Positions 1 to 44,017 of a DNA stretch of 44,017 nucleotides are shown one piece after another. The DNA is from Petrotoga mexicana DSM 14811 (GTDB lineage Bacteria > Thermotogota > Thermotogae > Petrotogales > Petrotogaceae). The stretch spans positions 1-44,017 of the forward strand of contig NZ_AZRN01000008.1 in the NCBI RefSeq assembly GCF_002895565.1. The letters are read 5' to 3'. The notes below the pieces were generated by a model, which saw only the letters and a list, made by a program, of their open reading frames with translations, did no database searches and had not been told where the DNA came from. The first letter of the stretch is position 1, and each line of letters starts with the position of its first letter. A program made the translations under genes and the position numbers.

Positions 1-21
1 TAATAATAATAATAATAATAA
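1..21. repeat. (TAA)7 trinucleotide repeat
   Basis: Seven perfect TAA units open the window. In the frame of the following fliK gene they read AAT codons, so they encode a poly-asparagine run that begins outside the window. Such a tract can change length by slippage while keeping the frame. Only the right-hand end is visible, so its full length is unknown. Confidence 0.9.
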
Positions 22-3000
22 CGATTCTAACAAATTTTTAATTAAAACTGACGAAAAATCAAACAATGAATTATTAGTTACATTGAATATGAATGATTCG
101 AAAGATTTAATAATTTCAAACACTAAAAAAGCAAAAAGCATTCATTTGGACGTTGATCAATTACTTTTACTCATAGAAACTTCTATAAAAAACACTAAAG
201 ACATCGATCAAAAGGAATTATTAACCCAAGCCCAAAAAATATTGTCTTCTCCTAAAACAGAGTTTACAGAGGACGACCTAGAAGTACTTCAAAAAGCCTT
301 AAGCATTATCACAAAAGAAAGCAAAGATAGTAAGGGTAGCAATAGTGAAATACCTTTAGAAGGTTTAATTAAGCATTCTAAATCCACAAAAGAAACTCCC
401 CCCACGCTGTCACAAAACAGCCTTGATTCAAAAGGTTCACAAGAAACCAATCAAATTCTTCAATCCGACATTCGAAAATTGTTACAGTTAACAGAAGAAA
501 GCTTAGAAAGTGTAAAAAACAAAGATGAAATCAATACATTAGAGCAAGCCCAAAAAATATTATCTTCTCCTAAAACAAAATTTACAAGGTCTGAACTAGA
601 GACATTACAAAAAGCATTTAGCATTATCATAAAAGAAAACAAAGTCATTCAGAGTAGTAATAGTGAAGAAAGTAAGGCTAATAAAAGTCAAATACCTTCA
701 GAAGGTTTAATTAAGCCTTCTAAATTTACAGAAAAAGATCCCACCATTATGTTACAAAGAAAACTTCCTTCAAATGGTTCCCAAAGAACCAACCAAATTG
801 TCAACTCTGATATCCGAGAATTATTATCTACAATACAAGAAAGCTCAAAAAATACAGAAAACAAAAACGAATTCAACAAAAGCGCTAATGGCATCGATGG
901 CAAAGAATTATTAAATCAAGCCCAAGAAACAGGGGCTCCAACTAAAATCCAGTTTACAGAAGAAGATAAAAGAGAGTTATTAATTCAGGCACAAAAAATA
1001 TTATCTTCTCCTAAAACTGAGTTTACAAAGGCTGAACTAGAGACATTACAAAAAGCCTTAAGCATAATCATAAAAGAAATTAAAGATAGTCAGCCCATTA
1101 ACAATGAACTACCTTCAGAAGGTTTAATTAAGCATTCTAAATTTACAGAAAAAGATCCCACCATTTTGTCACAAAACAGCCTCGATTCAAAAGCTTCACA
1201 AGAAGCCGATCAGATTGTCAACCCTGATATCCAAAAATTATTACAATTAATAGAAGAAAGCTCAAAAAATACAGAAAACAAAGATGAAATCAATTTAGAA
1301 GAAGCCCAGAAAATACTAATTTCTTCGAAACCTGAACTCACGAAAGAAGATAAAAGAGAGTTGTTAATTCAAGCTCAAAAAATATTGTCTTCTCCTAAAA
1401 CAGAGTTTACAAAGGCTGAACTAGAGACATTACAAAAAGCCTTAAGCATAATCATAAAAGAAAATAAAGTCATTCAGAGTAGTGATAGTGAAGAAAGTAA
1501 GGCTAATAAAAGTCAAATACCTTCAGAAGGTTTAATTAAGCATTCTAATTCCATAGAAGAAACTTCTCCTACTTTGTCACAAAAAAATCTCCATTTAAAA
1601 GACTCACAAGAAGCCAATCAGATTGTAAACTCTGATATCCAAAAATTATTATCTACAATACAAGAAAGCTCAAAAAGTATAGAAAGCAAAAATGAAATCA
1701 ATACACTAGAGCAAGCTCAAAAAATATTGTCTTCTCCTAAAACAGAGTTTACAAAGGCTGAACTAGAGACATTACAAAAAGCATTTAGCATTATCATAAA
1801 AGAAAACAAAGTCATTCAGAGTAGTGATAGTGAAGAAAGTAAGGCTAATAAAAGTCAAATACCTTCAGAAGGTTTAATTAAGCATTCTAATTCCATAGAA
1901 GAAAGTCCCAATACTATGTTACAAAACAACCTCGATTCAAAAGGTTCACAAGAAACCACTCAGATTGTCAATCCTGATATCCAAAAATTATTACAATTAA
2001 TAGAAGAAAACTCAAAAAGTATAGAAAACAAAGATGAAATCAACACACTAGAACTATCCCAAACAATACTAAATTCTTCAAAAACCCAACCTATAAATGG
2101 AGATAAAAAAGAGTTATTAATTGAAGCACAAAAAATATTATCTTCCTCTAAAACAACATTTACACCTGAGGAATTAAATATAATTAAAACTGCTCTTGGT
2201 ATAACTACCAATAATAATCCAAAGGCAGGAAAACCTTCATCAAATACAATAGGAGAAACAACTTTTATAGCCAATTCCTTGATTAAGGGAAACATTGATA
2301 AAACAAAGAATAATAAAACTGAGAATAATAATTCTATAAAATCAAAACAATTTGATCAGAAAGCAGAGATTTCAAACACAAAAAACAACCTTGGTAAGAA
2401 TGTGTATTTTGATCCTTATGAAACCAGAAAAAGCAACATCAATAAAGATAAAAACTCTGATTTACAAAAAGATAATACTGTTAAACTTACGCCACCTAGC
2501 AATTTAGAAGATACCAGCAAGAATTTAAATATCGAACAATTAAAAACCACTCAAAGTACTAATGAAATAGATTTAAAATCCTTACAAATCAACAAAAATA
2601 ATATACAAGACAGTATCCCTGCAACCAATCTAAAAGATTTAAACGCTCAAATAAAGGAAGTAATTATCTCCAAAAACACTCAAACTTTTTTAAACGAAAG
2701 TTTCTCAGTCAAAATATCTCCTCCAGAATTAGGAAAAGTCGATATTCAAATCTTAAAAAACGGGCAGGCTGTAACTGTTAACATATCAACGGAAACCGAA
2801 AACGCAAAAAATATTATATCAAAAACGTTACAATCTTTAGTTGGAAATTTAAGGGATGAAGGATACCAACCTATTAGTATAAAAGTGAATGTCACACAAG
2901 AAGAACATTATTTAGCCGATCAAAATCAACAACATCAACAAGAGCAAGAGCAGAAAAAATACCATGAAGAAGATCATAATGGCGATCAGTCAGAAGAAGG

Positions 3001-3049
3001 AACTTACTACACCTTTGATGAATATTTAAGGAGTGATTTGAATGCTTAA
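2..3049 (+). CDS. fliK: Flagellar hook-length control protein FliK, 5'-truncated by the window edge
   Basis: FliK is the secreted molecular ruler that sets hook length and switches the flagellar export gate from rod/hook to filament substrates. The C-terminal 150 or so residues show the FliK_C (Flg_hook) domain: a segment with SPPELGKVDIQI, followed by NISTETENAKN and LRDEGYQPISIKV, then a Gln/Glu/His-rich tail. Everything before it is low-complexity, Lys/Ser/Glu/Asn-rich and repetitive. A TTG at 83 could serve as a start, but the frame stays open leftwards to base 2 through a poly-Asn run, so I treat the gene as continuing beyond the window. At least 1015 residues are present, far more than the roughly 400 of enterobacterial FliK. 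The stop overlaps the flgD start by 8 bases, consistent with translational coupling in a hook operon. Identity rests on the C-terminal domain and the flgD-flgE context. Confidence 0.88.
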   Translation, partial: NNNNNNNDSNKFLIKTDEKSNNELLVTLNMNDSKDLIISNTKKAKSIHLDVDQLLLLIETSIKNTKDIDQKELLTQAQKILSSPKTEFTEDDLEVLQKALSIITKESKDSKGSNSEIPLEGLIKHSKSTKETPPTLSQNSLDSKGSQETNQILQSDIRKLLQLTEESLESVKNKDEINTLEQAQKILSSPKTKFTRSELETLQKAFSIIIKENKVIQSSNSEESKANKSQIPSEGLIKPSKFTEKDPTIMLQRKLPSNGSQRTNQIVNSDIRELLSTIQESSKNTENKNEFNKSANGIDGKELLNQAQETGAPTKIQFTEEDKRELLIQAQKILSSPKTEFTKAELETLQKALSIIIKEIKDSQPINNELPSEGLIKHSKFTEKDPTILSQNSLDSKASQEADQIVNPDIQKLLQLIEESSKNTENKDEINLEEAQKILISSKPELTKEDKRELLIQAQKILSSPKTEFTKAELETLQKALSIIIKENKVIQSSDSEESKANKSQIPSEGLIKHSNSIEETSPTLSQKNLHLKDSQEANQIVNSDIQKLLSTIQESSKSIESKNEINTLEQAQKILSSPKTEFTKAELETLQKAFSIIIKENKVIQSSDSEESKANKSQIPSEGLIKHSNSIEESPNTMLQNNLDSKGSQETTQIVNPDIQKLLQLIEENSKSIENKDEINTLELSQTILNSSKTQPINGDKKELLIEAQKILSSSKTTFTPEELNIIKTALGITTNNNPKAGKPSSNTIGETTFIANSLIKGNIDKTKNNKTENNNSIKSKQFDQKAEISNTKNNLGKNVYFDPYETRKSNINKDKNSDLQKDNTVKLTPPSNLEDTSKNLNIEQLKTTQSTNEIDLKSLQINKNNIQDSIPATNLKDLNAQIKEVIISKNTQTFLNESFSVKISPPELGKVDIQILKNGQAVTVNISTETENAKNIISKTLQSLVGNLRDEGYQPISIKVNVTQEEHYLADQNQQHQQEQEQKKYHEEDHNGDQSEEGTYYTFDEYLRSDLNA
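120..2215 (+). repeat. Six-fold internal repeat in the FliK ruler region
   Basis: A 34-residue motif built around QAQKILSSPKT and ending near LQKALSIIIKE occurs six times. Its DNA cores lie near 231, 547, 990, 1372, 1714 and 2127. Between the cores, two other segments also recur: one around IQKLLQLIEESSK, and one with IPSEGLIKHS followed by a Ser/Gln-rich stretch. Spacing varies from about 315 to 440 bases. Copies at about 1372-1560 and 1714-1900 are almost identical at the DNA level, with only a few differences, which points to recent duplication or gene conversion. In-frame gain or loss of units would lengthen or shorten the predicted ruler. Confidence 0.85.
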
Positions 3050-3704
3050 CTCAGTATCGATGGATTCTATATATCAAAGTACATATGATGCAAAAAAAGA
3101 CAGAGAAATCAAAAAAGAATTAGACAAAGAAGCTTTTTTACAACTGTTGATTACAGAATTACAAAACCAAGATCCAACACAACCGATGGAAAACAAAGAT
3201 CTTGTAGCTCAGCTTTCACAGCTTTCTTCCACTGAACAAATAACCAATATGAGCCAGGCAATTCAGGAAATGGTTAACTCCCAAATGTCGCTCAATAAAT
3301 TGCAAGCTGCAAGCTTGATTGGAAAAACTGTTGTAGTGAATGACAACACTATTGACTTGCAAAGTGGGGTAGCAGAAGGATTAAACTATGGATTAGATAA
3401 CAGCTCCCAAGTATATTTAGAGATTTACAATTCAAATGGACAATTAGTTTACGCAGAAGATTTAGGCATGCAAGAAGCAGGCTTACACTCATATGTCTGG
3501 AGCGGAAGAAACAACGATGGAACTATGATGCCTGATGGAGAATATCTCTATGGAATTTACACTATAGAAAATGGTCAAATGGTAGCAAATACCGGTGTAA
3601 AAACTGGAATTGTCGAAGCCGTAAAGTTCTTAGACAATGAACTTTACCTACTTATCAACGGTGAAATGTATCCTTATTCGGTAGTGAATGAGATTAGCGC
3701 CTAA
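3042..3704 (+). CDS. flgD: Flagellar hook assembly scaffold FlgD
   Basis: FlgD caps the growing hook and is needed for FlgE polymerisation outside the cell. The 220-residue protein has the classic N-terminal signature: FLQLLITELQNQDPTQPM, then a Gln/Leu/Ser-rich SQLSSTEQI segment at about residues 30-65. After it come the beta-rich FLG/Tudor-like domains with the SGRNNDGTMMPDGEYLYGIY motif near residues 150-170, typical of the FlgD Ig-like fold. Length is normal for the family. An AAGGAG lies 7 bases before the ATG, and the start overlaps the end of fliK by 8 bases. flgE follows after a short AT-rich gap, giving the usual fliK-flgD-flgE order. Confidence 0.95.
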   Translation: MLNSVSMDSIYQSTYDAKKDREIKKELDKEAFLQLLITELQNQDPTQPMENKDLVAQLSQLSSTEQITNMSQAIQEMVNSQMSLNKLQAASLIGKTVVVNDNTIDLQSGVAEGLNYGLDNSSQVYLEIYNSNGQLVYAEDLGMQEAGLHSYVWSGRNNDGTMMPDGEYLYGIYTIENGQMVANTGVKTGIVEAVKFLDNELYLLINGEMYPYSVVNEISA

Positions 3705-3746
3705 AATAAAATTATTAAAAATTATTATTGATAGGAGGAGTATAAC

Positions 3747-6683
3747 ATGCTGGGATCAATTTACTCTGGAATCACAGGTTTAAGGAATTTTCAGGATCAA
3801 CTCGACATAGTTGCAAACAATATCGCTAACGTTAATACAGTAGGCTACAAAGGTTCAAGGGCAACATTTCAAACACTGCTTTTTCAAAACTTACGTTCAG
3901 GAATCGCACCTCAAAACCAATTAGGTGGGGTAAACCCCATGCAAATTGGAGCAGGATCACAATTAGCTTCTATAGACAAAATAATGACACAAGGTTCTCC
4001 TATGTCTACAGGTAAAGTTACCGATCTTATGATTCAAGGGGAAGGCTTTTTTATACTTTCAGATGGAACAGATCAATACTATACACGAGCAGGCAACTTT
4101 ACTAGAGATTACAACGGTTTCTTTTTAGAACCAGCAACCGGCATGAAATTACAAGGTTGGACAGCACAAGTTGATGAAGAAGGAAATAGGTTCATTGATA
4201 CCAACGAACCCATAGGAAATATCCAAGTGTCAGCCAATCAAATAATGGAGGCGACAGAAACATCTTTTGTAGCTCTCGCAAATAATTTAAACGCTGGTGT
4301 AGGTATCCAGGACACAACAATCGTCGTTAAGAGTGCAACAGGTGAAAGTATACCCATCAAATTTTCTTTCACAAGGGATATGAGTAGCGAAGAAAACAAG
4401 GATAAAAATGTTTACAATTGGACGGCAAGTGTAGTTGGTTCTGATTACAAATTCGCAGTTGACGATGGTTCGGGCAATTTAACTTCAACTACCCAAATTA
4501 GCGGAAAAGTTGAGCTTGACGATACGGGAAATGTAATTAATTGGGTTAATTACGATAGCAATGGAGTCGCTATAGATAGTAGTAAGATTTCAATTTTTGA
4601 CATAAACGGTGAAATAGTCGATGGAAACGGCGCCCCTGTTTCTCTAGGGGCTTCAGTCCCAGTTTCTGCAAGCCTCGAAGGAAGTATTAGTGTAGTAGAC
4701 AAAGATAACAAAGCGGTTTATTATGATCCAACTAGTACAAAAGTTTCTTTTATCGATACTGATAATGATGGCTATGCAGATCGAGTTAAAATAACTTTGA
4801 CCACGGAAGATGGTGATAGTTTAACTTTTGAAAAAGATGAAGCCGATTTTGCAATTGAATCTGCAGATGGAAAAATTACGATTGGTGAATTCAAAAGTTT
4901 ACTGTCAAAGGGAATAGAGCATAAGGTTGTCAATGACACTGTAGATTACACCCTCAAAGGGTTGAATCTGACAGGAGGCACAGATACAGATATTCTCACT
5001 ATTCAGACTATTTCCGACCTAAAATCCGAGATTGACCCTAAATCTGTAATTACATCTGCTTTAGTTCCTGCAACCCTGGAGGGAAGTATTAGTATGACAA
5101 ACGGATCTGGAGATCCGGTTTATTTTCCTCCGCAAAATATAACAGTTGAGTTTAAAGATACGGATAGTAACGGCAATGCAGATCAAGTTAAGATAATTCT
5201 AAAGGATTCAAACGATACTAAGTGGACTTTTACAAAAGATGAAGCCGACTTTGCAATTGGAACTGCAGATGGAGAAATTACAATTGAAGAATTCAACGAT
5301 TTATTATCAAATGGAATAACAGATACGAGTAGCACTTACACCCTCAAAGGATTGCAGCTTACAGGAGGAGACCTTTCAGATACTATCGATGTTCAGGTTC
5401 TTGATGGCGTACAATCTGTTGGTGTCCCTGTTCCTGCAGACGCCGCTACTCCTGTTTCTTCAAACCTCACAGGAAGCATTGGTGTTACAGATAACACAAC
5501 GGGAGAAACGGTTTATTATGATCCCGAAGATATTGATATTGAGTTTGTAGGTACTGAAGTTTCGATAACACTCACCAAGAAAGATGAAACTCCTTTAACT
5601 TTTACAGTCGATGCAACCTCCTTTGGAGATAATAATGGAAAATTTTCAATTGAAGAATTCAACGATTTATTGTCAGAGGGGATAAAAGATGTCACTAATT
5701 TTTATACCCTTACAGGGTTACGATTAGTTGGAGACTCAGATACATATATTGTCAATAATCAGTCTCTTTCCGACTTAAAATCTGTCAGAGAGGTAATTCA
5801 ACCACCTTCAGGTGGAGCAATAAGGTTCACAGATCTCAACAACCCAACCAACTTTTCAGAAGCTGAGTATGTAAACCCATCTGTTACAACGTCAACCGTA
5901 GTATACGATTCTCTTGGTAATCCTTACAATGCCTATTTGAAATTCTCAAAAATAGATGCCAACACTTGGTATTGGAAGGCAGAATTAGAAGATGGGCACC
6001 CATTATTTAAAAGTACCGCCGATGGTCAGTTACTCGACGATCCCGCCGAAGGGGTAATTGCTTTTGATTCAAACGGTAACATAGCTGCAACTCAATGGAA
6101 AATCAACCCTGACGGTACCATAGATCAAGATCTCAAAGATGGCGATAATGGAGCAGCAGGTTTCTGGTTTGACCCAGCAAAGGTGGGAGCTGCTTTAAAT
6201 GAGGAGGTTGATCCCGAATCAGCAGCGGCTGCAGGTCCCGTTAACGTTTCGATTAATTTCCAAGAACTCACTCAGTTTTTTGCAGAAAATTCTATAGCGG
6301 TTACCGAACAAGATGGAAATGCCCAAGGAACTTTAGAATCTTTTGCTATAGATAACAATGGACTTATTATAGCGTCTTTCACAAACGGTTTAACAGCCCC
6401 ATTAGGGCAAATTGCCTTAGCCACTTTTAACAACCCTGAAGGTTTATCAGCTACGGGTAACTCTATGTACGCTTTGAGCCCAAACAGTGGAACTCCTCAA
6501 ATAGGTATTTCTGGAGTTGGGGGAAGAGGTAGTATCAATTCAGGAGCTTTGGAAATGTCGAATGTGGATTTGGCAGAAGAGTTCACCAACATGATCATAG
6601 CTCAAAGAGGATTCCAAGCAAATTCAAGGAGTATAACTACGGCAGATGCGATCCTTAATGAAATTATAAACATCAAGAGATAA
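3747..6683 (+). CDS. flgE: Flagellar hook protein FlgE, enlarged form with a repeat insertion
   Basis: FlgE builds the curved hook joining basal body to filament. The N-terminus has the conserved D0 helix with LDIVANNIANVNTVGYK (about residues 19-35). The C-terminus has the matching helix with LAEEFTNMIIAQRGFQANS and a TADAILNEII ending, so both polymerisation ends are intact. The protein is 978 residues, more than twice the roughly 400 of enteric FlgE. The extra length is a central insertion (about residues 300-680) of three tandem units of roughly 110-130 residues. Each contains a GSI-V-YY/YF strand segment, a DxDxDG-like or related loop, an EF-hand-like loop ending in EEF or GEF, and a YTLKGL segment. 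This insertion would sit in the surface-exposed D2/D3 region of the hook. The start is supported by an AGGAGGA Shine-Dalgarno 7-8 bases upstream. Confidence 0.93.
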   Translation: MLGSIYSGITGLRNFQDQLDIVANNIANVNTVGYKGSRATFQTLLFQNLRSGIAPQNQLGGVNPMQIGAGSQLASIDKIMTQGSPMSTGKVTDLMIQGEGFFILSDGTDQYYTRAGNFTRDYNGFFLEPATGMKLQGWTAQVDEEGNRFIDTNEPIGNIQVSANQIMEATETSFVALANNLNAGVGIQDTTIVVKSATGESIPIKFSFTRDMSSEENKDKNVYNWTASVVGSDYKFAVDDGSGNLTSTTQISGKVELDDTGNVINWVNYDSNGVAIDSSKISIFDINGEIVDGNGAPVSLGASVPVSASLEGSISVVDKDNKAVYYDPTSTKVSFIDTDNDGYADRVKITLTTEDGDSLTFEKDEADFAIESADGKITIGEFKSLLSKGIEHKVVNDTVDYTLKGLNLTGGTDTDILTIQTISDLKSEIDPKSVITSALVPATLEGSISMTNGSGDPVYFPPQNITVEFKDTDSNGNADQVKIILKDSNDTKWTFTKDEADFAIGTADGEITIEEFNDLLSNGITDTSSTYTLKGLQLTGGDLSDTIDVQVLDGVQSVGVPVPADAATPVSSNLTGSIGVTDNTTGETVYYDPEDIDIEFVGTEVSITLTKKDETPLTFTVDATSFGDNNGKFSIEEFNDLLSEGIKDVTNFYTLTGLRLVGDSDTYIVNNQSLSDLKSVREVIQPPSGGAIRFTDLNNPTNFSEAEYVNPSVTTSTVVYDSLGNPYNAYLKFSKIDANTWYWKAELEDGHPLFKSTADGQLLDDPAEGVIAFDSNGNIAATQWKINPDGTIDQDLKDGDNGAAGFWFDPAKVGAALNEEVDPESAAAAGPVNVSINFQELTQFFAENSIAVTEQDGNAQGTLESFAIDNNGLIIASFTNGLTAPLGQIALATFNNPEGLSATGNSMYALSPNSGTPQIGISGVGGRGSINSGALEMSNVDLAEEFTNMIIAQRGFQANSRSITTADAILNEIINIKR
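4656..5781 (+). repeat. Three tandem EF-hand-like modules within FlgE
   Basis: Units cover about FlgE residues 304-435, 440-565 and 569-679. Shared landmarks are a PVSxxLxGSI opening, a DxDxDG-type run (DTDNDGYAD in unit 1, DTDSNGNAD in unit 2, lost in unit 3), a loop such as ESADGKITIGEF, a YTLKGLxLTGG segment and an SDLKS or related ending. The loops match the EF-hand spacing at positions 5 or 6 (D or N, then G), 8 (I or F) and 12 (E), but position 1 is I or F rather than D. Calcium binding is therefore possible but degenerate. Units 1 and 2 are the most alike. Confidence 0.8.
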
Positions 6684-6695
6684 TTATACTCTTTA

Positions 6696-6750
6696 TAGGG
6701 GCGGGCTGCGGGGCAAAGGGACGCTAAAACGGGTTTTAGAGTTTCTAAAG
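6696..6750 (+). repeat. Intergenic repeat with two alternative hairpins, copy 1 (before flbD)
   Basis: The 41 bases 6710-6750 match 20768-20808 at 36 positions, and weaker similarity extends about 15 bases further left. Within the element, CTAAAAC (6724-6730) can pair with GTTTTAG (6733-6739), while TTTAGA (6735-6740) can instead pair with TCTAAA (6744-6749). The two hairpins share bases and exclude each other. The element ends 23 bases before the flbD start. It could be a leader regulator or a small dispersed repeat; only two copies are seen here. Confidence 0.6.
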
Positions 6751-6772
6751 TGAACAATTTTTGGAGGTTAAG

Positions 6773-6958
6773 ATGATTAAACTCACAAAATTAAACGATG
6801 AAGAATTTTATATAAACCCTTATCAAATTGAAAAGATAGAGTGTCACCCTGATACAACCATAACAATGATGAACGGACATGTTTATGTCGTTAAAGAAAG
6901 TATTGATGAAGTTAAGAAAAAAGTGGTAGAATTAAATAAGGAAATTTTTGGCAAATAA
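6773..6958 (+). CDS. flbD: FlbD family flagellar protein
   Basis: A 61-residue protein of the small FlbD/SwrD family that sits between flgE and motA in many Firmicutes, spirochaetes and Thermotogota; in Bacillus SwrD boosts flagellar motor power. Visible features are the N-terminal MIKLTKLNDEEFYINPYQIE, the ECHPDTTITMMNGH segment and a charged helical tail, all typical of the family. The ATG at 6773 was chosen because GGAGGT lies just upstream at 6763-6768; the longer frame from TTG 6761 would begin before this ribosome site. It is separated from flgE by the repeat element and precedes motA by 66 bases. Confidence 0.9.
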   Translation: MIKLTKLNDEEFYINPYQIEKIECHPDTTITMMNGHVYVVKESIDEVKKKVVELNKEIFGK

Positions 6959-7024
6959 AGTATGTATTATTTTTGAGCAAACTTTTTATAATTGGAATAG
7001 TGCAAAACAAGAGGTGGGATAGTT

Positions 7025-7804
7025 GTGGATATATCGACAATAATCGGTTTATCTTTAGCGATAGTTGCACTAGTAGTAGGTGCAGGTAGTGAATTTACAA
7101 CTTTACTAGATATACCTTCTTTTTTTATAACTGTGTTGGGATCTATTGGTGCAACATTCATCGCCCATCCAAGTTCAAGGTCTTTTAAAATATTTAACAT
7201 TATCATTGAAGCCTTGAAAAATCCTAAGATCGACAACCTTGAAACATTAAGGATCTTATACTCGTTTTCTGAAAAAGCAAGACGGGATGGCATGATATCT
7301 TTAGAAGAAGATTTACCCAGTGTTCAAAGTGAATTTTTACGAGACGGTTTGAGAGCCGCCGTTGATGGAACAGATCCAGAAGAGATTAAAAAAATATTAG
7401 AAGTGAAGATGGATATGTACCAAGAAACAGAGGAAGATAAGATCTCAGTTTTGGATACGTGGGGAGCTATGGCTCCGGCCTTTGGTATGATAGGAACTTT
7501 AATAGGATTAGTTTTGTTGCTAGATACTCTTAGTGATCCAACAACTATTGGGCCGAGAATGTCTCTCGCCCTTATTACAACGTTATACGGTGCTCTTATA
7601 GCAAACACCATTGCTCTCCCACCCGCTGAAAAACTAAAAAAAAGGGTGGATAAAAATATCAACCAAATGCGAATGATGTTAGAAGGCATATTATCTATAG
7701 TACAAGGTGAAAATCCACATTTGATGGAAGAAAAACTAAAGGCATTTCTCAGTGAAGAAGAAAGACGTGCCTATGAGGCAGAAAAAGGTGAAGCTGTTTT
7801 GTAA
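7025..7804 (+). CDS. motA: Flagellar motor stator protein MotA
   Basis: MotA forms the membrane proton or sodium channel of the stator with MotB. The 259-residue protein has four hydrophobic segments: two near the N-terminus (about 3-20 and 30-50) and two later (about 150-172 and 180-202). The large cytoplasmic loop between segments 2 and 3 carries the charged face that meets the rotor. The segment TWGAMAPAFGMIGTLIGLV and the following TTLYGALIANTIALPPAEKL with its conserved prolines are diagnostic of the MotA/PomA family. Start is GTG with GAGGTGG upstream. motB follows after 17 bases. Confidence 0.95.
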   Translation: MDISTIIGLSLAIVALVVGAGSEFTTLLDIPSFFITVLGSIGATFIAHPSSRSFKIFNIIIEALKNPKIDNLETLRILYSFSEKARRDGMISLEEDLPSVQSEFLRDGLRAAVDGTDPEEIKKILEVKMDMYQETEEDKISVLDTWGAMAPAFGMIGTLIGLVLLLDTLSDPTTIGPRMSLALITTLYGALIANTIALPPAEKLKKRVDKNINQMRMMLEGILSIVQGENPHLMEEKLKAFLSEEERRAYEAEKGEAVL

Positions 7805-7821
7805 TGTAGAGGTGATATTTT

Positions 7822-8694
7822 ATGCCTAGAAAGAAAAGAGAAAAGAAAGGTGAAGCTTCATGGATGCAAACTTTTAGCGATATGACTACTCTGTTGTTGA
7901 CAATGTTTATCGCCTTGTTTTCTATGGCTACTATATCACCGGGAAAATTTCAACAGGCGGTTGTTAGTTTACAAAGTGTATTTGAAGGTCAACCAATTGG
8001 GGTACTAGTCGGAGGCAGAAGTATTTCCGAAGAACCTTTGATTACTTCTAATCCCGGAATTAGGCAAGAATTATTAAAAATTATAGAAGACGAGAAGTAT
8101 AAGGGAAAAATCACTATTGAGGAAACGGATAAAGGGACGATAATATCTATGAGAGACATCGCCTTTTTTAAAACAGGGAGCGCTGAATTAACCGCCGAAG
8201 CTAAAGAGCTGTTGTATAGTATAGGTACAATAATATTAGAACACACATCTAACGCTATAGAAGTTTATGGTTTTACGGATGATCGACCAGTTTTATCTTC
8301 AAGTTTATATCCTTCTAATTGGCATTTGAGTGCAGCTAGAGCGGCAAGTGTAGTTAGTTTTTTTACCACTGAATTAAAAAATAGAAGGTTGGTAGAAAAG
8401 ATGGCTGAGATTAATTCTGGACAATTTGATATAGATTATTTTTATAATTCAGATAGATTTTTCCCAATCGGTTTGGGAGATAGTGAAATAACGAAAGAAA
8501 TTAACCTGTTAAAGACGGAAATTGATTCACGAAAATCCCTTGCATTTGATCAATTCACAAAAGGAGAAATAAATTCTGCACAGTTACAGCAAATTGAAAA
8601 AGAATTAGAAAACGAATATAATACAAGATTGAATGAATTAAGACAAAAATATAGAAGAATAGATATTCTTATACTAAGGCAAAGAGTAAGATAA
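7822..8694 (+). CDS. motB: Flagellar motor stator protein MotB
   Basis: MotB anchors the stator to peptidoglycan and supplies the ion-carrying aspartate. The 290-residue protein opens with a basic stretch (PRKKREKKG), then SWMQTFSDMTTLLLTMFIA. The Asp at residue 20, at the start of the single membrane helix, matches the essential Asp32 of E. coli MotB. Residues about 95-285 are an OmpA-like peptidoglycan-binding domain with YGFTDDRP and NWHLSAARAASV, the family's glycan-binding signature. The ribosome site is GAGGTGA. The gene lies between motA and fliL, the standard stator cluster. Confidence 0.95.
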   Translation: MPRKKREKKGEASWMQTFSDMTTLLLTMFIALFSMATISPGKFQQAVVSLQSVFEGQPIGVLVGGRSISEEPLITSNPGIRQELLKIIEDEKYKGKITIEETDKGTIISMRDIAFFKTGSAELTAEAKELLYSIGTIILEHTSNAIEVYGFTDDRPVLSSSLYPSNWHLSAARAASVVSFFTTELKNRRLVEKMAEINSGQFDIDYFYNSDRFFPIGLGDSEITKEINLLKTEIDSRKSLAFDQFTKGEINSAQLQQIEKELENEYNTRLNELRQKYRRIDILILRQRVR

Positions 8695-8720
8695 ATGCAA
8701 GACAGTGGAGGCGAAAGGTT

Positions 8721-9248
8721 TTGGAAAATGATAATATAAGTTCAGAAGAGGGAAAAACTAGAAGATCGAGACCATCTTTTTTAATGACTTTAATAATAGT
8801 CATAGTCGTTGCTTTAATAATATCAGGAATTACATCTTTTTTTATAGTGAGAATTTTAACATCAAATGTTTCTTCAAGTTCTGAGCAATCTTCCCAAGTA
8901 TCCGCTACAACCCCTGCTAGAGTAGTTCTAATTACAGAAGGATCCAGATATACTATGATGTTAAAAGGAGGATATGACGTCGCTGTTGTAGATTCATTAC
9001 AGTTAGATGTTGGAAGTAATCAAGCAAGAGATTTAATAACTTCCAACCGCTTAGAGGTGTTAGAGGCTATACGAATGATATTTATGAATAAAACAAGAGG
9101 TGAACTTTCAACTCCACAAGGAATAGAGCTAACTAAGAAACAAATTAAAGACACGATAAATGAAATACTGGGATTTACAGGCGAAAGGGAAAGTTTGGGA
9201 GTTATAAAGGTGACAATGATTTTAATGACTATAACAACGAGTCAATAA
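8721..9248 (+). CDS. fliL: Flagellar basal body-associated protein FliL
   Basis: FliL is a single-pass inner-membrane protein that surrounds or supports stators. The 175-residue product has a short charged cytoplasmic tail, one strong membrane helix (about residues 19-45), a Ser/Gln-rich linker, and a periplasmic domain with NRLEVLEAIRMIFMNKTRGEL and LTKKQIKDTINEILG, typical of the FliL C-terminus. I used the TTG at 8721 because GGAGG (8707-8711) is suitably spaced; the ATG at 8728 is a possible alternative. It follows motB closely and is separated from fliM by a repeat-bearing gap. Confidence 0.9.
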   Translation: MENDNISSEEGKTRRSRPSFLMTLIIVIVVALIISGITSFFIVRILTSNVSSSSEQSSQVSATTPARVVLITEGSRYTMMLKGGYDVAVVDSLQLDVGSNQARDLITSNRLEVLEAIRMIFMNKTRGELSTPQGIELTKKQIKDTINEILGFTGERESLGVIKVTMILMTITTSQ

Positions 9249-9270
9249 TGATTGGTTAAGTGTAAACATT

Positions 9271-9286
9271 AAGGGGCAAGCCCCTT
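9271..9286. other. Small GC-rich hairpin after fliL
   Basis: AAGGGGC and GCCCCTT form a perfect 7-bp inverted repeat with a two-base centre, 22 bases after the fliL stop. No T-run follows, so it is not a standard intrinsic terminator. It might attenuate transcription or stabilise the upstream mRNA. It overlaps the first unit of the direct repeat described next. Confidence 0.4.
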
Positions 9287-9402
9287 AAGATCCCCAAAAC
9301 CTATTTCAATTAAAAAATTTTTTCACAACACAGCAAAAGGGTAAGCTCCTTAAGATCCCCAAAACCTATTTCAATTAAAAAATTTTTTCACAATGCGGCA
9401 AA
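9276..9402. repeat. 62-bp direct repeat, two copies, between fliL and fliM
   Basis: Copy A (9276-9337) and copy B (9341-9402) sit head to tail with a 65-base period. A core of about 44 bases, starting TTAAGATCCCC and ending in a T-run and CACAA, is identical. Differences are confined to the edges. No open frame or clear promoter is evident in the 205-base gap. The repeat may be a tandem duplication or a small dispersed element. Confidence 0.85.
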
Positions 9403-9453
9403 CTTAAAAGAGCTATTTTGTACAGATCAGCAAAATGAAAAAGAGGTGTTTTT

Positions 9454-10533
9454 ATGCCTGAAGATGAAACCCTTACACAGGAAGAAATAGATAGTATTTT
9501 AAAATCAATGAGTTCTGGGGAGACTCCCGAAGAAGTTCTTGAAGAATATCAAGAAGAAGAAAGAAGAATCAAAGATTACGACTTTAGAAGGCCGATGAAG
9601 TTTTCTAGAGAGCAACTAAGAACTCTTCAATTAATTCATGAAAGTTTTGCAAGAGAGCTATCTACTTATCTTTCAGGCAGAAGCAGAACATTTGTCGATG
9701 TTAAATATGCCAGCATTGATCAAATCACTTTTTCGGAATTCCAAAAATCATTGAACTCACCGACGTTTATTGTTATTTTTTCGTCCGAAGCTTTTTCAGG
9801 AAGCGCTATTTTGCAAATGGGCTTAGACTTAGGATACGTTATAATAGACAGACTTTTAGGAGGACCAGGAAACACTCTTGAAGAGATTCGGCCTCCGACG
9901 GAGATAGAAATGAACATTTTGAGAAAAGAAGCTGGAGTTATGCTGAGAATGCTATCAAAATCTTGGTCAAATATAGAGGAATTTGATGCCAATTTGGAAA
10001 ATTTAGAAACTAATCCCCAATTTGTTCAAGTTGCTCCTTCAAATGAGATGACAATTCTTATAACTTTATCTGTTACGATAAAAAACGTACAGGGATTTGT
10101 GAATCTTTGTTTCCCTTCTTCTTCGTTGGAACCTTTGAACGATAAATTAACAACAAGAATGTGGACAACCTCCTACAGACATACCGAAGAATTTAAGGAG
10201 AATCTAAGACAAACGTTGCTACTTTCAAAGTTAAATTTATCCGCAATACTTGGCAAAACAGAGATATATTTAAACGATTTTTTGAATATGGAAGTTGGTG
10301 ATGTAATCCGCTTAGATTCTTTTTACGACGAGCCAATAGATTTAGAAATTGAAGAAAGACCTATATTCAAAGTGAATGTAGGTAAAAGTAAAGGTTTTTA
10401 CAGTGTAAAGGTCGTCGAGAAGAATAAAGAGCTTTTAGAAAGACTTCTTGTTGAAGAAAGCATGAAAAAAAAGACAAAAAAGCAAGATTCTTCTGAAAAA
10501 AGTGAAACTACAGAAAAAACAGGAGATGAATAA
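9454..10533 (+). CDS. fliM: Flagellar motor switch protein FliM
   Basis: FliM is the C-ring subunit that binds phospho-CheY and relays rotation switching. The 359-residue protein has the N-terminal CheY-binding peptide (LTQEEIDSILKSM, about residues 6-18). The middle CheC-like domain follows, with FRRPMKFSREQLRTLQLIHE and RLLGGPGNTLEE, which contains the GGPG turn contacting FliG. The C-terminal SpoA (FliN-like) domain lies at about residues 265-335 (LGKTEIYLNDFLNMEVGDVI). The final 30 residues are Lys/Ser/Glu-rich. Shine-Dalgarno is AGAGGTG. The stop is one base before the fliY start, with the fliY ribosome site inside fliM. Confidence 0.95.
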   Translation: MPEDETLTQEEIDSILKSMSSGETPEEVLEEYQEEERRIKDYDFRRPMKFSREQLRTLQLIHESFARELSTYLSGRSRTFVDVKYASIDQITFSEFQKSLNSPTFIVIFSSEAFSGSAILQMGLDLGYVIIDRLLGGPGNTLEEIRPPTEIEMNILRKEAGVMLRMLSKSWSNIEEFDANLENLETNPQFVQVAPSNEMTILITLSVTIKNVQGFVNLCFPSSSLEPLNDKLTTRMWTTSYRHTEEFKENLRQTLLLSKLNLSAILGKTEIYLNDFLNMEVGDVIRLDSFYDEPIDLEIEERPIFKVNVGKSKGFYSVKVVEKNKELLERLLVEESMKKKTKKQDSSEKSETTEKTGDE

Positions 10534-10534
10534 A

Positions 10535-11659
10535 ATGCCTGAAAACGAAGATCGATTTTTAAATCAAGATGAATTGGATTCATTATTAAAAGGAATAAAT
10601 AACACCGATGATCCAAAACAAAAAGAAGATGATGAAGCCTCAACTGTGGATGATAAATTGGACACACTTTTGGATATGATAGGCGAAATTGCAAATATCA
10701 CAATGGGTTCTGGAGCTACGACCCTTTCAACTTTGCTGAGAAGAAAGATAGAAATCCAATATCCCCAAACAAATATTATAAAATTTAAGAATATAACAAC
10801 CAATTTTGAAGGAGAAAATGTTGTCGTTACAGTAGAGTACAAAAGAGGATTGTATGGTTTGAACACGTTAGTATTGCCTCTGAATTTAACCAATATAATA
10901 GCAGATTTAATGCTAGGAAAAGATGTAGAAAATATCGAAGAAAGAGAATTAGACGATATTAGTTTAAGTGCTGTTTCCGAAGCGATGAACCAAATGATGG
11001 GTACAGCTTCAACTGCCTTATCGGATTTTCTAAAAACAAATATCGATATTTCTCCACCAAACAGTCGAGTACTGAATTTTTCGGATCCAAATATAGAATT
11101 TCCTCCGATAGAAACTGACAAGGAAGCTTATGTTATATCCATAAAGTTCAACGTAAAAATCACTGGAATAGCTGAAACAACGTTCTGGCAATTTATACCC
11201 ATGAAATTTGCTCAAAAGATTAAAGAACTTATGGAAAAAACTTTTGGTAAGAGAAAAGTTAAAGAAGAAGGCTCAAAAAGTTCAAATGTGGAAGAAAAAA
11301 GCAATTCTAACGTGATCAAAGAGAAAAAAGTCAAGGTTCAACCCGTAGAATTCAGTGAATTTGAAAAAAGGGAAGAACCTATCTCCCAAAATATAGATCT
11401 ATCAAAATTGGAACTTTTGCTTGATGTTCCTTTAGAAATAAAAGTTGAGTTAGGATCAACTAAATTAAATCTTAGAGAAATCTTAGAGTTACATGAAGGC
11501 TCAATGATACAGTTAAATAAATTGGCAGGTGAACCATTGGATATTTATGCCAACGGAAGATTAATAGCTAGAGGTGAAGTTGTTGTTATTGATGAAAACT
11601 TTGGAATTAGGGTAACAGAAATCGTTTCATTAAGAGAAAGGATGAAAACTCTGAAATGA
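10535..11659 (+). CDS. fliY: Flagellar motor switch phosphatase FliY (CheC-FliN type)
   Basis: FliY combines a CheY-P phosphatase domain with a FliN-like C-ring domain. The 374-residue protein begins with a CheY-binding-like peptide (FLNQDELDSLLKG, about residues 8-20). The CheC-like phosphatase domain contains two copies of the D/S-xxx-E-xx-N active-site motif: Asp47/Glu51/Asn54 and Ser145/Glu149/Asn152. Both look intact. A Lys/Glu/Ser-rich linker (about 220-285) leads to the C-terminal SpoA domain (LDVPLEIKVELGSTKLNLRE and onward). The ATG at 10535 is preferred to the longer GTG frame at 10502, because AGGAGA lies 10-15 bases before it and the upstream extension is inside fliM. The gene following overlaps by 4 bases (ATGA). 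Confidence 0.93.
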   Translation: MPENEDRFLNQDELDSLLKGINNTDDPKQKEDDEASTVDDKLDTLLDMIGEIANITMGSGATTLSTLLRRKIEIQYPQTNIIKFKNITTNFEGENVVVTVEYKRGLYGLNTLVLPLNLTNIIADLMLGKDVENIEERELDDISLSAVSEAMNQMMGTASTALSDFLKTNIDISPPNSRVLNFSDPNIEFPPIETDKEAYVISIKFNVKITGIAETTFWQFIPMKFAQKIKELMEKTFGKRKVKEEGSKSSNVEEKSNSNVIKEKKVKVQPVEFSEFEKREEPISQNIDLSKLELLLDVPLEIKVELGSTKLNLREILELHEGSMIQLNKLAGEPLDIYANGRLIARGEVVVIDENFGIRVTEIVSLRERMKTLK

Positions 11660-12297
11660 TAAACAAGAAATATTTACTCTTTTCTTTGCTTGTTTTTTCT
11701 TCCTTTATATTTGCTCAACCAAACTTAGAAGGCATTTTAGAGAGTTACTTGGGTTACAAAAAATTAATATTTGATATTGATATTCAGTTTCAAATAACTG
11801 ATATTAAAGAAATTTCCGCACAATTAAGCTATATAGATAACAGATATATAATATTTACCTTTGAAAAACCATCCTTATTTAAAAATATTTATTATTGTTA
11901 TGATCTTTTCGATACGGTTTTTTACACAAACGTTCGTGATGAAGTAGATAAATACGATCAAATATCTGTACGTACTGCTACTATCCCTGAATTACTTTCA
12001 TCTTTCCTACCGTTTTTTAAACCAGAAAATTTTGATGTAGTGGTGACAGAAGAAGGGGTATATGAGATTCAACAGTACATTCCGAAAACCAGAAATTTCT
12101 TAAAATTGCTTAATATAGACTTTACCAAATTCAATATTTACTATTTTAAACCATATGAAAATATAAAGATTCTAGAAAAGTTAGAAATTTTGAATTCCGA
12201 GGAGAATAAAAAGATCATAATAGACATCAAAGAAATTGCACCTTTGTCTGATGAAGAAGGAGATGCCACACTGAACAAAATTCTAAAATCTTCCTAG
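11656..12297 (+). CDS. Secreted protein of unknown function at the end of the flagellar operon
   Basis: I do not recognise a family with certainty. The 213-residue product starts with a signal peptide: two Lys, a hydrophobic run of about 14 residues, then a likely cleavage after FAQ near residue 21. The mature part is rich in alternating hydrophobic and polar strands, with phrases such as IDIQFQITDIKEISAQLSYI and YIIFTFEKPSLF. This recalls the LolA/LolB or outer-membrane lipoprotein-sorting beta-half-barrel, but no conserved motif proves it. The start overlaps the fliY stop in an ATGA arrangement, so it is very probably co-translated with fliY. The product is presumably periplasmic and may serve flagellar or envelope assembly. 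Confidence 0.75.
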   Translation: MINKKYLLFSLLVFSSFIFAQPNLEGILESYLGYKKLIFDIDIQFQITDIKEISAQLSYIDNRYIIFTFEKPSLFKNIYYCYDLFDTVFYTNVRDEVDKYDQISVRTATIPELLSSFLPFFKPENFDVVVTEEGVYEIQQYIPKTRNFLKLLNIDFTKFNIYYFKPYENIKILEKLEILNSEENKKIIIDIKEIAPLSDEEGDATLNKILKSS

Positions 12298-12302
12298 TTT
12301 CA

Positions 12303-13031
12303 TTATAAATGAGCTAAATCTGGCAAGGAATAATCTGCGTACCTTTTTTCCATATCCTCCCCGTTTTTCTTTCTTTTCAAATAGCTCAATTGTTCTCTCA
12401 AAAGCTTTTTCCCTTCTGGTTTCCCATGCCCTGGAAAAACCATTTTTATATCTAGGGAAGATAAGCTATTTAATCTAGATATCCACTCGTCAACATTGGA
12501 ATTAAGAATTTCTGCATGCACCTTAGAAAATACTAGATCACCACTTATCAAATATCCTTGTGGTTTAAGGATATAGATTGTTGAATCTAAAGTATGTCCA
12601 CCTATATTTTCTGCTGATAAAATTTGTTCTTTTAAGAAAAGAAAAATAGAATTCTCAAAAATGACGATGTTTTTTTCTTTTAAGGCCTCTTTGAAATTGT
12701 TGAAGTTATAGTCCGCTATCTTTGAACTCTCTTTTAAAAAAGTAGTATCCAAAGTATCAAGAAAGTCCAATGTTTTTCTGTTCATATATAAATCAAATTT
12801 ACGTTTGCTAAAAATAGCTCCAAAGGTGTGATCAGGGTGAAAATGAGTGAAAAAAACTTTTTTTAATTTTTTTGAAGTACGTTCTTCTACTATTTTAACC
12901 ATATCTTCAAACTTTCTTGGATAAAGTGAACTATCAAAGGCTATCAATCCATCATCATATTCTAAAAACGTAACAGAACTTGCACCATTTTCGAACCAAA
13001 AATTATAAACGTTATCGTAACTTTCAAACAC
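12303..13031 (-). CDS. Metallo-beta-lactamase-fold hydrolase
   Basis: A 242-residue metal-dependent hydrolase of the MBL superfamily. The HxHxDH motif is present as THFHPDHTFG (His63, His65, Asp67, His68). Further ligands are the His in NIGGHTLDS, the Asp in LISGDLVF and the His in VFPGHGKPEG, so both metal sites look complete. Substrate is unknown; glyoxalase-II-like or lactonase-like roles are possible. I start at the GTG at 13031, because AGAGGTGA lies just upstream and the GTG at 13040 is itself part of that ribosome site. It converges with the flagellar operon, five bases from its end, and is divergent from the ABC exporter. Confidence 0.88.
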   Translation of the reverse strand: MFESYDNVYNFWFENGASSVTFLEYDDGLIAFDSSLYPRKFEDMVKIVEERTSKKLKKVFFTHFHPDHTFGAIFSKRKFDLYMNRKTLDFLDTLDTTFLKESSKIADYNFNNFKEALKEKNIVIFENSIFLFLKEQILSAENIGGHTLDSTIYILKPQGYLISGDLVFSKVHAEILNSNVDEWISRLNSLSSLDIKMVFPGHGKPEGKKLLREQLSYLKRKKNGEDMEKRYADYSLPDLAHL

Positions 13032-13110
13032 AAAAATCACCTCTAAAAATAAATAATTAGCGCCCCTTTTTTATTTTTTAAGTTCTCTTATATTTTTTCG
13101 ATGAAAATAA

Positions 13111-13139
13111 TTGATATTCCTTGAATCACGTGATATAAT
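13111..13139 (+). promoter_or_regulatory. Predicted sigma-70-type promoter of the ABC exporter operon
   Basis: TTGATA at 13111-13116, a 17-base spacer and TATAAT at 13134-13139, with an extended -10 TG at 13131-13132. This is a near-ideal housekeeping promoter, about 40 bases before the ABC exporter start. Confidence 0.8.
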
Positions 13140-13178
13140 TTTGTTAGGAATACTAATCAATTTGGGTAGGTGAATCTT

Positions 13179-14900
13179 TTGATCAAAGAGTTTATTAAAA
13201 AATACTGGTGGAGATACCTCATTGGAATTCTCTTTCTTATCACCGTTGATATCATTCAGCTGTTTATTCCAAGACAAATTGGAAGCATAGTAGATCTACT
13301 AAATACTCAATCCCCAAACCTTAACCAAATTAAAACATTGGTGTTTGGAATAATCATGTTAGCTCTAGGCTTAGGTATTGGTAGAGTTTTCTGGAGGATT
13401 TCAATTATTGGAGCAGCCAGACTTTTTGAGTATAAAAGCTGGAAGAAAATGTTCAATCACATCATCGGATTGGACCAAGATTTTTTTGACAAATGGAGAA
13501 CAGGAGATTTGATGACTCGGTTCACTTCTGATGTTTTGATGTTAAGACGTATGATGGGGATGTCGGTTATAATGCTTGTTGATACTATAACAATGACAAC
13601 TTTAACCTTATTCGCAATGGGTACTTTCGTGAATTGGAGATTGACTTTTATTTCGGTACTACCGCTTCCTTTAATAGCAATTATATCACTCTTTTTTGGG
13701 AGATTCATCCACAGAAGGTTCAGAGAATTACAAGAAAAAACTTCGGAGTTATCAAATATAACCGAAGAAAATGTCTCTGGTGTGGATGTTGTAAAGTTGT
13801 ATTCAAACTATGACACGATGCAAGAGATATTTGACACTAAGTCTCAAGAATTCTATAATTCTTACATCCGCTTGATAAAAGTTTGGGGATTGATGTTTCC
13901 TTTAGCGATGTTGGTAGGACAATTAGCAACTATCTTTGTTTTCAATTTTGGTGGACCAATGGTAATAAACAACCAGATAACCCTTGGAGACTTCATAATG
14001 ACAAACCAATATATAGGAATGTTGATATGGCCAATGATGGCGGTTGGAAATTTAATCAACCTAATACAAAGAGGAAGAGCCTCTTTAAGAAGGGTTAACG
14101 AAGTTTTAGAACAAAAAAATTCAATAAAAGAACCTCCAAGAAAAGATTTCGAGTTCCAGGGCCATTATCAAATCAACCATCTAACGTTCAAATATCCAGG
14201 TTCACAAAGGGTAGTTTTGAACGATGTAAACATGAATATAAACCCTGGAGAAATGGTAGCCTTTGTTGGAAGAATAGGTTCAGGAAAATCTACATTAGCA
14301 AAACTCCTTGTTAAACTATACCCAGTTGAAAGAGGACAAATATTTTTGGACGGAAAAGATATAAACGATGTAAACGGTGAATTTATAAGAGACAATGTCT
14401 CGTATGTACCACAAGATAGTTTCTTATTTTCAATGACGATAAGAGAAAATATAGCCTTTTCCGATGAAAAAATAGAAGATAAAGTGGAAGAATTTGCAAA
14501 ACTTTCTCATGTACATGATGATATAATGAACTTTGAAAATAAATATGACACAATAGTGGGAGAAAGAGGGGCTACACTTTCAGGTGGTCAAAGGCAGAGG
14601 GTTACTATAGCGAGGGCTCTAGCTAAAAGATCAAAAATGATAATATTAGACGATTGTCTTTCCGCTGTGGATACCGAAACGGAGGAAGAAATTATCAAAA
14701 CACTTAGGCAACAAGCAAAAGGCAAAACAATCGTCGTTATATCTCACAGGCTCAAGGCGGTTAAAAATGCCGACCAGATTTATGTATTCGATGATGGTCA
14801 AATCGTTGAAAACGGTAGTCACAATCAGTTGATCTCACGAGAAGGTATTTACTATTCGATGTACATGAAACAATTAATAGAAAAAAATTTGGAGGAGTAG
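13179..14900 (+). CDS. Heterodimeric ABC exporter subunit 1 (degenerate ATPase site)
   Basis: A 573-residue half-transporter: six membrane helices (residues about 10-310), then a nucleotide-binding domain. The NBD has Walker A GRIGSGKST (about 363-371), Q-loop YVPQDSFLFS, signature LSGGQRQR (about 466-473), Walker B MIILDD and H-loop SHRLKAV. After Walker B the catalytic Glu is replaced by Asp (IILDDCLSAVD), the mark of the non-catalytic half of heterodimeric exporters such as TM287/TM288 of Thermotoga maritima. The TTG at 13179 is preferred over the GTG at 13170, which lies within the TAGGTGA ribosome site. The partner gene starts four bases downstream. Substrate unknown; drugs or lipids are likely from family precedent. 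Confidence 0.92.
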   Translation: MIKEFIKKYWWRYLIGILFLITVDIIQLFIPRQIGSIVDLLNTQSPNLNQIKTLVFGIIMLALGLGIGRVFWRISIIGAARLFEYKSWKKMFNHIIGLDQDFFDKWRTGDLMTRFTSDVLMLRRMMGMSVIMLVDTITMTTLTLFAMGTFVNWRLTFISVLPLPLIAIISLFFGRFIHRRFRELQEKTSELSNITEENVSGVDVVKLYSNYDTMQEIFDTKSQEFYNSYIRLIKVWGLMFPLAMLVGQLATIFVFNFGGPMVINNQITLGDFIMTNQYIGMLIWPMMAVGNLINLIQRGRASLRRVNEVLEQKNSIKEPPRKDFEFQGHYQINHLTFKYPGSQRVVLNDVNMNINPGEMVAFVGRIGSGKSTLAKLLVKLYPVERGQIFLDGKDINDVNGEFIRDNVSYVPQDSFLFSMTIRENIAFSDEKIEDKVEEFAKLSHVHDDIMNFENKYDTIVGERGATLSGGQRQRVTIARALAKRSKMIILDDCLSAVDTETEEEIIKTLRQQAKGKTIVVISHRLKAVKNADQIYVFDDGQIVENGSHNQLISREGIYYSMYMKQLIEKNLEE

Positions 14901-14904
14901 AGCA

Positions 14905-16842
14905 ATGGCTTCAGTTCATGAAGAAATATTTTTAGAAGAAAAAGAAAAAAGCGAAGGCGATCTCAAAACCTTCATGAGGTTGTGGGTGTACATAAAGAAA
15001 TACAAGTTATTACTATTTTTGACCTTTTTAACTTTGGCGATAGCAACGATAATAGAGCTATCCTTACCTATTTTTATACGATACGGGATTGATAACGTAA
15101 TAAATGTAGAGTATTCATTTGATATGGTCCCTGGGAGTGAATTGCAATTTATTGAACAGGAAAACGGAGCCTATAATCTAGAGAAAAGAGACAACAATTA
15201 TTATATGGTTAACAATCAAACAGGTGAAAGAATACAAGTCTCAGGGGAGCAGTATTCCCAATACTTTGACGCAGCCTATCGAAAAATCCATGTGTTTAGC
15301 CTAATTTTTATATCAGTACTTATGGGACAATTTGTTTTAAATTACGGTCAAGTTTTCTTTGCTAATTTAGTTGGTCAAAAGGTTATTTTTCATCTGAGGA
15401 AAGATTTATTTGGTCATATATTAAAACTCAAATATACATTTTTTGAAAAAAATCCTCCGGGCAAAGTTACAACACGTGTGGTTAATGACTCCCAAAATCT
15501 TTCAGATTTCTTCAGTGAGGTTGTAACAAGTTTACTCAAAGATATAGCTATAATAACTGGTGTAATCATTTTAATGATGGTGTTAGACTTCAAACTGAGC
15601 CTATATACGATGTCTATGTTCCCAGTTATCGTTGTTTCAGTTGTTTTATTCAGGCATTTTGATAGAAAGGCTTACGACAAGGTTAGAACCAGAATATCGG
15701 CTCTAAATTCCTACTTAGCCGAAAATCTATCTGGAAGCAATGTTACAAGATTATTCAACCAAGAAGAGAGAAAGAAAAAGGAATTCGATTATATGAGTAC
15801 CAAGGTATATCGTGCAAATGTGCAGCAATTGCACGTATTTGCAATCTTTAGACCCTTAATGAGTCTTTTACAGTATTTCACAATTAGCGTTTTACTTTGG
15901 TTTGGTTCTTTGTTATTAACTGATGGGCAGACAACCTTTGGAACTATCTATGCCTTCACTTCTTATGTAGATATGTTCTTTAGACCTCTGTTCGACCTGG
16001 CAGAAAAATATGACATAATGCAGAATGCATTCGCATCAGCTGGAAAAATTTTTAAGATATTCGATCAAGAACAGGAAGATTTTGGAAGGAAAAAATATAC
16101 AAGTATTCAAGAGGGCAAAGTTGAATTTCAAAACGTTAAATTCTCGTACGATGGAAATACAGAAGTCTTAAAAGGCGTAAATTTCAAGATAAATCCCAAT
16201 GAAAGAGTAGCCATAGTTGGGGAAACAGGTTCAGGAAAAACTACAATAATTAAATTGATAAGTGGCCTTTACAAATATCAAAGTGGTAAAATACTTTTAG
16301 ACGATAAAGAATTATATGAATACGATCTCAACGAATTACGTAAAAAAATTGCTGTTGTACCTCAAGATGTATTCTTGTTCTCCGGAACTATTTTAGATAA
16401 TATGAGATTATTTAACCAAGACATTCCCGAGGAAGAAGTAAAAAAGGTTGCAAAATCTGTATATGCAGATGAAATTATCTCTCGTTTGCCCCAAAATTAT
16501 TATACAGTCATCACAGAAAGAGGTGGAACTTTATCATCTGGCGAAAGACAATTGGTAGCCTTAACTAGGGCGGTACTTTTTAATTCAAAAGTTATAATTT
16601 TAGATGAAGCAACAGCTAACGTCGATGTCGAAACTGAATTTCTAATACAACAAGCTCTAAATAAAATATCTGAACGTTCAACTATAATTTCGATTGCACA
16701 CAGACTTTCAACCGTAAAAAACTCTAACAGAATAATAGTCGTTCACAAAGGTTTAGTTGTTGAAGAAGGAAGTCATGAAGAACTTATCAACAACCACGGA
16801 ATTTACTATGACCTTTATAGGCTACAATTTGAGAATAACTGA
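14905..16842 (+). CDS. Heterodimeric ABC exporter subunit 2 (catalytic Glu present)
   Basis: Partner half-transporter of 645 residues. The NBD shows Walker A GETGSGKTT (about 439-447), Q-loop VVPQDVFLFS, signature LSSGERQ (about 543-549), Walker B VIILDEATANVD with the catalytic Glu, and H-loop AHRLST. Its signature is LSSGE rather than LSGGQ, and it pairs with the degenerate Walker A/B of subunit 1. The complex should therefore have one active and one degenerate ATP site. Between the first two membrane helices lies an unusually long, polar, predicted extracytoplasmic loop of roughly 65 residues (about 70-135), which accounts for the extra length over subunit 1. GGAGGAG precedes the ATG by 7 bases. 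Confidence 0.92.
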   Translation: MASVHEEIFLEEKEKSEGDLKTFMRLWVYIKKYKLLLFLTFLTLAIATIIELSLPIFIRYGIDNVINVEYSFDMVPGSELQFIEQENGAYNLEKRDNNYYMVNNQTGERIQVSGEQYSQYFDAAYRKIHVFSLIFISVLMGQFVLNYGQVFFANLVGQKVIFHLRKDLFGHILKLKYTFFEKNPPGKVTTRVVNDSQNLSDFFSEVVTSLLKDIAIITGVIILMMVLDFKLSLYTMSMFPVIVVSVVLFRHFDRKAYDKVRTRISALNSYLAENLSGSNVTRLFNQEERKKKEFDYMSTKVYRANVQQLHVFAIFRPLMSLLQYFTISVLLWFGSLLLTDGQTTFGTIYAFTSYVDMFFRPLFDLAEKYDIMQNAFASAGKIFKIFDQEQEDFGRKKYTSIQEGKVEFQNVKFSYDGNTEVLKGVNFKINPNERVAIVGETGSGKTTIIKLISGLYKYQSGKILLDDKELYEYDLNELRKKIAVVPQDVFLFSGTILDNMRLFNQDIPEEEVKKVAKSVYADEIISRLPQNYYTVITERGGTLSSGERQLVALTRAVLFNSKVIILDEATANVDVETEFLIQQALNKISERSTIISIAHRLSTVKNSNRIIVVHKGLVVEEGSHEELINNHGIYYDLYRLQFENN

Positions 16843-16875
16843 TAATTATCAGGCTTTTTAAGGGGGGTACATATT

Positions 16876-17652
16876 TTGAGTTTCTTCGATAAAATACCAA
16901 CAAGCACATCTGTCTCACCAATATCAAAGGAGCTTTATTTAAAAAATGATTCAAATATTGCCGTGTTAATTCTACATGGTTACACAGGTTCTCCTCATGA
17001 TATGTATTACATAGGTAGACAGATTCACAAATCTGGTTTTTCTATATACATACCTAGACTCCCGGGACACGGAACCAATTCCAACGATTTTTTAAACTCT
17101 AATTGGAGAGATTGGCTCAGAAAATCAGTAGATTCTTACCTTGACTTAAAAGCCTACCACAAAAAAGTCTATATTTTAGGTCTTTCCATGGGAGGTGTAT
17201 TAACAACTCTCTTAGCAAGTAAATTCCATCCAGAAAAAATTGTTTTAGCTGCTCCTGCACTAAAAGCAAAAGATCGGAGAATAAATTTAACTCCATTCTT
17301 TGGATTTATTGTTAAGAAAATAAAAAAGAAGAATCCTCAAACATTCGATGACGAAAAGCTCGATTATCTTGCCAGTCAATACTGGAATTATGACTGGCCT
17401 TCGAAGGCAGCAGATCTTTACAAACTACAAAAAATGGCTCTTAAAAACCTTTCAAAAGTTACATCTAAAACTTATGTAATACTATCAAAAAAAGACGAAG
17501 CAGTTCCTTTTTCGGTAAAAGAAATTATAGAAAACAATATTAAAGGAAAAACCGAATTTCTGATATTGGAAGAAAGCAGGCACGTAGTTGTAAACGATAT
17601 CGAAAAAGAAAAAGTGGCAGAACAGACTATAAATTGGCTTAAGAAAGAATAG
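16876..17652 (+). CDS. Alpha/beta-hydrolase, carboxylesterase or monoacylglycerol lipase type
   Basis: A 258-residue serine hydrolase. The catalytic triad is visible: Ser104 in GLSMGG, Asp207 in SKKDEAVP and His236 in ESRHVV. The oxyanion segment is LHGYTGSP (about 33-40), and PRLPGHGTN is typical of thermostable carboxylesterases of the Est30 kind. No signal peptide, so it is cytoplasmic. It starts at TTG with a strong AGGGGGG upstream. It follows the ABC exporter after 33 bases with no obvious terminator between, so it may be co-transcribed. Its end faces uvrA, 27 bases away. Confidence 0.88.
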   Translation: MSFFDKIPTSTSVSPISKELYLKNDSNIAVLILHGYTGSPHDMYYIGRQIHKSGFSIYIPRLPGHGTNSNDFLNSNWRDWLRKSVDSYLDLKAYHKKVYILGLSMGGVLTTLLASKFHPEKIVLAAPALKAKDRRINLTPFFGFIVKKIKKKNPQTFDDEKLDYLASQYWNYDWPSKAADLYKLQKMALKNLSKVTSKTYVILSKKDEAVPFSVKEIIENNIKGKTEFLILEESRHVVVNDIEKEKVAEQTINWLKKE

Positions 17653-17679
17653 TTATTGTACAAAACAACACAATTATTT

Positions 17680-20526
17680 TTACTTTGAAATTCTTTCTTT
17701 TGATAAAACTTGTTGCAAATAGTAACCGGTGTAAGTACCACTCTCAGCTACTTCTTCTGGGGTGCCTGTAGCTACAATGTAGCCCCCATTTTCTCCACCT
17801 TCTGGTCCCAAGTCTATAATGTAATCTGCATTTTTTATAATGTCCATCTCGTGTTCTATTACTATAACAGTATTACCCTTTTCAACGAGAATATTGAGAA
17901 CTTTTATTAATTTTTTTATATCTTCAAAATGAAGACCTGTCGTAGGTTCATCGAGTATATAAACCGTATTACCGGTGGATTTCTTTCTCAACTCAGAAGT
18001 TAATTTGATCCTTTGAGCTTCTCCACCAGAAAGGGTAGTGGCAGACTGACCCAATCTTATGTATCCCAAACCCACATCTTGCAATAGCTGTAGAACATTT
18101 TTTATTAATGGTAAATTCTTGAAAAAGTCCAAAGCTTCATCCACAGTCATATCTAAAACATCAGAAATATTTTTACCTTTGTAAGTAACCTTTAGTGTCT
18201 CTTTGTTGTACCTTTTTCCTTTACATACATCACAAGTTACATACACATCAGGTAGAAATTGCATCTCGATCTTCAAAACCCCATGACCTTTACACGCTTC
18301 ACACCTTCCACCCTTAACGTTGAAGGAAAACCTTCCCTTATCGTATCCTCTAATCTTAGCCTCAGGTGTTGCAGCGAACAGTTCACGAATATAATCGAAT
18401 ACTCCAGTATATGTAGCTGGGTTACTTCTTGGAGTTCTACCAATAGGGCTTTGATCTATAGAAATCACACTATCTATATATTCTAAGCCTTCGATCTTTT
18501 CATATTCTCCCGGTCTCACTCTGGAATTGTAAAGCTCTTTTTGCAAAGCCGGATACAATGTATCCATAATCAGCGAAGATTTACCAGAACCTGAAACTCC
18601 GGTTATAACTACAAACTTCCCTAAGGGAATCTCAACCGTGACATTTTTCAGATTATTATGTTTGGCACCGATTATCTTTAAACTACTGTTCTTTTCAACT
18701 CTCTTTTTATCAAGTATATTTATTCTTTTTTCTCCTCTTAAATACTTCCCTGTAAGAGACCCATTAGAATTCTCTAACAAGTTACTAGTAGGACCTTGAA
18801 AGATAACTCTTCCTCCATTGACTCCAGCCCCAAGTCCGAGATCTATTATATAATCAGAAGATCTAATAACGTTCTCGTCATGTTCGACAACTATTACCGT
18901 ATTATCGAGGTCTCTCAACTTTTTTAAAGTATTTATAAGCCTATCGTTGTCTCTTTGGTGAAGCCCTATAGTCGGTTCATCCAGAACATATGTTACACCT
19001 GTCAACCCCGATCCTATCTGTGTAGCCAATCTAACCCTCTGAGACTCTCCACCAGAAAGAGTTGTCGCATTTCTTCCAAGTGTCAAATAATCAAGTCCTA
19101 CATCGACCAAAAAAGTTAACCTTCTATTTATTTCTCTAAGAAGTTCGTGGGCAATTTCCATTTCAAAATCACTTAGTTTTAATGCATCAAAGAAAAGTTT
19201 TAGTTCACTAATTGGCATTTCTGTCAAATCGTATATACTATATCCATCTATCCTAACGCTTAATGCTTCTTCCCTCAATCTTTTACCATTACAGGCTTGA
19301 CATGTCTTTTGAATCATGAAATTTCTTTCGATCCATTCCTTTATTTCCCGCGAATCTGTTTGCCTGTACCTTCTTTCATACCAATTCACCATCCCCTCGA
19401 ACTCTCTAGTAAACTCATAACTATCTCCATTTCTTTTTGAAAAAGAAAAATCTATTTCTTTGTCAGTCCCATACAGTAAGGTATTTAAAACTTTTGAAGG
19501 CATGCTTTTTAAAGGTTTTGATGGATCCTCTCCCAAACTTCGAACAACATCTTTCATCATGCTCACCATGAAAGTGTCTTTCCCCATATTCAAAGCAGCG
19601 CCATCTTCTAAAGACTTGTTTATATCAAATATATATTCAGGTTCAACCTCCAACTTAAAACCTAATCCATGGCATTCAGAACATGCCCCATAAGGGCTAT
19701 TAAATGAAAACAATTTGGGGTTAATTTCTGGAAAACTATATCCACATTTAGGGCAAGCTAGATTCTCTGAATAAGTTTGATTAGAAATGACGTTCTCATT
19801 ATTATCCATTTCCCTAATTTCTACAAAGCCATCCCCTTCTTTAAGGCACAATTCAACCGCTTCGAAGATTCTCTCAAAATTATCTTTTCTCAACTTAACT
19901 CTATCAACAAGTAGGTTTATATTATGCCTATAGCTCTTTTCAAGTGAGTCTATCTCATCTAAATCGTATATCACTCCGTCAATTTCTACCCTTTTGAAAC
20001 CAGAGATCTTCATATTATGGAGTTCTTTTTTAAACTCACCTTTCTTTTCCTTAGCAATTGGAGCAAAGATATATAATCTTGCATCCTCTTTAAAATTCTT
20101 AAAAATATTATCCACAATTTCGTCTACAGTAGAACTTTGCAATGGAATATTGCACTTTGGACAGTAAGCCTTACCAACCCTTGCGAACAAAACTCTAATA
20201 TAATCATAAATCTCTGTGATGGTGCCTACCGTTGACCTTGGATTATGACTTACAGATTTTTGTTCAATAGCAATTGAAGGAGAGAGGCCCTCGATAAATT
20301 CAACATCGGGCTTTTTCAGATTACCTAAAAACTGCCTTGCATAGGAAGAAACAGACTCTAAATACCTTCTTTGACCTTCGGCATATATAGTATCAAGAGC
20401 TAAAGTTGATTTCCCTGAACCTGATAAGCCGGTAATGACTGAAAGGGTATTCTTAGGTATCTCAACATCTATATTTTTTAAATTATGCTCTCTCGCACCT
20501 TTTATTCTAATCCATTTGTTATCCAT
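17680..20526 (-). CDS. uvrA: UvrABC excinuclease subunit A
   Basis: UvrA recognises bulky DNA lesions and loads UvrB in nucleotide excision repair. The 948-residue protein has two ABC ATPase modules, each with Walker A (GLSGSGKST near residue 32, GVSGSGKSS near 640), signature LSGGE ([16 protein letters not shown]) and Walker B followed by LDEPT. Two zinc modules are visible: [10 protein letters not shown]...CSECHG, and CEACKGHG...CDVCKG. The insertion that binds UvrB lies between. Length is normal. The ATG at 20526 is chosen because AGGAGG lies 6-7 bases before it; a longer frame would add 15 unconserved residues. It stands alone on the minus strand. Confidence 0.97.
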
Positions 20527-20575
20527 ACACATCCTCCTGGAAAGGCAAAAATTCACACCTTTTTTATACATTTAT

Positions 20576-20604
20576 ATTATACAATCAAAAAATTAACGCT
20601 AAAA
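20576..20604 (-). promoter_or_regulatory. Possible uvrA promoter
   Basis: On the minus strand TATAAT (20581-20576) is preceded, after 17 bases, by TTTTAG (20604-20599), a weak -35. It lies about 50 bases before the uvrA start. No SOS-box-like palindrome was recognised. Confidence 0.35.
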
Positions 20605-20695
20605 GAATTTTATTTATCTTTTAACAAAGAAGCTCAAAGTATCTTCTATGTTAGATTAACAGGCAAAAAAACAATTACCCCTAAAACATATATTA

Positions 20696-20704
20696 TGATA
20701 TAAT
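20696..20704 (+). promoter_or_regulatory. Extended -10 promoter before the first wecB-like gene
   Basis: TGATATAAT is a perfect extended -10; no good -35 lies 16-18 bases upstream. A transcript starting near 20711 would carry the repeat element at 20753-20808 in its leader. The rest of the 315-base gap between uvrA and wecB holds no gene that I can see. Confidence 0.5.
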
Positions 20705-20752
20705 TACATTACATGGTGAGTTATAGGGTAGAGCTTTGCTCATCTTTTCCCT

Positions 20753-20808
20753 AAAAGGGTGGGGATCGGGGCAAAGGAGCGCTAACACAAGTTTTAGAGT
20801 TTCTAAAG
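20753..20808 (+). repeat. Intergenic repeat with alternative hairpins, copy 2 (before wecB)
   Basis: Second copy of the element found before flbD (36 of 41 positions shared between 20768-20808 and 6710-6750). TTTAGA/TCTAAA pairing is fully kept (20793-20798 with 20802-20807). The competing CTAACAC/GTTTTAG stem has one mismatch. It ends 33 bases before the wecB ATG and lies downstream of the predicted -10, so it would be transcribed into the leader. Confidence 0.6.
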
Positions 20809-20841
20809 GCATTATAAGTTAATAAAAAGGAGCTTTTTTTA

Positions 20842-21948
20842 ATGAAAACAGCAATGATATTTGGAACGCGGCCAGAAGCAATAAAAATGGCACCATTATA
20901 CAAAAAGATGAAAGAAGAAAATATGGAAGTTAAAGTAATAGCAACCGCTCAACACAGAGAAATGCTCGATCAAGTGTTGAATCTTTTTGAAATAAAACCA
21001 GACTACGACTTAAATATAATGACAAAAAACCAAACTCTACCCCAACTAACTTCAAAACTAGTTACAGAGATAGATAAAATACTAAAAATTGAACCATTCG
21101 ATTACATACTAGTACAAGGGGATACAACCTCCTCATTTGTAGCAAGTCTCGTTGCTTTTTACAACAAAATACCTGTTGGCCACGTAGAAGCAGGTTTAAG
21201 AACGAACGATATATACAACCCTTTCCCAGAAGAAATGAACAGAAGACTAACAGGCACAATTGCAAAGCACCACTTTGCCTCTACCCAAAAGGCAAAAGAT
21301 AACTTACTAAAAGAAGGGGTAGAAGAAAAAAACATAATAGTAACTGGGAACACAGTTATAGATGCATTACTATGGGTAAAAGAAAACAAAAATAAAGATA
21401 TAGAAAAGATTAAAGAAAAGTACAACATAAAGAACAAAAAGTTTATCTTAGTAACGATGCATAGAAGGGAGAACTGGGGAAAACCGATAGAAAACGTGAT
21501 GAAAGCAATAAAAAGATATCTACACGAAAACAAAGAAATGTACATAGTATTTCCAGTTCACTTAAATCCGATAGTGAGAGAAACTGTGTATAAAATACTT
21601 GGGAATGAAGAAAAAGCCATACTAATAGATCCTGTTGAATACTTAGAATTCATAGCGTTAATGGACGAAAGTTATTACATCATGACAGATTCGGGAGGGA
21701 TACAAGAAGAAGCTCCCACATTGGGCAAGCCAACGCTGGTTTTAAGAGAAACAACGGAAAGACCAGAGGCAATAGAAGCAGGAACAGCAAAATTAATTGG
21801 AACACAAGAAGAAAAAGTGTATCAAGCCATGAAAGAATTAGAAACAGAAAAATATGCTCAAATGTGCAAAGCAAACAACCCTTTTGGAGATGGAAAGGCA
21901 TCTCAAAGAATCGTTGAATTTTTGAAAGAAAAATATTACTCTTTATAA
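20842..21948 (+). CDS. wecB: UDP-N-acetylglucosamine 2-epimerase (non-hydrolysing)
   Basis: Converts UDP-GlcNAc to UDP-ManNAc for cell-surface polysaccharides. The 368-residue protein starts with FGTRPEAIKMAPLYKKM, the family hallmark. It continues with VQGDTTSSF, the VEAGLRTNDIYNPFPEEMNR catalytic segment, THMHRREN-like VTMHRRENWG, PVHLNP and TDSGGIQEEAP with GKPTLVLRETTERPE, all diagnostic of the WecB/GT-B fold. Length is normal. AAGGAG precedes the ATG at a longer than usual spacing. Its last 13 bases overlap the end of the convergent kwaB-like gene. A second, broken epimerase gene lies 1.7 kb downstream. Confidence 0.95.
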   Translation: MKTAMIFGTRPEAIKMAPLYKKMKEENMEVKVIATAQHREMLDQVLNLFEIKPDYDLNIMTKNQTLPQLTSKLVTEIDKILKIEPFDYILVQGDTTSSFVASLVAFYNKIPVGHVEAGLRTNDIYNPFPEEMNRRLTGTIAKHHFASTQKAKDNLLKEGVEEKNIIVTGNTVIDALLWVKENKNKDIEKIKEKYNIKNKKFILVTMHRRENWGKPIENVMKAIKRYLHENKEMYIVFPVHLNPIVRETVYKILGNEEKAILIDPVEYLEFIALMDESYYIMTDSGGIQEEAPTLGKPTLVLRETTERPEAIEAGTAKLIGTQEEKVYQAMKELETEKYAQMCKANNPFGDGKASQRIVEFLKEKYYSL

Positions 21949-22937
21949 GGGCTATTTTCACTTGCTACCATTCTATTGCCTGACAAATCAGATCTATAAT
22001 ACAGTTCGTCGTAGAGTTGCAAAAAATCTTTAATAGAAGTCTCTTCGCCTAAATCAATACATTTATTACTCTCATCAAACTTAACTTTTAGATTGAAATC
22101 ATCTATTATCTCCTTAACCTTTGAAAACTCAAATTTCTTATAATTACCTTTTTTTATAACCTTATAAAACCTCTTCAAATACAAAGGTTTATTTTTGATT
22201 TTCTCACTAAAATAATCGATACCTTTTAATTTAATATCCTTACCAAAAAGATTCTCCTCTCTTTTTATTCCCTCGATAACTTCATCTTTAGCCTCTTCAT
22301 ATTTCTTGTAAAACCCGAAATCTCTTTCAAAATAAGTCAGATTTCTAATTAAGACAGTATCTCCAACAACCATGTAATCAAAACTATTTTTAGGAATTAT
22401 GAAAAGTCGTTCTTTTAAAGGTTGAATTTTACGTGCAGTAAGGGCTAAAATTCTTTTATCTTTAAAGATTTTGGAAGCTGTTAAATATTGAATACCCAAC
22501 AAAAAATCATTCAACTCATTACTGTACAATTTTACTATCAGTTTGAACTTCTTAATCGTTTCCAACTCTTCATTAGAATAATTTTTTATATACTTACCTT
22601 CACGAATAATCTCAACAATATCCCCAACATCACTCACATTCTCTTTAACATCTTTTAGATACAAAAAACTCCTGTCATGAATGACTGTCTCGTACTCATC
22701 TACCTTGTTTGACTCTTTGTTGATTAAATCATTTAAAAACTCGTCAGCAGAGGCCAGAAAAATGCTCTTGAAAAAGAAGGGATCTTCATTTTTCAACCAA
22801 AATATCTCGTCTTTCTCATTTTGGATAAAAACATCCATTATGAAATCCTCTGAAGTATCTATTAACTCTCTAAGAGATTCTAAATTCTCTTTTAAAAAGA
22901 TATTCTCTAAAATCTCATCCCAATTAACTTTATTCAT
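21936..22937 (-). CDS. kwaB: KwaB-like DUF4868 protein, predicted Kiwa anti-phage subunit
   Basis: A 333-residue soluble protein. Residues about 185-220, SFDYMVVGDTVLIRNLTYFE followed by RDFGFYKKYEEA, match the consensus I remember for DUF4868: a hydrophobic FD stretch, GD/DD, V-I-N and F-E--F-F. That domain defines KwaB of the Kiwa defence system. The rest is helical and charged. The ATG at 22937 overlaps the stop of the upstream membrane-protein gene (ATGA), so the pair is translationally coupled in the kwaA-kwaB order. A longer frame from 23021 would run inside kwaA. In published work KwaB assembles with membrane KwaA and acts on phage DNA replication; that role here is inference. The 3' end overlaps the convergent wecB by 13 bases. 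Confidence 0.7.
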   Translation of the reverse strand: MNKVNWDEILENIFLKENLESLRELIDTSEDFIMDVFIQNEKDEIFWLKNEDPFFFKSIFLASADEFLNDLINKESNKVDEYETVIHDRSFLYLKDVKENVSDVGDIVEIIREGKYIKNYSNEELETIKKFKLIVKLYSNELNDFLLGIQYLTASKIFKDKRILALTARKIQPLKERLFIIPKNSFDYMVVGDTVLIRNLTYFERDFGFYKKYEEAKDEVIEGIKREENLFGKDIKLKGIDYFSEKIKNKPLYLKRFYKVIKKGNYKKFEFSKVKEIIDDFNLKVKFDESNKCIDLGEETSIKDFLQLYDELYYRSDLSGNRMVASENSPYKE

Positions 22938-23449
22938 CTCTTGCCACCCATCCCCAAATAAATATCTTTGGAAAACTCTTTTAATTTCATTCCTTCGGTT
23001 ATTGACTTTGAAATCAACCAAGCGGACCGCATACTCTTTTCTCGTCCGTCCATAAGATAAACCTTGTAAATACTATAGCCAAATAAAGAAAGGACAGGGT
23101 TTATAACAATTAAATCCGTTTTTACATAAATATTGCCTACGATAAAAACGATTATGGTAAAAGAAATCAATTCTTTTATGCCACCCATATTGATAAAAGG
23201 CAAGATATAAACAAAAATATAATCCAATAATCTCACATTCTGCGATTCTACTTTCTCAAATTTAATGAACTTTTCCTCGGCATTATTCTTAGCAGAAATA
23301 AAAAGAACCAAAGAAACAACAAAAACAAAAATCGAAAAAATACTAAAAAATAAGAACAAAACGTTCCCAAAATTATTAATGGCAAAGATAACAAAAAGAG
23401 GCAGATACGAAAGCAAAAACAAAAACGATTTAAACAACGTATTGATCAT
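22934..23449 (-). CDS. kwaA: KwaA-like small membrane protein, predicted Kiwa anti-phage subunit
   Basis: A 171-residue integral membrane protein with four predicted helices (about residues 6-24, 29-52, 74-90 and 93-110). A charged cytoplasmic or periplasmic segment (NNAEEKFIKFEKVES) lies between helices 2 and 3. The conserved-looking stretch NPVLSLFGYSIYKV follows helix 4, and then a polar C-terminal tail. Size, topology and the coupled DUF4868-like partner fit KwaA, which senses phage at the membrane. Sequence alone would not prove it, since such proteins diverge quickly. GGAGG lies just before the ATG. The cassette is on the strand opposite to the flanking sugar genes, suggesting insertion. 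Confidence 0.62.
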   Translation of the reverse strand: MINTLFKSFLFLLSYLPLFVIFAINNFGNVLFLFFSIFSIFVFVVSLVLFISAKNNAEEKFIKFEKVESQNVRLLDYIFVYILPFINMGGIKELISFTIIVFIVGNIYVKTDLIVINPVLSLFGYSIYKVYLMDGREKSMRSAWLISKSITEGMKLKEFSKDIYLGMGGKR

Positions 23450-23504
23450 ACAAAAACCTCCCCAGTGAGGAAATCTATATATCTTAATAAGTCACATATT
23501 CATA

Positions 23505-23510
23505 ATTATA
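23505..23510 (-). promoter_or_regulatory. Possible -10 of the kwaAB promoter
   Basis: TATAAT on the minus strand, 56 bases before the kwaA start. The sequence 17 bases upstream (AATTAA) is a poor -35, so the call is tentative. Confidence 0.3.
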
Positions 23511-23576
23511 ACAAATAAACTTTCCTTTTAATTCTATATCTCACATTAGCTTCATGTAGAAAGCAGTTGTTTCTTA

Positions 23577-23585
23577 TGATATAAT
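23577..23585 (+). promoter_or_regulatory. Extended -10 promoter before the broken epimerase gene
   Basis: TGATATAAT, identical to the extended -10 before the first wecB-like gene. It lies about 73 bases before the ATG of the second epimerase gene. No clear -35 is present. Confidence 0.5.
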
Positions 23586-23657
23586 AAATCAGAGATAATA
23601 ATAACAGCAAAAGCCGTTAACTAAAATACATAATACGTTAAAAACGGAGGAACTATC

Positions 23658-24725
23658 ATGAAACTAATCAGTTTAATAGGAGCTCGCCCACAGATAATAA
23701 AAGAAGCGATTCTAAATAAAGAATTTGAGAAAAAAGGAATAAAAGAAATCTTAGTTCATTCTGGACAACATTACGACTTCAATATGTCTGATGTGTTCTT
23801 TCAAGTTTTAAACATAAGAAAAGCTGATTACAATTTAGGCGTAGGTTCAGCAACGCATGCCTAGATGACGGCTAAGACAATGATAGAATTTGAAAAGGTC
23901 GTATTAAAAGAACATCCAGATATTATATTAGTATATGGAGATACAAATACTACATTAGCAGGAGCAATAGTTGGAGCAAAATTAAAGATCCCTGTTGCAC
24001 ACGTGGAAGCAGGGATAAGACAAGAACCAAAAGACATGCCTGAAGAGATAAATAGAGTATTAACGGATCATATATCGAAATACTTATTTTGCCCTTCTGA
24101 ACTAGCTGTAAATAACTTAAAAAAAGAAGGTATCACTGAAGGAGTGTATTTCACAGGAGATATAATGTACGATCTCTTTTTAAAGATGAAGCCATATTTC
24201 AAAGAAGATATTATAGACAAATTGAATTTGGAAGAAAATAAATACATAGTCACTACGATTCATAGGGATTTCAACACAGACAGTAAAGAAAAACTAGAGA
24301 GTATTTTGAAAGAGTTAGACAAAATAACAAAAGAAATAAAGGTTGTTTTTCCCATACATCCAAGAACCAAAAAGAGAATAGATGAATTCAATCTTAACAA
24401 ATACACAAAAAATATTCAATTGATAGAACCTCTTGATTATTTAAATATGATGGGATTGATACAAAAGAGCATTCTTGTATTAACAGACAGTGGAGGGTTG
24501 CAAAAAGAAACATACTTTGCAGAGAAAAGAACGATAGTTGTTATGCCAGACACAGGCTGGAGAGAGTTAACACAAGCAGGTTGGAATGTACTAAGTGAAC
24601 CTGCGGAAATCAAAAATAAGTTTCATCATATAATGAGCAACGAAATATCTTCAAATGTAGAAAACATATACGGAGATGGAAAAACAGGGGAAAAAATAGT
24701 AAAGATAATAAAGATAATAGGATAG
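23658..24725 (+). pseudogene. Second UDP-GlcNAc 2-epimerase gene, interrupted by an in-frame TAG
   Basis: Read through one stop, this encodes a 355-codon epimerase of the WecB family. It begins with SLIGARPQIIKEAILNKEF, then HSGQHYDFNMSDVFF, VYGDTNTTLAG, HVEAGIRQEPKDMPEEINR, TTIHRDFN, FPIHPRTKKR and LTDSGGLQKETYF. The TAG is at 23862-23864, in a region where relatives have a Gln or similar residue, and the frame is the same on both sides. A CAG-to-TAG change would explain it. An ATG follows the TAG directly, so the 286-residue downstream part could be made by reinitiation, but it would lack the N-terminal nucleotide-sugar-fold strand. A sequencing error is also possible. The paralogue at 20842 may still supply the activity. 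Confidence 0.85.
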
Positions 24726-24848
24726 TAAGTCGAGTTATTTATCCTGTTTTGTAATACTATACTTTTATATAAAAACATTTACTAAATACAATTTTCCGTA
24801 GAGAATTGATAAGCTATCTAAAATATCCATTTTTGAAGGTGAAATCTT

Positions 24849-25958
24849 ATGAAAATACTAATCATTGGTTACATGCACCCAAAATTTGACAAAAGAGTAT
24901 ATAGAACAGTTAAAACTCTTTCTAAAGTTCATGAGATTATTTACCAATACTGGACCAACAAGGACGAAAAAGAATATATAGATGGAAATATTGAATACAT
25001 ACCCATAAAAGAAATCAAAGAGACAAAAGGCAATCCATTAAAAAAGCTTATTAATAGAAGGCCTCTTGATAAAAAAATATGCGATTTGGTATCTGAAGAA
25101 AATTACGACATCTTATACATGCATCATTTTCTAGCAAGCAGACCTTTGGAGCCCTTTAAAATAGCAAAAAAAAGAAATAAAAAAGTCGTTTACGATATTC
25201 ACGAATATCATCCAGAAAATTTTTTAGCAGAATTAGAAGGAATTATTGGAAATTTAAAAGCAAAAGCGGTCTGGAGGCTCTTTAAAAAGCAATTAGAACT
25301 CTCAGATCTGGCAATCTTCGTTTCAGAAGAAACAAGAAATGATGTTGTTGACAAAACGAACGTAGATAAAGAAAAAACGTATATTATACCAAATTACGCA
25401 AATTTTATTATAAAACCCGATACTCAAAAAAAGAGAAAAGAAATTGTCTTAGTTGGTAAAGTAACAAGAAAGATAGAAGATGAGAAAAAAATCCTAAAAT
25501 CTTTAATCGAAAAGGGTTTTAAATTCAAGGTTATAGGAATGGATTCAAAAGAGTTTATGGACATAGCCCATGAATATACAAATTTCTTACCTTACGATGA
25601 AATGATGAATGAACTATCCAAAGCCATGTTTTCTTTAATTTCTTACAACACCGTCAAAAACAGAGATTATAAAAACGACATTTACGCTTTGCCTCACAAG
25701 TTTTATGATTCCTTAGCTGCAGGTACCCCTGTTATTGTAAAAGAGTCTTTTGTGTCAATGGCTAAACAGGTAGAAAATTTAGGCTTAGGAGTAGTTATAA
25801 ATCCAGCTAACTTGGAAGAAAGTGTTGAAAAGATTACTAACGCATGCAAAAATTACGCAAGCATCATAAAAAACGTTGAAAAACATCAAAAAGAATTTAT
25901 ATGGAATGAAGAGAAAGAAAAGAAATTTATTGATCTGATATTTCACCTAATAAAGTAA
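24849..25958 (+). CDS. Glycosyltransferase, GT4-like
   Basis: A 369-residue GT-B-fold glycosyltransferase, probably adding a sugar during surface polysaccharide or lipid glycan synthesis. The N-terminal half has ILIIGYMHPKFDKRVYRT and DIHEYHPENFLAEL. The C-terminal half has IVLVGKVTRK, then YALPHKFYDSLAAGTPVIV and GLGVVINPANLEE, the nucleotide-sugar-binding region of GT4 enzymes. Donor and acceptor cannot be told. No membrane segment, so it is cytosolic or peripheral. GAAGGTGA precedes the ATG. It follows the broken epimerase after 123 bases with no clear terminator, and no gene on its downstream side belongs to the same pathway. Confidence 0.85.
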   Translation: MKILIIGYMHPKFDKRVYRTVKTLSKVHEIIYQYWTNKDEKEYIDGNIEYIPIKEIKETKGNPLKKLINRRPLDKKICDLVSEENYDILYMHHFLASRPLEPFKIAKKRNKKVVYDIHEYHPENFLAELEGIIGNLKAKAVWRLFKKQLELSDLAIFVSEETRNDVVDKTNVDKEKTYIIPNYANFIIKPDTQKKRKEIVLVGKVTRKIEDEKKILKSLIEKGFKFKVIGMDSKEFMDIAHEYTNFLPYDEMMNELSKAMFSLISYNTVKNRDYKNDIYALPHKFYDSLAAGTPVIVKESFVSMAKQVENLGLGVVINPANLEESVEKITNACKNYASIIKNVEKHQKEFIWNEEKEKKFIDLIFHLIK

Positions 25959-26136
25959 TCAATACTTTTTGGAAAAAATCTCTTTCCTTTCATATACATT
26001 TCATCGCTTAATTTCACTCCTCCCTCGAAACTTCTTCAAATAACTAAGCTTTTATTGAATTGGCTGAAAAACAAAGCTTTTACAGTATAATCAATCCTAA
26101 ATCTCTTTAATCGCCTCTAATTATCTCTAATCGGAT

Positions 26137-26179
26137 TTGATAAAATAATATAATTCTGATAAAATAAGAATACGTATTC
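26137..26179 (+). promoter_or_regulatory. Promoter and candidate operator of the lacI-like/GH4 operon
   Basis: TTGATA (26137-26142), a 17-base spacer and TAAAAT (26160-26165) with an extended TG (26157-26158) form a strong promoter. A perfect 12-bp palindrome, GAATACGTATTC (26168-26179), covers the expected start point and has the central CG typical of LacI-family operators. Further upstream (26100-26134) short CTCTAAT-like direct repeats occur. The remaining sequence from 25959 on shows no gene. Confidence 0.7.
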
Positions 26180-26256
26180 AGAAAGTATTTAAAGTAATTC
26201 GAGTACTTCTTAGATAAATCGAATTCATGATTTTAAAGGAAATGGAGAAAATTTTT

Positions 26257-27246
26257 ATGAAAACAATGAAAGAAATTGCCAAAATGGCTGGAGTTTCTCA
26301 ATCAACTGTTTCAAGGGTGATAAATAATAATCCTAACGTCAATCCTGAAATCAAAAGAAAAGTTTTAGAATACATTAGAAAATACAATTATCAACCAAAT
26401 AGAATGGCTCGAAGCCTTGTCAAAAATAAAAGCTTTCTTATTGGAATAGTACTACCCGAATTAACGAACCCTTATTTCCCAGAAATACTAGAATCCTTAG
26501 AAGAAGAAGCAAATTACTATCATTATAACATTGTTCTGTCAATCACTTATGGTAGCCTTCAAAGAGAAAAAGAACAAATAGAAATGCTTTTAAGTAGAAG
26601 AGTTGACGGATTAATCATAAATCCAACGGATCTGTCTCATGTTGAACATATAACTAAAATCAAATCAATCTTACCTACTGTTATATGTGCCCAAGATTTA
26701 GACGGTTTTGATTATGTAACGGTTGATCACTATTTGGCGGGAAAAATCGTTGCTAAATATCTAATAAATAAAGGGCACATAAACATCGGATATATTGGAT
26801 ATTTAAAAGATAAAAAGTTAAAAGGATTTTATGAAGAAATCATAGCTAACAATTTGAATTTTAACGAAGACAATTATCTAGTGGCTCCTGAGGAGATATC
26901 TGATTTCACAAAAAGCAGTGAAAAAAAGTTATTAACAAAAATTATAGATAATAATATAACAGCAGTCTACACTATAAACGATATTATAGCAACAAAAGTG
27001 ATCAATATTTTGATAAAAAATAAAATGAAAGTTCCAGATGATGTAGCGGTAGTAGGTTTTGATAACACCATAATTTGTAATTTAACAAATCCACCGTTAA
27101 CCAGCGTCGCGCAACCCACACGAGAAATCGGTAGAAAAAGCGTTGATATATTAATCAAAAAAATTGAAAAAACGAATGCACACACCGAGTATAATTTGGA
27201 TCAAATTTTTCTACCACCTAGATTGGTGATAAGGAAATCCACATAA
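26257..27246 (+). CDS. LacI-family transcriptional regulator
   Basis: A 329-residue repressor. The N-terminal helix-turn-helix is clear: MKEIAKMAGVSQSTVSRVINNN with the following YQPNRMARSLV hinge helix. The periplasmic-binding-like effector domain runs from IGIVLPELTNPYFPE to the end, including the GYIGYLKD, AVYTINDIIA and VAVVGFDNT landmarks. I choose the ATG at 26257, preceded by GGAG; the frame is open from 26227 but the first 10 residues are not family-like. It is followed after 31 bases by the GH4 gene, and the two probably form one operon controlled by the palindrome upstream. The inducer is likely a sugar related to the GH4 substrate. Confidence 0.92.
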   Translation: MKTMKEIAKMAGVSQSTVSRVINNNPNVNPEIKRKVLEYIRKYNYQPNRMARSLVKNKSFLIGIVLPELTNPYFPEILESLEEEANYYHYNIVLSITYGSLQREKEQIEMLLSRRVDGLIINPTDLSHVEHITKIKSILPTVICAQDLDGFDYVTVDHYLAGKIVAKYLINKGHINIGYIGYLKDKKLKGFYEEIIANNLNFNEDNYLVAPEEISDFTKSSEKKLLTKIIDNNITAVYTINDIIATKVINILIKNKMKVPDDVAVVGFDNTIICNLTNPPLTSVAQPTREIGRKSVDILIKKIEKTNAHTEYNLDQIFLPPRLVIRKST

Positions 27247-27277
27247 TTAAAGAACTTACAAAGGAGGAAAAAGGTAA

Positions 27278-28735
<1,458 letters not shown>

Positions 28736-28743
28736 TTTATTTT

Positions 28744-28768
28744 AGGGGGCAAATGCCCCCTTTATTTA
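28744..28768. terminator. Intrinsic terminator between the GH4 gene and the convergent deoR-type gene
   Basis: AGGGGGC and GCCCCCT (28744-28750 and 28755-28761) form a 7-bp GC stem with a four-base loop, followed by TTTATTT. On the other strand an A/T stretch also follows, so it may work in both directions. It overlaps the end of the deoR-type gene by three bases. Confidence 0.85.
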
Positions 28769-29515
28769 ATAAACAAACCTATCTGCAAAGATTTTGTATA
28801 AATTCTCGTTATAAGTGTCAGTGATAAATTTATCTATTTCTTCTATTTCAAATGTTTTCATTATTGATTTTTTACCAAACTTAGAACTATCGACAAGCAT
28901 ATATATTTCATTACAATTTTCTCCCACAATCTTTTTGATACTTGCACTTTGTGGAAGATGCTCAAATGCGCCTTCTTCAAAAGAAAAAGCGCTACAAGAA
29001 AAAAAGGCTTTTTCTACACGGATTTCTTTCATCATATTCTCGGGGATAACACCAGTAGTTACACCATTTTTGTTATCTAAAGTTCCACCCGCAACTACAA
29101 CATTGTGAGTAGGATTCTCACTGAGTGCCAATGCGGTGTACAGATTATTAGTCACAATGTTTAAAAACTCTTTTTTTTGAGCTATCTTCTGAGCTAAAAT
29201 ATAAGAAGTACTACTAGCATCCAAAAACAATGTTGAATCTCGATTTATGAATTTTAAAGCTAACTCAGCAATCTTTTCCTTTTTATCCTGATTAAGCTTC
29301 ATTCTCTCAAAAAATCGAGCTTCGGATAAACTATTTTTCTTGATTCTTATGCCTCCGTAGAATTTCTCAATTAGTCCTTTTTTATAAAGCTCTGAAATAT
29401 CTCTTCTCAAAGTTACCATAGATACATCCAACTCTTCCGCCAAATCTTCTATATTAACAGATTTTTCTCTCTCTAAAATTTCTAAAATTTTATCCTGCCT
29501 CATAACTTTTGTCAT
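28766..29515 (-). CDS. DeoR-family transcriptional regulator, candidate rhamnose repressor
   Basis: A 249-residue regulator with the DeoR helix-turn-helix: RQDKILEILEREKSVNIEDL followed by LDVSMVTLRRDISELYKKGLI (about residues 6-50). The C-terminal sugar-phosphate sensing domain has LFLDASSTSYILAQKI, VTNNLYTALAL, VVVAGGTLD and the ending SKFGKKSI. Effectors of this family are phosphorylated sugars, so rhamnulose-1-phosphate is a natural guess. The ATG at 29515 is preferred over the GTG at 29524, which is inside the GGAGAGTGA ribosome site. It is divergent from the rhamnose operon, the usual arrangement for a local repressor. Confidence 0.9.
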   Translation of the reverse strand: MTKVMRQDKILEILEREKSVNIEDLAEELDVSMVTLRRDISELYKKGLIEKFYGGIRIKKNSLSEARFFERMKLNQDKKEKIAELALKFINRDSTLFLDASSTSYILAQKIAQKKEFLNIVTNNLYTALALSENPTHNVVVAGGTLDNKNGVTTGVIPENMMKEIRVEKAFFSCSAFSFEEGAFEHLPQSASIKKIVGENCNEIYMLVDSSKFGKKSIMKTFEIEEIDKFITDTYNENLYKIFADRFVY

Positions 29516-29604
29516 TAAAATCACTCTCCATCGATGTCTTATATAAATATTTTTAAAGAAAAATTAAAAAGTTTAAAATCATGCAAGAAATCCGATTACG
29601 GTCG

Positions 29605-29634
29605 ATTATAATGAATTATTTGCGAATAACTCAA
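29605..29634 (-). promoter_or_regulatory. Promoter of the deoR-type gene with an inverted repeat in the spacer
   Basis: On the minus strand TTGAGT (29634-29629), an 18-base spacer and TATAAT (29610-29605). The inverted repeat TTATT-TGCG-AATAA (29616-29629) overlaps the spacer and the -35 edge, a position suited to autorepression. Confidence 0.6.
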
Positions 29635-29656
29635 AAAAACTTTGATTATGTTAGTT

Positions 29657-29684
29657 TTGTATTTAGCAAAATTACTGATATACT
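29657..29684 (+). promoter_or_regulatory. Promoter of the rhamnose operon
   Basis: TTGTAT (29657-29662), a 16-base spacer and TATACT (29679-29684) with an extended TG (29676-29677). The leader of about 100 bases contains two short palindromes, ATAATATTAT (29701-29710) and ATGATCAT (29717-29724), that could bind a repressor. Confidence 0.55.
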
Positions 29685-29793
29685 ATGTTGAAATTATATC
29701 ATAATATTATCATAGAATGATCATATTTTACAAAAATATAATATTAAATTTAGAAATATCAATTCTAAAAATAAAAACACAGGAGGCTACAAA

Positions 29794-30438
29794 ATGTTAG
29801 AAGACCAATTAAAAAAAGAAGTTGCAGAATTTGCAAAATTAGTATGGGACAGAAAACTGACGGATGGAACGGGCGGAAATATGAGTATAAAATATGGAGA
29901 CAAAATATATATCACTCCAACATCAACTATAAAACACTTTTTAACAGAGAAAGATATCATCACCATAGATAAAAACGGGAACAAAATCGACGGACTTAAA
30001 GAACCTTCTTCAGAAAGAAAAATGCATATAAAAATATACGAAAAAGCAAATGATGTAAACGCAATTATTCATGCTCACTCAATATACGCTACCTCTTTTG
30101 CAATTACTTTTGAGAAATTACCAATAAACGCTCTTCCAGAATCTTCTTTAGTATTGGATCCGATAACCTATATACCATATCAAATGCCTGGAACCCAGGA
30201 ATTTGCAGATGCTTTTAATGAAGGTTTAGAAAAAGGATCTCGTGTATTCGTTCTCCAAAACCATGGTGTTACCGTTGCAGGAAAAGACATGAGTGAAGCC
30301 TATGTAAAACTGGAAACTTTAGAATTCCTTGCTCAAGTTTCATTCATTTCAAAACTTTATTCTAATGTGAATGAAATACCAGAAGAAAAAATAACTGCAT
30401 TCAAAGAATTTTTCAGAAGAAACAAGGAGGAACAATGA
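29794..30438 (+). CDS. Class II aldolase, probable L-rhamnulose-1-phosphate aldolase (FucA-like)
   Basis: Zinc enzyme cleaving a ketose-1-phosphate to DHAP and L-lactaldehyde. The 214-residue length equals that of E. coli fuculose-1-phosphate aldolase rather than the longer E. coli RhaD. The metal and catalytic residues are visible: Glu74, His93 and His95 in IIHAHS, and His157 in QNHGV. GGNMS (about 27-31) is the phosphate-binding loop. Because the next gene is an L-rhamnose isomerase and a rhamnulokinase ends the operon, rhamnulose-1-phosphate is the likely substrate. A strong AGGAGG precedes the ATG. It overlaps the isomerase gene by 4 bases. Confidence 0.87.
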   Translation: MLEDQLKKEVAEFAKLVWDRKLTDGTGGNMSIKYGDKIYITPTSTIKHFLTEKDIITIDKNGNKIDGLKEPSSERKMHIKIYEKANDVNAIIHAHSIYATSFAITFEKLPINALPESSLVLDPITYIPYQMPGTQEFADAFNEGLEKGSRVFVLQNHGVTVAGKDMSEAYVKLETLEFLAQVSFISKLYSNVNEIPEEKITAFKEFFRRNKEEQ

Positions 30439-31592
30439 TGGAGTTAATTGAGATAAAAGAAAAAATAAAAAATTTTAAAGTAGAAGTCCCCTCATGGGGG
30501 TTTGGAAAATCTGGAACAAGATTTCATGCTTTTCATATTCCTGGTGAAGCCAGAAATGTTTATGAAAAAATTGATGACGCTGCATTTGTAAACAAAATAA
30601 CCGATGCTGTATCTGCTGTTGCAATACATATACCGTGGGACAAAGTTGAAGATTATAAGGTTTTAAAAGAGTACGCAGAAGAAAAAGGGGTAAAAATAGG
30701 TGCAGTAAATCCAAATTATTTTGAAGACGAAGACTACCTATTTGGTTCACTAAGTAATTCTAACTTAAAAATAAGGCAAAAAGCTATTGATCAAACCTTT
30801 GAATGTATAGAAATAATGAAACAAACAAATTCAAAAATTTTATCCATGTGGATCCCAGATGGTTCTAATTATCCTGGACAGATTGATTTCAATAAATCTT
30901 TTGAATTACTGGAAGATTCATTAAAACAAATTACAAAACATTTAGAAAAAGATATGACTATGCTTTTAGAATATAAATTCTTTGAACCTGCCTTTTATTC
31001 AACACTACTATTCGATTGGGGAACTTCATATATGTTGTCGAAAGAATTAGGTGAAAATGTGAAGGTACTTGTTGATTTAGGCCATCATCCCCAAGGAACG
31101 AACATTGAATTTATAGTTTCTTTGTTATCTCAAAAAAATAAGTTAGGTGGATTTCACTTCAATTCAAGAAAATACGCAGATGATGATTTAACTGTTGGTT
31201 CTCTCAATCCATATGAATTATTTCTAATCTTCGTTGAGCTCAACAAATTTTTTGATCTTTCTGCAGAAAGTCAAAACCAAAAAATCAGCTTGGTATTAGA
31301 TCAAAGTCACAATGTAAAACCAAAAATCCTTGCTGTGGTACAGTCCTTAAATAATCTACAAATCACCTATGCAAAGTCTCTACTAGTGGATTATGAAAAA
31401 TTGAAACAAGCTCAAGAAAATCATGACGTTGTAGCGTCAGAAGAGACTTTAAAAGAAGCCTATGAAACAGATGTAAGGGAAATCTTAAGGGAGGTGAGAA
31501 AAGAAAAAGGATTACCTGAGGATACAATAAAATACGTAAAGGAGTGTGATGAGTACTGGAAAATGGTAAGGGAAAGAGAATCGGCATATTAA
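30435..31592 (+). CDS. rhaI: L-rhamnose isomerase (RhaI type)
   Basis: Isomerises L-rhamnose to L-rhamnulose; a TIM-barrel metalloenzyme. The 385-residue protein carries the metal-binding set: Glu179 (LLEYKFFEPAF), Asp214 and His217 (VDLGHHPQGTN), His241 (GFHFNSRKYADD) and Asp249. The spacings Glu-Asp 35, Asp-His 3, Asp-His 27 and His-Asp 8 equal those I recall for Pseudomonas stutzeri L-rhamnose isomerase, which distinguishes this type from E. coli RhaA. Two adjacent ATGs (30435, 30438) follow AGGAGG; the first overlaps the aldolase stop. The C-terminal part is highly charged and helical. Confidence 0.9.
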   Translation: MMELIEIKEKIKNFKVEVPSWGFGKSGTRFHAFHIPGEARNVYEKIDDAAFVNKITDAVSAVAIHIPWDKVEDYKVLKEYAEEKGVKIGAVNPNYFEDEDYLFGSLSNSNLKIRQKAIDQTFECIEIMKQTNSKILSMWIPDGSNYPGQIDFNKSFELLEDSLKQITKHLEKDMTMLLEYKFFEPAFYSTLLFDWGTSYMLSKELGENVKVLVDLGHHPQGTNIEFIVSLLSQKNKLGGFHFNSRKYADDDLTVGSLNPYELFLIFVELNKFFDLSAESQNQKISLVLDQSHNVKPKILAVVQSLNNLQITYAKSLLVDYEKLKQAQENHDVVASEETLKEAYETDVREILREVRKEKGLPEDTIKYVKECDEYWKMVRERESAY

Positions 31593-31660
31593 ATTGATTT
31601 GTTAGCCATCTGAGAGAAATAGGATAAAAACATTTTTTTGTATCAAAAGGAGAAACCAAT

Positions 31661-34345
31661 ATGAAAATTGATGTTAGAAATATGTATACAACATACGCTA
31701 TAAATCCGTTAGCCTTAAAAGATACAAGGCCCAGGCTGTCGTGGGTAGTTGAAACCAGTGAAAGGAGAAAAAAACAAAGTGCCTATCGAGTTTTAGTATC
31801 ATCATCTCAACAACTCATTGAACAAGATGAAGGAAATATATGGGATACTCATAAAATCGAAAGTGAAGATAATTACTGCTACTATAGCGGTGAAGAATTG
31901 GAAAGTTTCAAAAGGTATTACTGGAAAGTTAAAATATGGGATGAAAAAGGAGAGGAAAGCAATTGGAGTAAAGTATCTTTTTTTGAAACAGGACCTTTGA
32001 ACAAAAGTGATTGGAAAGCAAAATGGATTACAAAAAAAGATTTAAAAACCTTCTATTCTGCAGGTGATTTTAGCACAGAAAAATTCAAACATTACCATGC
32101 TGGGTATTTTAGAAAAACATTTGAAATTAAAAATGAGGTACAGAGTGCTAGAGCATATATTAGCGGGCTAGGGGTCTATGAACTTTATCTAAATGGAGAA
32201 AAAGTAGGAAATAATGTTCTTGACCCTGGACAATCAGAATATTCCAAAGAAGCTTTGTTTAATGTTTACGATATTACTTCCTTTCTTAAAAGGCAGAATT
32301 GTATAGGAGTGATTTTAGGTAACGGAAGACATTTGGAACAATTTGGATATTCGAAACCAAAACTTATAACTCAAATATTGATCGAATACGTAAATGGAGA
32401 AAAAGAATATATATTAAGTGATGAAAGTTGGGGTTCATCTCATGGACCATTACAGGAAAATGGAATATATTACGGTGAAAAATACGACGGAACATTAGAA
32501 ATGCCAGGTTGGTGCACTTACCAGTTTGATGCTTCAAATTGGGAAGAAGTAGAAGTTACAGAAGGCCCAAATTTGAGATACCAAAATATGCCACCAATTA
32601 GAGTCACAAAAATTCTCAAACCCATAAAAATGTACACCTTAAAACCAGGTGTATTCGTATATGATTTTGGTCAGAACTTTACGGGTTGGGTAAAAATTAA
32701 TGTATCTGGTCCTAAAGGTACGCAATTAAAACTAAGACATAGCGAACTAGTCAATGAAGATGGCTCTTTAAAAACTAATACACTTCGTAAAGCTGAAGCT
32801 ACAGATATATATATCCTAAAAGGCGAAGGTAAAGAAAGCTACGAACCACGATTCACTTACCATGGTTTTAGATATGTGGAAGTAAGCGGATCCCCATTTG
32901 TTCCTACAATAGAAAATATAGAAGGACGCTTTATTCATTCGGATGTAGAAAAGGTTGGTGATTTTTACTGTTCAAATGAACTTATAAATAAAATCCATAA
33001 AAATATATTGTGGGGACAATTGAGTAACCTACATAGTATTCCCACAGATTGCCCTCAGCGAGACGAAAGATTTGGATGGATGGGAGATGCACAATTATCT
33101 GCGGAAGAAGCGATATACAATTTTGATATGAGCCTTTTTTATGAAAATTATCTTCAAGAGATAAAATTATCACAAAAAGAGGATGGCTCAATTTCTGACG
33201 TTGTACCCGCCTATATAAAACTTTATCCGGCAGATCCCGCATGGGGAACAGCTTACATAACGATAGCTTGGTACTTGTATAAATACTATAAAAATGAAAA
33301 AGTTTTGTCAGATCACTACGAATCTATGAAAAAGTACGTAGAGCTTTTACATAAGAGTAGTGAAAACAATTTGCTAAAAAAATTGGGCAAATTTGGTGAT
33401 TGGTGCCCTCCAGGAGCTATATCTCCTAAAAAGACCACTGTAGAGTTTACTTCAACATGGTACTACTACAATGACGTTTACCTCTTTTCAAAAATTGCTG
33501 AGGTTTTAGGAAAAGAAAAAGATGCTCAACATTACTTTGAATTATCTAAAAACATTAAAAAATCTTTTAATGACTACTTTCTTAAAGATTATGGTTACGA
33601 AAGTAGAATGTTTGGACCGGTAGATCGATTAATTTCTCAAACATCTCAAATTCTTCCTTTATACTATAACATGGTTCCGAATGATAAAAAAGAATTTATT
33701 TTAGAGAAATTGATAAACAATATTGTAGAGCATCAGGATTCTCACCTAGATACAGGAATAGTGGGAACAAGGTATTTATTCGATGTACTGAGTGAGAATG
33801 GATACTCAGACCTCGCATTTAGAATAGCAACTCAAGAAAGCTATCCCAGCTGGGGATACATGATTAAAGAAGGCGCAACAACCGTTTGGGAGAGGTGGGA
33901 AAAGTTAGAAGCTGGAGGAATGAACTCACAAAATCATATTATGTTAGGTTCTGTAGATACCTTTTTTTACAAATATTTGGCTGGAATATCTTTAGAAAAA
34001 GATGGCTGGAAAAAAGCTAGAATCAAACCACATTTAGTTGGAGAAGAAAAATTTGCCTCAGCTAAAATTAAAACAATAATAGGCGAATTTCAGGTTTCAT
34101 GGGAAAAGGGAGAAAATTTATTTAAACTCTCAGTAGTAATACCTTTTGGAACGGAAGCTGATTTATTTATCCCCAAATTATGGAATGAATTTAACTTGAA
34201 AGAAGAAAGAGAATTATTGTTTGACAACGAACAAATTAAAGATTTTAAAGAAAGAAATAATATTAAACTAAAAGAGTATAATGAAGAAAATGTAATCTTA
34301 AATTTAGGTAGTGGTCAATATTACTTTGAATTAGAAAAGAAATAA
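31661..34345 (+). CDS. Alpha-L-rhamnosidase, GH78
   Basis: Releases terminal L-rhamnose from rhamnosides. The 894-residue protein has the GH78 layout: an N-terminal fibronectin-like domain (about 1-125), beta-sandwich carbohydrate-binding domains (to about 430), then an (alpha/alpha)6 barrel and a C-terminal beta domain. The active-site signature DCPQRDERFGWMGD (about 462-475) supplies the catalytic acids, and the later WERWEKLEAGGMNSQNHIM region holds the probable base Glu. There is no signal peptide, so it is intracellular and must act on imported oligosaccharides or glycosides. AAGGAG precedes the ATG. It is in the middle of the rhamnose operon, 68 bases after the isomerase. Confidence 0.93.
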   Translation: MKIDVRNMYTTYAINPLALKDTRPRLSWVVETSERRKKQSAYRVLVSSSQQLIEQDEGNIWDTHKIESEDNYCYYSGEELESFKRYYWKVKIWDEKGEESNWSKVSFFETGPLNKSDWKAKWITKKDLKTFYSAGDFSTEKFKHYHAGYFRKTFEIKNEVQSARAYISGLGVYELYLNGEKVGNNVLDPGQSEYSKEALFNVYDITSFLKRQNCIGVILGNGRHLEQFGYSKPKLITQILIEYVNGEKEYILSDESWGSSHGPLQENGIYYGEKYDGTLEMPGWCTYQFDASNWEEVEVTEGPNLRYQNMPPIRVTKILKPIKMYTLKPGVFVYDFGQNFTGWVKINVSGPKGTQLKLRHSELVNEDGSLKTNTLRKAEATDIYILKGEGKESYEPRFTYHGFRYVEVSGSPFVPTIENIEGRFIHSDVEKVGDFYCSNELINKIHKNILWGQLSNLHSIPTDCPQRDERFGWMGDAQLSAEEAIYNFDMSLFYENYLQEIKLSQKEDGSISDVVPAYIKLYPADPAWGTAYITIAWYLYKYYKNEKVLSDHYESMKKYVELLHKSSENNLLKKLGKFGDWCPPGAISPKKTTVEFTSTWYYYNDVYLFSKIAEVLGKEKDAQHYFELSKNIKKSFNDYFLKDYGYESRMFGPVDRLISQTSQILPLYYNMVPNDKKEFILEKLINNIVEHQDSHLDTGIVGTRYLFDVLSENGYSDLAFRIATQESYPSWGYMIKEGATTVWERWEKLEAGGMNSQNHIMLGSVDTFFYKYLAGISLEKDGWKKARIKPHLVGEEKFASAKIKTIIGEFQVSWEKGENLFKLSVVIPFGTEADLFIPKLWNEFNLKEERELLFDNEQIKDFKERNNIKLKEYNEENVILNLGSGQYYFELEKK

Positions 34346-34431
34346 CGTTTTTACCCCTTTTGAATACGATGATTTAGAGAAAAATGTCACTCATTCAACA
34401 GCCCAAGGAGTTAAAATAGAAGGTATTAAAA

Positions 34432-34512
34432 ATGAGAAGATACAAACTATTTTTAAATGGTAAATTTGTAGAGTCAGGTATAAAGCGACAGTTTTAGCAA
34501 ATTGTACCCAAA
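34432..34512 (+). pseudogene. Relic of an aldehyde dehydrogenase N-terminus
   Basis: Within the 188-base gap after the rhamnosidase, an ATG-started frame reads 21 residues: MRRYKLFLNGKFVESGIKRQ, then F and a TAG at 34495. It continues after the stop as QIVPK. This matches the start of the NAD-dependent aldehyde dehydrogenases (a K-L-F-I-N-G-x-F-V-x-S opening followed by F-x-x-x-N-P). The remaining 450 or so residues are missing, and the larA ribosome site follows. In a rhamnose operon the natural identity is lactaldehyde dehydrogenase. No ribosome site precedes the relic, and nothing else in the gap looks coding. Confidence 0.55.
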
Positions 34513-34533
34513 TAACTTTGAAGGTGTGAAAAA

Positions 34534-35820
34534 ATGAAAGTTAAAATTCCCTACGGTAAAGAAAAAAAGATCTTAGATTTAGATAAACATTTAAATGTTT
34601 CTTTATTAAAAAAGCGGGAATTTAGAGGCTTAGGGGATGCTTTTGACATTGAGATGATAAAATCGTTAGGTCTTCCTTTTGGCACCCCTTCTCTTACAAC
34701 CATAGCTAAGAGGAAAAAGAACTGCTGTATAGTTATTTCTGACACCACAAGGCCCGTGCCAAATTCTCTTATTTTGCCCTATATAATCTTTGATTTGAGG
34801 TTTGCTGGCATTAAAAAGGAGAATATAACAATCTTAATCGCAAATGGTTCACATGAACCAGTCCCAGAAAGTATGTTTGAAGAATTAGTTGGTAAAGAAG
34901 TTTTGGATGAAAATATAAAAATAATTAATCACGACGCTTACGATGATACTCAATTGAAGAAGATTGGAGAAACTTCTTCTGGTTGTCCTGCCATTGTGAA
35001 TAAAAAATATTTAGAAGCGGACTTAAAAATCTGTACAGGTTTAATAGAGCCTCATTTTATGGCAGGATATTCAGGGGGAAGAAAATCAATCTGCCCAGGA
35101 ATAGTTGGCATTGAAACCTTGAAAGTATTTCATGGCGTTAAGGCGATGGGAGATCCAAATTCAAAAAGTTGTCAGTTAGAAAATAACCCTGTTGATAAGA
35201 TGGCTAGAGAAGTAGCTATGATGGCTGGTTGTGATTTCATAGTAAATGTTTCTTTAAACGCCAAAAAAGAAGTGACCGGGATTTATGCAGGTGATATCTT
35301 TCAAGCTCACGAAGTAGGTTGTAGAATGGTAGCATATGATTCAATAGTGAAAATAGAGGAACCTGTGGATATAGTGATAACATCAAATGCTGGGTACCCT
35401 TTAGACCAAAACTTTTATCAAACCGTTAAAGGCTTGGTAGAAGCTTCAGAGATTCTAAAACCTGATGGAGTTATAATAATGGCTTCTAAATGCGAAAAAG
35501 GTATCGGGAAAAAAGAGTTTAAAGAATTGCTTTTAGAAGTAAAAGAAAAAGGAATAAAAGAATTTTTAAAAAGCCATGATTCTCCTGAAACTTTCAAAAG
35601 TGATCAATGGGAGGTACAAAAGTTAACTCAAGTATTAGAAAAAACAAAAAACATTTTCATGTTGTCATCGTTGGATGAGGAAGAGTACAAGTATACTTTT
35701 TCAACTAAAATCAACAGTTTAGAAGAAGGATTAAAAAACGCTTTAAAATTAAAAGGGCACGGCGCCAAGATAGCGGTAATTCCTCAAGGACCTTATGTTG
35801 TTGGAAAGATAAAAAATTGA
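34534..35820 (+). CDS. larA: Nickel-dependent lactate racemase family protein (LarA-like)
   Basis: LarA interconverts D- and L-lactate using a nickel-pincer nucleotide covalently bound to a lysine. The 428-residue length equals that of the Lactobacillus enzyme. Key residues are in place: SDTTRP with Asp70 and Arg73, GSHEP with His107, and EPHFMAGYSGGRKSICPG with His174 and Lys184, then FHG with His200. His174, Lys184 and His200 have the same numbers as in L. plantarum LarA as I recall it. Family members with other 2-hydroxyacid substrates exist, so lactate is inferred from the following Etf and dehydrogenase genes. The cofactor genes larB, larC and larE are not in the window. AAGGTG precedes the ATG. 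Confidence 0.85.
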   Translation: MKVKIPYGKEKKILDLDKHLNVSLLKKREFRGLGDAFDIEMIKSLGLPFGTPSLTTIAKRKKNCCIVISDTTRPVPNSLILPYIIFDLRFAGIKKENITILIANGSHEPVPESMFEELVGKEVLDENIKIINHDAYDDTQLKKIGETSSGCPAIVNKKYLEADLKICTGLIEPHFMAGYSGGRKSICPGIVGIETLKVFHGVKAMGDPNSKSCQLENNPVDKMAREVAMMAGCDFIVNVSLNAKKEVTGIYAGDIFQAHEVGCRMVAYDSIVKIEEPVDIVITSNAGYPLDQNFYQTVKGLVEASEILKPDGVIIMASKCEKGIGKKEFKELLLEVKEKGIKEFLKSHDSPETFKSDQWEVQKLTQVLEKTKNIFMLSSLDEEEYKYTFSTKINSLEEGLKNALKLKGHGAKIAVIPQGPYVVGKIKN

Positions 35821-35836
35821 AAAGGAGCCATCTTTA

Positions 35837-36628
35837 ATGGAAATATGTGTATTAGTCAAACAAGTACCTTCCACTGACAAGGTACAGATAGATGAGGAAA
35901 CTGGCACAATGATAAGAAGTGAATTGGAATCCGAACTCAACCCATTGGACATGTATGCAGTCGAAGAAGCGGTAAGAATTAAAGAAAATACACCACAAAC
36001 TAAAATAACGGTTGTGACGATGGGGCCTTCTTCAGCAGAATACGCACTAAAAGAAGCAATATCAATGGGATGTGATGAAGGAGTATTGTTAACTGATAGA
36101 AAGTTTGCAGGTGCGGACACCTTAGCAACCGCTTATACGTTGACTCAATATTTAAAAGACAAGCAATACGATATAATATTCGCCGGTGAAAGGGCAACAG
36201 ACGGAGAAACAGGTCAAGTAGGACCATCCGTTGGAACACAGTTAGATATCCCTATACTAACCTATGTCAACAAGATAATTAACATTACAAACGATACGAT
36301 AACCGTTCAAAGGGCTGTAGAAGGTGGAAACGAAATCATCCAAACTCAGTTACCGGCTTTAATAACAGTTGTGAAAGAGATAAACGAACCAAGATTACCA
36401 AATTTAGAAAACAAACTAAAAGCTAAAAAAAGTATTATAAAAATAGTGAGCAATCAAGAGTTAAAAATAGAGGAAGAAAAGTTAGGACTTAAAGGATCTC
36501 CAACAAGGGTTGTAAAGGTATTCTATCCAAAGATATCAAGAAATGGTGAAAAAGTAGTAGTAAAAACTCCACAAGAAGCCCTAGAAAAAATAACAAGCTT
36601 TCTAAAAGAAAAAGGCGTGATATCATGA
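35837..36628 (+). CDS. etfB: Electron transfer flavoprotein beta subunit, lactate-dehydrogenase-linked type
   Basis: EtfB carries the second flavin (or AMP) of the ETF complex. The 263-residue protein starts ICVLVKQVPSTDKV and has NPLDMYAVEEAVR and VVTMGPSSAEYALKEAISMG, standard for the family. The loop ATDGETGQVGP (about 120-130) resembles the DGDTAQVG-type loop of electron-bifurcating ETFs such as LctB and CarD, not the loop of mitochondrial EtfB. This suggests it may bind FAD and NAD. AAGGAG precedes the ATG. It overlaps etfA by 4 bases (ATGA), and larA is 16 bases upstream. Confidence 0.9.
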   Translation: MEICVLVKQVPSTDKVQIDEETGTMIRSELESELNPLDMYAVEEAVRIKENTPQTKITVVTMGPSSAEYALKEAISMGCDEGVLLTDRKFAGADTLATAYTLTQYLKDKQYDIIFAGERATDGETGQVGPSVGTQLDIPILTYVNKIINITNDTITVQRAVEGGNEIIQTQLPALITVVKEINEPRLPNLENKLKAKKSIIKIVSNQELKIEEEKLGLKGSPTRVVKVFYPKISRNGEKVVVKTPQEALEKITSFLKEKGVIS

Positions 36629-37626
36629 ATCAAGAATACAAAGGCGTATGGACGATAGCGGAGGTAAATGATGGAAAAATAGAAACGGTATCGTACGAAC
36701 TGCTTTCATGGGGAAAGGACTTAGCCACAAAATTGAACGTTGAACTATCAAGTGTAGTAATATCAAACAAAGCGGAAAATTTGGATAGCCTTATTCAACA
36801 TGGGGCTGACAACGTGTACTATGTTGAAGATGAAAAACTAGAACATTTTTATCCAGATGTACACACAAACATACTTAAAAAAATGGTAGAAGATTTTAAA
36901 CCTGAAATAATACTAGCATCTGCAACTACAAAGGGAAGAACTCTCATGCCTGCTCTTGCTGCAAAATTAAACACTGGCTTAACAGCAGATTGTACAGATT
37001 TTGAAATAGAAGAAAAAACAAGATCACTGATACAAATAAGGCCTGCTATAGGTGGAAACGTGATGGCAAAGATAAAAACAATAACAAAACCACAGATGGC
37101 TACGGTAAGACCTAAATCAAAACTGCCTTTAGCTAAAGACGAAAACAGGAAAGGGAAAATAACAAAAATAAAATACGATGAAGAACTCTATCAATCAAAA
37201 TATAGATGGATAGAATTTAAAAAAGACAAAACCAGCGTACAACCACTTCAGCAAGCTGATGTAATCGTAGCTGGGGGTAAAGGGTTAAAAAAATCCGAGA
37301 ACTTCAAATACTTACAAAATCTATCAAAAAAATTAAAAGGTGCAGTCGGTGCGACAAGGGCGGTAGTAGATATGGGGTGGATAGACTACTCCCACCAAGT
37401 GGGACTTTCCGGAAAAACCGTTAGCCCAAAACTGTACATAGCGATTGGAATATCCGGTGCGGTGCAACACTTAGCTGGAATGTCGTCATCTAAATATATT
37501 ATAGCGATAAACAAGGATCCAGAAGCACCGATTTTCAAGGTATCTGATCTTGGAATAGTATGTGATGCTTTAGATATACTACCGCTGTTAGAAAAAGAAA
37601 TAAAATCAGGTGATAAAAATGATTGA
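36625..37626 (+). CDS. etfA: Electron transfer flavoprotein alpha subunit
   Basis: EtfA binds FAD and docks on the dehydrogenase. The 333-residue protein has the N-terminal EtfA domain (ILASATTKGRTLMPALAAKL at about 97-116) and the C-terminal FAD-binding domain. The latter shows VAGGKGLKK, GATRAVVDMGW, QVGLSGKTVSPKLYIAIGIS and AGMSSSKYIIAINKDPEAP, ending in the CDALDILPLL helix. There is no N-terminal ferredoxin-like extension of the kind reported for LctC of Acetobacterium. Translation is probably coupled to etfB and to the downstream dehydrogenase, with overlaps of 4 and 8 bases. Confidence 0.92.
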   Translation: MNQEYKGVWTIAEVNDGKIETVSYELLSWGKDLATKLNVELSSVVISNKAENLDSLIQHGADNVYYVEDEKLEHFYPDVHTNILKKMVEDFKPEIILASATTKGRTLMPALAAKLNTGLTADCTDFEIEEKTRSLIQIRPAIGGNVMAKIKTITKPQMATVRPKSKLPLAKDENRKGKITKIKYDEELYQSKYRWIEFKKDKTSVQPLQQADVIVAGGKGLKKSENFKYLQNLSKKLKGAVGATRAVVDMGWIDYSHQVGLSGKTVSPKLYIAIGISGAVQHLAGMSSSKYIIAINKDPEAPIFKVSDLGIVCDALDILPLLEKEIKSGDKND

Positions 37627-39037
37627 ATACAGAAAGGTAACTACCACTACTGTTGAAAAGTTGAGAAAAATATTAAAAAACGATGCACTACTGATATACG
37701 ATGATACAGAAAGTCTAAAAAGTTATTCAAACGACGAATCAGGTGGAGAGTATTACGCAAATATGCCAGAGGTTGTAGTAAAACCGGAAACCAAAGAGCA
37801 AATATCCCAAATAATAAAACTGGCAAACAACGAAATGATCCCCATAACACCAAGAGGAGCTGGCAGTGGATTGGCTGGGGCGGATATACCAATATTTGGA
37901 GGTATAGTAATATCACTTGAGAGAATGAACAAAATAATAGAAATAGATTCAGAAAACTTAGTTGCTGTGGTTGAACCAGGTGTGGTTACAAACGATCTAT
38001 GTAGGATTGTATCAGAAAAGGGATTATACTACGCAGGATATCCTATGAGTGTAGAAACGAGTTTCATTGGAGGTAATGTTGCTACTAATGCAGGTGGAAG
38101 TAAGGTAATAAAATATGGAAACACAGCTCATCATATATTGGGATTAGAGATGGTAATGCCTGACGGCGAGATAGTAGAATATGGAGGAAAAAGAAGGAAA
38201 GATTCAAGTGGTTACAACCTATTACAACTTTTCATTGGCTCAGAAGGAACGCTCGGAATATTCACAAAGATATACGTAAATCTCATACCCCAGCCAGGAA
38301 AAGTTGTTGACCTGCTGGTTCCCTTTGAAAGTGTAGAAAAGGCTATAAGCAATGTCGCACCATTAATGGTCGAGACAAAGAGTTTACCCTCAGGAATAGA
38401 ATTCATAGACAAGAAATCCATTTACTATGCTTCAAAATACACGGGAATGAAATTACCATACCAGGACGAGGTAGAATCTTATCTTATAGTTCAATACGAG
38501 GCAACGAGCTTACAAGAGATTGAAGAATTGTATGAAAAAGGCGGGAAAGCCTTACAAAAAAACGGAGCAAAAGATGTATTCATAGCAGATAACAGAAGTA
38601 ACTCAGAAAAGATATGGCGTATGAGAAGAAACTGGTTGGAAAGCTTAAAAGCTGTAGATCCATATGTACCAACTGGAGATGTCGTAGTACCAACATCTAA
38701 GATTCCTGAAATGATGAAATACATCAATGAAGTATCTAACGAGTTCAAAATAGATATCCCGGTTGCAGGGCATGCAGCCGATGGTAACCTCCATCCTGCA
38801 CCATTAAAACCAAAAAACCTCCCACCGAATGAATGGAAAACCTTATCGGAAGAGATACTTGGAAAAATAGCGATGAAAGCCGCCCAAATGGGTGGTGCCA
38901 TAAGCGGGGAACATGGAGTAGGGTTCATAAAAAAGGAATTACTAAAAAAGACAAAACCAAAACAGTATAAATGGATGCAAGAGGTAAAAGAAGCATTTGA
39001 CCCTAATAACATCATGAACCCAGGAAAGTTATTCTAA
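37619..39037 (+). CDS. FAD-linked 2-hydroxyacid dehydrogenase, probable ETF-dependent lactate dehydrogenase (LctD/GlcD family)
   Basis: A 472-residue flavoprotein of the VAO/PCMH fold. It has the FAD_binding_4 domain with TPRGAGSGLAGADIPIFGG, VAVVEPGVVTNDL and SFIGGNVATNAGGSKVIKYG, and the FAD-oxidase C-terminal domain. The latter includes PVAGHAADGNLHP, with the metal-binding His, and GAISGEHGVGFIKKE. No iron-sulfur domain is present. GlcD glycolate oxidase and D-lactate dehydrogenases share this architecture; the larA-etfB-etfA context favours D-lactate oxidation to pyruvate with electrons passed to ETF. The ATG at 37619 is chosen, since AGGTGA is just before it and the alternative GTG at 37610 is part of that site. 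Confidence 0.88.
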   Translation: MIEYRKVTTTTVEKLRKILKNDALLIYDDTESLKSYSNDESGGEYYANMPEVVVKPETKEQISQIIKLANNEMIPITPRGAGSGLAGADIPIFGGIVISLERMNKIIEIDSENLVAVVEPGVVTNDLCRIVSEKGLYYAGYPMSVETSFIGGNVATNAGGSKVIKYGNTAHHILGLEMVMPDGEIVEYGGKRRKDSSGYNLLQLFIGSEGTLGIFTKIYVNLIPQPGKVVDLLVPFESVEKAISNVAPLMVETKSLPSGIEFIDKKSIYYASKYTGMKLPYQDEVESYLIVQYEATSLQEIEELYEKGGKALQKNGAKDVFIADNRSNSEKIWRMRRNWLESLKAVDPYVPTGDVVVPTSKIPEMMKYINEVSNEFKIDIPVAGHAADGNLHPAPLKPKNLPPNEWKTLSEEILGKIAMKAAQMGGAISGEHGVGFIKKELLKKTKPKQYKWMQEVKEAFDPNNIMNPGKLF

Positions 39038-39064
39038 AAAATTTTCAAAGAAAAGGTGATAATT

Positions 39065-40522
39065 TTGAAATATCTACACTTAGCTATTGACCTCGGGGCG
39101 TCAGGTGGAAAAGTAATGGCAGGTAGCATACATAATGACAAACTTATATTGAGTGAAGTAAACCGTTTTCCAAACTCCCCAGTTGAAATAAATGGAATAT
39201 CTTATTGGAACATTTTGAATTTGTACAATCATATAATTGAGAGCATTCAAATAGCTCAAAAAAATGATCAAAAGATTCTATCTTTAGGAATAGATAGTTG
39301 GGGAGTGGACTTCGGACTTTTAAACGAAAACGGTTATTTAATAAACAATCCAGTTCATTACAGGAATATGTTTAAGACTAATATAATGCAAGAGGCAATA
39401 GAAAAAGCTGGCAAGAAATGGATATATGAACACTCTCCAACACAGTTTCAACCGTTCAATACATTGTACCAAATATTAGCCTACCAAAAATACGCTCCAG
39501 ATTTTGTCAAAATATCAAAAGACCTGTTGATGATCCCTTCATTATTAAATTATTTTTTAACCGGTGAAAAAGCTATTGATTTCACAATGGCTACAACTAC
39601 TCAAATTTATAATCATAGAAAAAGAAATTGGGACGAAGAAATAATGAAAAAGTTTGACATTCCTGATATATTACCTGAAATAGTCCCTGCTGGTACGAAT
39701 ATTGGTAAAATAAAAAAAGATGTATTAAATAACAATTCAAACATAGATGTAATTCTGCCAGCCAGTCATGATACTGGATCTGCATATGCTGCAATAGCTT
39801 CAGATCCCTCAGATACCTTGTTCATTAGCTTAGGAACATGGTGCTTAACTGGTGCTATTGTTAAAGAGGTCCCCTTCAACGAAGAACTCATGGAAAACAA
39901 TTTAGCCGCAGAGGGTTGTTTGGATGGATCCTTTAGAATATTGGCAAACGTTACAGGCATGTGGTTAATTCAGGGTATTATAAAAAGTCTTAACTTGCCG
40001 GATAACGGCGATACTTATCAAAAAATTACAGATATGGCACAGAATGCAAAACCATTTTCTTCTTATATCAATGTAGATGATCCTTCTTTACAAAATCCTC
40101 AAGACATGATACAGGCAATAATTCAGCAGTCTATAAAAGATAATGATACCGTTTTAAATGAAACATCTCAGGTTATAAGAACGGCATTGGAAGGGATTGC
40201 CTTCAAAGTAAATGAAGTTAAAGAAAAACTATCAAAGATATTGAAAATCGATTTTAAAAGAGTTCATGCGGTAGGTGGAGGAACCAGAAATAAATTACTT
40301 TGTCAATTCATTGCGGATGCAACAGGACTCACTGTTTTAACTGGTCCTATTGAAGGAACCGCAGTGGGTAACTTAGTTTCCCAGTTATACGCCCTGAAAT
40401 TTCTAAAAAACTTTGAAGAAGCAAGGGACTTAATAAAAAGATCTTTCGACTTTCAAATTTTTGAGCCTAAAGAATATGACGTCTGGAAAGAGGCTTTTGC
40501 TTCTTTTCAAAAGAAAAAATGA
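39065..40522 (+). CDS. rhaB: Rhamnulokinase, FGGY family
   Basis: Phosphorylates L-rhamnulose to L-rhamnulose-1-phosphate. The 485-residue length is close to E. coli RhaB (489). The N-terminal ATPase-fold motif is AIDLGASGGKVMAG; also visible are IDSWGVDFGLL, ASHDTGSAYAA, LGTWCLTGAI with the following NLAAEG, and the ATP-binding VHAVGGGTRNKLLCQ with TGPIEGTAVGN. These are typical of RhaB among FGGY kinases. The TTG at 39065 follows AAAGGTGA at good spacing; the upstream GTG is within that site. It closes the rhamnose-lactate operon before a strong terminator. Confidence 0.92.
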   Translation: MKYLHLAIDLGASGGKVMAGSIHNDKLILSEVNRFPNSPVEINGISYWNILNLYNHIIESIQIAQKNDQKILSLGIDSWGVDFGLLNENGYLINNPVHYRNMFKTNIMQEAIEKAGKKWIYEHSPTQFQPFNTLYQILAYQKYAPDFVKISKDLLMIPSLLNYFLTGEKAIDFTMATTTQIYNHRKRNWDEEIMKKFDIPDILPEIVPAGTNIGKIKKDVLNNNSNIDVILPASHDTGSAYAAIASDPSDTLFISLGTWCLTGAIVKEVPFNEELMENNLAAEGCLDGSFRILANVTGMWLIQGIIKSLNLPDNGDTYQKITDMAQNAKPFSSYINVDDPSLQNPQDMIQAIIQQSIKDNDTVLNETSQVIRTALEGIAFKVNEVKEKLSKILKIDFKRVHAVGGGTRNKLLCQFIADATGLTVLTGPIEGTAVGNLVSQLYALKFLKNFEEARDLIKRSFDFQIFEPKEYDVWKEAFASFQKKK

Positions 40523-40534
40523 CATGATTAATAC

Positions 40535-40570
40535 AACCAAAAGGCGGACACTTGTCCGCTTTTGGTTTAT
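40535..40570 (+). terminator. Intrinsic terminator of the rhamnose-lactate operon
   Basis: AACCAAAAGGCGGACA pairs with TGTCCGCTTTTGGTT, with one bulged base and a short loop, followed by a T-rich stretch. It begins 13 bases after the kinase stop. The remaining sequence to 40740 is AT-rich, with no gene seen. Confidence 0.88.
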
Positions 40571-40740
40571 TATGGGGGTAGATTTCGAACTTTCTCAAGA
40601 AAGTAATAAATAATGAATATTAAAAAACAAATTTGTTGTTAAAATAAACTTAATATTCCTTTATATTTTTTTATCTTAAATTCATTTAATTTTTATAAAA
40701 TCAACTGTAACAAAATTTTTCACATATGGGGGGGGTAAAT

Positions 40741-41442
40741 ATGAAAAAAACTGTTTGGTTAATAACGTTGATTATTCTTTTAGTAGGTTTAGTGTTTTCA
40801 CAAGAAGTAAAAAACGGTCAGTATGGAGGACTTGGCGGTGGAGATATTGGTGCTCAATGGCTTGATGTTAAAGAATTAAATACACAGTTAAAAGCCGCTG
40901 GACTTCCTGAATTAAATGAAGTGGCTTTAGCTAACGGGGGTGGGGGTTATGGAGTAATGGGAAGATTTATAATAGGGGGAGAAGGATACGGTATAGCTAC
41001 TAAAAAGAAATCTAGTGAGAAAACGGTACAACTCGACATTGGTTATGGAACATTCAATATTGGTTATTTGATCTTTTCTAAACAGTCTTTTCGAATGTAC
41101 GTTCTTGGAGGTATTGGTGGTGGTGGAATATCCTTGAAAATTTCCCAAGACCCTGATTCTACAGATTTTGAAGACACTTTGTCCACTTTCAACGAAAATA
41201 CTCTTTATACCGAATTTCCTATCTTTAAAGTAGGAATAAATGCTGATTACATATTATCTTTTAGTGATGATGAGAGAGCCGGAGGTTTGGCTATTGGTTT
41301 GGCAGCAGGGTACACATATGCACCTGTTGGCTTGGTGAGTAGTTGGAAATTATCCGAAAGAACCATTGGAAGTGTACCAAATTTCGGACCCACAGGTCCA
41401 TATATTACTTTTAGAATAGGTGGTGGAGGATTCGCCTTTTAA
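40741..41442 (+). CDS. Exported glycine-rich protein, predicted small outer-membrane beta-barrel
   Basis: I do not recognise a named family. The 233-residue product has a signal peptide (Lys-Lys, then a hydrophobic run ending VGLVFS, cleavage near residue 20). The mature part is rich in Gly and in alternating strands: YGVMGRFIIGGEGYGI, TVQLDIGYGTFNIGYLIF, MYVLGGIGGGGISLKI and similar. The last residue is Phe, in a strand reading YITFRIGGGGFAF, matching the C-terminal signal of barrels inserted by the Bam machinery. An outer 'toga' protein is therefore plausible. The ATG at 40741 follows a run of seven Gs as ribosome site; the ATG at 40726 precedes it and is rejected. The peroxiredoxin gene follows 19 bases later. 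Confidence 0.75.
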   Translation: MKKTVWLITLIILLVGLVFSQEVKNGQYGGLGGGDIGAQWLDVKELNTQLKAAGLPELNEVALANGGGGYGVMGRFIIGGEGYGIATKKKSSEKTVQLDIGYGTFNIGYLIFSKQSFRMYVLGGIGGGGISLKISQDPDSTDFEDTLSTFNENTLYTEFPIFKVGINADYILSFSDDERAGGLAIGLAAGYTYAPVGLVSSWKLSERTIGSVPNFGPTGPYITFRIGGGGFAF

Positions 41443-41461
41443 AAAAAGAAAGGGGTTTAAA

Positions 41462-41950
41462 ATGAGATATCTAAATTTTGGAATAGGTGATAAAATCCCA
41501 GAGTTTTCACTTAAAGATGTTGATGGTAATCAGATTAATAGCAGGGATTTTATTGGAAAATGGCTTGTCCTCTATTTTTATCCGCGAGATAACACTCCTG
41601 GTTGTACTAAAGAAGCAGTTGATTTTTCAAACTACTTAGAAGATTTTAAAAAATATAATTGCCAAATAGTTGGGGTAAGTCCCGATACTGTAGAAAAACA
41701 TGCAAACTTTAAAGAAAAACACAATTTAAAAGTGATTTTACTAAGTGACCCTGAACATTCCATTCTGGAAAAATTTGGTGTTTGGCAACTAAAAAAGAAT
41801 TATGGTAAAGAAAATTGGGGAGTTGTCAGATCAACACTTCTGATAGATCCAAATGGAATTATTAAAAAAGTATGGGAAAATGTAAGAGTAAAAGATCATG
41901 TTTTAGAGGTATTGGAAAGCTTGAAAGATCTATCAAACAACAGGGAGTAA
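41462..41950 (+). CDS. bcp: Thiol peroxidase, Bcp/PrxQ-type peroxiredoxin
   Basis: Reduces hydrogen peroxide and organic peroxides in the cytoplasm. The 162-residue protein shows FYPRDNTPGCTKEA with the peroxidatic Cys48, the VGVSPDTVEKH segment and the conserved Arg in GVVRSTLLIDPNG. The resolving Cys normally five residues after the peroxidatic one is absent (Val follows instead). Another Cys at residue 67 might serve, or the enzyme acts as a 1-Cys form. The ATG at 41462 is preferred because AAAGGGG lies upstream; the longer frame would extend into the preceding gene. The stop codon sits in the loop of the terminator. Confidence 0.92.
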   Translation: MRYLNFGIGDKIPEFSLKDVDGNQINSRDFIGKWLVLYFYPRDNTPGCTKEAVDFSNYLEDFKKYNCQIVGVSPDTVEKHANFKEKHNLKVILLSDPEHSILEKFGVWQLKKNYGKENWGVVRSTLLIDPNGIIKKVWENVRVKDHVLEVLESLKDLSNNRE

Positions 41951-41972
41951 ACTCCCTGTTGTTTGTAATAGT
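41934..41972 (+). terminator. Intrinsic terminator overlapping the bcp stop
   Basis: A perfect 15-bp inverted repeat (41934-41948 with 41951-41965), centred on the TAA stop, is followed by a short T-containing stretch. The left arm is thus the last codons of bcp. The T-run is interrupted, so strength is uncertain. Confidence 0.75.
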
Positions 41973-42004
41973 CTATTTTATTGAATTCTTCTACTGCCTA
42001 CTAC

Positions 42005-42094
42005 CTAGTTGACCATTGTACATGAACAAATATGAGCATGAATAAGTTCTTCCTTTGCTTGGACTTTCATCCAATTAGCAAATCCTTCTAAATA
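42005..42094 (-). pseudogene. Relic of a ferritin gene
   Basis: Between two stop codons the minus strand reads YLEGFANWMKVQAKEELIHA followed by HICSCTMVN. The first 20 residues closely match the ferritin helix-B region (a G-F-A-N-W-M/F-x-x-Q-x-x-E-E-x-x-H-A pattern with the ferroxidase Glu and His). The conserved HAM that should follow is replaced by HAH and unrelated sequence. No full-length frame extends either way. The rest of the 247-base gap (41951-42197) holds no gene apart from the promoter of the chemotaxis gene. Confidence 0.5.
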
Positions 42095-42133
42095 TTAATT
42101 AAACAGTGAAATTCACTTTTTATATTACTTTAG

Positions 42134-42162
42134 TTTACTAATTTTTTCGGATATGGTATAAT
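42134..42162 (+). promoter_or_regulatory. Promoter of the chemotaxis receptor gene
   Basis: TTTACT (42134-42139), a 17-base spacer and TATAAT (42157-42162) with an extended TG (42154-42155). Located 36 bases before the ATG. Confidence 0.7.
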
Positions 42163-42197
42163 TTTTAAGAAAACGATTCCAGGAAGGGGGAACTCAA

Positions 42198-44017
42198 ATG
42201 AAAAAATTTGACCTATCTAAAGTTCATTGGTTTAATAAATTTGGTAACAAAATAGGAATTATGTTGATTCTTTTCGCTCTGATACCTAGTGTGTTTTTTG
42301 TAATATACATTACAAATGCCATTCAAAAAAACTCTGAGCAAAACGAGGCACAAGTATCGGCTTTGATTGAATCCTTGAATAATGATTATTCGGATCAAAT
42401 TAATGAATATAACTCTTTAATTCAAGAGCAACTAAACCAATACAACGACTATTTAACTAATCAAATAAAAAACATAGAAGCACAATTTTCTGAACAACTA
42501 GAAAAAAATTATACAGATTCTTTTGATAATTCTTTAGAGACCTTAAGTCAAGTTTTTACCAATTTCATAGATACTCAAAAAAATTCACTTGAAAAATCAG
42601 GAAAAATGATAGCTGCTATTCCGGGTATTCAAGAGAAAACTGCTTCAAAATCTATTTCCCTGATTGAGAGATACAGTTTACTTGAGCCTTACGTAACATC
42701 TCAGCAGTACAACGGCATTCAACTTTGGGTCATGAACAGTCCTGATACTCCTGGGAGTGGTTTGGAAATAACTTCAAAAAATGCTTCGTATAAAGTACAA
42801 AAAAAGGCCGAAACGTATTTACCAGGATATGAATATACAAAAGAGTTGAATATTGAAGATTTTTTAAATAACCAATTTAAAACAATTCTAGACATTGGTT
42901 ATATGACTCCAGTCATAGAAAGTAAGTCTTTCGATTCTACGCCTTATTTTATCGGAATTTTTCCCATTGTTGATCCTATTGCTACAAATACTGTAAATGG
43001 ATTTTTAGTAATATTAGAAGAGTTCGATAATCAGAAATTGTTGGAAATATCGAAACTTCTAAACGCATATATCACTTTATTCGATAAAGACTTCAAAGTT
43101 GTTTATTCAAATCTACCAGAAGAGGAAGTTTCTTTAAACGAAAGTAAATTAAATGAGCGATTTATCACCGAAGAAATAATCAACAAACAGTTGAGAAGTT
43201 TTTATTTTCAAATAGATGAATTTGATGGCATATATCTTCAAATTGCCAAAGAATTCCAAACATTAGAGACATCAGTCAATATCCCTTTACAAACATCTTT
43301 TGAACTACCTTCATTGACCCCAAAAAAAGTAGATTTCGAATTAGACTTAGGCTTGAACAAAATTATCAGAAACGTTATGTTTGGATTGTTAATTCTAATC
43401 GTCATTATTATTGTTGTTTCTTATTTATTTACAAAACAATTTGGAAATAGAATTGAACGATTAACAAATGCAGTTAAAAAACTTTCAAAAGGAGACTTAA
43501 CGGTAAACTTTGAAAGTAAAAGCAAAGACGAAATAGGACAGATGGCCAATGCTCTATCAGAAATGAGTAAAGAATTAAGAAGATCCATGGGGTCAATAAG
43601 GCAGGCATCAGACAAAGTAGAAAACGCATCAGAAAGTCTAACACGATCATCACAAGAAAGCAGAAAGAACTCAGAAGAACTCAAAGACCAGATGGACAAG
43701 ATACAAACAAGTACAGAAGAAACAGCAGGAAACGTAGAAGAAGTAACCTCAGGGGTAGACGAAGTGGCAAGGGCAGCACAAGGTGTATCCCAAGACGCGC
43801 AAAGATTAAGTGAAGAAGCAGATGAAACGAGTAAAGCTGCAGAAGAAGGAAGCAAAACGATAGAAAGTATAAGTCAAGCGGTGAAAGAAGCGGTAGAAAG
43901 GACAAAAGAAAGTCAAAAAGAAGTAGAAACACTCGCAAACAACGCCAAGAACGTACAAAGTATAGTAGAAACGATAAACTCGATAACGGAACAAACGAAC
44001 CTGTTGGCACTAAACGC
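42198..44017 (+). CDS. Methyl-accepting chemotaxis protein, 3'-truncated by the window edge
   Basis: A transmembrane chemoreceptor feeding CheA/CheY and hence the FliM/FliY switch. I translated it from the ATG at 42198, preceded by GGAAGGGGG; 606 codons are open to the edge. Residues about 20-42 form TM1. Residues 45-390 form the extracytoplasmic sensor: a long Gln/Asn/Glu-rich helical part first, then a probable Cache-like fold. TM2 lies at about 391-412, with HAMP at about 413-465 (ERLTNAVKKLSKGDLTVNF). The start of the methyl-accepting signalling helix follows, reaching the NSITEQTNLLALN hairpin motif just before the cut. Ligand unknown. The signalling part is markedly T-poor compared with the sensor part. 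Confidence 0.93.
   Translation, partial: MKKFDLSKVHWFNKFGNKIGIMLILFALIPSVFFVIYITNAIQKNSEQNEAQVSALIESLNNDYSDQINEYNSLIQEQLNQYNDYLTNQIKNIEAQFSEQLEKNYTDSFDNSLETLSQVFTNFIDTQKNSLEKSGKMIAAIPGIQEKTASKSISLIERYSLLEPYVTSQQYNGIQLWVMNSPDTPGSGLEITSKNASYKVQKKAETYLPGYEYTKELNIEDFLNNQFKTILDIGYMTPVIESKSFDSTPYFIGIFPIVDPIATNTVNGFLVILEEFDNQKLLEISKLLNAYITLFDKDFKVVYSNLPEEEVSLNESKLNERFITEEIINKQLRSFYFQIDEFDGIYLQIAKEFQTLETSVNIPLQTSFELPSLTPKKVDFELDLGLNKIIRNVMFGLLILIVIIIVVSYLFTKQFGNRIERLTNAVKKLSKGDLTVNFESKSKDEIGQMANALSEMSKELRRSMGSIRQASDKVENASESLTRSSQESRKNSEELKDQMDKIQTSTEETAGNVEEVTSGVDEVARAAQGVSQDAQRLSEEADETSKAAEEGSKTIESISQAVKEAVERTKESQKEVETLANNAKNVQSIVETINSITEQTNLLALN

Follow-up and report, generated by a model that had tools for sequence, protein, structure and literature searches.

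Among the closest described counterparts of the protein considered here is FlgE of Campylobacter jejuni, in which domains D3 and D4 widen the hook (280 Å versus 180 Å) and provide added contacts within and between protofilaments (PMC5097172). When D3/D4 were moved into Salmonella FlgE, the resulting chimera formed a hook of larger diameter, which was functional (PMC5069557). As to hook length, in Salmonella the hook grows by 0.2 nm per residue added to FliK, and the longer hooks are less stiff (PMC6126814). Calcium loops of the Dx[DN]xDG type, with an acidic residue two residues further on, occur in many folds, including strand-loop-strand arrangements (PMC3123361), and no description of such a loop in hook proteins was found in the literature searched. 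The same search returned no paper dealing with Petrotoga and FlgE together, with FlgE and domain duplication, or with Thermotoga flagella and EF-hands.

The hook locus and the tandem modules of FlgE

The window, i.e., the whole analysed stretch of 44,017 nucleotides, is contig 8 of the 2.13 Mb genome of Petrotoga mexicana DSM 14811, and its hook genes lie in the order fliK-flgD-flgE (Table 1). ORFs matching flgD were found in the same position in relatives. The ORF of 978 amino acids is FlgE, possessing the N- and C-terminal rod/hook domains together with D1 and D2: in the Pfam scan Flg_bb_rod, LlgE_F_G_D1, FlgE_D2 and Flg_bbr_C all scored above the cut-off, and the nearest solved chain was Campylobacter FlgE (5jxl, E 1.3e-53).

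Table 1. Features of the hook locus in the window, with the two-module homologues from another family in the last row
Feature	Residues	Position	Strand	Basis or remark
fliK, hook-length control protein with tandem repeats		2..3049	+	Flg_hook Pfam 47.8 bits; open at the left edge of the window
flgD, hook-cap protein		3042..3704	+	ORF between fliK and flgE; named by its place among the genes and by sequence similarity
flgE, flagellar hook protein, 978 aa		3747..6683	+	four Pfam domains and closest solved chain 5jxl
Module unit 1, extra copy	305-437	4659..5057	+	alignment to units 2 and 3; profile E 6.5e-31; AF2 pLDDT 82.5
DTDNDGYAD, unit 1, Dx[DN]xDGxxD loop of calcium type, flanked by two strands	337-345	4755..4781	+	sequence
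IESADGKITIGEF, unit 1, incomplete EF-type loop, position 1 Ile	370-382	4854..4892	+	
Module unit 2, extra copy	438-568	5058..5450	+	alignment; profile E 2.4e-33
DTDSNGNAD, unit 2, Asn variant of the unit 1 loop	471-479	5157..5183	+	sequence
IGTADGEITIEEF, unit 2, incomplete EF-type loop, position 1 Ile	504-516	5256..5294	+	
Module unit 3, orthologue of the single module of relatives	569-680	5451..5786	+	shared sequence and junction with congener FlgE; profile E 1.1e-34
FGDNNGKFSIEEF, unit 3, incomplete EF-type loop, position 1 Phe; D3, N5, G6 and E12 present	626-638	5622..5660	+	
Two-module FlgE of G043/G044 with complete EF-type loops		L189 1503-2309; L197 (G044:C275:1500-5000)		

Three tandem modules had been proposed from inspection of the letters at 4656-5781, and the alignment reproduced them with nearly the same borders. 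At the protein level the units are pairwise 50, 49 and 45% identical, their alignment scores (266, 204 and 198) being set against maxima of 64-89 for shuffled sequences, and a profile of the module matched exactly three places genome-wide, all of them within FlgE. The units share only 65-68% identity in their DNA, which rules out both a recent origin of the duplications and an artefact from assembling identical repeats. All three units retain the pattern GSI, YxxP and TLxGLxL, and the frame is open throughout. The modules also explain the size of the protein, as had been suggested, since the FlgE of same-genus genomes comprises 702-707 amino acids with one module and 587 with none.

The insert as a whole is acidic (18% D+E, net charge -43), variable and presumably exposed, which would suit an adhesive or shielding hook surface; yet no convincing match to any adhesin or carbohydrate-binding family was obtained, and we give this explanation very little credence. 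The results showed no link to adhesion or to life in brine, for which such a hook had been suggested, and the congeners get by with 0 or 1 module.

Copy number among relatives and origin of the units

Each of the 20 other family genomes has a FlgE that matches the one in the window. Eighteen of them have one copy of the module, one has a single copy plus a weak second match, and one has none; within the family three copies occur in the source genome (G000) only. Phylum-wide, the module was detected in 23 of 103 genomes and, where checked, it was confined to FlgE. The comparison of unit number called for by the original prediction thus gave 0, 1 or 3 copies within the genus. In the same-genus genome G004, the 587-residue FlgE (L134) has zero modules and the sequence resumes cleanly at REVIQPPSGG, which makes this protein a natural deletion control. 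The same hook core carrying 0, 1 or 3 modules in one genus represents a natural dose series, which bears on the effect of insert domains on hook thickness, stiffness and swimming.

The single module of the congeners matched unit 3 best and shares with it the inner sequence NTTGETVYYDPEDIDI and the junction SDLKSVRE.IQPPSGG; therefore the copies added later are units 1 and 2. Unit 3 had been described as degenerating, but it is the very copy orthologous to the module of relatives, and nothing in the relatives suggests that unit 3 once possessed a DxDxDG run. In the module tree, units 1-3 grouped together (support 85/81) and units 1 and 2 were paired (91/80); these supports are moderate, and the grouping points to a lineage-specific duplication of the units. 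Duplication of the module recurs in other lineages as well: two clear tandem modules are present in the FlgE of G043 and G044, which belong to another family of the class, while the FlgE of G016 (L146) contains an extra upstream insert domain with a weak match to the module profile (E 2.2e-4; G016:C2:1987989-1988261), which may be an old second copy.

Such a distribution could also arise by neutral drift of copy number, the surface module being dispensable and varying from 0 to 3 copies with no functional effect. The zero copies of G004 agree with this explanation, as does the limited likeness of the units, at both the protein and the DNA level, which implies faster divergence in the insert than in the core. 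However, the common pattern and the open frame have persisted in all units despite their long divergence, suggesting that a folded domain is under selection, and the second copies in G043/G044 and, weakly, in G016 speak against drift too, so we regard it as unlikely. The data demonstrate that the triplication of this hook insert domain is genuine and specific to the lineage; its kind is ordinary, its copy number unusual.

The two loop types and their putative metal binding

The original prediction characterized the repeat as EF-hand-like, with a DGxIxxxEF loop in each unit and a DxDxDG-type run in two of them. As strings, both motifs are where they were said to be: [DN]Gx[IF]xxxEF occurs in 3/3 units and in 0/20 FlgE proteins of relatives, and DxDx[DN]G in two units. 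The run and the string are, nevertheless, two separate loops. An EF-hand was recognized by a 12-residue loop with oxygen ligands at positions 1, 3, 5, 7, 9 and 12, position 1 being Asp, by its location within a helix-loop-helix, usually paired, and by a Pfam score above the gathering cut-off. The ligand pattern was matched nowhere in the FlgE of the window. Counted back from Glu 12, the obligatory first ligand position is occupied by I370, I504 and F626, and position 3 is Ser/Thr in units 1 and 2; in unit 3, positions 3, 5, 6, 9 and 12 are filled. The Pfam EF-hand models reached at best 18.6 bits against the 25.4 cut-off, in a match that covered just the latter half of the motif; EF-hand_1 aligned to the latter half of the loop in unit 1 at E 0.0013.

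The structure prediction proposed together with the EF-hand claim did not return a helix-loop-helix either. The AF2 model of unit 1 (pLDDT 82.5), for which six aligned sequences were used, is beta-rich and is predicted to contain a single proper helix of 10 residues (379-388), which follows the EF-type loop, the loop being preceded by a strand and a four-residue helical turn only. The model of full-length FlgE (four rows, pLDDT 41.6) was discarded, so the modules are placed on the hook surface by analogy with other FlgE proteins; that model again had one helix per unit, at the EF-xxLL stretch. No match of the units to PDB sequences was found at E up to 10. Fold search with the unit 1 model using Foldseek and VIA-align gave no E below 0.001, and its top rows included several phage tail-sheath chains (best Z 4.1, below the meaningful level and not used further). 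Considering Ile, Ile and Phe at position 1, the one proper helix of the predicted secondary structure and the sub-cut-off Pfam score, the units are not EF-hands, and that reading was rejected.

A softer version of this explanation would have each DGxIxxxEF loop bind Ca2+ with non-canonical geometry, so that hook stability depends on calcium. It is favoured by the filled positions of unit 3, by the EF-hand_1 alignment in unit 1 and by the homologous site in G043 and G044, where the loops are DANGDSTLTISEF and DTNSDDTLTIDEF in the former and DANGDGTLTISEF and DTNGDDTLTIDEF in the latter. Ligands 1, 3, 5, 9 and 12 are present in 4/4 of these loops, in both tandem modules, and two or more such loops appeared in a fraction of 0.0008 of the shuffled G043 inserts, while Pfam made no EF-hand call for the G043 loops. 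Against it stand the residues at positions 1 and 3 in the window's FlgE, the predicted lack of an entering helix beyond the four-residue turn, the Pfam scores and the congeners, which at this site have merely a short turn preceding the same helix (TATGNTVGEFNNLL; TATGNTVGEFN). We consider such calcium-stabilised loops improbable in the FlgE of the window, and canonical calcium binding by them is unlikely. The EF interpretation fails for the protein it was proposed for, yet it is not groundless, the homologous site being a complete EF-type loop in two distant Thermotogota. The complete loops of G043/G044 are compatible with two histories: the EF-type loop may be an ancient calcium site that decayed in the Petrotoga branch, or it may have been gained in the G043/G044 branch. 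In the FlgE of the window, the DGxIxxxEF stretches are an incomplete version of the complete loop of these distant relatives, serving mainly to lead into the single helix. Calcium in the hook could be tested more sharply on the G043/G044 loops than on the FlgE of the window.

A different insert with an EF-like acidic loop (e.g., DDDGSGTIDASD) was observed in the FlgE of G010, G017, G018, G019 and G020 (L140, L147-L150); it is situated at residue ~317 (239 in the G020 reading frame), outside the helix site of the module. This loop pattern was not found in the FlgE of G014 or G016.

The best metal candidate in FlgE is the DxDxDGxxD loop, that of unit 1 being the stronger and that of unit 2 the weaker. 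Residues 337-345 of unit 1 comprise Dx[DN]xDG followed by a later acidic residue (D345), while in unit 2 the third ligand position is taken by Asn, and unit 3 has no loop of this type. The two loops are carried by the first hairpin, which is longer in units 1 and 2 than in unit 3. Among 21 FlgE proteins DxDxDGxxD was found in these two units only (0/20 related proteins), and in the shuffled insert it arose by chance in 1.3% of cases. Judging from these residues, the loop of unit 1, and perhaps that of unit 2, could each hold one calcium ion and brace the beta-hairpin, a proposal that we put forward tentatively, as somewhat short of an even chance. What stands of the original prediction is a triplicate hook module, presumably exposed, with at least one credible metal loop (D337-D345), the EF-type loops being incomplete. 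If the unit 1 loop does bind calcium, the hook would possess a domain with ion-tunable stability.

FliK and the hook in comparison with known systems

The fliK gene contains a 342-bp tandem repeat at 1370-2052 (a repeat of ~114 amino acids). Its frame is open to the edge of the window, within a run of AAT (poly-Asn) codons, and the TTG start at position 83 assigned by the ORF caller is probably wrong. The N-terminus of fliK was located at the end of contig C14 (73176-73384), also stopping in AAT repeats, and we infer that the gene was split by the contig break between C14 and contig 8. Upon this inferred joining, FliK would comprise ~1,085 amino acids or more, versus 619-662 (stop to stop) in congeners, with ~7 repeats of the QKIL type versus three in 4/5 congeners.

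Since longer FliK-dependent hooks are less stiff and both proteins are enlarged here, the joint growth of FlgE and FliK is suggestive. The lengths of the two proteins showed no significant correlation over 15 genomes of the family (rho 0.28, p 0.31), owing to G006 and G015, which have a large FlgE and a short FliK; over 16 mixed loci rho was 0.69, a value confounded by phylogeny. A far-reaching version, in which repeats reshape the hook in both width and length, calcium-braced FlgE modules thickening it and ~440 additional FliK residues (~90 nm if each adds 0.2 nm) lengthening it so that length offsets stiffness, seems to us a long shot. Even so, with FliK enlarged alongside FlgE, it becomes testable whether the width and the length of the hook are linked.

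The reading we prefer, and hold to be likely, is that a Petrotogaceae hook module was duplicated twice in the source lineage, its copies forming outer layers that produce a thicker and stiffer hook. FlgE is in this view an ordinary hook protein with a variable central beta-rich module of ~100-130 residues in tandem copies. The modules would surround the conserved D0-D1-D2 tube as one or two additional layers, and the extra contacts between subunits would make the hook thicker and stiffer, in the manner of D3/D4 in Campylobacter. As central inserts of FlgE form outer layers, three serial modules should, by analogy, act in the same direction.

Compared with the Dx[DN]xDG calcium loops known outside EF-hands (PMC3123361), unit 1 likewise has D-x-D-x-D-G plus Asp between strands. 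The single-module FlgE of other Petrotogaceae (~700-720 amino acids) has the same module at the same junction, orthologous to unit 3, and differs in the one copy, the short turn replacing the DGxIxxxEF loop and the absence of the DxDxDG loop. The two-module FlgE of G043/G044 likewise has tandem copies of the homologous module, whereas both its loops are complete EF-type ones and its duplication was apparently separate. Between the window's insert and Campylobacter D3/D4 no sequence similarity was detected, the phmmer matches being located at the protein ends only. Campylobacter jejuni FlgE (5jxl; PMC5097172, PMC5069557) nevertheless also combines conserved ends with a variable central region bearing large extra domains, and its D3/D4 form outer layers by which the hook becomes thicker and stiffer, as would be expected for the FlgE of the window, whose extra domains, in distinction from those of Campylobacter, are tandem copies of one module.
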